DNA of 63,162 nucleotides from Candidatus Enterococcus myersii (GTDB lineage: Bacteria; Bacillota; Bacilli; Lactobacillales; Enterococcaceae). The stretch is from assembly GCF_017316025.1 (NCBI RefSeq), contig NZ_JAFLVT010000001.1, positions 264,303 through 327,464 of the forward strand, written 5' to 3'. Position numbers and translations under genes: made by a program. The notes beneath the pieces are model-generated. The model saw nothing but the letters and a program-made list of their open reading frames with translations. It made no database searches and had not been told where the DNA came from. Shown piece by piece: positions 1-63,162 of this stretch. Numbering within the stretch: the first letter of the stretch is position 1; each line of letters starts with the position of its first letter.

Positions 1-2
1 AA

Positions 3-119
3 GTTACGCTAGGTTTTTTGTTGTTAAGAGATGAAAAAATTTTCAGGCCAATATTTTTGCCAATGTTAGCGCAGTTTTATTTATACAAGAACTTTGAAGA
101 TAATAAGCTAAAAGAGTAA
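3..119 (+). CDS. C-terminal end of an unidentified gene (partial, 5' cut by window edge)
   Basis: An open frame enters from the left edge and ends at the TAA at 117-119. The 38 visible codons read as a hydrophobic and aromatic stretch followed by a charged tail ending in DNKLKE. This is a plausible C-terminus of a membrane protein, but there is too little to name a family. An 11-bp inverted repeat follows at 161-195, and the next gene is convergent. The frame could be open by chance; the evidence is composition and the downstream inverted repeat only. Confidence 0.35.
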   Translation, partial: VTLGFLLLRDEKIFRPIFLPMLAQFYLYKNFEDNKLKE

Positions 120-160
120 AAAGACAACAAGTTTTTAACATGAGCATTTTTTTAAGTAAG

Positions 161-195
161 CTTAGCTAAATTTCTACGGTTCTTATTTAGCTAAG
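161..195. repeat. 11-bp perfect inverted repeat between convergent genes
   Basis: CTTAGCTAAAT (161-171) and ATTTAGCTAAG (185-195) form a perfect 11-bp stem with a 13-nt loop. It lies between the end of the partial plus-strand frame and the end of the minus-strand permease, so it may end transcription from both sides. There is no clear T-run after the stem on either strand, so a standard intrinsic terminator is not certain. Confidence 0.5.
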
Positions 196-240
196 ATAAA
201 CCGCAATTTCTTAACAAAATTGATTGTAAGCAAGTTTTGG

Positions 241-1722
241 CTAAATAGGTTGGCTACGCTCAAAGCGTTGGTACAATTTGGCGGCTAGTAGTGCAAATAA
301 GCCTGGTCCTAAAATTAACGTGAGCACATTGTTATATTCACCGGCTTTCAGAGGTTCATAGACTTGAAAAAAAATTGCGACTGCTACACAGAGGCAAACA
401 CTGATAGAAAGCAGATGATTGACTCTTTTATCAGAAATTAAAAGTTCTTCTTGTCCGACGATATTTTTTCTAATGAAAAAAGGAAAGCTTGCGGCCACCA
501 CAAAATAGGGTAATGCGCGGGAAACATTGGTCATATAGGTAAGTTGATTGAATAGATTTCCGATAATTTGATTGTTAAAAGATAATGCGGCAATACAAAT
601 ACTAATCACACCTGCTTGTAGCCAGAGGGCATTATCTGGCATTTGTTTGTGGTTGAGTTTAATAAAAGACTTCGGCCATATTTCTTTTGGCGTGCCGGTA
701 ATTAAGCTTTTTAAAGGTCCGTAAGTAATGGAAGAAAGCAGCCCTAAGTAAGCTGTTAATAAGGTAAAAGCTGTATAGCGAATATAAAATTGATACAAAA
801 GATTCGTCTGCCAGTAATTAAAACCGAAAGCTTGTGCCAATGATTTTGCTAAGCTACCAGTTAAGCCATACATCAGATTTCCCAAGTGCATTTGATTGGT
901 TTGACGTAAAGCTGTGATATCGTTTGTTCCACTCCATAAAATGATGCCTAAGATGTATAATAAAGCGATAATTCCTGCACTGAAAATAACCGCTTGAGGA
1001 AATTTTTTGCGGCTTTCTTTGGTTTTATCTGCTAAACTAGCGACAGTATCTAAACCACCAAATGCTGTGATTGCAAAGATGAAAAAGGGTAATTGGCTAA
1101 AAAAGTGGTCATACGTTCCGGCAAAAAAGCTGGGTGCCTGCCAACTTTTAACTAAGTTTGGAATAAAATTGGCAGGTTGTAATACTAATAAAGTCAGGTT
1201 ACTAAAAAGCGAAAGTAGTAAAAGTGCAACCATGGCCAAGCTACTGATTTTTAAAAAAGATAAAATAGTTTTAAACCCGCGACTTAATAAATAGGTTAAA
1301 CATAAAACAGCAAGAATAGCTAAAAGTGCTAACCAGACTTGGGCGGGCAAGTTGAACCAATTCATTTGGCCAGTCATATCACTGCCAAACAGCAAAATAG
1401 ATAAAGGAATCATCAATTTCATAAAGAGACTGACCATCCAAGTGAAATAACTGCAATACCATAAAAAAGCAGTAATAAAGGCAACTTTAGGGGAGAAGGA
1501 ATCTTTTAACCAATCATAAATAGTGCCTTTTTGATGGGCGTATTTTTTGCTGTATTGCGCTACAATAAGAGCATAGGGGATAAAATAGCAAAGTGCGCTA
1601 ATAATAAACCATGCCAATGATTTGGTCCCCAGCATAAAAAAGGCAGTCGCCATACTTGAAAATGAATAAACGGTAGTAATAATAAGCAACATTAATGTTG
1701 TGATGGACATGTTTTTTTGCAT
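241..1722 (-). CDS. APC-superfamily amino acid permease (YjeM / glutamate-GABA antiporter-like)
   Basis: About 493 residues with roughly 12 hydrophobic segments, the usual length of amino acid-polyamine-organocation carriers. The order of segments, a charged loop after TM6-7 (around DKTKESRKKFP) and the early polar loop resemble the YjeM and glutamate:GABA antiporter branch. The substrate cannot be told. I place the start at the ATG at 1722, 10 nt after the AGGAGG at 1733-1738; a TTG one codon upstream (1725) is an equally spaced alternative. The gene is transcribed away from the nre genes. A TATAAT on the minus strand at 1753-1758 is a likely -10 element. There is no link in sequence to nitrite metabolism. 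Confidence 0.8.
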   Translation of the reverse strand: MQKNMSITTLMLLIITTVYSFSSMATAFFMLGTKSLAWFIISALCYFIPYALIVAQYSKKYAHQKGTIYDWLKDSFSPKVAFITAFLWYCSYFTWMVSLFMKLMIPLSILLFGSDMTGQMNWFNLPAQVWLALLAILAVLCLTYLLSRGFKTILSFLKISSLAMVALLLLSLFSNLTLLVLQPANFIPNLVKSWQAPSFFAGTYDHFFSQLPFFIFAITAFGGLDTVASLADKTKESRKKFPQAVIFSAGIIALLYILGIILWSGTNDITALRQTNQMHLGNLMYGLTGSLAKSLAQAFGFNYWQTNLLYQFYIRYTAFTLLTAYLGLLSSITYGPLKSLITGTPKEIWPKSFIKLNHKQMPDNALWLQAGVISICIAALSFNNQIIGNLFNQLTYMTNVSRALPYFVVAASFPFFIRKNIVGQEELLISDKRVNHLLSISVCLCVAVAIFFQVYEPLKAGEYNNVLTLILGPGLFALLAAKLYQRFERSQPI

Positions 1723-1752
1723 CAAGTGATTGCCTCCTCGTAAGATTACGGT

Positions 1753-1758
1753 ATTATA
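1753..1758 (-). promoter_or_regulatory. -10 element of the permease promoter
   Basis: Reading the minus strand, TATAAT occurs 31-36 nt upstream of the permease start. No good -35 hexamer is found at 17 nt. A partly palindromic GTTTTGTAACAAAC (1767-1780) sits just upstream and could hold an operator. This is inference from position and consensus only. Confidence 0.4.
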
Positions 1759-1819
1759 TTAGTGAGTTTTGTAACAAACTACAAGTTGGTTGTTGAAATA
1801 TAGGGAATTGGAGTAGCAG

Positions 1820-2257
1820 ATGAAAGATATAGTAAATTGGTTGCAAGAAAAAAGAAGTTTATGGCGCTGCGATTTTATTGGGATTGCGGTGAATTGTGCA
1901 CCTGCAAATGCCCCACAAACTATTCGTTGGCGTTATGTTAGCGGAAATAAAAGTGAAGCTTATCAGAAGATTCGTTTGAAAGTTGGGCGTGGGATTGCCG
2001 GAATGGTTTGGAAAACGGGACGTCCGCAAGCAGATGAAGCTATTTTTAGTCAGCCAGATAAATTATTAGAGTACCCGATTGCCAGAGTGGAGGCATTGGA
2101 TAGCATGCTGGCCGTTCCAGTCACCGTAAAAAACGAAGTAATCGGTATTTTGGCGATTGGTTTTCGCCATACTCACGCCTTTACCCCCACTGAAATAAAA
2201 GCTGTAGTGACAGCTGCTGAAATATTAGCACCAACTTTAAAGGAGTTGGAGTCATGA
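1820..2257 (+). CDS. nreA: NreA-like GAF-domain nitrate sensor
   Basis: A 145-residue single GAF domain. The segment RWRYVSGN, the run IRLKVGRGIAGMVWKTGRP and the later VPVTVKNEVIGILAIGFR correspond closely to staphylococcal NreA as I recall it. NreA binds nitrate and restrains the NreB kinase when nitrate is absent. It is followed at once by NreB- and NreC-like genes; its stop codon overlaps the NreB start (ATGA), so the three are translationally coupled. The start ATG at 1820 follows a GGAG at 1810. It is cytoplasmic. The family call is firm from motifs and context; nitrate as the ligand is inferred from the family. Confidence 0.85.
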   Translation: MKDIVNWLQEKRSLWRCDFIGIAVNCAPANAPQTIRWRYVSGNKSEAYQKIRLKVGRGIAGMVWKTGRPQADEAIFSQPDKLLEYPIARVEALDSMLAVPVTVKNEVIGILAIGFRHTHAFTPTEIKAVVTAAEILAPTLKELES

Positions 2258-3237
2258 TTATGTTTGAGGAAAATCTTTTTGCTCAATTGTCTGAAGCTAT
2301 CTGGCTTTTAGCAGACAATAAATGGCACCGGACATTAGCGGCAAAAAAATTAGAAAAAAGCTATCGTCTTGACTTGGCAAAAATAATTGCGATTGCCAAA
2401 GAAGAGAATACCGCTTCTGAGCTTGTGCCTGAAAAGAAAAGTAATTTTTTTGTTGTAGGTGAAATTACCCCAGCTGGCTTTCCTCTCATTTTACTAGATC
2501 AAGATAAAAATCCCCATGAATTTTGGGGGCAAGTTACTTTTGGCAAGCAGGCAACTTTGCTTCAAATTACCCTACAAAAAGCCTCAGATAATGTGAATTC
2601 GCTTTTTGGGTATTTAAATGACGCTAGAGAAAGTGAACGGAAAAAAATTGCCAAAGATCTACATGATGGGATTGCCCAAAGTATTTACAGTTTGATGTTG
2701 GAAACAAGGGGGTTAAAGTGGATAACACCAGAAATGCAGCCTGAAAAGTTGCAAGCCATTGACCGCCATTTTGCTGAGGTACTTGAAGAAGTCCGCGATT
2801 TAGCTGGTGAATTGCGTCCCATGTCCTTAGATGCCTTTGGTCTTGTACCGGCATTGGAGCAATTTATTGCCCGCACAGAAGAAATGACGGGATTTGAAAT
2901 TGACTTAACGGTTACAGGAGAGCAAGCTTCCTTATCTGAAACTGTACGGACGACTTTATATCGTGTGGTACAAGAAGCAGTGGCCAATGCTATGAAGTAT
3001 GCGGGTGTGAATCAAGTGCAATTAACTTTGACTTTTCAAACTTTTTTAACAATTGAAATTGTTGATTATGGTCGGGGCTTTCATTTACTGCAGGAAAAAA
3101 AAGGCTTAGGTTTAATGAACATGCAAGAGCGAATTCACGCTTTAAATGGCAGCTTTAGTTTAGTTACTGAGCCAAATCAAGGTACAAAAATAAAAATTAC
3201 GGTACCATTAGAGCATAGTGATGCCGCAAAGAATTAA
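2254..3237 (+). CDS. nreB: NreB-like sensor histidine kinase lacking the Fe-S cysteines
   Basis: A 327-residue cytoplasmic kinase. The N-terminal ~110 residues form a divergent sensor region. The dimerisation/phosphoacceptor box is ERKKIAKDLHDGIAQ with phosphoacceptor H137. The ATPase domain has the N-box around N245 (QEAVANAMKYAG), DYGRGF and GLGLMNMQERI, the HisKA_3/HATPase_c pattern of NarX/NreB-type kinases. Staphylococcal NreB senses oxygen with a four-cysteine [4Fe-4S] cluster in its N-terminal domain. This protein has no cysteine at all, so that mechanism cannot work here; regulation is more likely by nitrate through NreA. An ATG two codons downstream (2260) is an alternative start. 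It shares an operon with nreA and nreC. Confidence 0.85.
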   Translation: MIMFEENLFAQLSEAIWLLADNKWHRTLAAKKLEKSYRLDLAKIIAIAKEENTASELVPEKKSNFFVVGEITPAGFPLILLDQDKNPHEFWGQVTFGKQATLLQITLQKASDNVNSLFGYLNDARESERKKIAKDLHDGIAQSIYSLMLETRGLKWITPEMQPEKLQAIDRHFAEVLEEVRDLAGELRPMSLDAFGLVPALEQFIARTEEMTGFEIDLTVTGEQASLSETVRTTLYRVVQEAVANAMKYAGVNQVQLTLTFQTFLTIEIVDYGRGFHLLQEKKGLGLMNMQERIHALNGSFSLVTEPNQGTKIKITVPLEHSDAAKN

Positions 3238-3249
3238 AGGAGGAGCGCC

Positions 3250-3882
3250 ATGAAAATTTTGATTGCAGACGATCATGCTTTGGTTCGTAACGCATTGGCT
3301 TTTATGATTAATGCACAAGCGGACATGGAAGTTATTGGCGATGCTGCCGATGGCAACGAGGTCTTCATGAAAATTGAAAATTTGCCGGTAGATATCGTTT
3401 TGCTAGATATCAGTATGCCTCCAGGAGAAAATGGGTTGGTTACGACTAAACGGGTCAAAGAAGCGCATCCTAATGTAAAAGTTATTCTTTTGACAATGCA
3501 TGATGAAGAATCTTATATACGTGGTGCATTAGCGGCACATGCGGATGGTTTCGTATTAAAAAGTGCCACTGATGAAGAACTATTAACAGGAATTCGTAAC
3601 GTTTTTTTAGGCAAACGTTATTATGCTGGCTATGATGAAGAGGCGTTAAATGAAATTGCTCATGGACAAGAAGATCGTTTATATGCCAGCTTATCTAAAA
3701 GAGAAAAAGAAATATTACCTTTGATTGCATTAGGGTATAACAATAAAGAAATTGCCGAACGACTTTTTATTTCTGTGAAAACAGTGGAAGTCCATAAGGC
3801 CAATATTCGTAAAAAGTTGCAGTTGGATAGTTATGCTAGCTTATTGCAATATAGTTTAAAGCACCATTTGATCGATTTTTAG
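3250..3882 (+). CDS. nreC: NreC-like NarL/FixJ-family response regulator
   Basis: A 210-residue regulator. The receiver domain has the acidic pair D7/D8, the phosphorylation site D53 (VLLDIS) and the conserved Lys in FVLKSA. A LuxR-type helix-turn-helix follows from about residue 147 (LSKREKEILPLIALG through KTVEVHKANIRKKL). The strong site AAGGAGGAG precedes the ATG by 4-5 nt, and the gene starts 12 nt after nreB. The expected role is to activate nitrate/nitrite genes when phosphorylated by NreB; the palindrome at 5170-5183 before nirB fits the NreC target described in staphylococci. Confidence 0.88.
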   Translation: MKILIADDHALVRNALAFMINAQADMEVIGDAADGNEVFMKIENLPVDIVLLDISMPPGENGLVTTKRVKEAHPNVKVILLTMHDEESYIRGALAAHADGFVLKSATDEELLTGIRNVFLGKRYYAGYDEEALNEIAHGQEDRLYASLSKREKEILPLIALGYNNKEIAERLFISVKTVEVHKANIRKKLQLDSYASLLQYSLKHHLIDF

Positions 3883-3907
3883 TAGTTTTTTTAAAGGAGG
3901 AAAAGTT

Positions 3908-4621
3908 GTGCCAGCAAAAAAAGGGGTTATATTTGTTTTACACGGACGCCAAGATCACATTGTCAAAACGAATATTGCTGCCATTGAACAGGCAGCGCGA
4001 GCAGTATCAGTTCCTTTTGCCATCGGTTTTTTAGAAGGAAAACATCAAACGTTAGAAGATAGCATTGCAAAACTTGTTGCAAAAGGCTGCCAGGAATTTA
4101 TCTTTTTGCCAGTGTTATTGTTTGCAGCTACCCACGTTAAAGTAGAGTTGCCAATGCGCGCGGGAGCTGTTTTGCCCAAAGAGGCTATTGCAACTTATTT
4201 AGAACCCCTTGGCACAACCCATGCTGTTTTGCGTTTTTTAGCAGAGCAATTAGCAGCGCAACCAAAACTTTTACCACAATCTGTTTTATTAATCGCCCAC
4301 GGGACGCCTCATTTTTTGGAACCTTATGCGCAGCTAGCAGAGATTGCCCAGAAATTGACGTTAATTTCTGGACGTAAAGTTTATCCTGCCAATTACCATG
4401 GTGAGCATCTTTATACAGCAGTTTTAAACCAAATCCCGACACCCTTAATTGTTCAACGGCTTTTTCTCACAGAAGGATTTTTACCGACAAAAATTAAACA
4501 AGATATTGTGACAAAACGAGGAACTAAAGATACGATTTTACCCACTTTGGCGGATAGTCCAGCAGTGGTCGCAGCGATTTTAGAAAGGTTGGCAGATAGC
4601 AATGTTACCGATCATGCTTGA
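3908..4621 (+). CDS. sirB: Sirohydrochlorin ferrochelatase (CbiX/SirB type)
   Basis: A 237-residue protein with two CbiX-like halves: FVLHGRQDH near the N-terminus, FLPVLLFAATHVKVELP around residue 75, and a second LIAHGTPH around residue 130. The histidines in these segments are the usual metal-contacting positions. It should insert Fe2+ into sirohydrochlorin, the last step to siroheme, the cofactor of NirB. The start is GTG at 3908, seven nt after AAAGGAGG. The 3' end overlaps the next gene by 20 nt, so the two are coupled. A role in cobalt insertion is possible by homology, but the nitrite reductase context argues for siroheme. Confidence 0.85.
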   Translation: MPAKKGVIFVLHGRQDHIVKTNIAAIEQAARAVSVPFAIGFLEGKHQTLEDSIAKLVAKGCQEFIFLPVLLFAATHVKVELPMRAGAVLPKEAIATYLEPLGTTHAVLRFLAEQLAAQPKLLPQSVLLIAHGTPHFLEPYAQLAEIAQKLTLISGRKVYPANYHGEHLYTAVLNQIPTPLIVQRLFLTEGFLPTKIKQDIVTKRGTKDTILPTLADSPAVVAAILERLADSNVTDHA

Positions 4622-5060
4622 TGTTGTCACTATGAAAATTTTAGTTGTCGGGGCAGGGAAGATTGCTACTAGAAAAATTCAAAAACTAGTGGCAGCCGGA
4701 AATAGTCCGACGGTAATTGCACCTGTTGCCAGTGATTATGTGCAAAAAGCAGCAGTGGCAAAAAAGATAACGTGGCACAAGCGAATCTACCAAATAGGGG
4801 ACACTGCTGATTTTCAAATGATTTTCATTTGTACCAATGACGATAGGGTGAATCATGAAATCACAAGAGACATTTTACCAACACAACTTGTGAATGATAC
4901 GACAAATAAAGCCAACAGTAATTTTTTTAATTTGGCGAGTTTTACGTATCATGATTTTGAAATTGCACTTTCTTCTAAGGGGAAAAGCCCAAGTCAAACA
5001 AAAGAGTTAAAAGAAAAATTGCAGCAAATCTTAAGAAATGAAGACAGTCTCAATAGCTGA
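4602..5060 (+). CDS. sirC: Precorrin-2 dehydrogenase / siroheme synthase N-terminal domain (SirC/YlnF-like)
   Basis: 152 residues with the family start MLPIMLD, a Rossmann dinucleotide motif (ILVVGAGKIATRKIQKL) and the segment IFICTNDD. It also has DTTNKANSNFFNLAS, where CysG-type dehydrogenases carry a conserved Asn and Asp. It oxidises precorrin-2 to sirohydrochlorin with NAD. The length matches stand-alone bacterial SirC proteins and there is no fused methyltransferase domain, so the SUMT step must be encoded elsewhere. It overlaps sirB by 20 nt. An intrinsic terminator begins inside its last codons (5044-5072), so it ends the nreABC-sirBC transcript. Confidence 0.85.
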   Translation: MLPIMLDVVTMKILVVGAGKIATRKIQKLVAAGNSPTVIAPVASDYVQKAAVAKKITWHKRIYQIGDTADFQMIFICTNDDRVNHEITRDILPTQLVNDTTNKANSNFFNLASFTYHDFEIALSSKGKSPSQTKELKEKLQQILRNEDSLNS

Positions 5061-5072
5061 GGCTGTTTTTTT
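5044..5072 (+). terminator. Intrinsic terminator after sirC
   Basis: ACAGTCTCA (5044-5052) pairs with TGAGGCTGT (5058-5066), with one T-G wobble and a 5-nt loop, followed by a run of T. The stem overlaps the sirC stop codon at 5058-5060. It separates the regulatory/siroheme transcript from nirBD. Confidence 0.8.
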
Positions 5073-5169
5073 ATCTGACCGAAGGATAAGAAAAAGGTGA
5101 TGGGCTACTTTGGTGTTTGCAGGAAAAGGCAGCATTTTTTTGGTTGCTTTGTGAAATAAACAACAAATA

Positions 5170-5183
5170 TAGGGGATTCCCCA
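5170..5183 (+). promoter_or_regulatory. NreC-type operator upstream of nirB
   Basis: TAGGG-GATT-CCCCA agrees with the staphylococcal NreC target TAGGG-N4-CCCTA except at the fourth base of the right half. It lies 61-74 nt before the nirB start codon, a suitable place for an activator. The match to known NreC sites is from memory of that family; binding by this regulator is inferred. Confidence 0.6.
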
Positions 5184-5243
5184 ATAGGTTTCAAGGGTGA
5201 TTTCTTTTATTGTGAAGCTATTAACAATAAAGGTGGAAAATCC

Positions 5244-7673
5244 ATGAAAGAACGTTTAGTCGTAATCGGAAACGGAATGGCGGGAGTTCGAACGATTGAA
5301 GAAATTATCAGTCGTGATCCAGATCGCTATGAAGTAACTATTATTGGTAAAGAAGCTTATCCAAATTACAATCGCATTATGTTATCCAATGTTTTGCAAA
5401 ATAAAATGACAGTGGAAGAAATTATTACTAATCCAATTGCTTGGTATACAGAAAACCACATTCAATTAATTAATCATGATGAAGCTGTCGGAGTCGATAC
5501 TGAAAACAAAATTATTACTACCAATTCTGGACAAGTCGTTCCTTTTGACAAACTGCTTTTTGCAACCGGCTCACATCCATTTCTCTTACCAATTCCTGGT
5601 GTTGATAAAGAAGGTGTGGTCGCTTTTCGTACGATTGATGATACAGCAGCAATGTTACAAGCTGCTGCAAAATATAAAAAAGCAGTCGTAATCGGTGGTG
5701 GATTATTAGGTTTAGAAGCAGCCAAAGGGTTATATGACCAAGGAATGGACGTTACCGTCGTTCACTTAGCCAAGTGGTTAATGGAAACTCAACTAGATGA
5801 AAAAGCAGGCAAGTTATTACAAGCTGAGCTTGAAAATCAAGGATTGAAATTTTTGTTAGAACACAACACTAAAGAAATTCTAGGGGATACACGAGTAGAA
5901 GGGATGCGCTTTAGTGATGGTAGTGAGATTGCAACCGACTTAATTGTGATGTCGATTGGAATTCGTCCGGCAGTAGAGTTGGCACTAGAAATCGGCTTGA
6001 CGGTTAATCGTGGAATTGTGGTAAATGACTATATGGAAACCAATTTACCAGATATTTACGCAGTCGGGGAATGCGCTGAACATAATGGTATTTGTTATGG
6101 TCTGGTGGCACCTTTATTTGAACAGGGCAAAGTTTTAGCAGATAAATTAACACAACAAGCCGATATTAAGCCTTATCAAGGTTCAACGACGTTTACTTCG
6201 TTGAAAGTTTCGGGGGCAGATCTTTATTCTGCGGGCAATGTTGTAAATACAGAAGGTCTAGAAAGTATTGAAGCTTTTGATAGTAGCAGTAAAAAATACA
6301 AGAAGATTTTCTTAAAAGACGGAAAAATTGCCGGTATCGTTTTGTACGGCGACACAGAAGACGGCAGTCGCTATTACAACATGATGAAAAAAGGACAATC
6401 TTTAGATGAGTTACAAACAATCGCAGTTTTACAAGCGATTGGCGAAGGTGCTGGCACAGGCGATGATGTTTTATCATGGGATGAGGATGAAACGGTTTGT
6501 GGCTGTAATGGTGTTTCAAAAGGCGATATTCTCCGTTCAATCCGGGAAAAAGGATTAACCAGTGTCGCTGAAGTTGGGAAAGTTACAAAAGCGGGAACTT
6601 CATGTGGTAAATGTAAACCGCAAGTACAAACTTTGTTAGAAGCTGAACTGGGCGATAGTGTTACAGCGGCAACAGGAATCTGTGGTTGTACAGATTTAAA
6701 TCGAGATCAAGTGGTAACACAAATTTATGCCAAACATTTGTTGAGTACCAAAGAAGTATTTGAAACCCTCGGCTGGAAAAATAAAGAGGGCTGTCCTAAA
6801 TGTCGTCCGGCGGTCAATTTCTATTTAAATGTGGCCTGGCCAAAAGAGCATGAGGATGAACGTGAATCGCGGGTTGTAAACGAACGGATGCATGCCAATA
6901 TTCAAAAAGATGGGACTTTTTCGGTTATTCCCCGGATGCGTGGTGGTCAAACAACACCGCAACAATTATTAAAATTGGCACAAGTAGCGGAAAAATACAA
7001 TGTCCCATTGGTCAAAGTCACCGGTTCTCAGCGCATCGGCCTTTATGGTGTGAAAAAAGCTGACCTGCCAAAAATATGGGAAGAATTAGATATGGTTGCA
7101 GCCCAAGCGTATGGCAAAGTATTCCGCTCTGTTAAAACTTGTGTGGGGAAAAGCTTCTGTCGTTTTGGTACCCAAGATACAATGGGCTTAGGGGTAAAAT
7201 TGGAAGAGACATTTGAGTATTTGGATACGCCCCACAAATTTAAAGTCGGTGTTTCGGGTTGTCCTCGCAGCTGTGTCGAATCGGCGGTAAAAGACTTTGG
7301 GATTATTGGTGTGGAAAATGGCTTTCAAGTAATGATTGGCGGCAACGGCGGAACAGAACTTGTCGAAGCCAAAATGTTAGGGACTTTTGAAACAGAAGCT
7401 GAAGTTATTGAACTCTGTGGTGCAATGTTGCAATATTATCGTGAAACAGGCGTTTACGGTGAACGGACAGCGCCTTGGGTTGAACGGATGGGCTTTGATA
7501 ATGTGAAGACCGTCTTATTGGATACGAAAAAAAGAGTAGAGCTATGGACAGCATTACGTGAATCATTAGAGGCAAAAGGTCAGCGGGATCCGTGGGGACC
7601 AATTACAAAAGATGTTGATTTACGAGAAAAAATGTATACGATTGAAAAACCGGAAAAAGTGGAGGTTTCGTAA
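5244..7673 (+). CDS. nirB: NADH-dependent assimilatory/dissimilatory nitrite reductase, large subunit
   Basis: 809 residues, the normal NirB size. In order: FAD domain (VVIGNGMAGVRTIEE), NADH-binding segment (VIGGGLLGLEAAKG, ~residue 150), two BFD-like [2Fe-2S] cysteine sets (CGCNG...CGKC near 418-460; CGC...CPKC near 480-525), and a sulfite/nitrite reductase domain. The siroheme-[4Fe-4S] ligands are all present: C633-x5-C639 and C673-x3-C677. The enzyme reduces nitrite to ammonia with NADH in the cytoplasm. It is preceded by an NreC-type palindrome and a good site (AAAGGTGG), and its stop overlaps the nirD start. It looks intact. Confidence 0.95.
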   Translation: MKERLVVIGNGMAGVRTIEEIISRDPDRYEVTIIGKEAYPNYNRIMLSNVLQNKMTVEEIITNPIAWYTENHIQLINHDEAVGVDTENKIITTNSGQVVPFDKLLFATGSHPFLLPIPGVDKEGVVAFRTIDDTAAMLQAAAKYKKAVVIGGGLLGLEAAKGLYDQGMDVTVVHLAKWLMETQLDEKAGKLLQAELENQGLKFLLEHNTKEILGDTRVEGMRFSDGSEIATDLIVMSIGIRPAVELALEIGLTVNRGIVVNDYMETNLPDIYAVGECAEHNGICYGLVAPLFEQGKVLADKLTQQADIKPYQGSTTFTSLKVSGADLYSAGNVVNTEGLESIEAFDSSSKKYKKIFLKDGKIAGIVLYGDTEDGSRYYNMMKKGQSLDELQTIAVLQAIGEGAGTGDDVLSWDEDETVCGCNGVSKGDILRSIREKGLTSVAEVGKVTKAGTSCGKCKPQVQTLLEAELGDSVTAATGICGCTDLNRDQVVTQIYAKHLLSTKEVFETLGWKNKEGCPKCRPAVNFYLNVAWPKEHEDERESRVVNERMHANIQKDGTFSVIPRMRGGQTTPQQLLKLAQVAEKYNVPLVKVTGSQRIGLYGVKKADLPKIWEELDMVAAQAYGKVFRSVKTCVGKSFCRFGTQDTMGLGVKLEETFEYLDTPHKFKVGVSGCPRSCVESAVKDFGIIGVENGFQVMIGGNGGTELVEAKMLGTFETEAEVIELCGAMLQYYRETGVYGERTAPWVERMGFDNVKTVLLDTKKRVELWTALRESLEAKGQRDPWGPITKDVDLREKMYTIEKPEKVEVS

Positions 7674-7975
7674 TGAAAGTTTTAGCCACCAAAAAAAGTA
7701 AACTCATTCCACGAGTGGGGCGTTCGGTCACCCTTAAGGATGAAAAAATTGCGATTTTTACGACTTCTGAAGGGAAAATTTACGCTTTAGCTGATTACTG
7801 TCCCTTAACAAAAGGACCGATTTTAGAAGGCATGGTTGCAGGGGATTACCTCTATGAACCGATGCGGGATTACAAAATCTCCCTTATTGACGGTAGGATT
7901 CAAGAACCTGATGAAGGTCAGATCAAGACTTTTCCAGTTATGATTGACGAAGATGAAGTTTACGTTGAAATCTAA
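7673..7975 (+). CDS. nirD: Nitrite reductase small subunit
   Basis: 100 residues with a Rieske-like fold pattern (VGRSVTLKDEKIAIF, KIYALADYCPLTKGP). Like other NirD proteins it lacks the two Cys-His pairs that bind a Rieske cluster; only one cysteine is present. It is the small partner of NirB, with start and stop overlapping (TAATG). A long hairpin lies downstream (8004-8073). Confidence 0.9.
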   Translation: MKVLATKKSKLIPRVGRSVTLKDEKIAIFTTSEGKIYALADYCPLTKGPILEGMVAGDYLYEPMRDYKISLIDGRIQEPDEGQIKTFPVMIDEDEVYVEI

Positions 7976-8003
7976 ATTTGGCGTGTGTAACTCAAAATGA
8001 CAA

Positions 8004-8076
8004 AAATACCCAAACTTAAGCTTAGGTGGCGACAATTTTAACTTTTGTGACCTAAAAAATGGTTTGGGTATTTATT
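8004..8076 (+). terminator. Long hairpin between nirD and hemD, probable terminator or attenuator
   Basis: AAATACCCAAAC (8004-8015) pairs perfectly with GTTTGGGTATTT (8062-8073). Inside it, TTAGGT...ACCTAA and ACAA...TTGT give a second stem, so about 70 nt fold into one long hairpin followed by ATTTT. It probably limits readthrough from nirD into hemD, which starts 16 nt later. Confidence 0.65.
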
Positions 8077-8092
8077 TTAGAAAGGAAACATC

Positions 8093-8770
8093 ATGAAAAA
8101 AGCGTGCATTTTGCTAACACGTTTAGCTGACTTAAATGAAGTGGATCAAGCTTTTTTTATAGCCAAGGGTTATCAGACGCAAATTTTACCTTTAACTGAA
8201 ATTTCCTTACGAAAATTATCCGCTAACGAAATTGCAGAAATTAAAGCAACCCAGTGGCTTTTTTTTACAAGTCAAGTCCCGGTTGAAAGTGTTTTAAAGC
8301 ATGCCCAATCTAGTGTGAAAATCGCTGTAATTGGACAAAAAACTGCCCAAGCAGTGATAAATGCAGGTTTTACCCCTACTTTTATTAGTCCCAAAGAGAC
8401 AAAGGAAATGCTGTTAACGACTTGGCAAAAAGCCTACCCTAAAAAAATACGTATTTTATATCCGAAAAGTCAATTGGCAGATAATAATGTGGAAAAGATG
8501 CTGGCAAATTACGAGGTACAGAGTTTTATTGCGTATGACAACCTTTTTCCACTGACGAGTCAAAAAAAGTTAGAAAAGGTGTTGGAGACAAAAAAAATCA
8601 CCGCCGTATATTTTACGAGTCCTTCTGCTTGGCGCCGTTTTATTAAGGTTTATAAAAATTATTCGGCTTTGCCGTTACAGTTTGTTGCTATTGGCGAAAC
8701 AACAAAAAAAGCAATTGAAAAAGCCGGGTATACTGCACGATTGAAAAGTGACGTAGAAAAGATTGATTAA
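8093..8770 (+). CDS. hemD: Uroporphyrinogen-III synthase
   Basis: 225 residues with a HemD-like two-lobe pattern: LLTRLADLNEV, WLFFTSQVPVESVLKH, IAVIGQKTAQAVINAGF, then VYFTSPSAWRRF and FVAIGETTKKAIEKAGY. It closes hydroxymethylbilane to uroporphyrinogen III, the branch point to siroheme. It has an AAAGGA site and follows nirBD, so it is likely expressed with them when the preceding hairpin is read through. HemD proteins are poorly conserved, so the call rests on these motifs and on the siroheme context. No hemA, hemL, hemB, hemC or cobA is in the window. Confidence 0.8.
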   Translation: MKKACILLTRLADLNEVDQAFFIAKGYQTQILPLTEISLRKLSANEIAEIKATQWLFFTSQVPVESVLKHAQSSVKIAVIGQKTAQAVINAGFTPTFISPKETKEMLLTTWQKAYPKKIRILYPKSQLADNNVEKMLANYEVQSFIAYDNLFPLTSQKKLEKVLETKKITAVYFTSPSAWRRFIKVYKNYSALPLQFVAIGETTKKAIEKAGYTARLKSDVEKID

Positions 8771-8789
8771 AATAATTGTTAGAATTTTC

Positions 8790-8818
8790 TTGACAATTAA
8801 AAAGTAGCTGTATACAAT
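8790..8818 (+). promoter_or_regulatory. Sigma-A type promoter of the aroF T-box leader
   Basis: TTGACA (8790-8795) and TACAAT (8813-8818) are separated by exactly 17 nt, ahead of the structured leader. The -35 lies about 20 nt after the hemD stop. Confidence 0.8.
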
Positions 8819-8827
8819 AAGTGCAAT

Positions 8828-9103
8828 AAATAAAAGTGATGACAAGAAATAGTAAGTAAAAATAAGAAGACAGGAAGTTGCCGGTAATTGAGAGGCGCGC
8901 AATTATTTTTACTGAATTCCTCTTTGAACTTCGCACCGAATCAAGTAGGCTGCGACGGATGGTGTGCCTTCGTTAAATTTGCCAGGGTATAAGTATTTTT
9001 GTACCTAATGAGGTAGTTTTGCGCAAGCAGACTATAAAAAAAGGTGGTAACACGAGTCTATTTCAAGACCCGTCCTTTCAAATTGAAAGGATGAGGTCTT
9101 TTT
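8828..9103 (+). promoter_or_regulatory. T-box leader of aroF
   Basis: The leader has the stem I entry AGTA (8851-8854) followed by an 11-bp helix AGTAAAAATAA (8855-8865) with TTATTTTTACT (8903-8913). Next are the specifier-side GAATTCC (8914-8920), a stem III-like region, the T-box AAGGTGGTAACACGAG (9041-9056) and an intrinsic terminator (9065-9103). By comparison with other T-boxes the specifier lies just after GAA at 8914-8916. TTC (Phe, 8917-8919) is the sensible reading for a DAHP synthase, but a one-base shift would read TCC. Uncharged tRNA should favour antitermination. The presence of a T-box is clear; the amino acid is inferred. Confidence 0.85.
9065..9103 (+). terminator. T-box regulated terminator
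   Basis: AAGACC...GGTCTT encloses GTCCTTTC...GAAAGGAT and is followed by TTTTTC. It is mutually exclusive with the antiterminator formed around the T-box sequence. Confidence 0.85.
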
Positions 9104-9141
9104 CTTTGTATTTAAATCTTAAAATAAAGGGGTAAAAGGAC

Positions 9142-10170
9142 ATGTTTAAAGCAATCAGTAAAAAAATTAACGCAGAGTCAGTAAAGTCATTAGCAAAATT
9201 ATCAGAAGCAGAGGCGGCGCAAAAAAAAGCACGTGATTTGGAATTAGAAAAAATTATTACCGGTGAAGATCAACGTATTTTATTAATCATTGGTCCGTGT
9301 TCAGCCCATGAAGAAGAAGCTGTGATGGAATATGTACATCGTTTAGCAAAATTACAAGCAGAAGTCGCTGATAAAGTATTCATGGTACCACGCATTTACA
9401 CGAATAAGCCGCGAACCAATGGCGATGGCTACAAAGGCCTGTTGCATCAGCAAAATCCCAATGGAGAAAGTAATTTAATTCGGGGGATTGTTTCCGTACG
9501 TAAATTACACAAACGTGTTTTAACTGAAACAGGTTTAACGACTGCTGATGAAATGCTTTACCCTGAAAACTTAGAGTTCGTTGAAGACTTGGTAAGTTAT
9601 ATTGCAGTTGGTGCCCGCTCTGTAGAAGATCAGCAACATCGTTTTGTGGCCAGTGGTATCAACCAGCCAACGGGGATGAAAAATCCTACGAGTGGAAATT
9701 TAACCGTTCTATTCAATTCACTATATGCTGCGCAACAAAAACAAGAGTTCATTTATAATGGCGCAGAAGTGGAGTCTTCTTCTAACCCATTAGCCCACGT
9801 TGTTTTACGAGGGGGACTAAATGAAGTAGGGAAAAATATTCCCAATTATCACTATGAAGATTTAATCGAAGTTACAAATCGTTATGAAGCAGGAAACTTT
9901 AAAAATCCTTTTGTGGTAGTGGACACCAATCATGATAATTCTGGTAAACAGTATTTCGAACAAATTCGAATTGTCAAAGAAACTTTAGAAAACCGCAAGT
10001 ACAATCAAAAAATTAAAAAAATGGTTCGTGGCTTTATGATTGAAAGTTTCATAGAAGATGGTCGTCAAGAACCAGATGGAACCGTTTTTGGTCAATCGAT
10101 CACCGATCCTTGTCTCGGCTGGGAAAAAACAGAAGAGTTAGTTCGCTACATTGCAAAACATGCCGAATAA
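9142..10170 (+). CDS. aroF: 3-deoxy-7-phosphoheptulonate synthase (DAHP synthase, class I)
   Basis: 342 residues of the AroF/AroG/AroH type, with LLIIGPCSAH near residue 50, PRTNGDGYKGLL, GARSVEDQQHR and VVDTNHDNSGKQ. It condenses phosphoenolpyruvate and erythrose 4-phosphate in the first step of the shikimate pathway. It stands alone between a T-box leader and a terminator, so it is a single-gene, tRNA-controlled unit. Start ATG after AAAGGGGTAAAAGG. Which aromatic amino acid inhibits it cannot be read from the sequence. Confidence 0.93.
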   Translation: MFKAISKKINAESVKSLAKLSEAEAAQKKARDLELEKIITGEDQRILLIIGPCSAHEEEAVMEYVHRLAKLQAEVADKVFMVPRIYTNKPRTNGDGYKGLLHQQNPNGESNLIRGIVSVRKLHKRVLTETGLTTADEMLYPENLEFVEDLVSYIAVGARSVEDQQHRFVASGINQPTGMKNPTSGNLTVLFNSLYAAQQKQEFIYNGAEVESSSNPLAHVVLRGGLNEVGKNIPNYHYEDLIEVTNRYEAGNFKNPFVVVDTNHDNSGKQYFEQIRIVKETLENRKYNQKIKKMVRGFMIESFIEDGRQEPDGTVFGQSITDPCLGWEKTEELVRYIAKHAE

Positions 10171-10210
10171 ATTTTTGAAGTAACAAATTGATGCAGGAAA
10201 CAGACAATAA

Positions 10211-10255
10211 AATAACCCAAGATAAAAAATAAAATTTATCTTGGGTTATTCTTTT
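10211..10255 (+). terminator. Intrinsic terminator after aroF
   Basis: AATAACCCAAGATAAA (10211-10226) pairs with TTTATCTTGGGTTATT (10235-10250), followed by CTTTT. The rest of the 384-nt gap to the next gene (10256-10554) is AT-rich and holds a CodY-like box and a TATAAT at 10519-10524. Confidence 0.9.
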
Positions 10256-10388
10256 GCCTAAAAAGGTGGGAATTATCAACCCTTAATTTTTTATTATTAT
10301 TTTATAGCTATCATTTATTTTGTATAAGATAACTTTACCCAATTAATTAAAATAAGGAAAAAGCATCATTGTTAGCGGTAATAATTTG

Positions 10389-10403
10389 AATTTTCAGAAA
10401 TTA
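10389..10403. promoter_or_regulatory. CodY-like box upstream of the YfcC-type carrier
   Basis: AATTTTCAGAAATTA matches the CodY consensus AATTTTCWGAAAATT at 13 of 15 positions. It lies about 116 nt upstream of the likely -10 at 10519. CodY control of an amino acid carrier would be usual; binding is inferred. Confidence 0.45.
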
Positions 10404-10554
10404 AAAACTTTTAAAATCGCGTTCTATCAAGGTATTGCTGTAAAAGGAATTTCAATAATTATTCAGCTTATCTAAAAAAAATTACAAAAGAAACGTATGA
10501 TTTTTGACTAGAATAACTTATAATATTGTCATCGTATAAAGAGAGGATAGAGAT

Positions 10555-12279
10555 ATGAAGAACAAGAAAAAACGTGATTTAACAAAAATGCGTACGCCCC
10601 ATACTTATGTCATTATTTTTATGGTTGTTATCGCGGCGTGGCTATTGACGTTTATTGTACCAGCAGGTAAGTTTTCTACCACTGAAGTTGAGTACAAAGA
10701 TGCCAATGGGGAAGTAGCAACACGGACGGTCTTGGAACAAGATACCTTCCGCTATGATTATCCGTTAAATAAAGAGTTTGTCTTTGATAAACTAGAAGAT
10801 TTAGCGGGCAATCAAAATGAATTAGAAAAATTAGATGTTGCCAAAGAAGATGTTGAAGGTGTCATAAAAGACGGGGAAAGTAAACTTTCTCAAGAAACAC
10901 TAGATGGCATTAATCTGACCGATGATGCGCTGTATAAATTATACGGTGACAAAATTTATGATAAGTCAGAAAAGCTTCACAAGACAGCTAAGATTTGGGG
11001 AACCGATGATTTTAATGGTTTTGGTTTCTTGAACTTTGTTTTTGAAGGATTAGTTTCTGGTGACAAGTACGGTTCAGCTGTTGGGATTGTTGCTTTAATT
11101 CTCGTCGTCGGTGGTGCCTTTGGGATTATTATGCGTACAGGCGCGATTGATGCTGGTATTTTTGCCTTTATTTCCAAAACGCGTGGTCTAGAACGGCTAG
11201 CGATTCCGTTATTATTCTTTGCCTTTTCTTTTGGTGGTGCCACTTTTGGGATGGCCGAAGAAGTTATTCCGTTTTCAATGGTGATGGTGCCTTTTGTCAT
11301 AGCGCTGGGGTATGACTCTATTGTGGCGGTCACCGTGACTTATGTTGCCTCGCAGGTGGGGAATGCCGCTTCTTGGATGAGTCCATTTAGTGTGGCAGTT
11401 GCCCAAGGGATTGCCGGAATTCCAGTCTTATCTGGTGCAACCTTCCGTTTAGTTATGTGGTTTGTTATTACCGCACTTTCTGCACTTTACTTATCATTAT
11501 ATGCAGAACGTATTCGTAAAAATCCAATGAAATCAGAAGTTTATGAATCAGATGCGCATTTCCGTGATCAAATTCAAAAAACGAAAGATGAAAAGAAACC
11601 TTTCTTATTAGGTCACAAATTAATTTTGTTGGAAATGTTAGTTGTTTTAATTTGGATCGTTTGGGGAGTAACCCAAGAAGGGTATTATATTCCTGAAATT
11701 GCATCTCAATTCTTTGTAATGGGCTTAGTTGCCGGTATTATTGCAGTATTGTTCAAACTGGACGAAATGGGTTGGAATGATATTGCCAAAAGTTTCCAAA
11801 GCGGTGCGGCTGATTTAGCCGGCACAGCGATCGTTGTAGGGATGGCAAAAGGAATTCTACTTGTCTTAGGTGGTTCTGATGCGAACATGCCATCTGCATT
11901 AAACACAATGCTACACGGCGTAGGCGGTTTATTAAGCGGTGTTCCAGCGATGGTTGGTGCTTGGGCAATGTATGTTTTCCAAAGTTTATTCAACTTAGTC
12001 GTAACATCAAATTCAGGACAAGCAGCTTTAACAATGCCAATTATGGCGCCATTGGCTGACCTTGTGGGCGTTTCTCGCCAAGTTGCAGTTTTAGCTTATC
12101 AATTAGGTGCAGGGTTTGTTGATGCCTTCACACCAGTTTCAGCAAGTTTAATTGGGGTTTTAGGTGTCGCACATATTGAATGGGCCAAATGGGCGAAATT
12201 CCAAATCAAGATGCAAGGTTTCTTCTTTGTATTAGGGTCAATTTTCATCGTGATCGCAATTGCAATTGGTCTACAATAG
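10555..12279 (+). CDS. YfcC family (C4-dicarboxylate/arginine-ornithine type) membrane carrier
   Basis: 574 residues of the YfcC/DcuC-ArcD superfamily. A first membrane segment (about residues 18-36) is followed by a ~100-residue charged external insertion (about 45-145), then a two-bundle membrane domain with GGAFGIIMRTGAI, FGMAEEVIPF and QVGNAASWMSPFSVAVAQGI. The second half has SNSGQAALTMPIMAPLADL. YfcC proteins are thought to carry basic amino acids or dipeptides; the substrate here is unknown. Start ATG after GAGAGGATAG. It is monocistronic with a terminator at 12289-12317 and a CodY-like box upstream. The charged insertion is normal for longer members of the family. Confidence 0.85.
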   Translation: MKNKKKRDLTKMRTPHTYVIIFMVVIAAWLLTFIVPAGKFSTTEVEYKDANGEVATRTVLEQDTFRYDYPLNKEFVFDKLEDLAGNQNELEKLDVAKEDVEGVIKDGESKLSQETLDGINLTDDALYKLYGDKIYDKSEKLHKTAKIWGTDDFNGFGFLNFVFEGLVSGDKYGSAVGIVALILVVGGAFGIIMRTGAIDAGIFAFISKTRGLERLAIPLLFFAFSFGGATFGMAEEVIPFSMVMVPFVIALGYDSIVAVTVTYVASQVGNAASWMSPFSVAVAQGIAGIPVLSGATFRLVMWFVITALSALYLSLYAERIRKNPMKSEVYESDAHFRDQIQKTKDEKKPFLLGHKLILLEMLVVLIWIVWGVTQEGYYIPEIASQFFVMGLVAGIIAVLFKLDEMGWNDIAKSFQSGAADLAGTAIVVGMAKGILLVLGGSDANMPSALNTMLHGVGGLLSGVPAMVGAWAMYVFQSLFNLVVTSNSGQAALTMPIMAPLADLVGVSRQVAVLAYQLGAGFVDAFTPVSASLIGVLGVAHIEWAKWAKFQIKMQGFFFVLGSIFIVIAIAIGLQ

Positions 12280-12288
12280 CACGCAATT

Positions 12289-12317
12289 AACTTCCTCTTT
12301 TTAGAGGAAGTTTTTTT
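12289..12317 (+). terminator. Intrinsic terminator after the YfcC-type gene
   Basis: AACTTCCTC (12289-12297) pairs with GAGGAAGTT (12304-12312), followed by a run of T. Confidence 0.88.
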
Positions 12318-12340
12318 GTTGTAGGCTAGAATGGATAGGC

Positions 12341-12384
12341 TAAAAAAACGACTTTCAAAATCAAATTTTGAAAGTCGTTTTGTT
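12341..12384 (-). terminator. Terminator of the metallophosphoesterase gene (works in both directions)
   Basis: ACGACTTTCAAAAT (12348-12361) pairs perfectly with ATTTTGAAAGTCGT (12365-12378). Runs of A before and T after the stem let it act on either strand; on the minus strand it follows the gene ending at 12390. Confidence 0.85.
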
Positions 12385-12389
12385 TTGTA

Positions 12390-13475
12390 TTAGATAATTT
12401 TTTTATTTTTATAACGACGGCGGAATAAGTTGATATCCACTACTTTATCGGTTTTATCCGTCTTTTTTTTGGCTGGGGTATCAGTCGGTGTTTCAACTGG
12501 CTCTTGTGGAACAGTTGTCCTGTCGGGTGTAAGATAGTCATTTTTTTCTTCTTGTTGCACAACTTCATTTTTTTCGACCGTAATTTGTTTTTCAAAATTA
12601 AAATTGCCATCAAAATTTTCAAAGATTTGGCGTTTATTGGAAAGATGATAATAAACAATTTCTGGTGGCACACCAACACGAGCAGGGATCATTGTGGTGC
12701 CAATACCGGTGTTCACAGATAAAATTGTATTTTTCGTTGGTAAGTACAGGCTGTCAGTATAGTGCTTTGCGCCTTCTGTTTTGATGTATAAATACGGTAG
12801 TCGGATTTGACCACCATGACTGTGACCAGATAAAACCAAATCGTATTGTTCCAAATTATTAATAGCATCGATTTGATCAGGCTGGTGGGCTAATAAAATA
12901 TGCCATTCAGCTAATGTTGATTCAAAATTATAGTTGGGTTTCCCACCACTTAAATCATCAATTCCGACGATATTCATGGAAATCTTCGCATCAGAACCAA
13001 AAACTTCTTCATTAACTAAGGTAGTAAAACCAGCTTCTTTTAATACTTCTTTGACAAAGTATTGGCCACCGTGCTTGTAATCATGATTGCCTAATACTGC
13101 AATTTTTCCCATCGGAGCTTTTAGACGTTTTAATTTTTCAATTAAGCGATCGGTTTGTTTTTTTGGCCAATGCTTATAATCATCAATTAAGTCACCTGTA
13201 AAAACAATGATATCTGGTTGCATCTCCATGACAGAACGAATGATTTTATTCATTTTGCGTGGCTTGAACCAGCGAGAAAAGTGAAGATCGCTAATATGAG
13301 CAATTGTTACATCGCCTTCATGGGCGAACATGTCATAAGCATCTGAAATATCCAATACCCGTTGTTTATTTTTGCGAATGAGGTAATGCCGTTGTTTGAG
13401 CCTGCTAGGTTCAATGAAAAATGCATAAATTGAAAATACTAGTAAAATAGCGATGATACCTAGAATTAACTGCAC
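12390..13475 (-). CDS. Membrane-anchored calcineurin-like metallophosphoesterase
   Basis: 361 residues. One N-terminal membrane anchor (about 2-20) is followed by a metallophosphoesterase domain with all metal motifs: ISDLHF, GDLIDD, LGNHDYKHGG, LLAHQPDQ and LSGHSHGGQ. A ~60-residue Thr/Lys/Asp-rich C-terminal tail ends in basic residues. It resembles B. subtilis YkuE and related phosphodiesterases that act at the membrane; the substrate is unknown. The ATG follows AAAGGGGGCCGTTTTGTGCAG, with the site at about 13485-13490. It is monocistronic with its own terminator. Confidence 0.88.
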   Translation of the reverse strand: MQLILGIIAILLVFSIYAFFIEPSRLKQRHYLIRKNKQRVLDISDAYDMFAHEGDVTIAHISDLHFSRWFKPRKMNKIIRSVMEMQPDIIVFTGDLIDDYKHWPKKQTDRLIEKLKRLKAPMGKIAVLGNHDYKHGGQYFVKEVLKEAGFTTLVNEEVFGSDAKISMNIVGIDDLSGGKPNYNFESTLAEWHILLAHQPDQIDAINNLEQYDLVLSGHSHGGQIRLPYLYIKTEGAKHYTDSLYLPTKNTILSVNTGIGTTMIPARVGVPPEIVYYHLSNKRQIFENFDGNFNFEKQITVEKNEVVQQEEKNDYLTPDRTTVPQEPVETPTDTPAKKKTDKTDKVVDINLFRRRYKNKKII

Positions 13476-13595
13476 AAAACGGCCCCCTTTAAAATTCTGC
13501 TAACTAGTATAGAATATAAGATAGTTTGAGAAAAAGCAATCGAACATCAGATAAGATTTTGCTAAATTTAGATGAAAATTATTTCGTTTTTGTTA

Positions 13596-13634
13596 CAAAT
13601 AAAATAAACGTCTCCGAAACGTTGACAGGAGACG
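13596..13634 (-). terminator. Terminator of the small membrane protein gene
   Basis: On the minus strand CGTCTCC (13628-13634) pairs with GGAGACG (13609-13615), followed by TTTATTTTATTTG. It lies 35 nt after the gene ending at 13669. Confidence 0.75.
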
Positions 13635-13668
13635 CTTGAAATGATTTGAAATCTAAAAAAGCACAGCC

Positions 13669-14271
13669 TCACTTTAATTTTCGAAGTTTTTTTGAAGGAT
13701 TGTGACGCAAACGGCTGTTCTTTTTTGGAATGATAAATAACAACATTTCATAAGGTGCGGCAATGAGAAACCACATTAGGGACCAACTTGTGAAATCTTG
13801 ACGATAGAGGTTTTGCAATAAGAAATGAAGCGTAATTATCCCGATTAGTAACAAACTATTTTTTAACCAAAAAGAATTGCCAAAATCAAACGTTAATAAG
13901 AGCGTCGTAAGTAACGGCAGTCCGTAAAAGAAAAAAGCGGTGAGGTTCAACTGCCAATTGCGTTTTAATTCCAGGAAGGATAAGACGAATAAAACAGTCG
14001 ATAAGAGAATTCCTAGTGGCGGAAATAAACTTGTTAAAAAGAGATAAATTGAACTATATAAAAGCATTAGGGGGCCTTTAACAAGTGCTGCAATGGCGAT
14101 AAAGCTAAAAATTAACAGCAGTTGTCCAGTAAAACTAAATTTTAATAAGAGACCAAATAAAGCTAAAATAGCAAAATGGCTCCAAGTCAAAACTTGATCT
14201 TTGGTATTTTTTTTATACTTTTGGCGCAGATATTGTGCCAACTGCGGATACTTATGGTTGAAATTTTCCAT
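13669..14271 (-). CDS. Small polytopic membrane protein of unknown function
   Basis: 200 residues. A charged N-terminal ~28 residues (YPQLAQYLRQKYKKNTKDQ) is followed by about six hydrophobic segments and a strongly basic C-terminus (KKNSRLRHNPSKKLRKLK). I do not recognise a family. A good site (AAAGGAG) sits 7-8 nt before the ATG at 14271. The gene is a single unit with a terminator at 13596-13634. The basic tail suggests a cytoplasmic C-terminus. Confidence 0.75.
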   Translation of the reverse strand: MENFNHKYPQLAQYLRQKYKKNTKDQVLTWSHFAILALFGLLLKFSFTGQLLLIFSFIAIAALVKGPLMLLYSSIYLFLTSLFPPLGILLSTVLFVLSFLELKRNWQLNLTAFFFYGLPLLTTLLLTFDFGNSFWLKNSLLLIGIITLHFLLQNLYRQDFTSWSLMWFLIAAPYEMLLFIIPKKNSRLRHNPSKKLRKLK

Positions 14272-14465
14272 GTTTTAACTCCTTTATATAAACGATCAAA
14301 CGTTGGTGTAAGATAGTGCTTAAAGCAAGGTTGTAAGTGATAAAAAACCGATGAAATGATTTTTACGATACCTTTGTTTGTTAACTTGTGAAGCGGGAAA
14401 ATCATTTTTGGTAAGCTTAATTTCTAATAAAAAAGCTACTTTAATTATAAAGAGTAAGGAGAATT

Positions 14466-14579
14466 ATAAATCGGACCAAAGACGGATTTATTGCAGGAGA
14501 CAATGTTGCAATCGCTCCTACTAAAAAGATGGAATTGCTAAAAACAGAAGATTGGCCAGTCATTTTATCCCTATTTTAA
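14466..14579 (+). pseudogene. Possible coding remnant with no start codon
   Basis: The 520-nt gap between 14272 and 14791 is mostly AT-rich, but this stretch reads as a protein-like frame (NRTKDGFIAGDNVAIAPTKK and onward, ending DWPVILSLF) and stops at TAA 14577-14579. An AAGGAG site (14456-14461) stands before it, yet the codon in the start position is ATA at 14466. It may be a small gene whose ATG was lost, or the end of a decayed gene. I do not recognise the protein. The rest of the gap shows nothing else I can name. Confidence 0.3.
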
Positions 14580-14818
14580 GAATTGTGGGCATTTACTTAA
14601 TCTTTTGTGGTGTGGGAGATTTTTTTCTTTTCAGCCGAGTAAACTAAATTTTTACAAAAGTCATTTTTTTGCGGGGCCTTTACTTTAGACACAAGCGGTT
14701 TTGTGCTAAAGTTACTAATGAAATGACAACAAGGGGTAAATTTTTACAGTAGACTGTCACCACTTGTGTTTGTTTAGCGTAATGTTACGAAATGATATTA
14801 ATGAAGGATGTGAACTTG

Positions 14819-15585
14819 GTGATTTTTGATTCTCATACACACTTAAATGCCGAACAATTTAATGAAGATATCCCAGAAACGATTCAACGAGCCAAAGAAC
14901 TTGGCGTCACTGAAATGGCAGTCGTGGGATTTGATACGCCAACAATCGACAAAAGCTTAGCTTTAAGTCAAGAATATACTGACATATATAGCATTATTGG
15001 CTGGCATCCAACTGAGGCAGGTAGCTATACAAAAGAAATTGAAGAAAAATTGCAAACACAGCTAACCTTACCTAAAGTGGTAGCTTTAGGGGAAATTGGA
15101 TTGGATTATTATTGGATGGAAGATCCAAAAGAAGTGCAAGAAAGAATCTTTCGCCGCCAAATTGCCATCGCCAGAGAAATGCATTTACCAATCAGCATTC
15201 ATACCCGGGACGCCATTGAAGACACGTATCGTATTTTAAAAGATGAAAAAATAGCAGACATCGGCGGGATTATGCATAGTTTCAGCGGTAGTGGCGAGTG
15301 GGCAAAACGCTTTTTGGATCTGGGAATGCATGTTTCCTTCAGTGGTGTCGTGACGTTCAAAAAGGCGCTTGATGTGCAAGAAGCGGCAACGGTTGTACCC
15401 CTTGATCGTCTTTTGGTCGAAACGGATGCGCCTTATTTAGCACCGGTACCTTATCGGGGTAAACGCAATGAACCGGGCTATACCCGTTATGTCGTAGAAA
15501 AAATTGCAGAACTGCGAGAAATGCCCTTTGAAGAAGTCGCGGCACTTACACGGGCTAATGCACATCGTCTCTTTGGGATTAATCG

Positions 15586-15589
<4 letters not shown>
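14819..15589 (+). CDS. tatD: TatD family metal-dependent DNase
   Basis: About 256 residues with the TatD signatures: [12 protein letters not shown] at the N-terminus, [37 protein letters not shown] and [12 protein letters not shown]. These supply the His, Glu and Asp metal ligands. I choose the GTG at 14819 because homologues begin at this point and AAGGA lies about 10 nt upstream. The ATGs at 14792 and 14801 have no ribosome-binding site. It overlaps rnmV by 4 nt (ATGA). The order tatD-rnmV-rsmA is the conserved Bacillota arrangement. Confidence 0.93.
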
Positions 15590-17050
<1,461 letters not shown>

Positions 17051-17084
17051 AAAAGACAATTTGAAATTAGAATAAATGTATCTT

Positions 17085-17133
17085 AATCAGAGGTTATGAC
17101 AGAAAAATTGTCGTAGCCTCTGATTTTGTTTTG
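17085..17133 (+). terminator. Intrinsic terminator after rsmA
   Basis: AATCAGAGG-TTATGACA (17085-17101) pairs with TGTCGTAGCCTCTGATT (17109-17125) with one wobble, then TTGTTTTG. Confidence 0.88.
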
Positions 17134-17282
17134 TTTAGCGAAAAAAATAAAGGTAATAGAATAGAGCAGTGGTCTTTTTTTGAGGATAATTTTAATAAAG
17201 GCGTACATAACTATCACCTGAATTTAACTGCATTAAAAAAATAAGTGAAATTTTTCAGACTCTTTTCGTAAAAACGAAATAT

Positions 17283-17294
17283 ATGTCTTGACAC
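17283..17294. promoter_or_regulatory. NiaR-type operator 1, overlapping the niaX -35 box
   Basis: ATGTCTTGACAC contains the palindrome core TGTC-TT-GACA and includes the -35 hexamer TTGACA. A repressor bound here would block RNA polymerase. The assignment to NiaR (the niacin-responsive repressor YrxA) follows from the target gene and my memory of its motif. Confidence 0.6.
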
Positions 17295-17316
17295 TTAAAA
17301 TAAATACCACTAAAAT
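17288..17316 (+). promoter_or_regulatory. Promoter of niaX
   Basis: TTGACA (17288-17293) and TAAAAT (17311-17316) are separated by 17 nt. The -35 lies inside operator 1, and operator 2 lies just downstream of the expected start point. Confidence 0.75.
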
Positions 17317-17329
17317 GAAAAAGACTTAA

Positions 17330-17341
17330 GTGTCTTGACAC
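17330..17341. promoter_or_regulatory. NiaR-type operator 2, downstream of the transcription start
   Basis: GTGTCTTGACAC is an almost perfect palindrome (GTGTC-TT-GACAC), a second copy of operator 1 at 47 nt spacing. Two copies around the promoter suggest tight or cooperative repression. Confidence 0.6.
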
Positions 17342-17391
17342 GTTGGTTGAGTACGAAAAAATAAATGTTAGAGTTTTTTGAGGAGGAAAAA

Positions 17392-18015
17392 ATGAGAAAT
17401 AATTCTGTGCGTCATTTAACGATTGCTGCTTTACTAATTGGCCTTGGGATCATGATTCCAATGGTAATGCCTAAAATTGTGATTGGACCAGCATCTTTTA
17501 CATTAGCTAGCCATGTGCCATTATTTATTGCGATGTTCTTTTCCCCAGCTGTAGCGATTGCAGTTGCGTTGGGAACAACTTTTGGGTTTTTAGTTTCTGG
17601 GTTACCTGTTGTAATTGCATTACGGGCCTTAACTCATGTAATTTTCGCTACAATTGGGGCATTATATCTGCAAAAAAATCCTCAAATCGTGTTGCAAAAT
17701 GGCCAGTTTACTTTAGCCAATGTCCGTTTTCAAATGTATAACGTCGTTTTAGGTTTAATTCATGCGGCAGCAGAAGTGGTGGTCGTTTTAGCTTTTAACA
17801 TGATTAATTTGGGTACACCAGGAACCTATGATGGGGGTGTTTTTTACTTCTACTTTGTCTTATTAGGATTTGGTGGCGTAATTCACAGTTTGGTGGATTA
17901 CAATATTGCGTACTTTGTTGCGGGTACTTTAAGTAAACACTTTGACATTCCGGTCTTTACCAAAGCTCTGAAATTACAAAAAGAAGTTGCTGGCAATGTG
18001 AAAACTGCCCGATAA
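17392..18015 (+). CDS. niaX: ECF transporter S component, probably niacin-specific (NiaX)
   Basis: 207 residues, about six membrane segments, with the general S-component layout. An N-terminal charged residue set and first helix (RHLTIAALLIGLGIMIPMV) carry the Ala/Gly pattern used to dock the shared EcfT. It should bind a vitamin outside and pass it in with EcfA1A2T, which is not in the window. Niacin is proposed because two NiaR-type palindromes flank the promoter. The start is ATG 17392, 5-6 nt after AGGAGG; an upstream in-frame start at 17365 has no such site. A terminator follows. Confidence 0.75.
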   Translation: MRNNSVRHLTIAALLIGLGIMIPMVMPKIVIGPASFTLASHVPLFIAMFFSPAVAIAVALGTTFGFLVSGLPVVIALRALTHVIFATIGALYLQKNPQIVLQNGQFTLANVRFQMYNVVLGLIHAAAEVVVVLAFNMINLGTPGTYDGGVFYFYFVLLGFGGVIHSLVDYNIAYFVAGTLSKHFDIPVFTKALKLQKEVAGNVKTAR

Positions 18016-18030
18016 TAGCTAAAAATATTT

Positions 18031-18062
18031 TCCTGCCGTAAACTTACGGCAGGATTTTTTTA
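18031..18062 (+). terminator. Intrinsic terminator after niaX
   Basis: TCCTGCCGTAA (18031-18041) pairs with TTACGGCAGGA (18044-18054) in a perfect, tight hairpin followed by TTTTTTT. Confidence 0.92.
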
Positions 18063-18075
18063 TTTTTTTGTGAGG

Positions 18076-18215
18076 TGAGGGCAATTTATTCAGCTTTTAA
18101 ATATCTAACTTTACGCACTAACTCTTAGCGACAATAAGCCCAAATCTTGAGAAATTTGAGAAGCAATTTATCAAGATTTTGTCTTATTGCGAAAGAGTTG
18201 CCCCAGTGCTCTCAG
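18076..18215. repeat. 140-bp palindromic repeat, copy A
   Basis: This unit and the one at 18321-18460 are the same length and differ at about six positions. Each is an imperfect palindrome: ACTCTTAGCGACAATAAG (18121-18138) and AAATCTTGAG pair with TCAAGATTT and CTTATTGCGAAAGAGT (18183-18198). The unit is non-coding. It resembles the modular palindromic repeats reported from Enterococcus faecalis (EFAR-type) in general form; identity with that family is not shown. Confidence 0.85.
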
Positions 18216-18320
18216 TTTTTAAATATCTAGCTTCATAAACTAGCACGTCAAGAAATAAAACAAAATTTCCAAAAATTTGAGGAACAATTTCCGGAAATTT
18301 ATTATTTATTTTTTACGAGC
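18216..18320. repeat. Related but divergent palindromic module between copies A and C
   Basis: It starts with TTTTTAAATATCTAG, as the heads of the flanking units do, and holds its own small palindromes: ATTTCC/GGAAAT and the module AACAATTTCCGGAAATTT at 18283-18300. The same 18-nt module with one change recurs at 53395-53412. A related B-type stretch is seen near 59177-59234. Confidence 0.65.
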
Positions 18321-18460
18321 TGAGGGCAGTTTATTCAGCTTTTAAATATCTAACTTCACGCACTAACTCTTAGCGACAATAAGCCCAAATCTTGAGAAAT
18401 TTGAGAAGCAATTTATCAAGATTCCGTCTTATTGCGAAAGAGTTGCCCGAGTGCTCTCAG
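18321..18460. repeat. 140-bp palindromic repeat, copy C
   Basis: Second near-identical copy of the unit at 18076-18215, in direct orientation with 245-nt spacing. Near-identity over non-coding DNA implies recent duplication or exchange between the copies. Confidence 0.85.
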
Positions 18461-18529
18461 TTTTTAATACTGCAAGCGGTTAGATTCCTAACGTTCGTTA
18501 TAAAATTTTAAGCACAAAAGTTCGTTAGC

Positions 18530-18558
18530 TTGTTGTAGCAGTTTATTCGTGCTATATT
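18530..18558 (+). promoter_or_regulatory. Promoter of the folT leader
   Basis: TTGTTG (18530-18535) and TATATT (18553-18558) are separated by 17 nt. A perfect hairpin GAGGTTT/AAACCTC (18565-18580) lies at the start of the expected transcript, before the riboswitch. Confidence 0.55.
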
Positions 18559-18587
18559 TTAGGCGAGGTTTTTAAACCTCAAATATG

Positions 18588-18686
18588 ACAGAGTAGGAAA
18601 TAAAGCGTTAAGTGTCTGAGGGATGGGATGTTGCCCTTGGGACGAAGGATTGCATGCAATTCGCGGTTTTATTTTCGCATTCGCTG
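18588..18686 (+). promoter_or_regulatory. Tetrahydrofolate riboswitch
   Basis: The conserved parts of the THF aptamer are present in order: GAGTAG (18591-18596), GCGTTAAGTG (18605-18614), GATGGGATGTTG (18622-18633), GACGAAGG and CGCGGTTTTATTTTCGCAT, with closing GCTG. GGAAATAAAGCG pairs back to the TTTATTTTC side. It lies directly before folT. A hairpin of the GCTGC/GCAGC type and the RBS region follow, so control is probably at translation initiation. Confidence 0.85.
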
Positions 18687-18727
18687 CATTATTTTATGCG
18701 GCAGCTCTATTAAGGAGATGCTGAGTT

Positions 18728-19255
18728 ATGAAAAGAAAACTAGATGCCTATAAGATTGCGGTCATGGCAATGTTAATTGCTTTGATGGTTGTTTTATCGC
18801 AAGTTTTCGGGTTTGAAACCCAATTATTAAAAATCACTTTTAGCTTTGTACCAGAAGTGGTGATGGCAACTTTATTTGGTCCATTTTGGACTGGGGTTGG
18901 GGCAGTAATAGCCGATGTTATCGGAAATACTTTATTGGCTAAGTCCCCATTTTTTATTGGCTTTACTTTTAATGCCTTTTTAGGTGGACTTATTTATGGT
19001 TTTTTCTTTTACAAAAAAGAAATTACGTTAAAAAATTCTTTTCTGTGTGTCTTAGTTAACACCGTGGTCTTTAGTTTTTGCTTAACGCCACTGTGGTTAT
19101 CTTTGATGTACGGCATGGATTTAACTAATCCGGGATTATGGACAACCCGCTTGATTAAAGCGGTGATCATGATTCCTTTAGAAACGATGATTATCTATAT
19201 CGTAGGCCGAGCATTACCTTATCAACGTTTGGCAAAAAAACTACACTCAAATTAA
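18728..19255 (+). CDS. folT: ECF transporter S component for folate
   Basis: 175 residues, six membrane segments. FolT-type features: MALIALMVVLSQVF helix, a run around KITFSFVPEVVMATLFGPFW, DVIGNTL and SPFFIGFTFNAFLGGLIYG. The upstream THF riboswitch supports folate as the substrate. It needs the EcfA1A2T module encoded elsewhere. The site AAGGAG precedes the ATG by about 9 nt. Monocistronic, with the terminator at 19285. Confidence 0.9.
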   Translation: MKRKLDAYKIAVMAMLIALMVVLSQVFGFETQLLKITFSFVPEVVMATLFGPFWTGVGAVIADVIGNTLLAKSPFFIGFTFNAFLGGLIYGFFFYKKEITLKNSFLCVLVNTVVFSFCLTPLWLSLMYGMDLTNPGLWTTRLIKAVIMIPLETMIIYIVGRALPYQRLAKKLHSN

Positions 19256-19284
19256 TCACTAACGTCCTCCATCCCAGGGCGCAG

Positions 19285-19325
19285 ACTGTAAGACTAGTAA
19301 ATTTTCTAGTTTTACAGTTTTTTTT
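19285..19325 (+). terminator. Intrinsic terminator after folT
   Basis: ACTGTAAGACTAG (19285-19297) pairs with CTAGTTTTACAGT (19306-19318) with one wobble and is followed by a run of T. The 210 nt from here to 19535 show no further gene. Confidence 0.88.
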
Positions 19326-19535
19326 GATGGTTATAAATGCTACTAAAGCAAAATCGTTTAAGCATGATCAATGCAACATGTCATATTGCAAATACACTTT
19401 CCTTATTGCTACCAAGATTTACTACTAAGGATAAAAAAGAAGATGAAACGAAGATTTTATGCATATTTCACCAAAAATTTTTCGCTAACATGTTAAAATG
19501 AAAGATGAGATTATACGTATCCTTTGGAGGAAATT

Positions 19536-20708
19536 ATGAAACGATTTTTGATCATTCTTTTAGTTGCAATTATTTTAGTATTAGGTGGTTTTTTTATTTT
19601 GAATTTATTCTTTGGTTTTACAAATTATCAAACAAATGAGAAAACTTCCGTTAGTTCTACAGCTGTGGATGAAAGTGTTGCAACAACTTCTAGTAGTGAG
19701 AAAAAAGATCCGATAAAAGAAGTAGTGGCAAACATGACTTTGGAAGAAAAAGTAGGGCAATTATTTTTCGTTCGCGTGCCAGAAGTCAATCAGGTAGAAG
19801 ATATAACAACCTATCATTTAGGTGGCTATGTTCTTTTTGGCCGCGATATGGAAAATGAAAGCCAAACAAGTCTGACACAAAAAATTGCAAGTTATCAATC
19901 TGCTAGCAAAATACCATTGTTAATTGGGTCAGATGAAGAAGGAGGTACTGTCACGCGGGTAAGTCAGAATGCTAATTTAGTCGCTGAACCTTTCGCCTCA
20001 CCCCAAGCACTTTATGCCGCAGGTGGTTTTGCAGCGATTAAGTCAGATACAATTAATAAGGCAAAAGTTTTGCACGACTTTGGCATTAATGCAGGACTAT
20101 TTCCTATTGCTGACGTGGCGACAGATCCGAATGCTTTTATTTATGATCGGACGATTGGGCTAGATGCACAGGGAACAAGTGAGTATGTCGAGACAGTGGT
20201 AAAGGCGCTTAAGGGAGAAAAAAGTGGTTCGACGTTAAAACATTTTCCCGGTTATGGGAATAATCGTGATTCCCATGTGGAAATTGTCCGTGATACAAGA
20301 AGCTTAAAAGAATTGCGTGAGACTGATTTTAAGCCCTTTAAAGCTGGAATTAAAGCTGGAGCAGATAGTGTGCTAGTTTCCCATAATATTATTGATGGGA
20401 TTGATAAAACCAAGCCCGCTTCAATTTCAAAGGCAGTTCATGATGTTTTACGAAATGAATTACGTTTTGACGGTGTGATTATGACTGATGATATGGATAT
20501 GGCCGGGCTAGCAGATTTTATTTCCCAAGCAGATGCTGGACTTGCTGCTCTAAAAGCAGGCAATGATTTAATCATGTCCTCTAGCTATCAAGTACAGATT
20601 CCAAGAATATTAACTGCTGTTAAAAGTGGGGAATATTCCGAAGAGGCGTTGGATACTGCCGTTATGCGGGTATTAACCTGGAAGAAAAATTTAGGACTAA
20701 TCTCATAA
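19536..20708 (+). CDS. Glycoside hydrolase family 3, membrane-anchored beta-N-acetylglucosaminidase-like
   Basis: 390 residues. An N-terminal membrane anchor (about 3-27) and a Ser/Thr-rich linker are followed by a GH3 N-terminal domain: GQLFFVRVP, GSDEEGGTVTR, LKHFPGYGNNRDSH (His-Asp dyad loop) and the nucleophile region GVIMTDDMDM. This resembles NagZ-like enzymes that act on peptidoglycan fragments outside the cell in Gram-positives. I use the ATG at 19536, five nt after GGAGG, rather than an upstream TTG that overlaps the ribosome-binding site. There is no GH3 C-terminal domain, as in other short NagZ-type proteins. Confidence 0.88.
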   Translation: MKRFLIILLVAIILVLGGFFILNLFFGFTNYQTNEKTSVSSTAVDESVATTSSSEKKDPIKEVVANMTLEEKVGQLFFVRVPEVNQVEDITTYHLGGYVLFGRDMENESQTSLTQKIASYQSASKIPLLIGSDEEGGTVTRVSQNANLVAEPFASPQALYAAGGFAAIKSDTINKAKVLHDFGINAGLFPIADVATDPNAFIYDRTIGLDAQGTSEYVETVVKALKGEKSGSTLKHFPGYGNNRDSHVEIVRDTRSLKELRETDFKPFKAGIKAGADSVLVSHNIIDGIDKTKPASISKAVHDVLRNELRFDGVIMTDDMDMAGLADFISQADAGLAALKAGNDLIMSSSYQVQIPRILTAVKSGEYSEEALDTAVMRVLTWKKNLGLIS

Positions 20709-20713
20709 AAAAA

Positions 20714-20757
20714 TTGGCACAGCTACCTTCAAAAAAATGTAGCTGTGCCAGTTTTTA
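20714..20757. terminator. Bidirectional terminator between convergent genes
   Basis: TGGCACAGCTAC (20715-20726) pairs perfectly with GTAGCTGTGCCA (20739-20750), with A-rich and T-rich flanks. It serves the GH3 gene and the ABC exporter operon. Confidence 0.92.
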
Positions 20758-20762
20758 TTATT

Positions 20763-22520
20763 TTAGGATTGTTCAAATTGTGCGTGATAAAGTTCAGCGT
20801 AATAGCCATTATTTTTTAGTAAACTTTCATGAGTACCTTGTTCAACAATTTGACCGTGATCCATTACAAGAATTTTATCAGCAGCTTGGATAGTAGCAAG
20901 GCGGTGAGCAATTACGAAACTGGTTTTTCCTTTCATCATGGCTAAAAAAGCTGCCTGAATTTTTCGTTCCGTTAAAGTATCGACAGAACTTGTTGCCTCA
21001 TCCAAGATTAAAAGATGCGGTTTGGAAATCATTGTCCGGGCAATGGTTAACAATTGGCGTTGACCATCGGAAATTTTCACACCGCTTGTTCCAATAACCG
21101 TATCGAGCTTTTGTGGCAGACGCGCGACATAATCATACATATAAGTTTTCTTTAATGCTTCATAAATCAATTCATCTTCTGCCTTGGGATTACCATAAGT
21201 GAGGTTTTCCCGTAAGCTTGCATCAAAAAGCCACGTATCTTGTAATACCATACCGAAACTTTGTCGTAAACTATCCCGAGTCAAATGACGAATATCATAA
21301 CCATCTAACGTTATTTTTCCGTGATCCACTTCATAAAAGCGCATTAATAAGTTGACCAGTGTGGATTTACCAGCACCGGTTTTTCCTACGATGGCGACCG
21401 TTTCACCAGGAGCGGCCTCAAAGTTGAAATCGTGAATTAGCGGTTGATCTTTCGTATAGCTAAAATCCACTTGAGAAAAACGAACAGCACCTTTGACGTT
21501 TTTTAAAGTAATTGCATCAGGAGCGTCAGGTGTTTCAATTTTTTGATCTAAAATTTCAAAAGTCCGGTTTAAACCGGCAATGGCCGTTTGAATTTGAGTT
21601 GTAATTCCAGAAAGTTCAATAAATGGTTTGGTAAATTGACTCGCGTAAATTGTAAAGCTGGAAATGACACCAATTGTCACCAACTGACTACCATTTAAAA
21701 CTAATAGACCGCCTACAAAACCGACCGCCAAATAGGCTAAATGATCGACAAAACGTGACATGGGGTTTGTTAAAGAAGAAGAAAATTGTGCTTTTTGGCC
21801 CCGTACATTTAATTCTTGGTTAATGGCTTCAAATTTTTGTTGATTGACGTCTTCTTGCTGGAAGGCTTTCACGATTTTTTGATTTCCTACCATTTCTGTG
21901 ACAAAACCGGAAATTTCCCCAACGATTTCTTGTTGGCGGGCAAAATTAACTTGCGAGTATGTTGCAACCAGCCAACTAACGAAAAATATAATCGGTGTGG
22001 CGACTAAAACAACAATTGTCAAAACAATGCTTAAACGTAACATCACAACTAGCGCAATTAACACAACAGCAACGCCTGAGAAAAGCTGATTGAAAACAGC
22101 CGCCGCGGCAATCGCAATATTGTCCATATCATTAGTGAAACGACTCACGATATTTCCATGGGGTGTTTGATCGTAATAACTCAACGGAAGTTTGTTTAAA
22201 TGCGTAAAAGCATCTTTACGTAATTGTCCAGCGGAAAAATAAGCAATTTTGTTAGACAGACGTTGAATGAAAAGTTGGCTAATGACGGTAATGAAAACAA
22301 CGCTAGCAAAGAGTAAAAGAATATGATACAAAGCACTAAAATCCACTTCGTTTTTCCCTAACATTTGATCAACTGCTTGACCGATTTGATAAGTAATATA
22401 GACACTGGTGCCCCCTGAGGCAATACCTAAAATAATTGCCCCGCAAATTTCTTTTTTGAAGGCTGATAAGTATGGAAGATAGCGTTTTAAAACAGACCAG
22501 TCAATTTTTTTAGGCTTCAT
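20763..22520 (-). CDS. ABC exporter half-transporter with canonical ATPase (EfrB/LmrD-like)
   Basis: 585 residues. Six membrane segments are followed by a complete nucleotide-binding domain: Walker A GKTGAGKSTL, signature SDGQRQ, Walker B with catalytic Glu LLILDEATSSVD and the switch His in IAHRL. It pairs with the upstream gene to form a heterodimeric exporter, of the kind that exports drugs or lipids. The start is ATG 22520 after GGAGGTG; it overlaps the end of the upstream gene by 11 nt, so the subunits are coupled. The longer frame to 22547 has no ribosome-binding site. Confidence 0.9.
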   Translation of the reverse strand: MKPKKIDWSVLKRYLPYLSAFKKEICGAIILGIASGGTSVYITYQIGQAVDQMLGKNEVDFSALYHILLLFASVVFITVISQLFIQRLSNKIAYFSAGQLRKDAFTHLNKLPLSYYDQTPHGNIVSRFTNDMDNIAIAAAAVFNQLFSGVAVVLIALVVMLRLSIVLTIVVLVATPIIFFVSWLVATYSQVNFARQQEIVGEISGFVTEMVGNQKIVKAFQQEDVNQQKFEAINQELNVRGQKAQFSSSLTNPMSRFVDHLAYLAVGFVGGLLVLNGSQLVTIGVISSFTIYASQFTKPFIELSGITTQIQTAIAGLNRTFEILDQKIETPDAPDAITLKNVKGAVRFSQVDFSYTKDQPLIHDFNFEAAPGETVAIVGKTGAGKSTLVNLLMRFYEVDHGKITLDGYDIRHLTRDSLRQSFGMVLQDTWLFDASLRENLTYGNPKAEDELIYEALKKTYMYDYVARLPQKLDTVIGTSGVKISDGQRQLLTIARTMISKPHLLILDEATSSVDTLTERKIQAAFLAMMKGKTSFVIAHRLATIQAADKILVMDHGQIVEQGTHESLLKNNGYYAELYHAQFEQS

Positions 22521-24264
22521 GGGACACCTCCGCTTGTGAAGCAACAATGGCTTGATATTCTGGGCAATTCACTAATAACTCTTCATGTCTGCCTAGGCCG
22601 ACTTGTTTGCCAGCATCTAATACTAAAATTTGCTGGGCATCTTGAATAGAGCGTACCCGTTGAGAAATGATAATTAAAGTACCGTCTAATTTATTTTGGA
22701 GCGCCTGTCGTAAATTTAAATCAGTTTTGTAATCCAGCGCGCTAAGAGAATCATCTAAGATTAAAATACGTGGTTTTGCAATCACAGCTCGCGCAATCGT
22801 CAATCGTTGCTTTTGCCCGCCTGAAAAGTTCTTACCCCCTTCAAAAATTGGAGTTTGTAAGCCTTTAGGTAATGCGGCTACGAATTCTTTGGCTTGCGCT
22901 AATTCAAGGGCGGCCCAGCACTCTTGGTCGGTGGCATCTTTTTTGCCCCATTGTAGATTTTCTTTGATCGTTCCGCTGAATAAAACTGCTGTTTGGGGGA
23001 CCATAGCAATTTCACTGCGCAATTTTGTTAAAGACCACTTGCGCACATCGCGCCCGTCAATGGTAACACTGCCGGCTGTGACGTCATAAAAACGCGGAAT
23101 AAGCTGAGATAAAGTTGACTTGCCACTACCGGTGGGGCCGATAATACCAAGCGTTGTTCCAGCAGCTACTTTAAAATCAATATTTTCTAGAACCAGTCCA
23201 AATTCAGGCGCAAAGCGAAAAGCAACTTGTTGAAAAGCAATCGCGCCTTTTTTACTGCTTAAAGAAGAATCTCCTGCAATTGGAGGATTACCTGCTTTAG
23301 TATCACCAAATGTAGTGATACTGGGTTTGGTTTCCAATACTTCGTTTACGCGGTTAGCAGAAGCGGCCGCCCGGGTAAAAATGATAACCAAATTTGACAC
23401 GACAATTAAAGCCAAGAGCATCTGATTCATATAATTTACTAAGGCTAAAATTTGTCCCGGTGCCAAGTGGCCAGTGTTTACTTTAAAGCCACCTAAATAA
23501 AAGAGAGCTAAAATTCCAATATTCATAATCAAGGTGGTCGCCGGTGTCAGAAGAGCTGAAATATTTGTTACCCGTACATAAACACTGGAAAGCTCATCTG
23601 TACGGTTTGAAAAGCGCGTGATTTCAGTGTTACGCCGCGAAAAAGCGCGAATAACCCGCACACCACTTAGATTTTGGTTCACAAGTTCATTTAAGACGTC
23701 TAGTTTTTGTTGTACTTTTTGATAGAGGGGGACAGTGGTTTTAATGATAAAAAATAATATTAAACAAAATAGTGGCAATGTCACCAAAAAGATGATTCCA
23801 GCCTGCCAGTCAATGGTAAAAGCCATAATAACTGCGCCGATACTTAAAAAAGGTGCCCGTACCACCAAGCGAATGAGCATCGCTAAGGCCAGTTGCAACT
23901 GATTAATATCACTTGTCATGCGCGTGATCAGTGTATCTGTACCAAATAAATTCAATTCAGCGTGGGAAAAACTATTAATTTTTTTCATAACCTGATTGCG
24001 CAGCTCTGTTCCAAAATTTTGGGAAGCCACAGAGGCATAATATTGGCAAATCACGGCACATAGCAATCCAACTACCGACATCAAAACCATCCAACCCGTC
24101 ATTTGCCAGACAACCTGGTTATCATTTTGGCGAATGCCCATATCCACTAACTGTGCCATTAGTAAGGGCAAAATTAATTCAAAAACGGCTTCTAAAAATT
24201 TGAAAAAAGGACCCAAAATAATTTGTTTGCGGTATTTTTTTGCATAAACCAATAACTTAAACAT
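22510..24264 (-). CDS. ABC exporter half-transporter with degenerate ATPase (EfrA/LmrC-like)
   Basis: 584 residues, membrane domain plus nucleotide-binding domain. Walker A (GPTGSGKSTL) and signature (FSGGQKQRL) are intact. The Walker B end reads LILDDSLSALD, so Asp replaces the catalytic Glu, and the switch region reads ISQRV, so Gln replaces His. This is the usual asymmetric pattern of heterodimeric type IV exporters: this subunit holds the degenerate site. The start at 24264 follows AGGAG; the frame open to 24342 lacks a site. A minus-strand TACAAT at 24432-24437 is a likely -10. Confidence 0.9.
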   Translation of the reverse strand: MFKLLVYAKKYRKQIILGPFFKFLEAVFELILPLLMAQLVDMGIRQNDNQVVWQMTGWMVLMSVVGLLCAVICQYYASVASQNFGTELRNQVMKKINSFSHAELNLFGTDTLITRMTSDINQLQLALAMLIRLVVRAPFLSIGAVIMAFTIDWQAGIIFLVTLPLFCLILFFIIKTTVPLYQKVQQKLDVLNELVNQNLSGVRVIRAFSRRNTEITRFSNRTDELSSVYVRVTNISALLTPATTLIMNIGILALFYLGGFKVNTGHLAPGQILALVNYMNQMLLALIVVSNLVIIFTRAAASANRVNEVLETKPSITTFGDTKAGNPPIAGDSSLSSKKGAIAFQQVAFRFAPEFGLVLENIDFKVAAGTTLGIIGPTGSGKSTLSQLIPRFYDVTAGSVTIDGRDVRKWSLTKLRSEIAMVPQTAVLFSGTIKENLQWGKKDATDQECWAALELAQAKEFVAALPKGLQTPIFEGGKNFSGGQKQRLTIARAVIAKPRILILDDSLSALDYKTDLNLRQALQNKLDGTLIIISQRVRSIQDAQQILVLDAGKQVGLGRHEELLVNCPEYQAIVASQAEVSHEA

Positions 24265-24543
24265 GGATAAACTCCTATTCTTTTTGTAAATGATTGCTAT
24301 AAAATAATAATTAAAAAATAAAATCAGGCGGGATGATACCACTAATTGTTAGAAAAAAATTGGAAGTATAAGCTGATAATTAACAAAAACAAAAAAGTAT
24401 TCCCACTTTCAAAATTCAATTTATGTTTATTATTGTAACCTAGGATAGATATTGAGAAAAGGCAGGCCCTTTAGTTTTAGAAAAGCTGGAGAAGTTTGGT
24501 ACAATGAGGGTAATTACCAATGAAAATGAGTAGAGGTGAAGAA

Positions 24544-25314
24544 ATGAACGAATTTATTACAGTGGTATTATTATTTTTTTGTTATTCTTTTATCGGCTGG
24601 TTATGGGAAACGATATTTTGTTCGCTTAAGGCCAAAAAATTTGTCTATCGCGGCTTTTTAATGGGACCGATAACCCCAATTTACGGGTTTGGCATTTTAA
24701 TGGTTTTGTACTTTTTACGACCGTTTCATGATAATTTACTACTATTATATATCTTCGCAGCGATGCTGGTGACAATTTTAGAGTATGTCACAAGTTACGG
24801 ATTAGAAAAATTGTTCCATGCTTCATGGTGGGACTATCATGATGTACCGTTAAATATTAATGGTCGGGTGGCAATTCCTGTCTCTTTATTTTGGGGCGTT
24901 GGATGTGTATTGATTGTAAAAGTAGTTCAGCCCCAAGTCATGCTCGGCGTTAATTGGCTAGCGGCACATTTTGGTTTTTATCTACCGGTTGTCTTAATTG
25001 GTGTGATGATGTTTGATTTAGGCTATACCTTAGCAAACTTAGCTTCATTCCAAAGTATGACTAAAAAAATTGCCTCAGAGTTAGATCAGCGTAAAGAAGA
25101 ATTAAAAGACAGCTTTGACACAAAAAAAGATACGGTACAGCAGCGTCTGGCCTTATCCCAATACTTTAAAGAGCATCCTGAAGCGGAAAATGCCTTTCCC
25201 CACTTGAATTTTCACCAAAGAAGACTGTTAAAAAACTTTAAAGGGTTGAAATTAGACAATGTAAAAAGTTTAGAAGATGTCCGTCATTATGTGGCAAATC
25301 GTAAAAAAAATTAG
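24544..25314 (+). CDS. Membrane protein of the putative ABC-transporter type IV family (PF06541)
   Basis: 256 residues. Five hydrophobic segments occupy the first ~165 residues, with the family features FIGWLWETIFCSLKAKKFVYRG, MGPITPIYGFG and LEYVTSYGLEKLFHASWWDY. A charged, probably cytoplasmic helical tail covers residues ~175-256. The biochemical role of the family is unknown. I choose the ATG at 24544, preceded by GAGGTGAAG, instead of upstream ATGs at 24520 and 24526 without a site. Single gene with a terminator at 25346. Confidence 0.82.
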   Translation: MNEFITVVLLFFCYSFIGWLWETIFCSLKAKKFVYRGFLMGPITPIYGFGILMVLYFLRPFHDNLLLLYIFAAMLVTILEYVTSYGLEKLFHASWWDYHDVPLNINGRVAIPVSLFWGVGCVLIVKVVQPQVMLGVNWLAAHFGFYLPVVLIGVMMFDLGYTLANLASFQSMTKKIASELDQRKEELKDSFDTKKDTVQQRLALSQYFKEHPEAENAFPHLNFHQRRLLKNFKGLKLDNVKSLEDVRHYVANRKKN

Positions 25315-25345
25315 CTTTATGTTACGAAAATATTACGAAAAATGT

Positions 25346-25380
25346 AAGCGAGGAGAAGCTAGTATTTTCCTCGCTTTTTC
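25346..25380 (+). terminator. Intrinsic terminator
   Basis: AAGCGAGGA (25346-25354) pairs with TCCTCGCTT (25368-25376), followed by TTTC. Confidence 0.82.
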
Positions 25381-25432
25381 GTTGCTAAAAACTTTTAAGA
25401 AATGGTTAAATTCGATTTACCTTCATAGCATC

Positions 25433-25448
25433 TGTAACAAAATGTAAT
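25433..25448 (+). promoter_or_regulatory. WalR-like direct repeat upstream of the 3D-domain gene
   Basis: TGTAAC-AAAA-TGTAAT is a direct repeat of TGTWAH half-sites. The usual WalR spacing is 5 nt; here it is 4. It lies 33 nt upstream of the TATAAT at 25481-25486. WalRK control would fit a cell-wall gene, but the spacing is off. Confidence 0.35.
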
Positions 25449-25480
25449 CTAACTGAAATGATACATACACCTTTCCTTTG

Positions 25481-25486
25481 TATAAT
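25481..25486 (+). promoter_or_regulatory. -10 element of the 3D-domain gene
   Basis: TATAAT 40 nt upstream of the GTG start. No good -35 at 17 nt, in keeping with activator dependence. Its position shows that the upstream ATG at 25478 cannot be the start. Confidence 0.55.
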
Positions 25487-25525
25487 AAATGGCATTGGAG
25501 ATTAGAAAAGAAAGGTGTGGATTTT

Positions 25526-26713
25526 GTGAAGGCAAAAAAATTGGTGACAGTTTTGACAGCTGTTGTAGCCATCAATCTTGTCAGCCCGGTATTTGCAGCA
25601 GCGGAATCAATGGACTCTTTAAATGAGCAAGAGTCTGCAATCACACGTCAAAGTAATCAAATCAGCGCCGAGGTACAACTGGCCTTAAACGACGTGAATG
25701 ACAAATACGATCAGGTAGAAAAGACAAAAGCAAAAATTGCTGAAAATGAAGCAACATTAAAAAAAGCACAACAAGATATTGCAACCACGCAAAAAAGTAT
25801 TGAGAAAAGAAAAGAAATCATGGCAGAACGCTTAAAAGAAATTCAAGTAAACGGTGGAGTAGAGCGTGACTGGTCCGTCTTATTAGACGCAGACAATCTG
25901 CAAGAATTCATCAACCGTGCTTATGCCATGACGTTATTGCAGAATGCGCAAAAACAAAAAGTTGCCGACTTAAACACAGAAAAAGAAAAATTGGAAAACT
26001 TAGAGCTTACGGCGCAGAAAACCTCTGCAAGCCTAAAAGAAAATAAGACCAGTTTAGAAGCTGAAGCAGGGGAATTGGATAGTAAAATTGCTAATTTGAA
26101 AAATCAATTAGCTGAAAATCAAAGCACCCTACAAAAAATTGCCCAAAGTAAAGAAGTTGAACAAGCCCGTCTAGCAGCGCAAAAAGCAGCTAAAGAAAAG
26201 GCAGCGACGCAAAAAGCTGCCGCCGAAAAAGCAGAAAAAGAAGCTGAAGCTGCTAAACAAAAAGAAGCGGCTGAAAATACCGCAAGCTCATCTACTGGTA
26301 ACAATACCAATAGTAGCTCTGAAACAAACACTAATAATACTACGAATAATTCAAGCTCCACTAATAATTCTAATAATGATGCTACCAATAATAATGATAA
26401 TAATAACACTGGCAGTTCCACTAGTGGTGGTCGTACCATGATGATGGAATCAACTGCATATTCCTATGCCGAACCAGGTGCTAGCTATCTAACGGCCAGT
26501 GGGACAGATTTACGTCAAAATCCACAAGCAGTCGCCGTTGATCCAAGCGTGATTCCCCTGGGAACTGTAGTTGAAGTTCAAGGCTACGGCGTTGCGTTAG
26601 CGCTAGATACAGGTGGTGCAATTAAAGGAAACATTATTGATGTGCATTTTCCCACAGTTGCCCAATGTACAAAATGGGGCCGCCGTCAGGTACAAGTGAC
26701 GATTCGAGGTTAG
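25526..26713 (+). CDS. Secreted coiled-coil protein with C-terminal 3D domain (peptidoglycan-associated)
   Basis: 395 residues. A signal peptide (KKLVTVLTAVVAINLVSPVFA) is followed by a long coiled coil (about 35-235) like the N-terminal part of PcsB/SagA-type proteins. Next come an Ala/Lys/Glu-rich stretch, a Ser/Thr/Asn low-complexity linker (about 265-310) and a 3D domain at the C-terminus (TAYSYAEPGAS, VDPSVIPLGT, ALDTGGAIKGNIIDVHF) with its conserved aspartates. The 3D fold is that of MltA-like lytic transglycosylases. The start is GTG at 25526, eight nt after AAAGGTG. It is likely a cell-wall remodelling enzyme in the envelope. Confidence 0.87.
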   Translation: MKAKKLVTVLTAVVAINLVSPVFAAAESMDSLNEQESAITRQSNQISAEVQLALNDVNDKYDQVEKTKAKIAENEATLKKAQQDIATTQKSIEKRKEIMAERLKEIQVNGGVERDWSVLLDADNLQEFINRAYAMTLLQNAQKQKVADLNTEKEKLENLELTAQKTSASLKENKTSLEAEAGELDSKIANLKNQLAENQSTLQKIAQSKEVEQARLAAQKAAKEKAATQKAAAEKAEKEAEAAKQKEAAENTASSSTGNNTNSSSETNTNNTTNNSSSTNNSNNDATNNNDNNNTGSSTSGGRTMMMESTAYSYAEPGASYLTASGTDLRQNPQAVAVDPSVIPLGTVVEVQGYGVALALDTGGAIKGNIIDVHFPTVAQCTKWGRRQVQVTIRG

Positions 26714-26758
26714 TTTTCTAGTGACAAACCGGAAATCGTAAATAAAAATGTAAGAACT

Positions 26759-26788
26759 GGTATCAACGTGTGTTGGTACCTTTTTTTA
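26759..26788 (+). terminator. Intrinsic terminator after the 3D-domain gene
   Basis: GGTATCAAC (26759-26767) pairs with GTTGGTACC (26772-26780) with one wobble, followed by TTTTTTT. Confidence 0.9.
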
Positions 26789-27092
26789 CGATCTTTTAAC
26801 TGGTGATTTGCTTGTTTTGATAGAATTATGATGAAATTTATAAATTTTTTATAAAAAAATCTAAATTTGTTTAAACTGAAAAAACGTTTTCTTTATAAAG
26901 GTATAGAAAATTTGATTTTATTGAAATGTTATCCAATTTCATCTTTTTAAGAAAAAAATAGTTTCACGTGGCGCATTTCTGGTAATCATTATTTAGTTGA
27001 ATTATTGCAAATTTATAGTATTTGTTATTAAAAAAAATAAGCTAGTCTCTTTTTTGTTAAAAAAGAATTTTTTTATTCTAGATTGTGAGGAG

Positions 27093-27128
27093 AGGCAACA
27101 TTTTAAATAGCCCTTTAAAATGTTGCCT
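27093..27128. repeat. 15-bp perfect hairpin in the AT-rich leader of the polysaccharide operon
   Basis: AGGCAACATTTTAAA (27093-27107) pairs perfectly with TTTAAAATGTTGCCT (27114-27128) across a 6-nt loop. The region 26790-27205 has no gene and is very AT-rich. The hairpin is followed only by TCTTAACG, so it is a weak terminator at best; it may be the end of an upstream short transcript or a protein-binding site. A TATAAT at 27173-27178 downstream is the probable -10 of the operon. Confidence 0.6.
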
Positions 27129-27172
27129 TCTTAACGTATAATAAGCTAGAGATTTTCCAAAAAAAAGTGTTA

Positions 27173-27178
27173 TATAAT
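27173..27178 (+). promoter_or_regulatory. Probable -10 of the polysaccharide operon
   Basis: TATAAT 28 nt before the first start codon of the operon. No convincing -35 at 17 nt. Confidence 0.45.
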
Positions 27179-27205
27179 AGAAAAGTTAGTTAGGAGCGTG
27201 TATCA

Positions 27206-28102
27206 ATGGGTAACCCCCTTATTAAAACGATCGCAGTCGCAGCTGTGGGAGTCGGTGCAGTCGCGATTTGTTTTGTCGGTTATCGTGAAAACAACAACAA
27301 ACAATATCAGCAAAAAGTAAGTTATGCTGAAACTGCCGTTGAAAAAGATCAAGAACGATTAAAAGAAGTGGATAGTGATCTTACATCACTTTATTCAAAC
27401 AAGGACAAAGTTTTTTTGAAGAAGGACTTGAAAGACGCTGAATTAACCCAAGTTGGTGCTAAGTTGGACGGTGTTAAAGTTTCAGCAGATGATTTCGGTA
27501 TCGAAGAAACCGATGTGCCAAAAAACATGAAAACTATTGCCAAAGAAAAAGAAACATTAAACAAGCAAATGTCAGATGCCGAAAGTAAGTTTGCCATTCA
27601 AAATAATGTGAATGACTTATTTGAAAAACCAGTTACCGATTGGCAAAAAGCACAAAATAATGTCGTTATTAAAGCTAAAGTAAAAGATACAGATGTCGGT
27701 GCCGTGCGAGAACGGCTAGGTTTTGTTCAAGAAAGTGATTGGACGAAGCTCGTAAAAGAGTATCTTTCTTATGCCGATGCCCAGATAAAACGAGTAACAA
27801 GCATTAATAAGTCCCTCGATAGTATGTTAAAAGACGGTAAAGTGACAGATAATGCCACATATGAAAAATATCTCAGTCTGGTGAATAGTATTAGCCAAGT
27901 TCGCAATAAAACATTAAAAGCAGAATTTACTGAACAAGCAGATAAAATTTCAACACAGCTAGGCTTAGGAACGACAGATTATGGTGAGGCTAACGTAGCA
28001 AGTGACACATCAACTTATTCTGAAACTGCTACGCAATCTAGTAACGTAGGTGAAACAAACGAAACGGGCGCTGGAGAATCATATTCTGAAACTGGCTATT
28101 AA
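27206..28102 (+). CDS. Membrane-anchored extracellular protein of unknown function, first gene of the polysaccharide operon
   Basis: 298 residues: one N-terminal membrane segment (about 7-25), then a highly charged, helical outer domain with SLYSNKDKVFLKKDL and ending in a Ser/Thr/Glu-rich tail. The outer region recalls the extracellular part of MapZ-type cell-division proteins (EC1 region), but I cannot confirm that, and there is no cytoplasmic FtsZ-binding part. Its gene is 11 nt from the LCP gene and it leads the operon, so a part in polysaccharide attachment or placement at the cell surface is possible. The site is GGAGCG. Confidence 0.7.
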   Translation: MGNPLIKTIAVAAVGVGAVAICFVGYRENNNKQYQQKVSYAETAVEKDQERLKEVDSDLTSLYSNKDKVFLKKDLKDAELTQVGAKLDGVKVSADDFGIEETDVPKNMKTIAKEKETLNKQMSDAESKFAIQNNVNDLFEKPVTDWQKAQNNVVIKAKVKDTDVGAVRERLGFVQESDWTKLVKEYLSYADAQIKRVTSINKSLDSMLKDGKVTDNATYEKYLSLVNSISQVRNKTLKAEFTEQADKISTQLGLGTTDYGEANVASDTSTYSETATQSSNVGETNETGAGESYSETGY

Positions 28103-28113
28103 AGGAGAACAAT

Positions 28114-29046
28114 ATGTCTAAAGGAAAAAAGATTGTCTTAGGAATTGTTGGCTTTATCTTAATTCTAACTCTTGCGGTAGTAGGGATTGGAGCCAAAGTC
28201 TATATGGATTTAAGTGGTTCGGTTCAAAAAACATACGAATCAGTTGAACGACAACTCGATACAAAACGCAAAGCGGAACAAAAAAATGTGATTGCAGAAA
28301 AAAAACCATTTTCTGTGTTACTACTTGGAATAGATACGGGTGATCTAGGACGAACTGAAATTGGTCGTTCTGATACCATGATGGTTGCTGCTGTGAATCC
28401 AAATGCTGAAAAAACATTAATCACAAGTATTCCCCGCGATACATATGTCGACATTGTCGGCAGAGGGACAAAAGATAAAATTAACCACGCCTATGCTTTT
28501 GGTGGTGCAGGAATGTCAATGGATACAGTCGAAAAGTACCTTGATATTCCCGTGGATCACTATGTTGCCATTAATATGAAGGGCCTAAAAGAATTAGTCG
28601 ATGCTGTTGGTGGTATTACGGTTACGAATGATCAAAAATTTAGTCAAGATAGTTATACTTTTGAGTATGGCAAAATTCAATTGAACGGCGATCAAGCACT
28701 ATCATTTTCACGCATGCGACATGAAGATCCAAGAGGCGATTATGGTCGGCAAGAACGCCAACGTAAGATTGTTGAAGGTGTGGCAAAAAAATTATTAACC
28801 TTTGACGGTGTAACGCGATATAAAGAAGTGCTTGATGCAATGGAGACCAACGTTAAAACGGATATGAGTTTTGATGATATGAAGAAAATTGCAGCCGATT
28901 ATCGTAGTGCCTTTGGCAAAATTCAGCAAGATCAAATGCAAGGTGACGGTTTTATGCAAGACGGTATTTCTTACCAACGGGTTAGCCAAACCGAATTAGA
29001 GCGCGTCCAAACAGAACTTAAAAAGACATTAGCAGTAAATAACTAA
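28114..29046 (+). CDS. LytR-CpsA-Psr family ligase
   Basis: 310 residues: N-terminal membrane anchor (about 5-28), then the LCP domain with LLLGIDTGD, GRSDTMMVAAVNP, SIPRDTYVDI, KINHAYAFGG and LSFSRMRHEDPRGDYGRQERQ. The conserved Arg and Asp residues that contact the pyrophosphate of polyprenyl-linked glycans are present. Members transfer undecaprenyl-linked polysaccharides to peptidoglycan outside the membrane. Strong site AAAGGAG. As second gene of the cluster it is the expected capsule-anchoring enzyme. Confidence 0.92.
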   Translation: MSKGKKIVLGIVGFILILTLAVVGIGAKVYMDLSGSVQKTYESVERQLDTKRKAEQKNVIAEKKPFSVLLLGIDTGDLGRTEIGRSDTMMVAAVNPNAEKTLITSIPRDTYVDIVGRGTKDKINHAYAFGGAGMSMDTVEKYLDIPVDHYVAINMKGLKELVDAVGGITVTNDQKFSQDSYTFEYGKIQLNGDQALSFSRMRHEDPRGDYGRQERQRKIVEGVAKKLLTFDGVTRYKEVLDAMETNVKTDMSFDDMKKIAADYRSAFGKIQQDQMQGDGFMQDGISYQRVSQTELERVQTELKKTLAVNN

Positions 29047-29062
29047 AGAAAGTGGCGAAAAA

Positions 29063-29860
29063 ATGGAAGAGACAATCAGTCTGAAACAGATTTTTGATAT
29101 TTTACGAAAACATTTAGCTTCAATTTTCATCTGTAGCTTTATTGGACTTGCACTAGCTGGAGTGGCAACATTCTTTATTATCACTCCCAAATATAGCTCA
29201 CAGGCACAATTAATTGTAACCTTACCTCAAGGGGATACAGCAACAGCAAACCCCAATGACGTAAATACGAATTTGCAAATGATTAATACGTATAAAGAGC
29301 TTGTTACCGGGGACTTGGTAATTGACCAAGTTAAAGACCGTTTAGAATCAGAATACAACTTAGATATGAACACAAATGAAATTAAAGGTGCATTGGAAGT
29401 TACGCAACAACAAAATTCATTAATGTTTTCGATTAAAGCGACAGATAGTAGTGCAATTAATGCGGAGCATATTGCCAACACAACGGCGCAAATTTTCCAA
29501 GAAACGGCCAAAGATGTGCTAGAAGTTAATAAAATCTCAATCATCTCAAAAGCATCTGCAAGTATGACACCAGTTTCACCAAATAATAAATTGAATTTGG
29601 CAATTGGTCTAGTATTAGGTTTGATGATTGGCGTTGGTCTAGCTTTTGTATTAGAACTTTTGGACAGAACTGTGAAGGATGATAAGTTTGTTTCAGAAGA
29701 TTTAGGCTTTACGATTTTAGGTACCGTACCACAAATGAGTCAAAAAGAATTAGATGCCACGATTCAGAAAAAACCAATTGTTCCGACATTTAAGAAAAAT
29801 AATAAAAAAACGGATGAAAATGATAGTGCTGTATCCCGGCGCAGTCGCTCACGCGTATAA
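29063..29860 (+). CDS. wzz: Polysaccharide chain-length regulator / tyrosine-kinase activator (Wzz, CpsC type)
   Basis: 265 residues with the Wzz topology: cytoplasmic start (ISLKQIFDILRKH), TM1 (about 18-40), an outer domain of ~130 residues with a helical region, and TM2 (about 175-198). The C-terminal ~60 residues are cytoplasmic and basic and serve to activate the separate kinase, as in Gram-positive CpsC. It works with the kinase gene that follows 12 nt later. Confidence 0.92.
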   Translation: MEETISLKQIFDILRKHLASIFICSFIGLALAGVATFFIITPKYSSQAQLIVTLPQGDTATANPNDVNTNLQMINTYKELVTGDLVIDQVKDRLESEYNLDMNTNEIKGALEVTQQQNSLMFSIKATDSSAINAEHIANTTAQIFQETAKDVLEVNKISIISKASASMTPVSPNNKLNLAIGLVLGLMIGVGLAFVLELLDRTVKDDKFVSEDLGFTILGTVPQMSQKELDATIQKKPIVPTFKKNNKKTDENDSAVSRRSRSRV

Positions 29861-29872
29861 GGAGGAGTTAAA

Positions 29873-30580
29873 ATGTCAAAAAAACACACAGAACGAAAAG
29901 GCACGCAAACTCATCCCGTGAGTTTGATTACCTTAGTTGATCCATCGTCACCAATTTCAGAACAATATCGCACGATTCGTACCAACATTCAATTTGCTTC
30001 TTCAGCAGATCGTCAAATTAAGACAATCGTTGTAACATCATCTGGACCGGGAGAAGGTAAATCGACAAGTTCAGCCAATTTGGCTGTTGTATTTGCAAAA
30101 TCAGGGCAACGTGTACTTTTGGTGGATGCCGATATGCGTAAGCCAACTGTGTATAAAACGTTTAATTTAAACAATAACGTTGGATTGAGTACAGTATTGA
30201 GTACACAAAGAAGTGTGTTAGAAGCTGCGCAACCTTCTGGTGTTGAAAGTCTATCAATTTTAACCAGTGGTCCTAAAGCACCCAACCCATCTGAATTATT
30301 AGGCTCTGCCCGGATGGATCAAGTGATTGATGAAGCCCGAAATTTATACGATATTGTCATTTTTGATATGCCGCCGGTTGTGGCAGTGACAGATGCACAA
30401 ATTATGGCATCAAAAGCAGATGGAACAGTGCTTGTAATCCGGGAAAATGTCTCTCGGAAAGAATCACTGGTAAAAGCCCGGGATTTATTAAAAATGGTTG
30501 GCGCGCGTGTATTAGGTGTTGTCTATAATGGGGCGCAACATACAAAAGATCAAGGTTATTATTATTACTACGGTAGTTAA
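29873..30580 (+). CDS. wze: Capsular polysaccharide tyrosine autokinase (Wze, CpsD type)
   Basis: 235 residues: Walker A SGPGEGKSTSSANLA, Walker A' LLVDADMRKPTV, Walker B IVIFDMPPV and a C-terminal tyrosine cluster (QGYYYYYGS) that is the autophosphorylation site. It depends on the Wzz partner for activation and is dephosphorylated by the Wzb protein encoded next. AAGGAGG precedes the ATG. Confidence 0.94.
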   Translation: MSKKHTERKGTQTHPVSLITLVDPSSPISEQYRTIRTNIQFASSADRQIKTIVVTSSGPGEGKSTSSANLAVVFAKSGQRVLLVDADMRKPTVYKTFNLNNNVGLSTVLSTQRSVLEAAQPSGVESLSILTSGPKAPNPSELLGSARMDQVIDEARNLYDIVIFDMPPVVAVTDAQIMASKADGTVLVIRENVSRKESLVKARDLLKMVGARVLGVVYNGAQHTKDQGYYYYYGS

Positions 30581-30602
30581 AAAATTTTAGGAGCGAGGAA
30601 CG

Positions 30603-31367
30603 ATGATTGATTTACATTGTCATATTTTACCCGGGGTAGATGATGGAGCAGAAGATTTAGCTGCTAGTATTGCAATGGCTGAAAAAGCGATTAGCCAAGG
30701 AATCACCCATATTCTTTGTACGCCACATCATAATAATGGAAAATATTCAAATCCTAAATCAACTGTTGTTCCTCGTGTCCTAGCTCTGCAAGCAGAGCTG
30801 GACAAACGGAATTTGTCATTAACGGTTCTAGAAGGACAGGAAGTGCGAATTACTGGCGAACTAATCGAAGACATTAAAAATAATGAGATTCTATTTACAG
30901 ATTTAGATGATACATATATTTTAATCGAATTTCCGACAATGGATGTTCCCACCTATACTGAAGATATCTTCTTTCAACTTCGTGGCATGGGGAAAATACC
31001 GGTCATTGTCCATCCTGAGCGAAATGCTAAATTTCGTGAAGACCCTAATCGTTTAATTGAATATTTAGATATGGGATGCTTGGCTCAATTGACAGCACCA
31101 AGCTACGTTGGCACTTTTGGTAAATCCATTCAGAAAACGTCCAAAGAAATGGTCGAACATAACTTAGTCCAAATGGTAGCTTCGGATGCTCATGGGGTGA
31201 ATAAGCGTAACTTTTACATGAAAGAAGCTTATGAAGCAATCGCAAAGGATTTTGGTGAAGCCAAAGTTGTTGCGATGAAACAAGTTGCAAAGGATTTGTT
31301 AAATGGGGATCAAATCGTATTGCCAAATTATACTGCAGTGAAAAAGAAAAAATTTGGGTTATTTTAG
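30603..31367 (+). CDS. wzb: PHP-type protein-tyrosine phosphatase (Wzb, CpsB/YwqE type)
   Basis: 254 residues of the PHP family: MIDLHCHILPGVDDGA at the N-terminus, LCTPHHNNGKY, EGQEVRI, VHPERNAKF and ASDAHG carry the metal-binding His, Asp and Glu residues. It removes phosphate from the Wze tyrosine cluster. The order LCP-Wzz-Wze-Wzb is the usual Gram-positive capsule head. Confidence 0.93.
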   Translation: MIDLHCHILPGVDDGAEDLAASIAMAEKAISQGITHILCTPHHNNGKYSNPKSTVVPRVLALQAELDKRNLSLTVLEGQEVRITGELIEDIKNNEILFTDLDDTYILIEFPTMDVPTYTEDIFFQLRGMGKIPVIVHPERNAKFREDPNRLIEYLDMGCLAQLTAPSYVGTFGKSIQKTSKEMVEHNLVQMVASDAHGVNKRNFYMKEAYEAIAKDFGEAKVVAMKQVAKDLLNGDQIVLPNYTAVKKKKFGLF

Positions 31368-31378
31368 GGGGAGTAAGT

Positions 31379-31582
31379 GTGTTTGCATTAACACGAAGAA
31401 GAAAAATTGCAATATTGGTTGTGGTTGACTGTATTTTAATTGCAATTGCTAATTTATTAGCGTATGTATTTTATGAAACCTTTCGTACCAATTTCAGAAA
31501 AGTTTGTACTATCCTCTACGCTACTTTCAATAGGCTTATACTTAGTTTTTGGTTTTGTCTTTCACGTTTTTACACGAATTAA
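31379..31582 (+). pseudogene. N-terminal fragment of the PglF/EpsC-like dehydratase, before a frameshift
   Basis: The GTG at 31379 (after GGGGGAG) opens a frame reading FALTRRRKIAILVVVDC and then LLAYVFYETF, the normal N-terminus and first membrane segment of membrane-bound CapD/EpsC/PglF dehydratases. After ETF (ttt at 31481-31483) this frame becomes meaningless and stops at 31582. The proper continuation (VPISEKFVLSS) is in the +1 frame from 31485. One extra base, C31484, or a T-run miscount explains it. Corrected, the protein would have about 610 residues, the family's normal length. Confidence 0.8.
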
Positions 31583-33209
31583 TCGTTATACCAACTTAAG
31601 AGAAATGATTGCTATTTTTTTAGCGACAACCTCACAATCCTTTTTTAGTATTATCTTACTATCTGTTTTTTCAGATAATGTTTTTAGTCGCCGTTTAGAG
31701 TTATTTACATATATTTTATCGACATTTTTGATTATCAGTAGTCGTTTAATTTGGCGCTTATTTGTGGAATGGCGGAATATGCGGGGAACAAATCAAAATA
31801 CTGATGAAGTGAAACGCACCATAATCGTTGGCGCTGGCGAAGGTGGTCGTATTCTGCTAAATAGTTTCTTGGGATCAAAAACGGCGGGTGACATTGATGT
31901 TGTCGGTTTTGTTGATGATGATCCCAACAAACAAAAAATTTACCTTTCAGGTAGACGCGTATTAGGTAAAATTAGCGATTTACCAGAACTTGTACAACAG
32001 AATGATATTGACATGGTGACAATTGCTATCCCGTCTTTATCGCGAAAAAAACTGCGTGAAATTTTTCAACTGCTAGAATCAACTGAAGTAAAAGTTAACA
32101 CGATGCCTTCAATGGAAGAAGTTGCAGCAGGAAAAGTTAGTTTGTCACGCTTAAAAGAAATTGATGTCGTTGATTTATTGGGAAGAGAAGAAGTTAAGCT
32201 TGACATTGCAGCTATTAAAGATCAATTAACGGGGAAAACGATTTTAGTGACCGGTGCTGGTGGCTCAATTGGTTCGGAAATTTGTCGACAAGTTTCTAAA
32301 TTTAACCCAAAACGAATTTTATTACTTGGTCATGGGGAAAATTCCATTTACCAGATTCATCGTGAGTTGACTACAAAGTATAAAGAAAAAGTAACGGAGT
32401 ATATTCCTATTATTGCCGATGTGCAAGATCGTAAATTAATTTTTGAATTAATGGAGCGTTACCATCCGGATATCGTCTATCATGCAGCCGCTCATAAACA
32501 CGTTCCTTTGATGGAATATAATCCTAGAGAGTCTGTAAAAAACAATGTCTATGGGACAAAAAACGTAGCAGAAGCAGCTAAGGCAAGTAACGTAAAGAAC
32601 TTTGTCATGATCTCAACAGATAAAGCTAACAATCCACCAAATGTGATGGGTTCAACAAAGCGAATAGCAGAAATGATTGTCACAAGCTTGAATGAAGTCG
32701 GAAAAACTAAATTTTCAGCGGTCCGCTTCGGCAATGTACTAGGTTCTCGTGGCAGTGTTATTCCGCTATTTAGAGAACAAATCGCAAAAGGTGGCCCCGT
32801 GACAGTTACGGATTTTCGGATGACCCGATATTTTATGACAATTCCAGAAGCAAGCCGGTTGGTAATCCAGTCTGGTGCCTTAGCAAAAGGTGGGGAAATA
32901 TTTGTGCTAGATATGGGTGAGCCTGTGAAAATTCTAGATTTAGCCAAAAATATGATTCGTTTGAGCGGTTACAGTGAAGATGACATTGAAATTGTGGAAG
33001 CAGGAATTCGTCCTGGTGAAAAATTGTATGAAGAATTGCTTTTAGACAAAGAGCGTAATGATGAAGAAGTTTATGAAAAGATATTTGTTGGTAATATCAA
33101 GGGATTTGATTTAACACAGGTAATGGCTTTTGTTAAAAGCTTAGCTGATGTTGATGACAAAGAATTGGCTAGAGAGGTTGTGAAATTTGCAAATGCCTCG
33201 AATAAATAG
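31464..33209 (+). CDS. Membrane-bound UDP-sugar 4,6-dehydratase (PglF/EpsC/CapD-like), main frame after the frameshift
   Basis: 581 codons. Remaining membrane segments (about 15-95) precede a first Rossmann-like region (IIVGAGEGGRILL) and the catalytic SDR domain: ILVTGAGGSIGSEICRQ, AAHKHVPLME and MISTDKANNPPNVMGSTKR. In the last, Met stands in place of the SDR Tyr, as is typical of PglF. It should convert UDP-GlcNAc to the 4-keto-6-deoxy sugar. The first membrane helix lies in the other frame (31379-31484). The ATG at 31464 has no ribosome-binding site, so this frame is probably not translated well unless ribosomes shift or the indel is an error. Confidence 0.82.
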   Translation: MYFMKPFVPISEKFVLSSTLLSIGLYLVFGFVFHVFTRINRYTNLREMIAIFLATTSQSFFSIILLSVFSDNVFSRRLELFTYILSTFLIISSRLIWRLFVEWRNMRGTNQNTDEVKRTIIVGAGEGGRILLNSFLGSKTAGDIDVVGFVDDDPNKQKIYLSGRRVLGKISDLPELVQQNDIDMVTIAIPSLSRKKLREIFQLLESTEVKVNTMPSMEEVAAGKVSLSRLKEIDVVDLLGREEVKLDIAAIKDQLTGKTILVTGAGGSIGSEICRQVSKFNPKRILLLGHGENSIYQIHRELTTKYKEKVTEYIPIIADVQDRKLIFELMERYHPDIVYHAAAHKHVPLMEYNPRESVKNNVYGTKNVAEAAKASNVKNFVMISTDKANNPPNVMGSTKRIAEMIVTSLNEVGKTKFSAVRFGNVLGSRGSVIPLFREQIAKGGPVTVTDFRMTRYFMTIPEASRLVIQSGALAKGGEIFVLDMGEPVKILDLAKNMIRLSGYSEDDIEIVEAGIRPGEKLYEELLLDKERNDEEVYEKIFVGNIKGFDLTQVMAFVKSLADVDDKELAREVVKFANASNK

Positions 33210-33840
33210 AAAAATCATTATTGTCGGAACTGGTGGATTTGCGAAGGAAGTAACATTCTTACTTTCACGTATTGAAAATTATCAACTACTAGGCTATGTG
33301 GATGATAATAGTGATTTACACGGGAACGTGATTTTAGACTACCCAGTAATAGGAAATACAGATTATTTATTATCTTTAGATGAAGAGTGGGCTATTGCTA
33401 TCGGAATTGCCAATCCACAGGCTAAAAAAAATATCTATAAAAAACTGAGAACTAAATCAAATTTAATATTCCCTAATTTGATAGATCCAAGTGCTTTATT
33501 TGGTCTTGAGATTGAGATGGGGATTGGAAATATTATTATGGCCAACACTACTTTTACTAGCTCAATCAGACTAGGTAATTTTAATATGATAAATATTGCT
33601 ACAACAATCGGTCATGATGTTGAAATAGGTAGTTACAACTCGTTGTTTCCAAGCATTAATGTTTCGGGGAATGTTAGGATTGGGAATGAAACTAGTATTG
33701 GTGTAGGTAGTAAAATTATTCAGGGGCTAGCAGTAGGAGAAGCATCAATTATTGGAGCTGGTAGTGTTGTGATAAGAGATATCGAGAGTAAGACAAAAAA
33801 TGTTGGAGTACCAACTAGAGTAATAGAAAGCTGGGAATAA
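33187..33840 (+). CDS. Sugar O/N-acetyltransferase with hexapeptide repeats (PglD/NeuD/EpsM-like)
   Basis: 217 residues. N-terminal nucleotide-sugar binding region (IIIVGTGGFAKEVTFLL, GYVDDN) and a left-handed beta-helix of hexapeptide repeats (about 90-205: IGHDVEIGSYNSL, VRIGNETSIGVGS, IIGAGSVVIRDI). The catalytic His of PglD-type enzymes is likely the one in IGHDV. It should acetylate the 4-amino group made by the aminotransferase next door. The start is TTG at 33187, nine nt after GAGAGG, or the ATG two codons on; both overlap the dehydratase. Confidence 0.85.
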   Translation: MQMPRINRKIIIVGTGGFAKEVTFLLSRIENYQLLGYVDDNSDLHGNVILDYPVIGNTDYLLSLDEEWAIAIGIANPQAKKNIYKKLRTKSNLIFPNLIDPSALFGLEIEMGIGNIIMANTTFTSSIRLGNFNMINIATTIGHDVEIGSYNSLFPSINVSGNVRIGNETSIGVGSKIIQGLAVGEASIIGAGSVVIRDIESKTKNVGVPTRVIESWE

Positions 33841-33841
33841 A

Positions 33842-34966
33842 ATGGAAAATGAACGTATATTGTTGTCTTCACCACATATGAGTGATCAAGGATATGAACA
33901 AGAATATGTACAAGAGGCATTTGATACAAACTGGATTGCTCCCTTGGGTGCAAATGTTACAGGTTTTGAAAATGAGTTAGCTGAACTCGTAGGTGCGGGA
34001 CATGCAGCCGCTTTAGTTTCAGGAACTTCGGCAATCCATATGGCTTTAAAGGCAGTTGGTGTTGGAAAAGGAGATGTAGTGATTTGTCAGTCATTGACTT
34101 TTTCGGCCACAGCTAATCCTATTATTTATCAAGATGCTACACCGGTATTTGTTGATAGTGATAAAGATTCATGGAATATGAATCCTGCATATTTACGGAA
34201 AGCTTTAGAAAAATATCCAGATGCCAAAGCTGTTATTGTTGTTCATCTTTATGGACTATCTGCGAAATTAGATGAAATTATGGAAATATGTAAAGAATTT
34301 AATGTACCATTGATTGAAGATGCTGCAGAATCATTGGGTACGACATATAAGGGGAAATATACTGGCACTTTTGGAGATTATGGTATTTATTCTTTTAATG
34401 GTAATAAAATCATCACAACGTCTGGCGGGGGCATGTTGGTTTCTAACAACGAAGAGAGAATTGCGAAAGTCCGTTTTTGGGCAACGCAAGCGCGGGACCA
34501 AGCAAGACATTATCAACATAGTGAGATTGGCTATAACTATCGTATGAGCAACATTGTTGCTGGTATTGGCAGAGGTCAGTTGAAAGTCTTGAAGGACCGT
34601 ATTGCCAAAAAACGCTATATACATGATTTTTATAAAGAAGAATTGAAAGAATTATCGCAGATTTCATTTATGCCAGAAAATGATTGGGATTTTTCAAACT
34701 ATTGGCTATCAGCTATTACCTTAAAAGACGTGAATCCAACCTACTTGATGGACGAGTTGGAAAAAGAAAATATCGAGTCTCGACCTATTTGGAAGCCAAT
34801 GCATCTGCAGCCTGTATTTGAAAAGTACGATTATATTGGGGAAACCGTTGCTCAACGACTTTTTGAAACAGGTGTATGTCTACCTTCGGATTCAAAAATG
34901 TCCGATGAGGATCTAAGCCGAGTAGCAACTGTTATAAAGCGAGTGTTGTCCAATGATAAAGGCTAG
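33842..34966 (+). CDS. PLP-dependent sugar aminotransferase (DegT/DnrJ/EryC1; PglE/EpsN-like)
   Basis: 374 residues with the family pattern: LVSGTSAIHMALKA, VVHLYGL, IEDAAESLG and the Schiff-base Lys in FNGNKIITTSGGGML. It should aminate the 4-keto sugar from the dehydratase. The gene starts 1 nt after the acetyltransferase and overlaps the sugar transferase by 14 nt. The four genes together match PglF-PglD-PglE-PglC, the route to undecaprenyl-linked diacetylbacillosamine. Confidence 0.9.
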   Translation: MENERILLSSPHMSDQGYEQEYVQEAFDTNWIAPLGANVTGFENELAELVGAGHAAALVSGTSAIHMALKAVGVGKGDVVICQSLTFSATANPIIYQDATPVFVDSDKDSWNMNPAYLRKALEKYPDAKAVIVVHLYGLSAKLDEIMEICKEFNVPLIEDAAESLGTTYKGKYTGTFGDYGIYSFNGNKIITTSGGGMLVSNNEERIAKVRFWATQARDQARHYQHSEIGYNYRMSNIVAGIGRGQLKVLKDRIAKKRYIHDFYKEELKELSQISFMPENDWDFSNYWLSAITLKDVNPTYLMDELEKENIESRPIWKPMHLQPVFEKYDYIGETVAQRLFETGVCLPSDSKMSDEDLSRVATVIKRVLSNDKG

Positions 34967-35573
34967 TTTTTATAGAAAGTATGTAAAACGTTGCTTGGAT
35001 ATTTTGCTTTCCGGCCTAGCTTTGATTATTTTGAGCCCAATTTTTCTCATTGTGGCCATTTTAGTAAGAACTAAGTTGGGCTCCCCAGTATTGTTTAAAC
35101 AACTTCGGCCAGGTAAAAATGAATATATTTTTTCGATGTACAAGTTTCGGACTATGACTGATGAAAAAGATAGTGAAGGTAATTTGTTGCCAGATGAAAT
35201 ACGGCTAACAAAATTTGGAAAATTACTGAGATCTACGAGCCTTGATGAATTACCTGAACTCTGGAATATTCTTAAAGGGGATATGAGTATTATTGGACCG
35301 CGACCATTACTAGTCGAATATCTACCTCTTTATAACTCGAAGCAAAAGCATCGTCACGATGTTCGACCAGGATTAACTGGCTTAGCTCAAGTAAATGGTA
35401 GAAATGCGATAAGTTGGGAAGAAAAATTTAATTTGGATTGTAAGTATGTGAATAATATTAATTTTAAACAAGATACGGAAATTTTCTTTTTAACTTTTAA
35501 AAAAGTTTTTATTAAAGAGGGCATAAATTCGGAAAGCAATGTTACAAATAAGAAGTTTGAAGGGAATGAATAA
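34953..35573 (+). CDS. Initiating phosphoglycosyltransferase (bacterial sugar transferase, PglC/EpsL-like)
   Basis: 206 residues: one re-entrant membrane helix (about 15-35), then the PGT signature with KLGSPVLFKQLRPGKNE, FSMYKFRTMTDE, TSLDELPELWNILKGDMSIIGPRPLL and RPGLTGLAQV. It transfers a phospho-sugar from UDP to undecaprenyl phosphate to begin each repeat unit. The short monotopic form, without extra N-terminal helices, is the PglC type and fits bacillosamine use. Confidence 0.92.
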   Translation: MIKASFYRKYVKRCLDILLSGLALIILSPIFLIVAILVRTKLGSPVLFKQLRPGKNEYIFSMYKFRTMTDEKDSEGNLLPDEIRLTKFGKLLRSTSLDELPELWNILKGDMSIIGPRPLLVEYLPLYNSKQKHRHDVRPGLTGLAQVNGRNAISWEEKFNLDCKYVNNINFKQDTEIFFLTFKKVFIKEGINSESNVTNKKFEGNE

Positions 35574-35579
35574 TAGGTT

Positions 35580-36689
35580 ATGAAAATTTTATATGTAACC
35601 ACAATTTCAAATACGTTGAATGCTTTTCTGATTCCTCATATTCAAATGTTGCTAGATAAAGGACATGAAGTGAGTATAGCTTGTTCAATTCAACAACCAC
35701 TTAATACTTTTTTCAAGGATAAAGATATTCCAATCTATATTATTCCCTTCGATCGTTCGCCATTGTCAAAGAATAATCGTGTTGCATATAATGAGTTTAA
35801 AAGTTTAATCAAAAATGAAGACTTTGATATCATACATACTCATACCCCTGTAGCTTCGATGATTGTGAGAATGGCTTGCAAAAAAAGTAAAAGTAGAGTC
35901 TTTTATACGGCGCATGGGTTCCATTTCTTTCATGGGGCGCCTATAGTGAATTGGCTAGTTTATTATCCAATTGAAAAATTTTTAGCTAGATATACCGATA
36001 CTTTGATCACAATCAATGATGAAGACTATCATCGAGCAAAAAAAAAACTACATGCCAAAAATATATACCATGTACATGGTGTAGGGCTTTCAACGCAAAA
36101 TTTTAATGTATCTTTAAAAACTGATTTAAGTCAATTTAAAAATTCAGATGATGATTTAGTGTTTTTATCAATCGGAGAATTGAACAGTAATAAAAATCAT
36201 GAACAAGTGATTAATGAGTTGTGGAAAATTCGTGACAAGAAATTTATTTATTTGATTTGTGGTATAGGTGAAAAAGCAGACTATTTAAACAAATTGATAC
36301 AAAGTAAAAGTTTAGAAAATAAGATATTCTTGCTCGGATACAGAAAAGATATTCCCAATATAATTGCTGCAAGCGATGTTTATATTCATCCTTCTAAAAG
36401 GGAAGGATTACCAGTATCAGTGATGGAGGCAATGTACGCAAAATTACCAATATGTGGATCAAATATTCGTGGAATAAGGGATTTAGTGGTTCATAATAAA
36501 AATGGATTTCTTGTAGATTTGGATGATATGAGTAATTCCTTTTCTTACTATTTAAAAATTCTCATTGAGAATAAAAAAATTAGAAATGAAATGGGAAATG
36601 AGAGTTCAAAAATGATTGTTCCGTTTATTGAGGAAAATGTTATCGAAGAGTTAAAAAAAATATATTTAGATTTTGGAAGTGAAATATGA
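35580..36689 (+). CDS. Glycosyltransferase family 4
   Basis: 369 residues with a GT-B layout: N-terminal domain (GHEVSIACS, IIHTHTPVASMI, YTAHGFHFFHG) and a C-terminal nucleotide-sugar domain (IGELNSNKNHEQVI, LGYRKDIPNIIAASDVYIHPSKREGLPVS) with the EGxxVS-type motif. It probably adds the second sugar to the lipid-linked unit. Base composition turns distinctly AT-rich from about here, with many ATA and AGA codons. Donor and acceptor are unknown. Confidence 0.88.
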   Translation: MKILYVTTISNTLNAFLIPHIQMLLDKGHEVSIACSIQQPLNTFFKDKDIPIYIIPFDRSPLSKNNRVAYNEFKSLIKNEDFDIIHTHTPVASMIVRMACKKSKSRVFYTAHGFHFFHGAPIVNWLVYYPIEKFLARYTDTLITINDEDYHRAKKKLHAKNIYHVHGVGLSTQNFNVSLKTDLSQFKNSDDDLVFLSIGELNSNKNHEQVINELWKIRDKKFIYLICGIGEKADYLNKLIQSKSLENKIFLLGYRKDIPNIIAASDVYIHPSKREGLPVSVMEAMYAKLPICGSNIRGIRDLVVHNKNGFLVDLDDMSNSFSYYLKILIENKKIRNEMGNESSKMIVPFIEENVIEELKKIYLDFGSEI

Positions 36690-37483
36690 AAAAAGTTTCA
36701 ATAATAATGGGAGTATATAATTGTGAAAGTACTATTGCAAAGTCTATCGAATCTATACTCAATCAAACTTTTACGGATTATGAATTAATCATTTGGGATG
36801 ATGGATCGACAGATTCTACCTTAAAGATTGCTAAAGAATATGAAAAAAATTATCAAGATAAGGTGAAATGTTATTTTAGTGAAGAAAATAAAGGACTAAA
36901 TAAAACTTTAAATTTATGTATAAAAGTGTCTGAAGGCGAATTTATCGCAAGACAAGATGCCGATGACTATTCTGAAAAATCTAGATTAGAAAAACAAGTC
37001 ATGTTTTTGGATGAAAATGATGAAATTTCAATTGTGGGATCAAATTTTGTCTTTTTTGATGGAAAAAAAAATGTTGGAGAAATTATTTACCCAGAATATC
37101 CTTCGGAGCATGATTTATTGAGACAGACGCCGTTTGCCCATCCAACAGTATTAGTTAGAAAAAAAGATTTGATCTCTGTGGGAGGCTACTCAGAAGGGGA
37201 ATGCTATTATCGTATTGAAGATTATCAGTTATGGTTTAAGATGTTTTCAAAAGGATATAAAGGATATAATATTCAAGAAAATTTGTATTATTATCGAGAA
37301 GATTCTGAGTCATTTCAACGAAGAAACTTTTTAAATAGGAAAAATGAGATGAGATTAAAGTGGGAAATTTTTAAACATTATGATTTTAAGCTGTACGAAT
37401 CATTTCAAATACTAAAACCAATAGTGATATATCTTATTCCCAAGAAGGTATATATAGCTCTGCGGAAAAGAAAATATGGATGA
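36686..37483 (+). CDS. Glycosyltransferase family 2
   Basis: 265 residues, GT-A fold: VSIIMGVYNCESTIAKSIES, IIWDDGSTDST, FIARQDADDYSE (metal-binding DxD) and a late EDYQLWFKM (catalytic acid region). It overlaps the GT4 gene by 4 nt. It should extend the repeat unit on the cytoplasmic face; its sugar is not predictable. Confidence 0.88.
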   Translation: MKKVSIIMGVYNCESTIAKSIESILNQTFTDYELIIWDDGSTDSTLKIAKEYEKNYQDKVKCYFSEENKGLNKTLNLCIKVSEGEFIARQDADDYSEKSRLEKQVMFLDENDEISIVGSNFVFFDGKKNVGEIIYPEYPSEHDLLRQTPFAHPTVLVRKKDLISVGGYSEGECYYRIEDYQLWFKMFSKGYKGYNIQENLYYYREDSESFQRRNFLNRKNEMRLKWEIFKHYDFKLYESFQILKPIVIYLIPKKVYIALRKRKYG

Positions 37484-37545
37484 TATTACAATGATGATGC
37501 TATCACTACAATTAAAAAACATCATATTATGGAAAGGAATTCTTT

Positions 37546-38601
37546 ATGGATGTATTAGTAAGTGTTATCTTGCCAGTATATAATGTCGAGTTATACATAG
37601 AACGGTGCCTATCGTCTATTGTTAAACAAAGTTACAAAAATATTGAAGTTATTATACTGATTGATGGATCTAGTGATTCTTCGGAAAGTATTGTTGATGA
37701 TTTCATATTGATGGATAAAAGGTTAAAAAAAATTAGACATCAAAATATGGGATTAGGACCAACTAGAAACGTTGGGCTAAAAGAAGCTCTCGGGGAATAC
37801 ATTATTTTTATTGATTCAGATGATTATATCGAACATGATATGGTAGAGACGCTCTTAGAAAATGTCATAAGTGAAAAATCAGACATAGCATGTTCAGAAA
37901 TATACTTACAAAAAAGTAATGAAAGAAAAATAAGAAAACAATTCAACCTTGTCGAAGATTGTGTCATCAGTAATAATAATATTAAGGAATTTATGGCGAA
38001 ATATTATTATTCAAACATATATTCACATAATGCTGTCGATAAGATGTACAAAAAAGAATTTTTAGTAAAAAATAGAATCTTATTTGGTGACAATAGTATC
38101 ATTTTTGCTGAAGATACGTTTTTTCAAATAGGAGTTATAAGTAACTTTCCTAAGGTATCGTTTGTTTCTAAACCTCTCTATAATTATGTTATACGCGAAT
38201 CATCTCTGATGACTTCTTATAAGGACAAATTAGTGGAAAGAAACATTAATCTTATGAATTCAATGCGTACTATGTTTGAGTCTAAGGGGATAAACCTTTC
38301 TTTATTAGATGTTGAATTATTTAATGCAATAATCGTTGAATTATATAATGTTCTTGAGAATAATAAAAAATTCGTTGACTTTAGAAACTCCATGAAAAAA
38401 TTAAGAAATTGGCAAAAATATCCGACTATTATTAAATCTATGTTAGAAAATAAGTCAATTGAAATGATACAATCTAAAGGAAAAAGAATATTTTTGAAGT
38501 TTATTCTATTTTTGTATAGGAATAGATTAGATTTTCTTGGAGATTATTTCTTTTATATGACGTATTATATTAATTATAAGTCAACGAGGATTAAAAAATG
38601 A
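37546..38601 (+). CDS. Glycosyltransferase family 2 (EpsJ-like)
   Basis: 351 residues: VSVILPVYNVELYIERCLSS, LIDGSSDSSE, YIIFIDSDDYIEHDM (DxD) and a C-terminal ~130-residue helical region common in Gram-positive capsule GT2 enzymes. AAAGGAATTCTTT precedes the ATG, 62 nt after the previous gene, the largest gap in this part of the operon. It overlaps the polymerase gene by 4 nt. Confidence 0.87.
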   Translation: MDVLVSVILPVYNVELYIERCLSSIVKQSYKNIEVIILIDGSSDSSESIVDDFILMDKRLKKIRHQNMGLGPTRNVGLKEALGEYIIFIDSDDYIEHDMVETLLENVISEKSDIACSEIYLQKSNERKIRKQFNLVEDCVISNNNIKEFMAKYYYSNIYSHNAVDKMYKKEFLVKNRILFGDNSIIFAEDTFFQIGVISNFPKVSFVSKPLYNYVIRESSLMTSYKDKLVERNINLMNSMRTMFESKGINLSLLDVELFNAIIVELYNVLENNKKFVDFRNSMKKLRNWQKYPTIIKSMLENKSIEMIQSKGKRIFLKFILFLYRNRLDFLGDYFFYMTYYINYKSTRIKK

Positions 38602-40025
38602 ACTATGAATTGAGTTTAACATCCAAAAAATTCATATCAGTATTTGTCTTGTTAATATATTTAACTTTTTCTACTCTAATTCTATTGTCACCTTTTGATA
38701 GTATGAATGTCAATGGCATGATTGGCTGGGGATTACTAATTGTTTCCGTGTGGACATACTATTTTATTAGCAGTGAATTTATTTCTACGTATATGCTTTT
38801 TTTGCTTCTCTTGTTCCTATTTTCATTTGGTCAAAGTTTATTAATGCCATTTGGATTATTGTCAATTGAACGAAATCTCCTTTCTTTTAAATATGTCTCT
38901 GCTATTCAATTATTGGAGGCTCAAAAGTATACATTAGTTTGCCTTGCTTGTTTTCATCTGGGGGCTTTAATACAATATAATAATAAAAAGATAACGAATG
39001 GTAATTTTTTTTCATTTTCGAATAAAGTCGTGAGATATACTTCTTATATTATTGTTATTATAACTTCCCCTGCGTATGTATATAGAATTTGGGGATATAT
39101 GTCTAAGTTTGGATCAAGTGGTTACAATTCTATATATTCGGATACTTCATCTTCTATGAACGGAATTGTTATTATTGTTTCCAATCTGTTTTTTGCAGGG
39201 TCCTTCTTACTTCTCTATTCATATAGAGAAAAAAAAATTGCTCGATTAAATCTTTACTTCTTTATTGTTTTAAGTGTCCTCCCTTTTCTGTTTAGCGGAA
39301 AACGTATAGATTTTATGGCTACGATACTGTGTTTGATACTTTTTCAAAATTACTTTGTAAAAAAAATTAATGTAAAATCCTCTATGAAATATATAGTAAT
39401 TGGAATAGTTTTACTTCTAATTTTAGGTGCAATTTCATCATTAAGAACAGTGGGGGAATATTCTCTAGCTGAAGTGATTAATTACATTGTCACGGAAGGA
39501 CCAAAAAAGAATATTTTTACTGATGTTATTGCTGAATTGGGTGGATCAATGGGTCCAACAATTGGAATAATGCAATTAATAAGTATTGGTTCGTTTCAGT
39601 ATAGATATGGAAATACTTTTTTCTTTTCTCTTGTTAGTGTGATTCCTAGTCTTGGTTTGTGGGATACTAGTTTTGTTGACCATCAAACTTCGTTAGCTAA
39701 TTCTCTGACTGAAGCCTTAGGGTTAAATTTTGGATCAGGATTTTCAATTGTCGCTGAATCATATCTCAATTTTGGTATTTTTGGGATTGTTTTTTTCATT
39801 TTATTTGGATTTTGTTTGTTAAAGTTGTTTTCGCTGCTTTCAATAGAATCAGTAAAAAAGTCACCTTTAATAGGAATTTTCATTATTATATTTTTTAGAT
39901 TTATAACCAATGTTCCACGTGATTCATTTTTGGTTATTGTGAGAACTTTAGTGTATGTTTTGCTTCCGATGTTTCTGTTGCTAATAATATGTAAATATGG
40001 ACTAAAAATAGTTAGAGGTGAATAG
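38598..40025 (+). CDS. wzy: Wzy-type repeat-unit polymerase
   Basis: 475 residues, about 12 hydrophobic segments and a larger external loop in the middle-to-late part (about 290-370, with GGSMGPTIG). It belongs to the oligosaccharide repeat unit polymerase group by layout and context; sequence identity in this group is always low. It joins lipid-linked repeat units on the outer face. Together with Wzx and Wzz it makes this a Wzx/Wzy-dependent system. Confidence 0.85.
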   Translation: MNYELSLTSKKFISVFVLLIYLTFSTLILLSPFDSMNVNGMIGWGLLIVSVWTYYFISSEFISTYMLFLLLLFLFSFGQSLLMPFGLLSIERNLLSFKYVSAIQLLEAQKYTLVCLACFHLGALIQYNNKKITNGNFFSFSNKVVRYTSYIIVIITSPAYVYRIWGYMSKFGSSGYNSIYSDTSSSMNGIVIIVSNLFFAGSFLLLYSYREKKIARLNLYFFIVLSVLPFLFSGKRIDFMATILCLILFQNYFVKKINVKSSMKYIVIGIVLLLILGAISSLRTVGEYSLAEVINYIVTEGPKKNIFTDVIAELGGSMGPTIGIMQLISIGSFQYRYGNTFFFSLVSVIPSLGLWDTSFVDHQTSLANSLTEALGLNFGSGFSIVAESYLNFGIFGIVFFILFGFCLLKLFSLLSIESVKKSPLIGIFIIIFFRFITNVPRDSFLVIVRTLVYVLLPMFLLLIICKYGLKIVRGE

Positions 40026-40028
40026 TTT

Positions 40029-40856
40029 TTGAATGACTTGCAAAAAGAAATACTGCAAATTTTCAAAGTTGTTAAAAAAATATGTGATGATAATAACCTA
40101 AGATATTATGCAATTGGTGGGACCTGTATAGGGGCTATTAGACATAAAGGGTTTATACCATGGGATGATGATTTGGACATTGCAATGCCAAGAAGCGATT
40201 ATGAAAAATTCAAGGTAATTTCTAAAACAGTATTACCCGCTCCCTATCAAATTATCGATGAAAAATTTTCTTATCATTATACACCTGTATTTATGAAAGT
40301 TCATAATGTTGAAACGACATTAATTCAAAGTGATTCATTATCATATGCTGATTGCTATTCTGGAGTCTTTGTAGATATAATGCCGTTAGACGGTTTACCT
40401 AATAATCGAATTATGAAAAATATTCACTTTTTTTTGTTAACTACATTAATGAAGTTAAATTCAATGAGAAGAGGTAAGGCTGGTATAGGAGGAAAAAAGA
40501 AAATACTAAGTTATTTTGTTAGACTATTTCCTCTGAATTTTTTTCTAGATATTTATTTATTTTTTGTAAAACAATTTTCTTACGACAGTGTTAAAAACTC
40601 ACAAAGCTCATTTGCATGGTCGCATAGAGCTAAAACTTTAATTTTGGAAAAAGAAGATTTCAGTTTTCATACAATATTCAAGTTTGAAGATACAGAAATA
40701 TCGTGTCCTAAAGGGTATGATCATTATCTCAGAATGCACTTTGGAGATTATATGAAAATACCTGAAGTAGACAAACAAGTAGCGCATGATAATGCAATAA
40801 TCGATCTTACTAAATCTTATAAATATTATCAAAAGGAGAAAAATGAAATTGAATAG
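40029..40856 (+). CDS. LicD family phosphotransferase
   Basis: 275 residues with the LicD/fukutin-type nucleotidyltransferase pattern: YYAIGGTCIGAIRHKGFIPWDDDLDIAMPRSDY. This gives the Gly-Thr and the DDDLD metal triad. Such enzymes transfer a phospho-alcohol (choline, glycerol or ribitol phosphate) from a CDP carrier to a glycan. The neighbouring cytidylyltransferase probably makes that CDP carrier. The start is TTG at 40029, nine nt after GAGGTG. It overlaps the cytidylyltransferase gene by 14 nt. Confidence 0.88.
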   Translation: MNDLQKEILQIFKVVKKICDDNNLRYYAIGGTCIGAIRHKGFIPWDDDLDIAMPRSDYEKFKVISKTVLPAPYQIIDEKFSYHYTPVFMKVHNVETTLIQSDSLSYADCYSGVFVDIMPLDGLPNNRIMKNIHFFLLTTLMKLNSMRRGKAGIGGKKKILSYFVRLFPLNFFLDIYLFFVKQFSYDSVKNSQSSFAWSHRAKTLILEKEDFSFHTIFKFEDTEISCPKGYDHYLRMHFGDYMKIPEVDKQVAHDNAIIDLTKSYKYYQKEKNEIE

Positions 40857-41277
40857 AAAGATGGTTATAGGGTACACCTCTGGAGTATATGATTTATTTC
40901 ATATAGGTCATTTAAACTTATTAAAAAACGCTAAAGGAATGTGTGATAAATTAATAGTTGGAGTTACGGTTGATGAGTTAGTGACGTATAAAGGAAAACA
41001 TTCTGTAATACCTTATGAGGATAGAGCTGAAATAGTACGAAATATAAAATGGGTGGACGCGGTTGTTCCACAATATGATATGGACAAAGTTGAAATGTGT
41101 AAAAAGCTAAAAGCAGATGTACTTTTTGTGGGAGATGATTGGTATGGGAGCGATAAATGGAAAAAGTATGAAGAGGATCTCTCAAAATTTGGAACTGAAA
41201 TAATTTACTTTCCGTATACGAAAGGTATTTCGTCGACAAAAATAACAAAAGCTTTGAAGGCTGTTAGAGGTGAATGA
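40843..41277 (+). CDS. TagD-like cytidylyltransferase
   Basis: 144 residues, the size of glycerol-3-phosphate cytidylyltransferase. It has GYTSGVYDLFHIGHLNLL (HxGH nucleotide-binding motif), DELVTYKGK and a C-terminal YTKGISSTKI, matching the RTEGISTT motif of the family. It should activate a small phospho-alcohol as its CDP derivative; glycerol phosphate is the best guess, ethanolamine or ribitol type compounds are possible. Gene overlaps on both sides place it in one unit with LicD and the AsnB-like gene. Confidence 0.88.
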   Translation: MKLNRKMVIGYTSGVYDLFHIGHLNLLKNAKGMCDKLIVGVTVDELVTYKGKHSVIPYEDRAEIVRNIKWVDAVVPQYDMDKVEMCKKLKADVLFVGDDWYGSDKWKKYEEDLSKFGTEIIYFPYTKGISSTKITKALKAVRGE

Positions 41278-41278
41278 C

Positions 41279-42328
41279 ATGGAAGTTGATAAAATTTTTG
41301 CAATGAATTCTTTTTTGACATACAGAACTATCGTTGATCCCGATATTGCTTTCTCAACAGATTTCCCCGTGAAAGCATATCCAATTTATAAAAATGTAGA
41401 CCGAAAAAAGGTATATGGAGCTGAGGATACTTTTTATGAAATTAAGACTTACGTCAAAAATTTGTTTGAAGATAGTGAAAAAAAAGTTGCACTTATGTTA
41501 AGTGGAGGTATTGATTCGGCAATTCTAGCTGCTTTAGTACCAGAGGGAACAAAGGCATATACATTTAAGACCATGTCCACAAATTCTGTTGATGATGTAG
41601 TTTATGCTAAAAAATATGCTAAAAAGTTCAAATTAGATCATGAAGTAATTGACGTTACTTGGGAAGACTACGATAAATCAATCGATGATTTGATGAAATT
41701 AAAAGGATCTCCGATACATTCAATTGAACCACAGATTTATAAAGCTGCAAAGCAAGCAAAATCTGAGGGTTTCACAACTTTGCTATTTGGTGAGAATGCT
41801 GATATCGTATTTGGAGGCTTTAATGGGTTACTGTCAAAAGATTGGACACTAGAGGAGTTTTATCAGAGATATTGTTTTGTGGATCCTTCAATGATATTAG
41901 TTTCTCCTCAAAAGATACTCTACCCTATAGAAAAATATTCTGATAACGAGAACCATGTTGATGTCCATCATTTTGTTAACGATATCTTTTATAAAGAGTC
42001 AAACAATTCCTATTTTAATGCCTGTACTTTAGCAGATATTGAATTTTCTACCCCTTTTAGTAGATTATCATTGGGCTCAGAGTTAGATTTAAATAAAATA
42101 AGGTCTGGTCAAAATAAATATATATTGAGACAAATATTTTCAGAGTTATATCCAGAATTTGAAAATAGAAAAAAAATTCCAATGCCCCGAGCAGTAGATA
42201 CATGGTTTGCTGATTGGCAGGGACCAATAAGAGGTGAATTTCTACAAAATGTAGATATGTCAATATTTACGGGAGACCAAAAATGGATGCTTTATGTACT
42301 TGAAAGATTTTTAAATTTGATAGGATAG
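41279..42328 (+). CDS. Asparagine synthase-like ATP-pyrophosphatase without glutaminase domain
   Basis: 349 residues. The PP-loop LMLSGGIDSAIL (about residue 75) and the AsnB C-terminal features LLFGENADIVFGGF and a late Lys/Arg-rich patch place it in the asparagine synthase group. The N-terminal Ntn glutaminase domain and its Cys2 are absent; only ~65 residues precede the PP-loop. It should adenylate a carboxylate and couple it to ammonia or another amine. The target is unknown; the fixed neighbours (LicD, cytidylyltransferase) suggest a step in the same decoration. I place the start at ATG 41279, six nt after GAGGTG; a GTG at 41270 is inside that site. Confidence 0.82.
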   Translation: MEVDKIFAMNSFLTYRTIVDPDIAFSTDFPVKAYPIYKNVDRKKVYGAEDTFYEIKTYVKNLFEDSEKKVALMLSGGIDSAILAALVPEGTKAYTFKTMSTNSVDDVVYAKKYAKKFKLDHEVIDVTWEDYDKSIDDLMKLKGSPIHSIEPQIYKAAKQAKSEGFTTLLFGENADIVFGGFNGLLSKDWTLEEFYQRYCFVDPSMILVSPQKILYPIEKYSDNENHVDVHHFVNDIFYKESNNSYFNACTLADIEFSTPFSRLSLGSELDLNKIRSGQNKYILRQIFSELYPEFENRKKIPMPRAVDTWFADWQGPIRGEFLQNVDMSIFTGDQKWMLYVLERFLNLIG

Positions 42329-42335
42329 TGGAGAA

Positions 42336-43862
42336 GTGAAGAATAGAGTACTTACAAATTCAAAAAAAGCTAAATTAAATACGATGACAAGTATTTTGAT
42401 TAAAATTGTATCATTAGTATCCAATTTTATTATGAAAACAATTACTATAAAATACTTAGGCATCGAATATGCTGGTGTTTCTAGCTTATTTACTGATATA
42501 TTAACAATTTTTTCGTTTGCTGAGTTAGGGATTGGTTCGGCGATAATTTTTGAATTATATAAACCACTTAGAGAAAAAGAATATCCGAAAATAGCACAGT
42601 TAATGAACTTTTATAAAAAAGCATATCAATTAATAGGACTAGCAATTTTGCTGGCTGGAGTTCTGTCAATACCATTGCTACCTCTTTTTGTAAAAAGTGT
42701 TCCTGATATTCAAGAGAATTTAACAGTGATATACATTCTTTATGTTCTTAATACTGTAACATCTTACTTTTTAATATATAAAGGGTCATTGCTAAGTGCT
42801 AATCAAGAAGGCTATTTAATTAGCATAATCCAAGTTATATTTAGTGGTATTAGATTGTTAGTAGGTTGCTTCAGTATAATTATATTTAAAAATTTTTTGT
42901 TATACCTTTTATTAGATATAATTATAATTGTTATTCAAAATATAGTTATTTATTTATTGGCTGATAAGAAATTTGTAGAGATAAAAAAATACGATAAAGA
43001 ACTTTTGCCAGCTCAAAATAAAAATGCATTGTTAAAAAATGTAGGTGCTCTATCATTATACCAAGTTTCCAATGTTATCTTGAATGGAACCGATACTGTT
43101 GTTATTTCAGCATTATTAGGTACCGGTTTCGTTACTTTTTTTGCTAACTATCGACTCATAATTCGAAGCGTAGATAGTTTGGTTTCTCAAATCACAGTTG
43201 CACTCACACCGACTCTGGGGCAATTAGCAATTGATGGGACAGAAAGTCAAAAAAAGAATTTTTCTTTACTAAATCTTTTTGTTTATTGGATAACATTGAA
43301 TACTTCTTTACTTCTCTTCTTTTTGATCCCTCCTTTTATTGAATTTTGGCTGGGTAAAGAATTTGTGATGTCCGAATGGTTACTATTAGGGTTTGTAGTA
43401 GACTACTTTTTTTTAAACATGGTGAGAATTGTAGCAACATTCAGAAATGCTAATGGATTGTTTATGCAGGGGAAATATAGACCACTTATTATGTCAATAT
43501 TGAACGTTGTTATTTCGGTGATATTTGTGAAACAATTTGGCGTTGCTGGAGCTATTTGGGGAACCATTGTATCCAGGGTTCTAACTCAAGTTTGGTTTGA
43601 TCCACTTGTAGTTTTTAAGTATCTATTTAAAGAAAGCCCGGTTCCCTATTTTATTTATTTCGTGAAACAATTTATTATTGCAATATTTATTGGAATTATA
43701 ATAAGATATGTTATTAATTTATTTCAATGTTCTAATTTATTAATAAATTTATTTTATGATTCTTTTATTGTTTTAATTATTTGCAACTTTATTTTTTATT
43801 TTTTATTTAGAAAAGATAAATCATTTCTTAGAATAATGAAGGTCGTAATGAAAAACAAATGA
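42336..43862 (+). CDS. wzx: Wzx-type repeat-unit flippase
   Basis: 508 residues, about 14 membrane segments, of the MOP exporter group (polysaccharide transport). Start motif KNRVLTNSKKAKLNT is common in Gram-positive Wzx proteins and supports the GTG at 42336, although the site (AGGA at 42322-42325) is modest. It flips the undecaprenyl-linked repeat unit to the outer face. It is the last plus-strand gene of the cluster; a terminator follows at 43940. Confidence 0.9.
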   Translation: MKNRVLTNSKKAKLNTMTSILIKIVSLVSNFIMKTITIKYLGIEYAGVSSLFTDILTIFSFAELGIGSAIIFELYKPLREKEYPKIAQLMNFYKKAYQLIGLAILLAGVLSIPLLPLFVKSVPDIQENLTVIYILYVLNTVTSYFLIYKGSLLSANQEGYLISIIQVIFSGIRLLVGCFSIIIFKNFLLYLLLDIIIIVIQNIVIYLLADKKFVEIKKYDKELLPAQNKNALLKNVGALSLYQVSNVILNGTDTVVISALLGTGFVTFFANYRLIIRSVDSLVSQITVALTPTLGQLAIDGTESQKKNFSLLNLFVYWITLNTSLLLFFLIPPFIEFWLGKEFVMSEWLLLGFVVDYFFLNMVRIVATFRNANGLFMQGKYRPLIMSILNVVISVIFVKQFGVAGAIWGTIVSRVLTQVWFDPLVVFKYLFKESPVPYFIYFVKQFIIAIFIGIIIRYVINLFQCSNLLINLFYDSFIVLIICNFIFYFLFRKDKSFLRIMKVVMKNK

Positions 43863-43939
43863 TTTAGGCTTAATTGTAAGTGGAAAGTATTAAGGTATGT
43901 TCTCTCATCAATAGCCTCTGATTATTTTTAAGATAATTA

Positions 43940-43978
43940 GGGCTCTTTACCAACATCAATTGACAAAGAGCCCTTTTA
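43940..43978 (+). terminator. Terminator of the polysaccharide operon
   Basis: GGGCTCTTT (43940-43948) pairs with AAAGAGCCC (43965-43973), followed by TTTT. Part of it (TCTTTACCAACA to AAAGAG, 27 nt) is repeated with one change at 44058-44084. Confidence 0.88.
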
Positions 43979-44015
43979 TATGCCAAGGAAAAGTATTAGT
44001 AAGAATATAAAGAAT

Positions 44016-44171
44016 CCAGAGGATTTCTCCTCTGGGCCAAATTATCTTTTGGATTTTTCTTTACCAACAACAATTGACAAAGAGTCATTTTTACTTATAT
44101 CATCAGTATAATTGGAGCCGGCCATTGATTGTGAGCACTAAGTGGTTCGACGCTTACAATTAGTGGTGCTC
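44016..44171. repeat. Tandem hairpins and a decayed terminator copy between wzx and the epimerase
   Basis: In order: CCAGAGGA/TCCTCTGG perfect hairpin (44016-44035), CCAAA/TTTTGG, the 27-nt copy of the terminator arm (44058-44084), and GAGCACTAA...TTAGTGGTGCTC (about 44133-44171). The 323-nt gap holds no gene. The repeated terminator arm shows that this boundary has been duplicated or rearranged. Confidence 0.6.
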
Positions 44172-44185
44172 TTTACAAGAATATA

Positions 44186-45136
44186 TCACTTCAAACTAGC
44201 AACATATTTTTTTAACCCTTCATTTATATTAAATGCGGGGTGATATCCAAGTTTTGATAATCTTCCAATATTAGCTAAAGAATCCTTTATATCCCCCGAG
44301 CGAGAGTCTTCGAATTTGAATGATAACTGATGTCTAAATTCATTATCTAGCACTTCAAGTAAATCAAGCAGAGTAGTTTCTATTCCTGTTCCTACATTAA
44401 ATTGTTTACCAAGAGCGTCATTATTTGTAGCGACAAGCAACAATGCATTAATTACATCTTCTACATAAACGAAATCACGAGATTGTTTACCATCACCAAA
44501 GATCGTAAATAAATTATTTTCACCTGCTAGTTGTTTTTTGTAGCTATCAATCATAATTGAAATCACTCCACTATACGGTGAATTTGGATTTTGATTTGGT
44601 CCATAAACATTGAAAAATCTAACAGCGGTTGTAGGTATCCCATATAAATGATTATAGTCAATTACATATTGTTCGGCAGCAAATTTATCAATTGCATATG
44701 GCGTTAGTGGACGAATTACAGACTCTTCATGTTTAGGAAGTGTTGGTTCGTCCCCGTATACTGCTGCTGATGACGTAAATACTAATCGTTTAAGTGTCTT
44801 TTGATACTTTTTACATAGTTCTAATAGTAAGAGTACGCTCTCGAAGTTTACTTGATGTGTTTCAATCGGTCTTTCAACAGAATCCGCAACGCTGGCAATC
44901 GCAGCTAAATGGTAGATAAAATCAAAGGTATTTTCTGATAACAAATCTGTCATAAGATTTGTATCAGTTACGGAACCTTGAATAAATTTAATGTTATTAT
45001 TTAACTGTAAGTCTAGATTCTCCAATTTTCCCATAGATAGGTCGTCAATTATGTATATATCATTATTTTTCGCCAATTTTTTAGCAAGTGTAGACCCAAT
45101 AAATCCAGCCCCACCTGTAATCAAAACTTTATCCAA
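44186..45136 (-). CDS. NAD-dependent sugar epimerase (GalE/Gne/WbpP-like)
   Basis: 316 residues, extended SDR: VLITGGAGFIGSTLAKKL, LAAIASVADSVERP, FTSSAAVYGDEP, the catalytic YAIDKFAAEQY (YxxxK) and RFFNVYGPNQNP. It is a UDP-glucose or UDP-GlcNAc 4-epimerase type enzyme that supplies sugar nucleotides. It faces the polysaccharide operon from the other side and is probably its accessory. The start is TTG at 45136, eight nt after GGAG; no ATG fits the conserved N-terminus. Confidence 0.87.
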   Translation of the reverse strand: MDKVLITGGAGFIGSTLAKKLAKNNDIYIIDDLSMGKLENLDLQLNNNIKFIQGSVTDTNLMTDLLSENTFDFIYHLAAIASVADSVERPIETHQVNFESVLLLLELCKKYQKTLKRLVFTSSAAVYGDEPTLPKHEESVIRPLTPYAIDKFAAEQYVIDYNHLYGIPTTAVRFFNVYGPNQNPNSPYSGVISIMIDSYKKQLAGENNLFTIFGDGKQSRDFVYVEDVINALLLVATNNDALGKQFNVGTGIETTLLDLLEVLDNEFRHQLSFKFEDSRSGDIKDSLANIGRLSKLGYHPAFNINEGLKKYVASLK

Positions 45137-45218
45137 ATTATCATCTCCATTATTAATATATTCTTACTTTATCACAAGAGTAGTTTATTTCAAGTATTAT
45201 TGAAATAGAGTATTTTCA

Positions 45219-45905
45219 ATGAGTGTGGTATCATTTTTAATACACTTGGAGGTGATTCCCATCTACAAAAACGCAATTCGCCTAATAGCACTACTTATCA
45301 TCGCTATAATGTATACGACAAAATTTTATTTTCTATCACTCAATACTTTGTTGGCCTATATTCCACTAGAGTTATCTTTTCATATAAAAGATACCCGTTC
45401 GCCGGTGATACAAGTTATTTTAGGCGGTATTTGGTTACTATTTTTTCCAAACATTCCCTATTTAGTGACCGATATTGTGCACTCGGATATGTTGCAGTTA
45501 TATAATTATGCTGATGGTAGCAGTTTACCAAGTGTGCGGTTGTGGGCGCTGTTAATTGCTTTGTTTTTAGTAATTTTTGCTTTTAATTTGTGGGGATTCT
45601 CTGAGTTATTAAAGCTGGCCCGTTATTTCAAAGATAGACTGAACTTGCACCGGTATGTGATTCGCTTTATCGTTGGTGCGATTTGTTTTCTTTCTTCGAT
45701 GGGAATTTATGCGGGGAGATTTCCGCCGCGCTTACATTCTATCTATTTTCTGACCGATCCGTTAAAAGTTTTCGATATTGTTTTTTTGCAGTGGTCACAG
45801 AAAAAATTGGAATTTGTTTTATTATTCTTTGTTCTTCATTTGGGAATTTTGACTGTATTGTATATTCAGAACTTGTTAATGGGGCGTAAAGGCGAAAATA
45901 TTTAA
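45219..45905 (+). CDS. DUF1361 membrane protein
   Basis: 228 codons from the ATG at 45219, about seven membrane segments, with the DUF1361 features FFPNIPYLVTDIVH and SSMGIYAGRFPPRLHS. The function of the family is unknown. The start is doubtful: a perfect GGAGGTG (45248-45254) sits inside this frame, and eight nt later comes ATC (45261), not a usual start codon. Protein alignment would decide whether translation begins at 45219 or at the non-canonical codon. A hairpin terminator follows. Confidence 0.8.
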   Translation: MSVVSFLIHLEVIPIYKNAIRLIALLIIAIMYTTKFYFLSLNTLLAYIPLELSFHIKDTRSPVIQVILGGIWLLFFPNIPYLVTDIVHSDMLQLYNYADGSSLPSVRLWALLIALFLVIFAFNLWGFSELLKLARYFKDRLNLHRYVIRFIVGAICFLSSMGIYAGRFPPRLHSIYFLTDPLKVFDIVFLQWSQKKLEFVLLFFVLHLGILTVLYIQNLLMGRKGENI

Positions 45906-45933
45906 AAAAATAATTGGCTAGAGTTGTATTTTG

Positions 45934-45988
45934 TACTGATTTTCAAAAGTTAGATCAAAAATCTAACTTTTGGGTGTCAGTATTTTTA
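45934..45988 (+). terminator. Intrinsic terminator after the DUF1361 gene
   Basis: TACTGA...CAAAAGTTAGAT (45934-45955) pairs with ATCTAACTTTTG...TCAGTA (45961-45982), followed by TTTTTAT. Confidence 0.85.
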
Positions 45989-46116
45989 TGGCTTTAGCCA
46001 ATTCCTATTTTCTGGCTTCTTGTTGGTTTTATAGCCGCTTTTATGGTACTTTTGAATTAAAGAAAAGGGTTTTATATGGATGCTTTTTTATTTAAGAGTG
46101 CTTAGGAGGGGATAAA

Positions 46117-46548
46117 ATGAGTCATTACCAAAATATTTTAGTAGCGATTGACGGTTCAAAAAATGCGGAGAAGGCTTTTACTGAAGCTGTTGCTTTAGCC
46201 AAAGCAAATAATAGTAAGTTGTATCTGGCTTGGATTATTGATGAGGCATCACTGTCTACGAGTTCATTTGCTGTTTCGAAAATTTTAAAAGAAGAGCAAA
46301 GCAAGGCAAAGATGGTATTAGCTGATTTAGTGGGGCAGGCTCGCAATGCTGGGATTGAAAATGTTGAAGAGATTTTAGAAGTGGGTGAGCCAAAAAACTA
46401 CATTACTCAAACAATTCCTAAAAATTATGAGCTTGATTTAATCGTTGCTGGTGCGACAGGAAAAGGCTCCTTAACGCGAGAAAAAGTGGGCTCAACCATT
46501 CAATATATTGTAAATCATGCGCCCTGTACGGTACTCATGGTGAAGTAA
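46117..46548 (+). CDS. Universal stress protein, UspA family
   Basis: 143 residues with the UspA fold pattern: ILVAIDGSKNAEKAFTEA at the start and the ATP-binding LIVAGATGKGS...STIQYIVNHAPCTVLMVK at the end, so it is of the nucleotide-binding type. Cytoplasmic. GGAGGGG precedes the ATG by about 6 nt. A single gene with a strong terminator. Confidence 0.92.
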   Translation: MSHYQNILVAIDGSKNAEKAFTEAVALAKANNSKLYLAWIIDEASLSTSSFAVSKILKEEQSKAKMVLADLVGQARNAGIENVEEILEVGEPKNYITQTIPKNYELDLIVAGATGKGSLTREKVGSTIQYIVNHAPCTVLMVK

Positions 46549-46560
46549 TTTTAAAAAGTA

Positions 46561-46609
46561 AAAGCGACTGTTGGTGGCGTCTTTTAGACGTGCCAACAGT
46601 CGCTTTTTA
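46561..46609. terminator. Strong terminator between uspA and the DUF1015 gene
   Basis: AAAGCGACTGTTGG (46561-46574) pairs perfectly with CCAACAGTCGCTTT (46593-46606), with a smaller GTCT/AGAC hairpin in the loop and T-rich and A-rich flanks. Confidence 0.9.
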
Positions 46610-46674
46610 TATGCTTCATTTTTTGCAGCCAGTTGAAGAGGGGGGCACAACTGGCTAACAAAAAAATTAACAAC

Positions 46675-47901
46675 TTATTTTGTTTCTAGATCATGTACGA
46701 AGAGACCACTTAATAATTTTGGTTCAAACCAGGTTGATTTTGGCGGCATGATTTTCCCAGCGTCAGCAACATCTAAAAGATCTGTCATAGCTGTCGGGTA
46801 TAAGGAGAAGGCGACTTGCCAAGCACCACTGTCGACTAATTTGACTAATTCTTCAGGGCCGCGAATACCGCCGATAAAGTCAATTCGTTTATCGACTCTA
46901 ACATCTTTAATTCCAAAGATTGGGGCAAAAACATTGTCTTGCAATAAAGATACGTCCAAGCGTTTTACCGGATCGGTGTTTTTGATTGTCTCTTTTGCAC
47001 TTAGCGTATACCATTGTCTAGCTAAATACATTTGAATTTGACCTGGTGCATCGGGTTTTGTTTTCGTTGTTTTTTCAATTGTAAAACTAGACTTGAGCTG
47101 ATCTAAAAAAGTATCTGTAACAGGAACATTGACAACACGATTGTACTCCCAAATGGCGAGTTCATTTTCTGGAAAGACGATAGCTAAAAAGTGATCACTT
47201 TCAGGATTACTATTTTTTTGCACCCGTTTTTCTAAACCAACTTTAACTGCTGATTCGGTTCGGTGATGGCCGTCTGCAATATAAAGGGCCGGGACTGCTG
47301 CAAATAATTTGGTTAAGGTTGCAACTTTGTCTGTATCATCAATTACCCAAACTTTATGATTCACATCGTGGTAGCTGTCAAAATTATAAGTAGGCTCGTG
47401 ATTTTCCTGCCAAGCTTTCATAATTTTTTGAATTTCGTCTTCATGACGATAAGCTAAGAAAATAGGGCTGGTATTGGCATCACAAGCTTTGATGTGGTTA
47501 ATCCGATCGACTTCTTTTTCTGGGCGGGTAAATTCATGTTTTTTAATTTTACCTGCGACATAATCATCAATTGAAGCACATAGGGCTAAGCCTGTTTGGC
47601 TGCGACCATTCATTGTTAGTTGATAGAGATAAAAATAAGGTGCGTCGTCTTTTTTTAGCCAGCCTTTCTTTAAAAAGTCGGCTAAACTAGTGGCAGCTTT
47701 TTGATAGACGGCTGGATCATAAGGTGACAGTTTTGGTGGCAAGTCAATTTCAGCGCGATCGATATGAAAATAGCTATAAGGATTTCCTAAAGCCATTACC
47801 CGGGCTTCTTCACTATTAATGACATCATAAGGTAAGGCGGCAACTTTTGCGCTTAAGTTTTCCGCCGGACGAATTGCTTTAAAGGGACGAATATCAACCA
47901 T
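46675..47901 (-). CDS. DUF1015 family protein, linked to serine synthesis
   Basis: 408 residues. DUF1015 features: an early IRPFKAIRP and ALPYDVI, KHEFTRPEKE, IADGHHRTESA near the middle, and a C-terminal PPKSTWFEPK. The biochemical role is not settled. The family commonly travels with serA and serC. No serB is in the window, so a role in phosphoserine dephosphorylation or serine phosphorylation is plausible. The GHHR motif resembles that of ParB-fold serine kinases, which is only an analogy. Its ATG overlaps the serA stop by 1 nt (TAATG), so expression is coupled. Confidence 0.85.
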   Translation of the reverse strand: MVDIRPFKAIRPAENLSAKVAALPYDVINSEEARVMALGNPYSYFHIDRAEIDLPPKLSPYDPAVYQKAATSLADFLKKGWLKKDDAPYFYLYQLTMNGRSQTGLALCASIDDYVAGKIKKHEFTRPEKEVDRINHIKACDANTSPIFLAYRHEDEIQKIMKAWQENHEPTYNFDSYHDVNHKVWVIDDTDKVATLTKLFAAVPALYIADGHHRTESAVKVGLEKRVQKNSNPESDHFLAIVFPENELAIWEYNRVVNVPVTDTFLDQLKSSFTIEKTTKTKPDAPGQIQMYLARQWYTLSAKETIKNTDPVKRLDVSLLQDNVFAPIFGIKDVRVDKRIDFIGGIRGPEELVKLVDSGAWQVAFSLYPTAMTDLLDVADAGKIMPPKSTWFEPKLLSGLFVHDLETK

Positions 47902-49085
47902 TAATACCCCACCCCCGGGTTTTTAATCACCCGCACGCGAATAATGTCGGGATTTTCTTCTAAGCGCGCGGCAACAGCTTGCGCATTTTCTTGCTCGTCA
48001 CAATTAATGTCCACCAAAGTATAGGCATAATCATCTCGACCACGATTGACCATATTGTCGATATTGATATTCATATCCGCGATGGTTGAAGAGATTTGGC
48101 CTAGCATATTTGGAATATTTTTGTTAATAATCGTGATCCGATATGGAGAGTGAAAGGCCATCTCAACGGTTGGAAAGTTAACAGAGCGTTTGATCGTGCC
48201 TTCTTCTAAAAAGCGTTTTAGTGTTCTAGCAGCCATTTTGGCACAGTTCACTTCAGCTTCTTGGGTTGAAGCACCCAAATGTGGCAAGACTAAAACTTTG
48301 TCGTTGTGTAATAATTTTTCATCCGCAAAGTCGGTTGTATAACCAGCCAGCTGTCCTGCTTTCAATGCGTTTAAGACGGCAGTATCATCAACAATACCAC
48401 CGCGAGCAAAGTTAAATAGTTTGGCACCACTTTTCATTTTTGCCAACTGTGCTTCACCAATCATGCCTTTGGTTTGCTCGGTTAACGGCACATGGACGGT
48501 GACAAAATCACAAGTTGTCAACACATCTGCCAATTCATTGGCACGGGTCACGCGTCGTGAAATACTCCAAGCGGTATCAACAGAAACGTAAGGGTCATAA
48601 CCCACAACTTCCATGCCTAATCGGTAAGCGTCGTTTGCAATCATAGCACCAATGGCCCCAAGGCCGATGACACCTAATTTTTTTCCTTCTAATTCATGGC
48701 CCGCAAATTGCTTTTTATTTGCTTCGGCTTGTTCTTCCACATCATCACCGGTTAAGGTTTGAATCCACTGGGCGCCTTGTAAAATTGGGCGCACGGATAA
48801 CAATAAGCTGGCGATAACCAATTCTTTGACGGCATTGGCATTTGCGCCTGGGGTATTGAAGACCACAATCCCTTGTTTGGTACATTGTGTAACCGGCACA
48901 TTGTTGGTACCCGCACCTGCTCTGGCAACAGCAACGACACTTTCAGGAAAAGCGTAATCGTGTAATTTTTGACTGCGTAAAATAATACCATCCGGAGTTT
49001 TACTTTCGTTAATGGCGTAATTATCTTTGTCAAAGCGACTCATGCCTTCTGGGGCAATCGCGTTAAATGTTTTAATATGGAACAT
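47901..49085 (-). CDS. serA: D-3-phosphoglycerate dehydrogenase
   Basis: 394 residues: substrate-binding part (RAGAGTNNVPV), NAD-binding motif GVIGLGAIGAMIAND, RGGIVDDTAVLNAL, the catalytic His in LPHLGASTQEAE, and a C-terminal ACT domain (about 320-394, ITIINKNIPNMLGQISS) that usually senses serine. It oxidises 3-phosphoglycerate. I use ATG 49085, eight nt after GGAGG, right after the serC stop. It is the middle gene of serC-serA-DUF1015. Confidence 0.94.
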   Translation of the reverse strand: MFHIKTFNAIAPEGMSRFDKDNYAINESKTPDGIILRSQKLHDYAFPESVVAVARAGAGTNNVPVTQCTKQGIVVFNTPGANANAVKELVIASLLLSVRPILQGAQWIQTLTGDDVEEQAEANKKQFAGHELEGKKLGVIGLGAIGAMIANDAYRLGMEVVGYDPYVSVDTAWSISRRVTRANELADVLTTCDFVTVHVPLTEQTKGMIGEAQLAKMKSGAKLFNFARGGIVDDTAVLNALKAGQLAGYTTDFADEKLLHNDKVLVLPHLGASTQEAEVNCAKMAARTLKRFLEEGTIKRSVNFPTVEMAFHSPYRITIINKNIPNMLGQISSTIADMNINIDNMVNRGRDDYAYTLVDINCDEQENAQAVAARLEENPDIIRVRVIKNPGVGY

Positions 49086-49086
49086 C

Positions 49087-50172
49087 TTACAGTCCTCCAT
49101 TTTCTTTTTCGAATTTTTCCATGAAAGTCACGAGCGCTTGTACGCCTTCTTTGGGAAAGGCATTGTATAGGCTTGCTCGCATACCGCCAACTGAGCGATG
49201 GCCTTTTAAGTTTTCAAAGCCTGCTGCTAATGCTTCTACATTAAATTTTTGATCTAATTTGGCATTGCCGGTTACAAACGGAATGTTTGTCAGAGAACGG
49301 CTATCTGGGCGTACTGGACTGGTAAATAAATTCGATTTTTCGATTGCATCGTAAAGCAATTGAGCTTTTTCTTGATCTTGCTTTAAGATTTCAGGTAGGC
49401 CACCAAGCTCTTGCAACCATTTGAAAACCAATTGTGCAATGTAAATGGCAAAGGTTGGGGGCGTATTGTATAAAGAGTTTGCCGCTGCTTGCGTTTTGTA
49501 ATCTAACATGGGCTCGTTTACTTCATACAAACCTAGCAAATCATCGCGAATAATCACAACGGTTAAACCAGCAGGGCCGATATTTTTTTGTGCGCCGGCG
49601 TAGATGATACCAAAGTCTTTTACATCGTAGTCATTGGCTAAAATATTTGAGGACATGTCGGCTACAATCGGGACATTCCCGGCATTGGGAATACTTTTAT
49701 AAGCTGTTCCGACAATGGTATTGTTGGTTGTAATGTGCAAGTAAGCAGCATCTTGATCAATCATGTCAGGGGTAATTTCTGGAATATAGGTAAAGTTGTC
49801 TTTTGCTGAAGAAGCAATCACTTCAACTTCAACGTTGCCTAATTCTTTGGCAGCTGCAATTGCTTTTTTAGACCATGAGCCGGTATTAACATACAGGGCT
49901 TTTTTATTTTGCGCTAAATTTAATGGCACCATTGAAAACTGTAAGCTTGCACCACCTTGTAAGAATAAAACATGGTAGTTGTCCGGAATACTCATTAATT
50001 CCCGCAAGCGTTTTTCGGCGTCTTTAATTATCGCATCAAAAAGGGAGGAACGATGACTCAACTCCATCACGGACATGCCGCTACCTTTGTAATCCGTAAA
50101 TTCGGATTGGGCCTGCTCCAAAACGGGTGTAGGTAATACGGCAGGACCGGCTGAAAAATTGTAAACAGTCAT
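49087..50172 (-). CDS. serC: Phosphoserine aminotransferase
   Basis: 361 residues, class V aminotransferase: [38 protein letters not shown] and the PLP Lys in [15 protein letters not shown]. It makes phosphoserine from phosphohydroxypyruvate and glutamate. First gene of the operon, with AAAGGAGAG before the ATG. A TACAAT (-10, extended TG) at 50225-50230 and a CodY-like box at 50257-50271 lie upstream. Confidence 0.95.
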
Positions 50173-50224
50173 AACTATTCTCTCCTTTGAAAAAGTAATT
50201 TTAACTCTAAATGAGTTATCGCCT

Positions 50225-50253
50225 ATTGTAACAGATGAATTTCAGCTTTTAAA
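50225..50253 (-). promoter_or_regulatory. Promoter of the serC operon
   Basis: On the minus strand: TTTAAA (50248-50253), 17 nt, then TACAAT (50225-50230) with an upstream TG (extended -10). Confidence 0.6.
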
Positions 50254-50256
50254 GTA

Positions 50257-50271
50257 ATTTTTCAGAAAATT
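50257..50271. promoter_or_regulatory. CodY-like box upstream of serC
   Basis: ATTTTTCAGAAAATT matches the CodY consensus AATTTTCWGAAAATT at 14 of 15 positions. It abuts the -35 region of the serC promoter. CodY control of amino acid synthesis is common in this group; binding is inferred. Confidence 0.6.
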
Positions 50272-50528
50272 GCAAATAAACAACACGCAATTGTTAACTT
50301 AAAAAAATACTAACAAAGTAGTTAAGTGAAATTAATCACAAATATTTAAAATGAAATAACGAAAAAATTATTTAAAATTTTTTTCAAAAGCCTTTGACAT
50401 TTTCCCGTGAAGTTTCGTTGTTAAAGTGTAAGGGCGCTACTTACGATACTAAATCAAAAAACTGCTTTTGAAACGGCCGTAAAAAGGTAGTTTGCCAATC
50501 AAATTATTAATTATAAGGAGGCAACAAA

Positions 50529-50735
50529 ATGAAAACACATGTTAGCACAAATTTGACAGTTACATTTTTAGAACCTGGAAAAGAAAGTCTGACAAAACAG
50601 AAGTTTTCAAATAGCGTGGAAAATCCCCTTGAAGTTGACGTGTTAGCTTTCGGGCGCGCTTTTAGTCAGTTGTTACCAACTGATGTTAGTTATAACAGTG
50701 TCGTAGAGACAAAAGAAATCGAATATACCGCCTAA
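50529..50735 (+). CDS. DUF1659 small protein
   Basis: 68 residues of the DUF1659 type (STNLTVTF, KQKFSNSVENPLEVDVLAFGRAFSQLLP). The function is unknown. AAGGAGG precedes the ATG by 8 nt. DUF1659 and DUF2922 genes usually occur as a pair, as here. The 350-nt gap before it holds the serC promoter on the other strand and a TTGACA at 50394-50399 without a clear -10. Confidence 0.8.
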   Translation: MKTHVSTNLTVTFLEPGKESLTKQKFSNSVENPLEVDVLAFGRAFSQLLPTDVSYNSVVETKEIEYTA

Positions 50736-50777
50736 TAATAGTAGGCAAGAAAGTCTAGAAAATTGAAATTTTGAAAG

Positions 50778-51014
50778 GTGGAAAACAAGATGAAAAAACT
50801 GCATTTGACTTTTTTTAATAGTGAGGGGAAAAAACACAAAATGATTCCCCGGGTTGCAAATGAAAATTTGGATGCCACAAAAATTCAGCAAGTAATGGAA
50901 GAAATCAGTGGGTCGGCTTTGTTTGTCAAAAAGGGAGTAACATTGTTTGTTGCCCCAGCTAGTGCAAAATATGTTGAAACCATTGAAACAGAGCTTTTTG
51001 ATACAGAAGGATAA
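50778..51014 (+). CDS. DUF2922 small protein
   Basis: 78 residues of the DUF2922 type (KKLHLTFFNSEGKKHKMIPR, FVKKGVTLFVAPASAKYVET). The function is unknown. AAAGGTGG precedes the ATG. It is 42 nt after the DUF1659 gene and is followed by a structured terminator before the muramidase gene. Confidence 0.8.
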   Translation: MENKMKKLHLTFFNSEGKKHKMIPRVANENLDATKIQQVMEEISGSALFVKKGVTLFVAPASAKYVETIETELFDTEG

Positions 51015-51024
51015 ACATCATTAG

Positions 51025-51118
51025 GTAAAAAGACTGCACTAAAAAGTAAAGGATAGCTGAAGTTATCTCCCAGCCTAGGCCTTAGTAAAACTTTGGTGCA
51101 GTCTTTTTTACATTTTTT
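51025..51118 (+). terminator. Branched hairpin terminator between the DUF2922 and muramidase genes
   Basis: GTAAAAAGACTGCAC (51025-51039) pairs with GTGCAGTCTTTTTTAC (51096-51111). The 56-nt loop contains further pairs such as AAAGT/ACTTT and GGATA/TTATC. The T-run is part of the stem's 3' arm. The muramidase ribosome-binding site follows 12 nt later, so the element may work as an attenuator. Confidence 0.7.
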
Positions 51119-51136
51119 TACAAGAAGGAGGCTATT

Positions 51137-52027
51137 ATGATTTTAAAACCAGTGATCATTGACATTAGTGAATGGCAACTACCAGAGGCGATTGATTACA
51201 ACATCTTAGCAAAAAATATTGCCGGAGCGATTGTTCGGGTACAATACGGTTCATTACATCGGGATGTGCATTTTGAAACACATCTTAAAAAATTGCAGGA
51301 ATACAAAGTTCCGGTGGCAGTTTATGCATGGGTGAGAGGTACCAGTATCTCCGACATGAAACAAGAAGCCCGCGATTTCTATCAACGCGCTAAGAAGTTT
51401 CAACCAACTTTTTGGTGGCTAGATGTAGAAGAAAAATCATATTCGGATATGCGTAATGGCTGTGAAAGTTACCGTCAAGAGTTGAAGCGTTTGGGAGCAA
51501 AAAAGGTGGGTGTCTATATTGCCAATCACTTATATCATCAATTTAATTTAGCTGTCGAAAAATTCGATGCTATTTGGATTCCAACTTATGGTCAGAATAA
51601 TGGCCGTTATGAAGGCTTTAACCCGACTTGTACTACGCGGTATGATCTGCATCAATATACGTCAAATGGTCGCATTTCTGGCTACAAAGGAGCGATGGAT
51701 TTAAATCGGCTAACTGGCAGTAAAGATTTTGGAGTACTTTTTGATACAAAATTACTTGAAGACCAAAAGCCAACCTTACCACCAACTAATTCAGTTTCAG
51801 GAGGATTAAAAAAATTGAAAACATTTACTTTAAATACGGCTGTCTACTTGCGAGAAAAAGCAGACACTAAAGCTGGTGTGATTGCCTTACTTCAAAAAGG
51901 CGACCAGATAAAATTTGATGATATTATTTTAAACCAAGGTTATTTATGGGGCGTGCAGCCGCGAGCTAAAGGAAAAAAAGGCTATCTAGCTTTAGGAAAA
52001 ATAACAGCACACGGTGGAATAAAATAA
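51137..52027 (+). CDS. GH25 muramidase (lysozyme) with C-terminal SH3-like domain, no signal peptide
   Basis: 296 residues. GH25 domain: VIIDISEWQLPEAIDY at the N-terminus, WWLDVEEKSY (catalytic acidic pair) and YDLHQYTSNGRISGYKGAMDLNR. After a Pro/Ser linker (about 213-225) the last ~70 residues look like a bacterial SH3 wall-binding domain. It should cut the glycan chain of peptidoglycan. There is no signal peptide or membrane anchor, as in phage endolysins, yet no phage genes surround it. AGAAGGAGG precedes the ATG. The DUF1659/DUF2922 genes are its only neighbours. Confidence 0.85.
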   Translation: MILKPVIIDISEWQLPEAIDYNILAKNIAGAIVRVQYGSLHRDVHFETHLKKLQEYKVPVAVYAWVRGTSISDMKQEARDFYQRAKKFQPTFWWLDVEEKSYSDMRNGCESYRQELKRLGAKKVGVYIANHLYHQFNLAVEKFDAIWIPTYGQNNGRYEGFNPTCTTRYDLHQYTSNGRISGYKGAMDLNRLTGSKDFGVLFDTKLLEDQKPTLPPTNSVSGGLKKLKTFTLNTAVYLREKADTKAGVIALLQKGDQIKFDDIILNQGYLWGVQPRAKGKKGYLALGKITAHGGIK

Positions 52028-52148
52028 AAAAATAAGACTTGGATGAATTCATCCAAGTCTTATTTTTGCTAAGATTCTAGCCATAATAACGTAAGGAATA
52101 ACACTCTCCCCTACACGCTGTCGGAAATCTTCCCCAAAATTTCCTTTG
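52023..52148 (-). ncRNA. Candidate small RNA (minus strand)
   Basis: A minus-strand promoter, TTAACT (52177-52182), 17 nt, TATAAT (52154-52159), is followed by ~90 nt of folded sequence: GGAAAT/ATTTCC and GCTA/TAGC stems. It ends in a perfect terminator palindrome at 52031-52064 with a T-run on this strand. The expected transcript is about 125 nt. An in-frame 11-codon ORF (MARILAKIRLG, 52084-52049) lies inside it without a clear site. The terminator also serves the muramidase gene. Confidence 0.5.
52031..52067. terminator. Bidirectional terminator after the muramidase gene
   Basis: AATAAGACTTGGATGAAT and ATTCATCCAAGTCTTATT form a perfect palindrome with A-rich and T-rich flanks. The gap 52068-52568 holds the small RNA candidate and, at about 52338-52393, a GGCAGAAT/ATTCTGCC hairpin, but no gene. 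Confidence 0.9.
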
Positions 52149-52568
52149 AATTTATTATAGTATAGGATGAAGAGAAAGTTAAATAAAGTGACTTTCCGAA
52201 AAAGAATAAAATAATTGAAGGAAATGAATTTATTTGCTACTATACTTACAAATAGTAAGTTGTAGACGCTTTGAGATTTATTGCAATTTTTTTGAGTCTA
52301 ATTAGAAAAAACAACTGGTTATAGGCCAGCTATAAGGCAGAATTTTACTAAAGGAATTTTTAGATTTGTTCAAAATTTGACTTATTCTGCCGCAAGGTCC
52401 TTTATGATGCTAGACATGCAAAAACTCTTTTAAGGTAAAGCGTCATTCATTATGAGCGGTTAATCGAATGGTTCAGGTGATTTTTGCTGGATATGACACA
52501 AATAGAATTTTTTATCTTAAACTTATTTTTAAGCACGCTATTAAAATGGCTAAAACGGAGGGAGAATA

Positions 52569-53174
52569 ATGAAATACTTATACGATGCTGGAACTGCAGG
52601 TAGTAAGAAGTTATTATTATTACATGGTACGGGCGGAGATGAAAATTCATTAGTGGATATTGCCCGTTTTTTAGATGGGGGATGTGCGGTTTTATCTTTT
52701 CGCGGGGAAGTAGAAGAAGACGGGATGAATCGCTTTTTCAAGCGCAATGGCTTAAATCAATTTGATTTAGCTAGTTTGGAAAAAGAAACAGATAATTTAT
52801 ATGAAGAAATCAAACGAATTAGCGCAGAGAAAAATGTGCCTTTAAGTGACTGGGTTTTAGTAGGGTATTCCAATGGTGCTAACATTGCGGCCCATCTGTT
52901 ATTAGAGCGGCAAACGCCATTAACCCAAGGCTTATTTTTTCATCCCATGTCACTGGGAGTGCATGAAAAACAATTTGAGCTAAAAGATAAACGAATCTGG
53001 CTTTCTTTTGGTCAGGGCGATCCAATTGTTTCGCCTGAATCTTTTAACGAACTTGCAGAAGCATTTGATAGTCGGGGGGCAGATTTGACGATTAAGCAAA
53101 CCAAACAAGGTCATCAATTAGCCGCAGATGAAGTAAACCAGGCCCGAAATTGGCTTCACCAGCTACCAATGTAA
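52569..53174 (+). CDS. Alpha/beta hydrolase (carboxylesterase / phospholipase family)
   Basis: 201 residues: LLLHGTGGDENSL (oxyanion region), the nucleophile elbow VGYSNGANIA, the Asp in SFGQGDPIVSP and the His in KQGHQLA, a complete catalytic triad. Size and motifs fit the small serine esterases once called phospholipase/carboxylesterase. Cytoplasmic; substrate unknown. GGAGGGAGAATA precedes the ATG. Single gene. Confidence 0.88.
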   Translation: MKYLYDAGTAGSKKLLLLHGTGGDENSLVDIARFLDGGCAVLSFRGEVEEDGMNRFFKRNGLNQFDLASLEKETDNLYEEIKRISAEKNVPLSDWVLVGYSNGANIAAHLLLERQTPLTQGLFFHPMSLGVHEKQFELKDKRIWLSFGQGDPIVSPESFNELAEAFDSRGADLTIKQTKQGHQLAADEVNQARNWLHQLPM

Positions 53175-53394
53175 AAAAGATTTTAAAATAAAAATAGTCA
53201 GCCTTACGTCATAAGACGAAATTTTAAAGAAATGTTTGAATAGTTGTAGGTAAATTTCGACGGATTGACTGCGGGTTGATTTTTTTATATTAAAAGGGAG
53301 AATAAATTTTTTTGCAGGAGTTCTTGTGATTTAAGATCATGATTGCCAGCTGTTTTTTGAGTCAGCTCTTTTGTGCATGAAGTTAAAAGCGAAA

Positions 53395-53412
53395 AACAAT
53401 TTCTGGAAATTT
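53395..53412. repeat. Dispersed copy of the 18-nt palindromic module
   Basis: AACAATTTCTGGAAATTT differs at one position from 18283-18300. It lies in the 436-nt gap between the esterase and asd. The gap also holds a hairpin with CGAAATTT/AAATTTCG arms (about 53218-53270) and the asd promoter region. Confidence 0.45.
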
Positions 53413-53493
53413 CCTCCTTATTTTTTGGTGTCAATAGAGTTTGGACAGTTTTACATCGTTTAACTTTATTCAGATTTTTTTGATAATTGTCGT

Positions 53494-53508
53494 AATTTTC
53501 TGAATCAT
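53494..53508. promoter_or_regulatory. Weak CodY-like box upstream of asd
   Basis: AATTTTCTGAATCAT matches the CodY consensus at 12 of 15 positions. A TAAAAT at about 53546-53551 may be the -10, and a perfect palindrome CTGAAAT/ATTTCAG lies between. Weak on its own. Confidence 0.3.
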
Positions 53509-53610
53509 TTTCTAGTATTTACTGAAATTTATTTCAGATTGTGCTAAAATAGCAAAAATATCAAATTCTTGTCGCAGACAGGTTCAAATTTAGTCATAGG
53601 GGTGTAGCTG

Positions 53611-54669
53611 ATGGAAAAAGGGTATCGCATTGCTGTTGTGGGCGCAACAGGAGCTGTAGGAACAAAAATGATCGAGATGTTGGAAGAAACCACTTTACCA
53701 ATTGAAAGTATCAAACTGCTGGCTTCAAAACGTTCGGCTGGAAAAACCAGAATATTTAATGGTGTAACCTTAACAATTGAAGAATTAGTGCCTGATTCTT
53801 TTAACGATGTAGATATTGCTTTGTTTTCTGCGGGTGGGGGGATTTCAAAAATTTACGCGCCAGAAGCGGTGAAACGCGGAGCAGTTGTGGTGGATAATAC
53901 GAGTTATTTTCGCATGGATAAAGAAGTGCCATTGGTGGTACCAGAAGTAAATCCGGCTGCTTTAAAACGGCACAAAGGAATAATCGCAAATCCCAATTGT
54001 TCAACAATTCAAATGATGGTAGCATTAGAGCCAATTCGCAAAGAAGCCGGGCTAAACCGGATCATCGTATCCACCTATCAAGCAGTTTCAGGGGCAGGAG
54101 CAAAAGCGGTTGAAGAATTAAAACGAGAAGCCAAAGAATTCTTAGCCGGAAAATCAAAAGATGAATTAGATCCACAAATTTTGCCAGCCGGAAGTGATAA
54201 AAAACACTATTCAATCGCTTTTAATGCGCTGCCACAAATCGACGTTTTTGCTGAGGATGATTACACGTATGAAGAGTGGAAAATGATCAATGAAACCCAT
54301 AAAATTATGGAAGACGATGCTATAAAAGTTGCTGCAACTTGTGTTCGGATTCCTGTAGTCAGTGGACATTCTGAATCTGTTTATATTGAAACAAAAAAAG
54401 AAATGTCACCCCAAGCAGTTAAAGATCTATTAGCAAAATCACCTGGTGTGACACTAGAAGATGATCCAAGCCAACAAATTTATCCCCAAGCGTTAAACAG
54501 CGTTGATAAAAAAGATACATTTGTCGGTCGGATTCGCCGCGATTTAGATGTCAAAACTGGGTTACACATGTGGGTCGTATCGGATAACTTGCTAAAAGGT
54601 GCGGCCTGGAATTCCGTACAAATTGCAGAAACCTTGCATGAGATGGACTTAGTTCGCGTACCCAAATAA
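53611..54669 (+). CDS. asd: Aspartate-semialdehyde dehydrogenase
   Basis: 352 residues: [18 protein letters not shown] (NADP-binding), [10 protein letters not shown], the catalytic Cys in [20 protein letters not shown] and the catalytic His in VVSGHSESV. It converts aspartyl phosphate to aspartate semialdehyde for lysine, diaminopimelate, threonine and methionine synthesis. AGGGGTG precedes the ATG. In many Bacillota dapA follows before the RNase J gene; here it does not. Confidence 0.94.
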
Positions 54670-54689
54670 AGTTGTTTTGAAAAATTTAA

Positions 54690-54768
54690 AAAACGTTGCA
54701 AGTAACTGATAACGTGTTAAAGCTTTTTGCTTTTAGACTTTATGCAGGTAAACTTGGAACGTTTTTTT
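54690..54768 (+). terminator. Probable terminator after asd
   Basis: AAACGTTGCAAGT (from 54691) pairs with ACTTGGAACGTTT (54752-54764), one mismatch, followed by a run of T. The rest of the 476-nt gap is non-coding, with a GCAATAA/TTATTGC hairpin at about 54884-54917 and TATAAT at 55068-55073, the likely -10 of the next gene. Confidence 0.65.
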
Positions 54769-55145
54769 GTACTTTTTATTGAGCTTTAAAATGCAGCGCG
54801 TGTTTTAAAAATCGTACTTTCATTTTTAGGAGTGTGTAGCTTATCTAACTTTTTTATAGTCTGCCTTTCAAATAATGCGCTGTGCAATAAGTCAAAGGAA
54901 AACGATTTATTGCAATTCTGCCTTAATGGCTTAAAAGCAAACCGAGTTCGTGCAGTTTTTTTATAGCGGGCACTTAAATTCGTTAATTTTACTAAAAGAT
55001 TTTTTTGCTGCAAACCGCTTCCATGATAAATTAGCAGTTCGTCGCCGCTTTTTGCCACTTTTTAGTGTATAATGGACAGTGGCTAGTTGGGCACAGAAAA
55101 GAAAATATTATATTTATATAGAAAAAATTTGAGAGGTGAATGTTT

Positions 55146-56825
55146 TTGAGTAACATCAAAATCATTCCATTAGGCGGCGTCCGTGAAAACGGTAAAAATA
55201 TGTACATCGCTGAAGTGGAAGATGATATTTATGTATTAGATTGTGGGTTGAAATACCCGGAAAATGAATTATTGGGAATTGATACAGTTATTCCTGATTT
55301 TACTTATTTAGTAGAAAATGCAGATCGTGTTGTCGGTGTCTTTTTGACCCACGGACATGCGGATGCCATTGGGGCGTTACCTTACTTTTTGGAAAAAGTT
55401 GATGTACCTGTCTTTGGAACAAAGCTAACAATTGAGTTGGCAAAAATTGGCGTTCATAAAAATGATGCCACCAAAAAATTCCGGGATTTTCATATTATTG
55501 ATGAACATACGGAGATTGATTTTGGGACAACGACAGTCGGCTTTTTTAGAACCACCCACTCAATTCCAGATTCAGTAGGGATCACTTTGAAAACCAAAGT
55601 AGGCAATATTGTCTATACTGGTGATTTTAAGTTTGATCAGGCTGCCGTGCCAATGTATCAAACTGATTTTGCACGGATTGCTGAAATTGGTAAAGAGGGT
55701 GTCTTAGCGCTATTAAGTACTTCTAGTAATGCTGAAAATCCGACGCCAGTCGCTTCAGAACGGCAAATTGCCGATGAAGTTTACGATACCATTAAGTATT
55801 GGGAAGGCCGCATTATTGTCGCCGGGGTAGCAAGTAATTTACAACGGGTGCAGCAAGTTTTAAATGCTGCGCATCGTTGCAACCGGAAAGTCGTTTTAAC
55901 CGGGCAAGATTTTGGCCGAATTATTCGGACGGCAATGAAGTTAAACAAATTAGAATTGCCAGATGAAGATTTATTCATCACACAAAAAGAAATGAAAAAC
56001 TATCCACCAGAAGAAATTATCGTTTTAGAGACAGGTCGAATGGGTGAACCGATTAAATCGCTACAACGGATGGCTAATGGTTCCCACCGCACATTGCGCA
56101 TTCAAGAAGGGGATTTAGTGTATATCACGACTACGCCAACTACCGCAATGGAAACCACGGTTGCCAAAACCGAAGATATTGTCTTTCGTGCTGGTGGAGT
56201 CGTAAAACAAATTTCTGATAATATGCGGGTTTCAGGTCATGCCAATCCCGATGATTTACAATTAATGTTAAATTTATTAAAACCAAAATATTTAATTCCA
56301 ATTCAGGGGGAATACCGTCAATTAGCGGCCCATGCGCAACTGGCTCAATTAACCGGAATTCCGTTGAAGAATATCTTTATCACAGCTCGTGGTGATATTT
56401 TGGAATATAAAAACGGTCAAATGTCTCAAGCTGGTTCTGTACCGGCGGAAAATGTTTTGATTGATGGTATTGGTGTTGGCGATATCGGCAATATCGTGTT
56501 GCGAGATCGCAAAGTTTTATCAGAAGATGGCATTTTCATCGCAGTGGTTACAATTAATCGCCGTGAGAAAAAGATTGTATCTCCGCCACAAATCACTTCC
56601 CGTGGTTTCGTTTATGTAAAGGCAAGCCGTGATTTAATTCGGGAAAGTGCTGAAATGGTGAGTGAGATTGTTGAAAAACATTTACAAGACGAAGAGTTTG
56701 AATGGAGTAAATTAAAACAAGATATCCGCGATCGTTTAAGCCGTTACTTGTTTGAACAAACAAAGCGTCGACCGGTTATTTTGCCAGTTATTATGGAGTC
56801 ATCCCAACGACAAAAAAGAAAATAG
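55146..56825 (+). CDS. rnjB: Ribonuclease J2-like protein
   Basis: 559 residues of the metallo-beta-lactamase/beta-CASP RNase J family: IIPLGGVRENGKNMY, LTHGHADAIGALPY, TGDFKFD and SGHANPDDLQLML. The metal motif reads HGHADA where active RNase J1 has HxHxDH, so the last His is lost, as in the J2 subunits of this group. It probably acts in a complex with RNase J1 in mRNA and rRNA processing. I prefer the TTG at 55146 (nine nt after GAGG, giving MSNIK) to the ATG at 55140, which is only 3 nt from the site. Confidence 0.88.
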   Translation: MSNIKIIPLGGVRENGKNMYIAEVEDDIYVLDCGLKYPENELLGIDTVIPDFTYLVENADRVVGVFLTHGHADAIGALPYFLEKVDVPVFGTKLTIELAKIGVHKNDATKKFRDFHIIDEHTEIDFGTTTVGFFRTTHSIPDSVGITLKTKVGNIVYTGDFKFDQAAVPMYQTDFARIAEIGKEGVLALLSTSSNAENPTPVASERQIADEVYDTIKYWEGRIIVAGVASNLQRVQQVLNAAHRCNRKVVLTGQDFGRIIRTAMKLNKLELPDEDLFITQKEMKNYPPEEIIVLETGRMGEPIKSLQRMANGSHRTLRIQEGDLVYITTTPTTAMETTVAKTEDIVFRAGGVVKQISDNMRVSGHANPDDLQLMLNLLKPKYLIPIQGEYRQLAAHAQLAQLTGIPLKNIFITARGDILEYKNGQMSQAGSVPAENVLIDGIGVGDIGNIVLRDRKVLSEDGIFIAVVTINRREKKIVSPPQITSRGFVYVKASRDLIRESAEMVSEIVEKHLQDEEFEWSKLKQDIRDRLSRYLFEQTKRRPVILPVIMESSQRQKRK

Positions 56826-56830
56826 GCCAA

Positions 56831-56872
56831 AGATACCAAGACGAAACCTTTTCGTTTTGGTGTCTTTTTTTT
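56831..56872 (+). terminator. Intrinsic terminator after rnjB
   Basis: AGATACCAAGACGAA (56831-56845) pairs with TTCGTTTTGGTGTCT (56851-56865) with wobbles, followed by a run of T. The remaining gap to 57150 is AT-rich with a TATACT near 57026 and no gene. Confidence 0.9.
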
Positions 56873-57150
56873 GTAATAAATAAATTTTAGCTATTTGGGC
56901 CTACGGATTTTTGCCAATTTTTTGCCTTTAACAGGTCATCGCTTTGAAAAAAGTGTCATACAAGTTAAGCTGTAGTCTATTTTATATTTTTTAAACAAAA
57001 CATATGAAATCTTTCTGAAAAACGATTATACTATTTTAGTGTCTATTTTTGGCAAAGGACAATCGCAATAAGGACTTGTCAAAATGGAAAATAAAATAGA
57101 ATAATGGTTTATTAAAAGAGTTTTTATTCTTTTACGAAAGGAAGTTTTGT

Positions 57151-58590
57151 ATGCATACATACCAAGAAGATAAGGTTGTTCAAAAAAATCGTTGGTGGAT
57201 ATTGGTTGCAGTTTCGATGTTTACCTTTATGTCTACTTTAGATGGTAGTATTGTAAATATCGCGTTGCCAACTATTTCAAAGGATATGCAAGTACCAATG
57301 AATCAGTCAGAATGGATCGTCTCCATTTATTTAATGATGGTCTGTGCGTGTTTGTTATTATTTGGGAAAATTGGCGATAGCTGGGGGAAAATTAAAATTT
57401 ATCGCATTGGAACCTTGATTTTTGTGATTGGATCTTTACTTTGTGGTTTTAATCACTCGTTAACTTTTCTACTGTTTGCCCGCGTTATCCAAGCTTTAGG
57501 AGCTGCGATGACGATGGCGACTAACACAGGTATTATCACCGAAGTTTTCCCTATGAATGAAAGAGGACGGGCGCTTGGGATGATTGGTGCCTTTGTGTCT
57601 TTAGGTTCAATTGCCGGCCCTGGTTTAGGCGGTTTGATCTTGGCGCATTTTTCATGGGCGTATATTTTTTGGATCAATGTTCCAGTTGGGATTATCACCA
57701 TGCTAATTAGTGAAAAATTCTTACCAAAAGATATTACACTAAGTGCAGAAAAAATTGATATGGGTGGCTTTGCCGCGGTTGCAGCGACGATTATGACCTT
57801 TTTTGGCGGTGTCTTTTTAGGGCAAGAACACGGCTTTTTAACCCCAATTCCGTTAGCCTTGTTTGTCTTAGCCGTCATTAGTTTTTTCATCTTTTTATAT
57901 GTGGAAAAGAAAGTGAAATTGCCTTTAATTACCTTTAGTATTTTCAAAAATAAAGTTTTTACTATGAGTTTAGTTACGGCTTTATTGATTTTTTCTTCTA
58001 ACTTTTTTGTCAATGTCGTTATTCCGTTTTACCTTCAAAGTGCCCGTGGCCTTTCACCTAGTTATGCTGGACTTTTAATGATGGTCTTTCCATTTTTAAT
58101 GGTTATTGGCTCGCCTTTAAGCGGCTATTTAACTGACAGAGTGGGCCCAGAAATCTTAGTTTTAATCGGGCTTGTGATGTTATCAGTGACCCAATTAATG
58201 TATATGTTTATGCACGCGGATTCGCCTTTGTGGTATTACGTTGTGGCAACTGCTATCATGGGTTTAGGCAATTCATTATTTCAATCACCCAACAATACAA
58301 TGGTTATGAGTAGTGTTACCAAAGAAAATCTGGGGGTTGCTGGCAGTTTGAACTCTTTTGCTCGTAATTTGGGCATGGTCGTAGGGATTTCGCTAGCGAC
58401 AACTATCTTGTATGACGCCATGAGTTCGAAAATGGGAGAACGGGTGACAACGTACATTGCCAAGCGGCCAGATGTTTTCATTTATGGAATGAAAATTACT
58501 TTTTTAGGTTCATTTTTACTTTGTTTGGCAGCATTACTTTTAACGCTTTATCGGGTGAAAAAACAAGGAGGCATCAGAAAACATGTCTAA
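57151..58590 (+). CDS. MFS drug exporter, DHA2 (14-helix, EmrB/QacA) family
   Basis: 479 residues and about 14 membrane segments. The DHA2 motifs are present: STLDGSIVNIALPTI in TM1, LLFGKIGDSWGKIKIYRIG in loop 2-3, and GPGLGGLILAHFSWAYIFWINVPVG (motif C) in TM5. It uses the proton gradient to export hydrophobic or cationic compounds; the substrate is unknown. AAAGGAAG precedes the ATG. It overlaps the EbsC-like gene by 8 nt, and both end at one terminator. Confidence 0.9.
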   Translation: MHTYQEDKVVQKNRWWILVAVSMFTFMSTLDGSIVNIALPTISKDMQVPMNQSEWIVSIYLMMVCACLLLFGKIGDSWGKIKIYRIGTLIFVIGSLLCGFNHSLTFLLFARVIQALGAAMTMATNTGIITEVFPMNERGRALGMIGAFVSLGSIAGPGLGGLILAHFSWAYIFWINVPVGIITMLISEKFLPKDITLSAEKIDMGGFAAVAATIMTFFGGVFLGQEHGFLTPIPLALFVLAVISFFIFLYVEKKVKLPLITFSIFKNKVFTMSLVTALLIFSSNFFVNVVIPFYLQSARGLSPSYAGLLMMVFPFLMVIGSPLSGYLTDRVGPEILVLIGLVMLSVTQLMYMFMHADSPLWYYVVATAIMGLGNSLFQSPNNTMVMSSVTKENLGVAGSLNSFARNLGMVVGISLATTILYDAMSSKMGERVTTYIAKRPDVFIYGMKITFLGSFLLCLAALLLTLYRVKKQGGIRKHV

Positions 58591-59059
58591 TGCAGTGGAA
58601 GAATATTTAACAAAAAAACAGATGCAATTTGAAAGTTTTACTTTTGATGTAAGTGATGAAGATGAAGGACGCGCCCAAGCAGAAAAATTACAATTAGCTG
58701 TTACCACCATCTATAAGACCTTGGTTTTAAAAGGCAATAAAACGGGAACGGTGATTGCCTTAGTTCCCCTTGACGGACGCCTAGATTATAAAAAGACGGC
58801 GAAAGCTTCTGGTAACCGCAAAGTCGGCTTTCCCCCGATGGAATATGTAATGGATGCAACTGGTTATCCCCATGGTGCCAATACGCCAATCGGGATTTTC
58901 ATGCAACATAAAGAATATAGCCAAGTTTTTGATACGAGTATTTTGAATCACGAAGAAGTTATTGTCTCAAGTGGCGAGTTGGGTCATAGTGTTAAAGTTA
59001 AAGTTGCAGATTTAATTGCATTGATTCAACCAATTCAAGCAGATATTTTGGCTGTGTAA
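58583..59059 (+). CDS. YbaK/EbsC family aminoacyl-tRNA deacylase
   Basis: 158 residues of the YbaK/EbsC type: an early AEKLQLAVTTIYKTLVLKG with the conserved Lys, LVPLDGRLDYKKTAKASG, GYPHGANTPIGI and the late EEVIVSSGELGHSVKV. It is expected to hydrolyse Cys-tRNA(Pro). The ATG is 11 nt after AAGGAGG and overlaps the exporter gene, so the two are co-expressed, although their jobs show no obvious link. Confidence 0.9.
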   Translation: MSNAVEEYLTKKQMQFESFTFDVSDEDEGRAQAEKLQLAVTTIYKTLVLKGNKTGTVIALVPLDGRLDYKKTAKASGNRKVGFPPMEYVMDATGYPHGANTPIGIFMQHKEYSQVFDTSILNHEEVIVSSGELGHSVKVKVADLIALIQPIQADILAV

Positions 59060-59070
59060 GCCTAAAAAAT

Positions 59071-59118
59071 CAGATACAAAAGTAGTCGTTTTTAAACTAC
59101 CTTTGTATCTGCTTTTTT
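59071..59118 (+). terminator. Intrinsic terminator after the EbsC-like gene
   Basis: CAGATACAAAAGTAG (59071-59085) pairs with CTACCTTTGTATCTG (59097-59111), followed by CTTTTTT. Confidence 0.9.
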
Positions 59119-59176
59119 ATAAGGAAAGTATAATGTTTTAACATGAACAAATCGTTTTAAATCAGGGCTGCTCAAA

Positions 59177-59234
59177 TTAGCTACACAAACTAGCTCTCCA
59201 AAAAAAAGGCGAAATTTCTAAAAATTTGCTAAAC
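59177..59234. repeat. Divergent copy of the palindromic repeat module
   Basis: TTAGCTACACAAACTAGCTC (59177-59196) and, further on, GAAATTTCTAAAAATTTGCT (59211-59230) parallel 18227-18246 and 18261-18281 in the same order. About 19 of 24 positions match in the second part. It lies in the gap between the EbsC-like and RpiR genes, which are convergent. Confidence 0.45.
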
Positions 59235-59280
59235 ACCAAGTAAAAACACGCATAAGCGCAATAAACGTTGTGTTTTTTAG

Positions 59281-60027
59281 TTATTTGGCTGTTCGCAGAG
59301 CGTAGGAATCTAACAGTATCCTAGCCATAATCGATAAAGGTAAACGAGAGCGCACTTCGTAATCAGGAAAGAAGGAGCCTTCTGATTTAAAGCCAATAAA
59401 AGGAATTTCGATATACTCCATAATAGAAGAGTATCGGCTAGCGGTTAGTAAAACCGTACCAATTTCGGCTTCATAACAGTTTTTAGCAGCCACCACTAAT
59501 TCTTCTGTTTCGCCATTTAATGAAACGAAAATTACGACGTCGTCTTTCGTAAGTTTACGGGAGATGTTGCGAATGATATTCGGATCGGTATGAAGTTCGC
59601 AATATTTATTTGTTAATTGCAATTTCACCATCATTTCTTGTGCAATTAATTCAGAAAACCCCCGTGCAAAAATCATGATGCGTTTGGCTGCATGAATACG
59701 TTGAATGGCATCTTCAATATTGCCAATTTCAATCATATTAATGGTTCGAATCACTTCTTGTTCGTTTTTTAAAATCGCCATTTTAATGCCTTCATCAATT
59801 TTATCTAAATGAGAGAAGTTGATGTTGGTATTTTCTTTTTCCTTTAAGGAGTGTTTAAACGCAGTAAAGCCCTCATACCCTTTCTTTTTCATTGTTCGAA
59901 CGATCGTAGCAGTGGAAACATTCGCCAACTCACTTAATTTAACGATGGAATAATGTGGGATACTCGTAATGTTTTTTTGTATGAAATCCCATAGATATTG
60001 TTCTGACTCGCTTAATTTTACATCCAT
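59281..60027 (-). CDS. RpiR/MurR family transcriptional regulator
   Basis: 248 residues: N-terminal helix-turn-helix (about 1-75, VKLSELANVSTATIVRTMKK) and a SIS domain (about 105-235, RIMIFARGFSELIAQEM and FVSLNGETEELV) that binds a phosphosugar. It is divergent from the fructose-type PTS operon, which it probably controls in response to a sugar phosphate. GGAAAGGATAACATC precedes the ATG. Most fructose operons use a DeoR-type FruR, so an RpiR regulator here is less usual. Confidence 0.88.
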   Translation of the reverse strand: MDVKLSESEQYLWDFIQKNITSIPHYSIVKLSELANVSTATIVRTMKKKGYEGFTAFKHSLKEKENTNINFSHLDKIDEGIKMAILKNEQEVIRTINMIEIGNIEDAIQRIHAAKRIMIFARGFSELIAQEMMVKLQLTNKYCELHTDPNIIRNISRKLTKDDVVIFVSLNGETEELVVAAKNCYEAEIGTVLLTASRYSSIMEYIEIPFIGFKSEGSFFPDYEVRSRLPLSIMARILLDSYALRTAK

Positions 60028-60133
60028 GATGTTATCCTTTCCAACTGATATTTGTTATTATTGTAACTTTTTACCAATTTTATGTACAGAGGGTTCAGAA
60101 AGTGAAAAAATTTTCAACTATTTTGCTCTCATT

Positions 60134-60147
60134 TGAAAACATTTACA
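60134..60147. promoter_or_regulatory. cre-like site upstream of the fructose-type PTS operon
   Basis: TGAAAACATTTACA fits the cre consensus TGWAANCGNTNWCA except for A in place of the central G. It lies 42 nt before the fruK start, where CcpA binding would repress. An inverted repeat TGAAAA-N2-TTTTCA just upstream (about 60103-60116) could be the RpiR operator. Confidence 0.5.
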
Positions 60148-60188
60148 TAAATTATTCGTGCATAATAAAAATGAAAGGAGGGGACAAG

Positions 60189-61136
60189 ATGATTTATACC
60201 TGTACCTTAAACTTAGCTATTGATTTGTTTATCGAAACGGATACAATGCAGCCACAAGTAGTAAATAGAACCAAAGATGATGATATCCAAGCCAATGGAA
60301 AAGGCGTTAATGTTTCATTGATTTTAAAACAGTTGGGAATAGACAATACAGCGTTAGGTTTTCAAGCTGGTTTTACGGGCCAATATATTAACGATTTTTT
60401 AACGAAAAAGGCAATTAGCACTCATTTTATCGAAGTTCCCGGTATGACACGTATCAATGTCTTCACCCAAGTTAATGAAACAAAAGAAGAATTTAAATTA
60501 GTCAATAAAGGACCTGAAATTCCAGCTGAAAAAACAACTGAATTTTTGACTGAATTAGAAAAGTTATTGCAAGAAGATGATTATTTATGTGTTTCTGGTA
60601 GTTTACCCCAAGGTGTTGCACCAGAAATTTTAGTAGCCATTAGTAAAATCTGTCATGAAAAGAAAGTGAAACTGATTATTGACAGCAGTTATAAGGAAGT
60701 TTTGGATTGTCTTTTTTACAAACCGTTTTTGCTAAAGCCAAATGAAGAAGAATTAGCAGCTTGGTATGGTGTCACACTAAAGACAAAAGAAGATTATCTA
60801 GCCTATGGCAAGCGTCTTTTGGCAGAAGGTGCACAAAATGTTTTACTTTCTTTAGGTGGTGAGGGGGCAATCTTTATTAGTGAAGATATTGTCTTAGTTG
60901 GCAATTCACCAAAAGGACAAGTGGTGAATACAGCTTGTGCGGGGGATACTTTATTGGGCACTTTTATTGCGGGAATACTAAAAGAACAACCCTTAGCCGA
61001 AAGCTTAAAGTTAGCTATTGCAGCTGGCAGTTCAACCGCTTTTCGTAAAGGTTTAACAGATTTTTCTGATGTTAGTGACCTTAAAGAGCAAATCAATATT
61101 GAAGAACAGCGCAACAAAGACGAAATTTTAGCTTAA
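60189..61136 (+). CDS. fruK: 1-phosphofructokinase family sugar kinase
   Basis: 315 residues, PfkB family: an N-terminal IYTCTLNLAID (usual form TLNPAID), QANGKGVNVSLILKQLG, LLKPNEEELAAW and the ATP-site motif TACAGDTLLGTFIAG with the catalytic Asp. It should phosphorylate a sugar 1- or 6-phosphate, fructose 1-phosphate by context; tagatose 6-phosphate is possible. The start is ATG 60189, eight nt after AAAGGAGG. The longer frame from 60102 would cross the cre-like site and lacks a ribosome-binding site. Confidence 0.88.
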   Translation: MIYTCTLNLAIDLFIETDTMQPQVVNRTKDDDIQANGKGVNVSLILKQLGIDNTALGFQAGFTGQYINDFLTKKAISTHFIEVPGMTRINVFTQVNETKEEFKLVNKGPEIPAEKTTEFLTELEKLLQEDDYLCVSGSLPQGVAPEILVAISKICHEKKVKLIIDSSYKEVLDCLFYKPFLLKPNEEELAAWYGVTLKTKEDYLAYGKRLLAEGAQNVLLSLGGEGAIFISEDIVLVGNSPKGQVVNTACAGDTLLGTFIAGILKEQPLAESLKLAIAAGSSTAFRKGLTDFSDVSDLKEQINIEEQRNKDEILA

Positions 61137-61179
61137 TGATCGATTCAAAAACAAATTCAAAGAAATGAGGAGTGTCAAA

Positions 61180-62613
61180 ATGGCAAAATATCAAATTATT
61201 GCAGCAACGGGTTGTCCGACCGGTATTGCCCACACGTATATGGCTCAAGAGGCATTGGAACAAGCGGCAAAGCGCAAAGGAATTACGATTAAAGTCGAAA
61301 CTCATGGACAAGTTGGGGTAGAAAATGAGTTATCAAAAGAAGAAATCAAAGATGCGGATGCGGTTATTATCGCAGCAGACAAAGACGTGCATGCAGAACG
61401 TTTTGCGGGTAAACGAATTATTGACGTATCGGTAAGTAAAGGGATTAAAGAAGCAGATCAATTAATTGAAGATGCCCTGGCAGGTAAAGGTCAAGTTGCA
61501 GCAGTCGCCAATACTGTAGAAGAAGTTACACCAGAAGCATCACAAATGAATATCGGACGTAGTATTTATAAGAATTTGATGAATGGTGTTTCCCACATGT
61601 TACCTTTTGTAGTAGCAGGCGGGGTTATCATTGCCGTTTCTTTTGCCATTTGGGGTGTTTATTCTTTTGATCCAAACGATGCGACATATAATGCCACTTC
61701 GGCGATGTTCAAATCAATCGGTGATGCGGCGATGGGAATGATGGTACCGGTAATGGCAGCTTATATTGCAGAAGGAATCGCCAAACGTCCTGGTTTAGTC
61801 GTTGGTTTTGTCGGGGGCTTATTAGCAAATTCTGGTGGTGCTGGTTTCTTAGGTGGTATTTTTGCCGGTTTCTTAGCCGGTTACTTCGTTTTACTTTTAC
61901 AACGTTTGTTAAAAGTTTTACCAAAACAATTGGATGGTCTAAAGGCAATTTTCTTATATCCAGTAATCGGAGTAGCGGTTGTGGGGACAATCATGTCCTT
62001 GATTGCAGGGCCAATGAAAACGGTCAATGAAGGCATGATGAGTTTCTTATCTGGTTTTGAAAATTCTTCACCATTAGTATTAGGAATTATTGTTGGTTGT
62101 ATGTGTGCCTTTGATATGGGTGGTCCAGTGAATAAGGCTGCTTATGTGACAGGGACAGCATTATTAGCGCAAGGTAATAGTAGTTTTATGGCAGGCGTTT
62201 CAGCAGCTTGTATCGCGCCGCCACTAATTACAGGTTTTGCTACATTATTCTTTGGTAAATATTTCGAAACAAATGATCGCAATGCCGGTTTAGTTAACTT
62301 TATCTTAGGTTCAACCCATATTACAGAAGGCGCGATTCCATTTGCGGCAAAAGATCCATTACGGGTTTTACCAACAATGATGTTGGGCTCATCTATCGCA
62401 GCTGTTTTAACGTATATGTTTGGCGTAAAAGTACCAGCGCCCCATGGTGGCTTTTTGGTCTTACCAGTGGTGGATGGTAAATTACAATGGGTCTTTGCTA
62501 TTTTAGTTGGTTCCATTGTCGGTGGTGTCATTTTAGGTTTCATTCAGAAAAATCGTGTGACAAAAGCCGCAACAAAAGAAACGACTGAAACAAAAATCGA
62601 AGTACAAGCATAA
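61180..62613 (+). CDS. Fructose-type PTS permease, EIIBC components
   Basis: 477 residues. EIIB domain at the N-terminus with the phospho-cysteine in AATGCPTGIAHTYMA (Cys12), a linker (about 105-125), then the EIIC membrane domain (VSHMLPFVVAGGVIIA, GGLLANSGGAGFLGGI, FDMGGPVNKAA, STHITEGAIPFAAKDP). It imports and phosphorylates a fructose-type sugar. EIIA is on a separate gene 62 nt downstream. GAGGAG precedes the ATG at 61180. Confidence 0.93.
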   Translation: MAKYQIIAATGCPTGIAHTYMAQEALEQAAKRKGITIKVETHGQVGVENELSKEEIKDADAVIIAADKDVHAERFAGKRIIDVSVSKGIKEADQLIEDALAGKGQVAAVANTVEEVTPEASQMNIGRSIYKNLMNGVSHMLPFVVAGGVIIAVSFAIWGVYSFDPNDATYNATSAMFKSIGDAAMGMMVPVMAAYIAEGIAKRPGLVVGFVGGLLANSGGAGFLGGIFAGFLAGYFVLLLQRLLKVLPKQLDGLKAIFLYPVIGVAVVGTIMSLIAGPMKTVNEGMMSFLSGFENSSPLVLGIIVGCMCAFDMGGPVNKAAYVTGTALLAQGNSSFMAGVSAACIAPPLITGFATLFFGKYFETNDRNAGLVNFILGSTHITEGAIPFAAKDPLRVLPTMMLGSSIAAVLTYMFGVKVPAPHGGFLVLPVVDGKLQWVFAILVGSIVGGVILGFIQKNRVTKAATKETTETKIEVQA

Positions 62614-62619
62614 AAAATA

Positions 62620-62660
62620 AAAGCTGTAGTAAGTAAAAAATACTGCTGCAGCTTTTTTTA
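62620..62660 (+). terminator. Intra-operon hairpin between EIIBC and EIIA genes
   Basis: AAGCTG-TAGTA (62621-62631) pairs with TACTG and CAGCTT (62641-62654), with a small bulge, followed by TTTTT. It lies before the EIIA ribosome-binding site and may reduce its expression or stabilise the upstream mRNA. Confidence 0.65.
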
Positions 62661-62675
62661 AGAAAGGTGAAAACC

Positions 62676-63131
62676 ATGGCACTAATTAAAACAGACCATA
62701 TTTTTTTAAAAGAAAATTTTACATCCCAAGATGAAGTCATGCACTTTTTAGCTGATCAGGCAGTTTCTCTTGGTCTTTCAAATGATGAAAACAAAGTTTA
62801 TGCTAAATTATTAGAACGTGAAGCAGAAGGAACAACTGGTATGATGGATGGTTTTGCGATTCCCCATGCTAAAGATACGACTATTACAGCCGCGGATATT
62901 ATAATTGTCAGCTTAGTTAATCCTGTTGACTGGCAAAGTTTAGATGGCAGTCCGACAGATTTTATTATTGCCTTATTTATTCCAGATTCTGAAGCTGGAA
63001 CCACGCATTTAAAACTTTTATCCAGTGTCGCGCGTCTTTTGATGCATCAAGATGTAACCAAAGGATTAAAAGCGGCGGCAATACCTGAAGAAATTGCCAA
63101 TCTCTTAAATAGTAAATTAGCCGAAAATTAA
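62676..63131 (+). CDS. Fructose-type PTS EIIA component
   Basis: 151 residues of the EIIA-Fru/Mtl type: an early region with EVMHFLADQAV, GMMDGFAIPHAKD with the phosphorylated His (about residue 65), and IALFIPDSEAGTTHLKLLSSVA. It passes phosphate from HPr to EIIB. The start is ATG 62676, six nt after AAAGGTG, rather than an upstream in-frame start at 62667 inside that site. Confidence 0.93.
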   Translation: MALIKTDHIFLKENFTSQDEVMHFLADQAVSLGLSNDENKVYAKLLEREAEGTTGMMDGFAIPHAKDTTITAADIIIVSLVNPVDWQSLDGSPTDFIIALFIPDSEAGTTHLKLLSSVARLLMHQDVTKGLKAAAIPEEIANLLNSKLAEN

Positions 63132-63143
63132 GGAGCGTATTTC

Positions 63144-63162
63144 ATGACAACAGAAGCAAAAA
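63144..63162 (+). CDS. Start of the next gene of the PTS operon (partial, cut by window edge)
   Basis: ATG at 63144 follows AAGGAGCG by 6-7 nt; only MTTEAK is visible. It begins 12 nt after the EIIA stop and so belongs to the same operon. A sugar-bisphosphate aldolase is a common gene at this place, but nothing visible proves it. Confidence 0.5.

Follow-up and report, generated by a model that had tools for sequence, protein, structure and literature searches.

Focal loss of the putative Fe-S loop from an enterococcal NreB-type kinase, encoded in an nreABC-nirBD locus and preserved in its other parts

The window, the whole 63,162-nucleotide stretch of DNA that was analysed, belongs to an Enterococcaceae genome (G000) of 2.97 Mb in 28 contigs. 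It carries near its start a gene for an APC-type amino-acid permease (241..1725, reverse strand; family name by reading the sequence), divergent from nreA, and a permease-like gene was also seen by inspection beside nre in eight of ten other nre-nirBD loci (L045-L054). On the forward strand, nreA encodes an NreA-like GAF protein, the presumed nitrate receptor (1820..2257), and overlaps by 4 bases the downstream ORF for an NreB-like cytoplasmic histidine kinase of 327 residues that lacks cysteine (2254..3237, forward, recognized from its ORF, Pfam matches and alignment). A NarL-type response regulator resembling NreC and 94% identical to the NreC of the closest sequenced relative (G008) follows (3250..3882, forward). 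A reading of the sequence alone (the sequence-only reading) had placed the kinase in an nreA-nreB-nreC operon; the gene order bears this out, with an NreA of the GAF type. The kinase comprises an N-terminal PAS-like sensory domain (residues 1-115; 2254..2598, forward), outlined by the profile of its relatives and by fold prediction, and a DHp/ATPase core with the phospho-acceptor H137 (residues 116-327; 2599..3234, forward). Within the PAS-like domain, alignment with homologues marks an eroded putative cluster loop (residues 48-70; 2395..2463, forward) with the substitutions C53T, H56E, C62K and C65F.

NreA matched the PDB NreA structure best (4pau, E 1.8e-17) and falls outside the curated equivalog (NF038250, 90.7 bits against a cut-off of 175). 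The W, GRGIAG and YPI residues, which we take to form the nitrate pocket of NreA, are conserved in the alignment.

Downstream on the forward strand lie genes for a sirB/CbiX-type sirohydrochlorin chelatase (3908..4621), the precorrin-2 dehydrogenase SirC (4602..5060, from profile matches), the nitrite reductase large subunit NirB (5244..7673; TIGR02374, 926 bits), a NirD-like small subunit (7673..7975; TIGR02378, 64.6 bits, just below the cut-off of 74.65) and the uroporphyrinogen-III synthase HemD (8093..8770; HEM4, 3.3e-35). The NirD-like protein has a single cysteine despite its Rieske_2 match and therefore lacks the usual Rieske cluster ligands. The operon is without hemC and cobA; a broken siroheme route was rejected as an explanation on finding hemC and a cobA-like tetrapyrrole methylase gene about 35 kb upstream, and hemC, hemD, the cobA-like methylase, sirC and sirB are all in the genome (L199:8609-10502). 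HemB (PF00490) matched in only one of 105 family genomes and was not found in that of the window, and siroheme synthesis may be fed by import, starting from porphobilinogen or a precursor further along the route. Elsewhere in the window, a THF riboswitch (RF01831, 82.8 bits) lies at 18587-18688, before a gene at 18728. On the other side of the nre permease, genes for a DUF1858 protein and a DUF438-hemerythrin-PAS protein (L183:8344-9975) may form a separate O2/NO-responsive pair, and a similar large protein was recognized by reading beside the nre permease in G008 and in E. alishanensis. Also near nre are cas1 and cas2 with, judging by position, a likely csn2 (L183:2323-4176), absent there in the species representative (G007).

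Two short elements precede nirB. The palindrome ATAGGGGATTCCCCAA (5169..5184) has 2 mismatches to TTAGGGN4CCCTAA, a pattern that we take, also from its position, to be a putative NreC site. Such palindromes were present with at most three mismatches in 12 of 12 nirB upstream regions, and with at most two in 11, the regions including that of the window and its 99%-identical counterpart in G007. With at most two mismatches, 0.007 palindromes are expected per 300 bases and 1.5 per 63 kb; putative NreC sites are counted here by position and recurrence, because the 2-mismatch pattern alone is not beyond chance. Three further matches in the scanned stretches of genome (window 31033, L055:19394 and L199:10834) have no evident link. 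Adjoining the palindrome is TTGTGAAGCTATTAACAA (5210..5227), a conserved Rex/FNR-CRP-like element of the form TTGTGA-N6-TAACAA, which occurs in 10 of the 12 nirB regions and in a GAACAA form in one more, leaving that of L054 with none. It resembles the Rex site of S. aureus, and FNR/CRP-type sites are similar too. The available part of PMC2883068 describes S. aureus Rex as binding upstream of narG and nirR, at the site TTGTGAAW4TTCACAA. As a genome-wide signal the Rex-like pattern was rejected (3 matches against 3 in the control), and within the window its one-mismatch form was found 6 times against 2.9 expected, with as many in 10 of 100 shuffles; what counts here is its conservation at nirB, in 11 of 12 regions. 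Because of this element, the S. aureus precedent and two Rex-type (PF06971) matches in the window genome, it is plausible that nirBD is redox-controlled independently of NreB.

We then considered the kinase itself. That it contains no cysteine and keeps its catalytic motifs, both asserted by the sequence-only reading, proved correct: the ORF has 0 Cys in 327 residues, and H137, N245 and D271-Y-G-R-G-F276 are all there, with H137, N245, D271, G273, G275 and F276 invariant in a 12-sequence alignment and Pfam matches to HisKA_3 (8.9e-13) and HATPase_c (2.1e-12). Upstream cysteines hidden by a wrong start were rejected, since the whole 338-codon stop-to-stop frame contains 0 Cys and is preceded by nreA; the kinase shows no stop or frameshift. 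The lack of cysteine is unremarkable by composition (an estimated probability of about 14% for 327 residues; among the 36 pruned window ORFs with 250 or more residues, 8 have none, the kinase counted) and striking by position. A search of the window genome for a second NreB found none, one other kinase matching at E 0.001 with 27% identity. The N-terminal region is recognized as a PAS domain of the family, with a PAS-like fold still predicted. The cysteine site that defines the Fe-S protein, whether as C-x2-C-x11-C-x2-C or in the clade's form C-x2-H-x5-C-x2-C, is absent, its positions being T53, E56, K62 and F65, and the kinase is not classed as an Fe-S NreB because this site was tested and found missing.

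To place this absence among relatives, homologues were collected by whole-genome search and genome-contig scan from Enterococcus, Listeria, Trichococcus and one contig labelled Sedimentibacter, giving 91 loci above 150 bits and 46 sequences distinct in their last 200 residues. The three cysteines of C-x2-[H]-x5-C-x2-C were kept in 44 of the 46 and the histidine in 41. Five further distinct homologues all had a cysteine motif (three in the clade form, two in the staphylococcal four-cysteine form; a sixth, L224, repeats L094 and was left out of the distinct count). In total a cysteine motif is kept in 49 of the 51 distinct homologues examined, and counting again with every locus above 150 bits included gave the same result; only the window kinase and that of E. 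canis are without one. By genome, the kinase was found at E 1e-40 or better in 36 of 105 family genomes, with the motif kept in 34; the kinase sequence in two same-genus relatives (G003 and G005) is that of records named Enterococcus diestrammenae and Enterococcus sp. CU9D (L071 and L068). The window kinase lost the motif by substitution, at the same length and with no gap, and the nearest homologue, that of G008 (75% identical, same genus), retains it. In the E. canis NreB (L073, G061) it disappeared through a 14-residue deletion. A tree pairs the window kinase with G008 at 100/100 and puts E. canis elsewhere, on a long branch whose exact placement is unsure, which points to independent losses.

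The sequence-only reading had measured the kinase against the four N-terminal cysteines of staphylococcal NreB. The loss is real relative to the homologues, the proper reference being the clade's C-x2-H-x5-C-x2-C and not the four-cysteine site. The staphylococcal CxxC-x11-CxxC was kept in 22 of 22 aligned sequences of that type. Comparison of the clade and staphylococcal N-terminal profiles by hhalign (96.6%, E 6e-10) aligned the last CxxC pairs, and the clade motif is probably equivalent to the staphylococcal site. The substitution allele without cysteine is known from one genome, and among the publications listed for NreB and nreABC, as far as their accessible text goes, no cysteine-less NreB appears.

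We next asked where the change is concentrated. Between the window kinase and its 75%-identical relative, 16 of 19 residues differ at positions 50-68, a density reached in none of 20,000 shuffles; the densest 19-residue stretch in seven other pairs of similar divergence held 10-14 differences. Against G008, dN/dS was 1.02 for the loop (residues 48-70), 0.16 for residues 71-115, 0.10 for the kinase core and 0.03 for NreC, values that are approximate, with dS near or above 1 and residues 1-47 saturated and not computable, and that average in time preceding the motif loss. Parsimony assigned 8-9 loop changes to the window branch and 0-2 to the G008 branch, against 1-4 and 2-4 for the kinase. The mean distance to ten outgroups was 0.888 for the window and 0.441 for G008 in the loop (residues 50-66), and 0.389 and 0.391 in the kinase, so that acceleration is confined to the loop. 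The window kinase keeps 57 of the 62 columns that are conserved at 95% or more among 43 other sequences; four of its five departures (G50, C53, C62 and C65) are in the loop, and the fifth, K181R, is common to G008. Compensating frameshifts behind the loop change found no support: 54 of 500 codon shuffles gave a gapped alignment as good. On this comparative evidence the loss of the putative Fe-S loop is real and focal, with the rest of the NreB-type kinase preserved, and it is probably old, because nonsynonymous divergence in the loop roughly equals the synonymous divergence of the gene, placing the loss early in the lineage.

The possible targets of the system were also considered. NarG was rejected as one, since no PF14710 match was found in the window genome; across the family such matches occurred in 2 of 105 genomes (G061 and G028). 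A search for molybdoenzymes found a narA-like enzyme of about 700 residues in the window genome. Its active-site stretch aligns best to the NapA of 2jim (NVDGNTRLCMATSV vs NVDGNPRLCMASAV), and the enzyme as a whole lies between formate dehydrogenase and the NasA/NasC models, below their cut-offs. Neighbouring genes encode a 4Fe-4S protein, an FAD oxidoreductase, a TehA-like transporter, ModABC-like proteins (by reading), MobA and MoeA. The narA-like gene was found in the window strain, G007, E. canis, G049 and G051; G010 was rejected as a carrier, its match being 26-28% identical and of another type, and other PF00384 matches (frames of 911-953 residues) were set aside by size, with G078 and G005 checked at 24-28% identity. 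An NreC-type palindrome lies upstream of the narA-like gene in the window strain, G007 and E. canis, and was not seen before those of G051, whose NreB has the cysteines, and G049, which has no NreB at E 1e-40. A further palindrome with 2 mismatches, whose weight lies in its shared position, stands between moeA and mobA in the window strain and E. canis; none was found in the 300 bases before narG of the E. canis NarG-type operon. The narA-like gene is open in G007 and E. canis. In the window strain it is broken at two contig ends (L212/L213; C11, C10) with short foreign tails, and the 5-base overlap at the break is like a target duplication or the trace of an insertion element.

The reading that we consider likeliest, at a probability of roughly one half, is that direct Fe-S sensing disappeared from this Nre system at an early date and that the kinase is active and switched mainly by nitrate through NreA. 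The PAS domain would once have held a Cys/His metal or Fe-S site (C-x2-H-x5-C-x2-C), by profile homology presumably an oxygen-labile cluster. Substitutions in the strain's lineage, soon after it separated from the nearest relative sequenced, would have removed this site, and purifying selection would have maintained DHp, ATPase, NreC and NreA. The kinase would now be active without a cluster: in the absence of nitrate NreA would hold it off, and in the presence of nitrate it would be released, so that NreC would activate nirBD according to nitrate. Oxygen or redox control, if any, would be exerted by some other factor at the element before nirB, for example Rex or a protein of the FNR/CRP type.

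Nitrate-only control would be likelier than its main rival, a slow decay of the system in which the cluster-less kinase is locked off or unregulated, the Nre branch has ceased to matter to the species and the strain is heading to the state of G007, which lacks nreABC. Decay is the less probable but still serious alternative. The G007 genome, compared with window 1-4457 and L183:6579-10000, has a clean deletion of about 7.9 kb. One end of it lies within an aldo-keto reductase gene and the other within sirB, at window base 4458; gone with it are the DUF1858 and hemerythrin-PAS genes, the gene for the permease, nreABC and the beginning of sirB. Because G007 has lost nreABC and kept nirBD (sirC, nirBD and hemD remain at 99%), the Nre branch is dispensable in the species, and the G007 nirBD keeps its NreC-type palindrome though without NreABC. 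An apparent orphan Nre system was observed in E. italicus (L056), where nreABC lies beside transposase-like genes (by reading) and no nirB was found among the ORFs of a 20-kb stretch. Besides the deletion, the interrupted Nap/Nas-type gene with its two contig ends and 5-base overlap and the loop dN/dS near 1 are what decay would produce. The biochemistry also speaks for it: in NreB of the S. carnosus type, [4Fe-4S] disassembly lowers autophosphorylation, according to the accessible portion of PMC8774646, so that an NreB without its cluster would most simply be expected to be OFF. Activity without the cluster thus needs a change that is not visible in the kinase core. Against decay, the loss appears old and the kinase has since accumulated no excess change, keeping the strongly conserved columns outside the loop; it has no stop or frameshift, NreC is under strong constraint, and the independent loss in E. 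canis is accompanied by an open kinase frame and operon. An old loss followed by maintenance of the kinase argues against simple decay.

It is improbable, though less so than the last alternative below, that the site now lost never served this clade for oxygen sensing and was instead structural or thiol-based (zinc or redox cysteines), in which case its loss would say nothing about oxygen. The clade motif does comprise three cysteines and a mostly conserved histidine (41/46) and not four cysteines, and WalK offers an example of a PAS domain that binds zinc, from what is available of PMC6624279 and PMC8534201. Against this stand the homology of the domain with the PAS of staphylococci, the alignment of the last CxxC pair and an operon that follows the logic of NreABC. 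The weakest alternative, a new PAS input (small molecule, flavin or partner protein) replacing the cluster, draws on the constraint at residues 71-115 and the persisting PAS-like fold, and is very unlikely: the sequence shows no signature of a new ligand, the loop changes as a stretch free of constraint would, and the constraint at residues 71-115 may reflect no more than dimerisation or contact with NreA; the sequence-only reading had offered such an input through the N-terminal region, and it gained no positive support here, the old ligand positions reading T, E, K and F in a retained PAS-like fold.

Returning to nitrate-only control, the system resembles staphylococcal NreABC (S. carnosus / S. 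aureus) in its gene order, GAF-type NreA, NarL-type regulator, cytoplasmic PAS-DHp-ATPase kinase and presumed nirBD target. It differs in that the window kinase is without cysteine, the ancestral motif of its clade is C-x2-H-x5-C-x2-C, the genome has no NarG match and NreA is under the equivalog cut-off. Homologous kinases and the same NreC-type palindrome are found in Enterococcus, Listeria and Trichococcus, where the inspected loci mostly show the same operon with sirB, sirC and nirBD; unlike the window kinase, these NreB proteins keep three cysteines (34 of the 36 Enterococcaceae genomes with NreB). NreBC of Bacillus licheniformis is likewise an Nre-type PAS kinase with a regulator but, unlike the window system, has no NreA; it is reported, in the part of PMC9918477 available, to sense H2S, possibly through heme. 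Closest in outcome is E. canis, whose NreB has also lost the motif and whose palindromes stand before nirB, before the Nap/Nas-type operon and between moeA and mobA; it differs in its 14-residue deletion, in being about 41% identical and in having NarGHJI-like genes elsewhere in its genome (L186).

Both cluster-less NreB kinases occur where the NreC regulon, because of these palindrome positions, seems to include the enzyme of about 700 residues. Over the 36 Enterococcaceae genomes with NreB, the motif is lost in 2 of 3 with a narA-like gene and in 0 of 33 without (Fisher p 0.005, a post hoc test resting on two events). We tentatively suggest, as a rather unlikely extension, that enterococci twice independently dropped the oxygen loop of NreB while the NreC regulon gained a Nap/Nas-type operon and molybdenum-cofactor genes; this would give a nitrate-only switch for NADH-linked reduction of nitrate to ammonium, with oxygen control left to the promoter (Rex/FNR-like).

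As judged from sequence, the window kinase would be an NreB-type kinase minus its oxygen input. If this is true, it would constitute a natural experiment in sensor rewiring, seen twice, in which one of the two inputs of a kinase was erased and its core left untouched. It would open to experiment whether NreB needs the Fe-S cluster in order to be active or is only gated by it, and in what way NreA could operate the switch by itself, and it would bear on enterococcal nitrate and nitrite reduction in gut and food.
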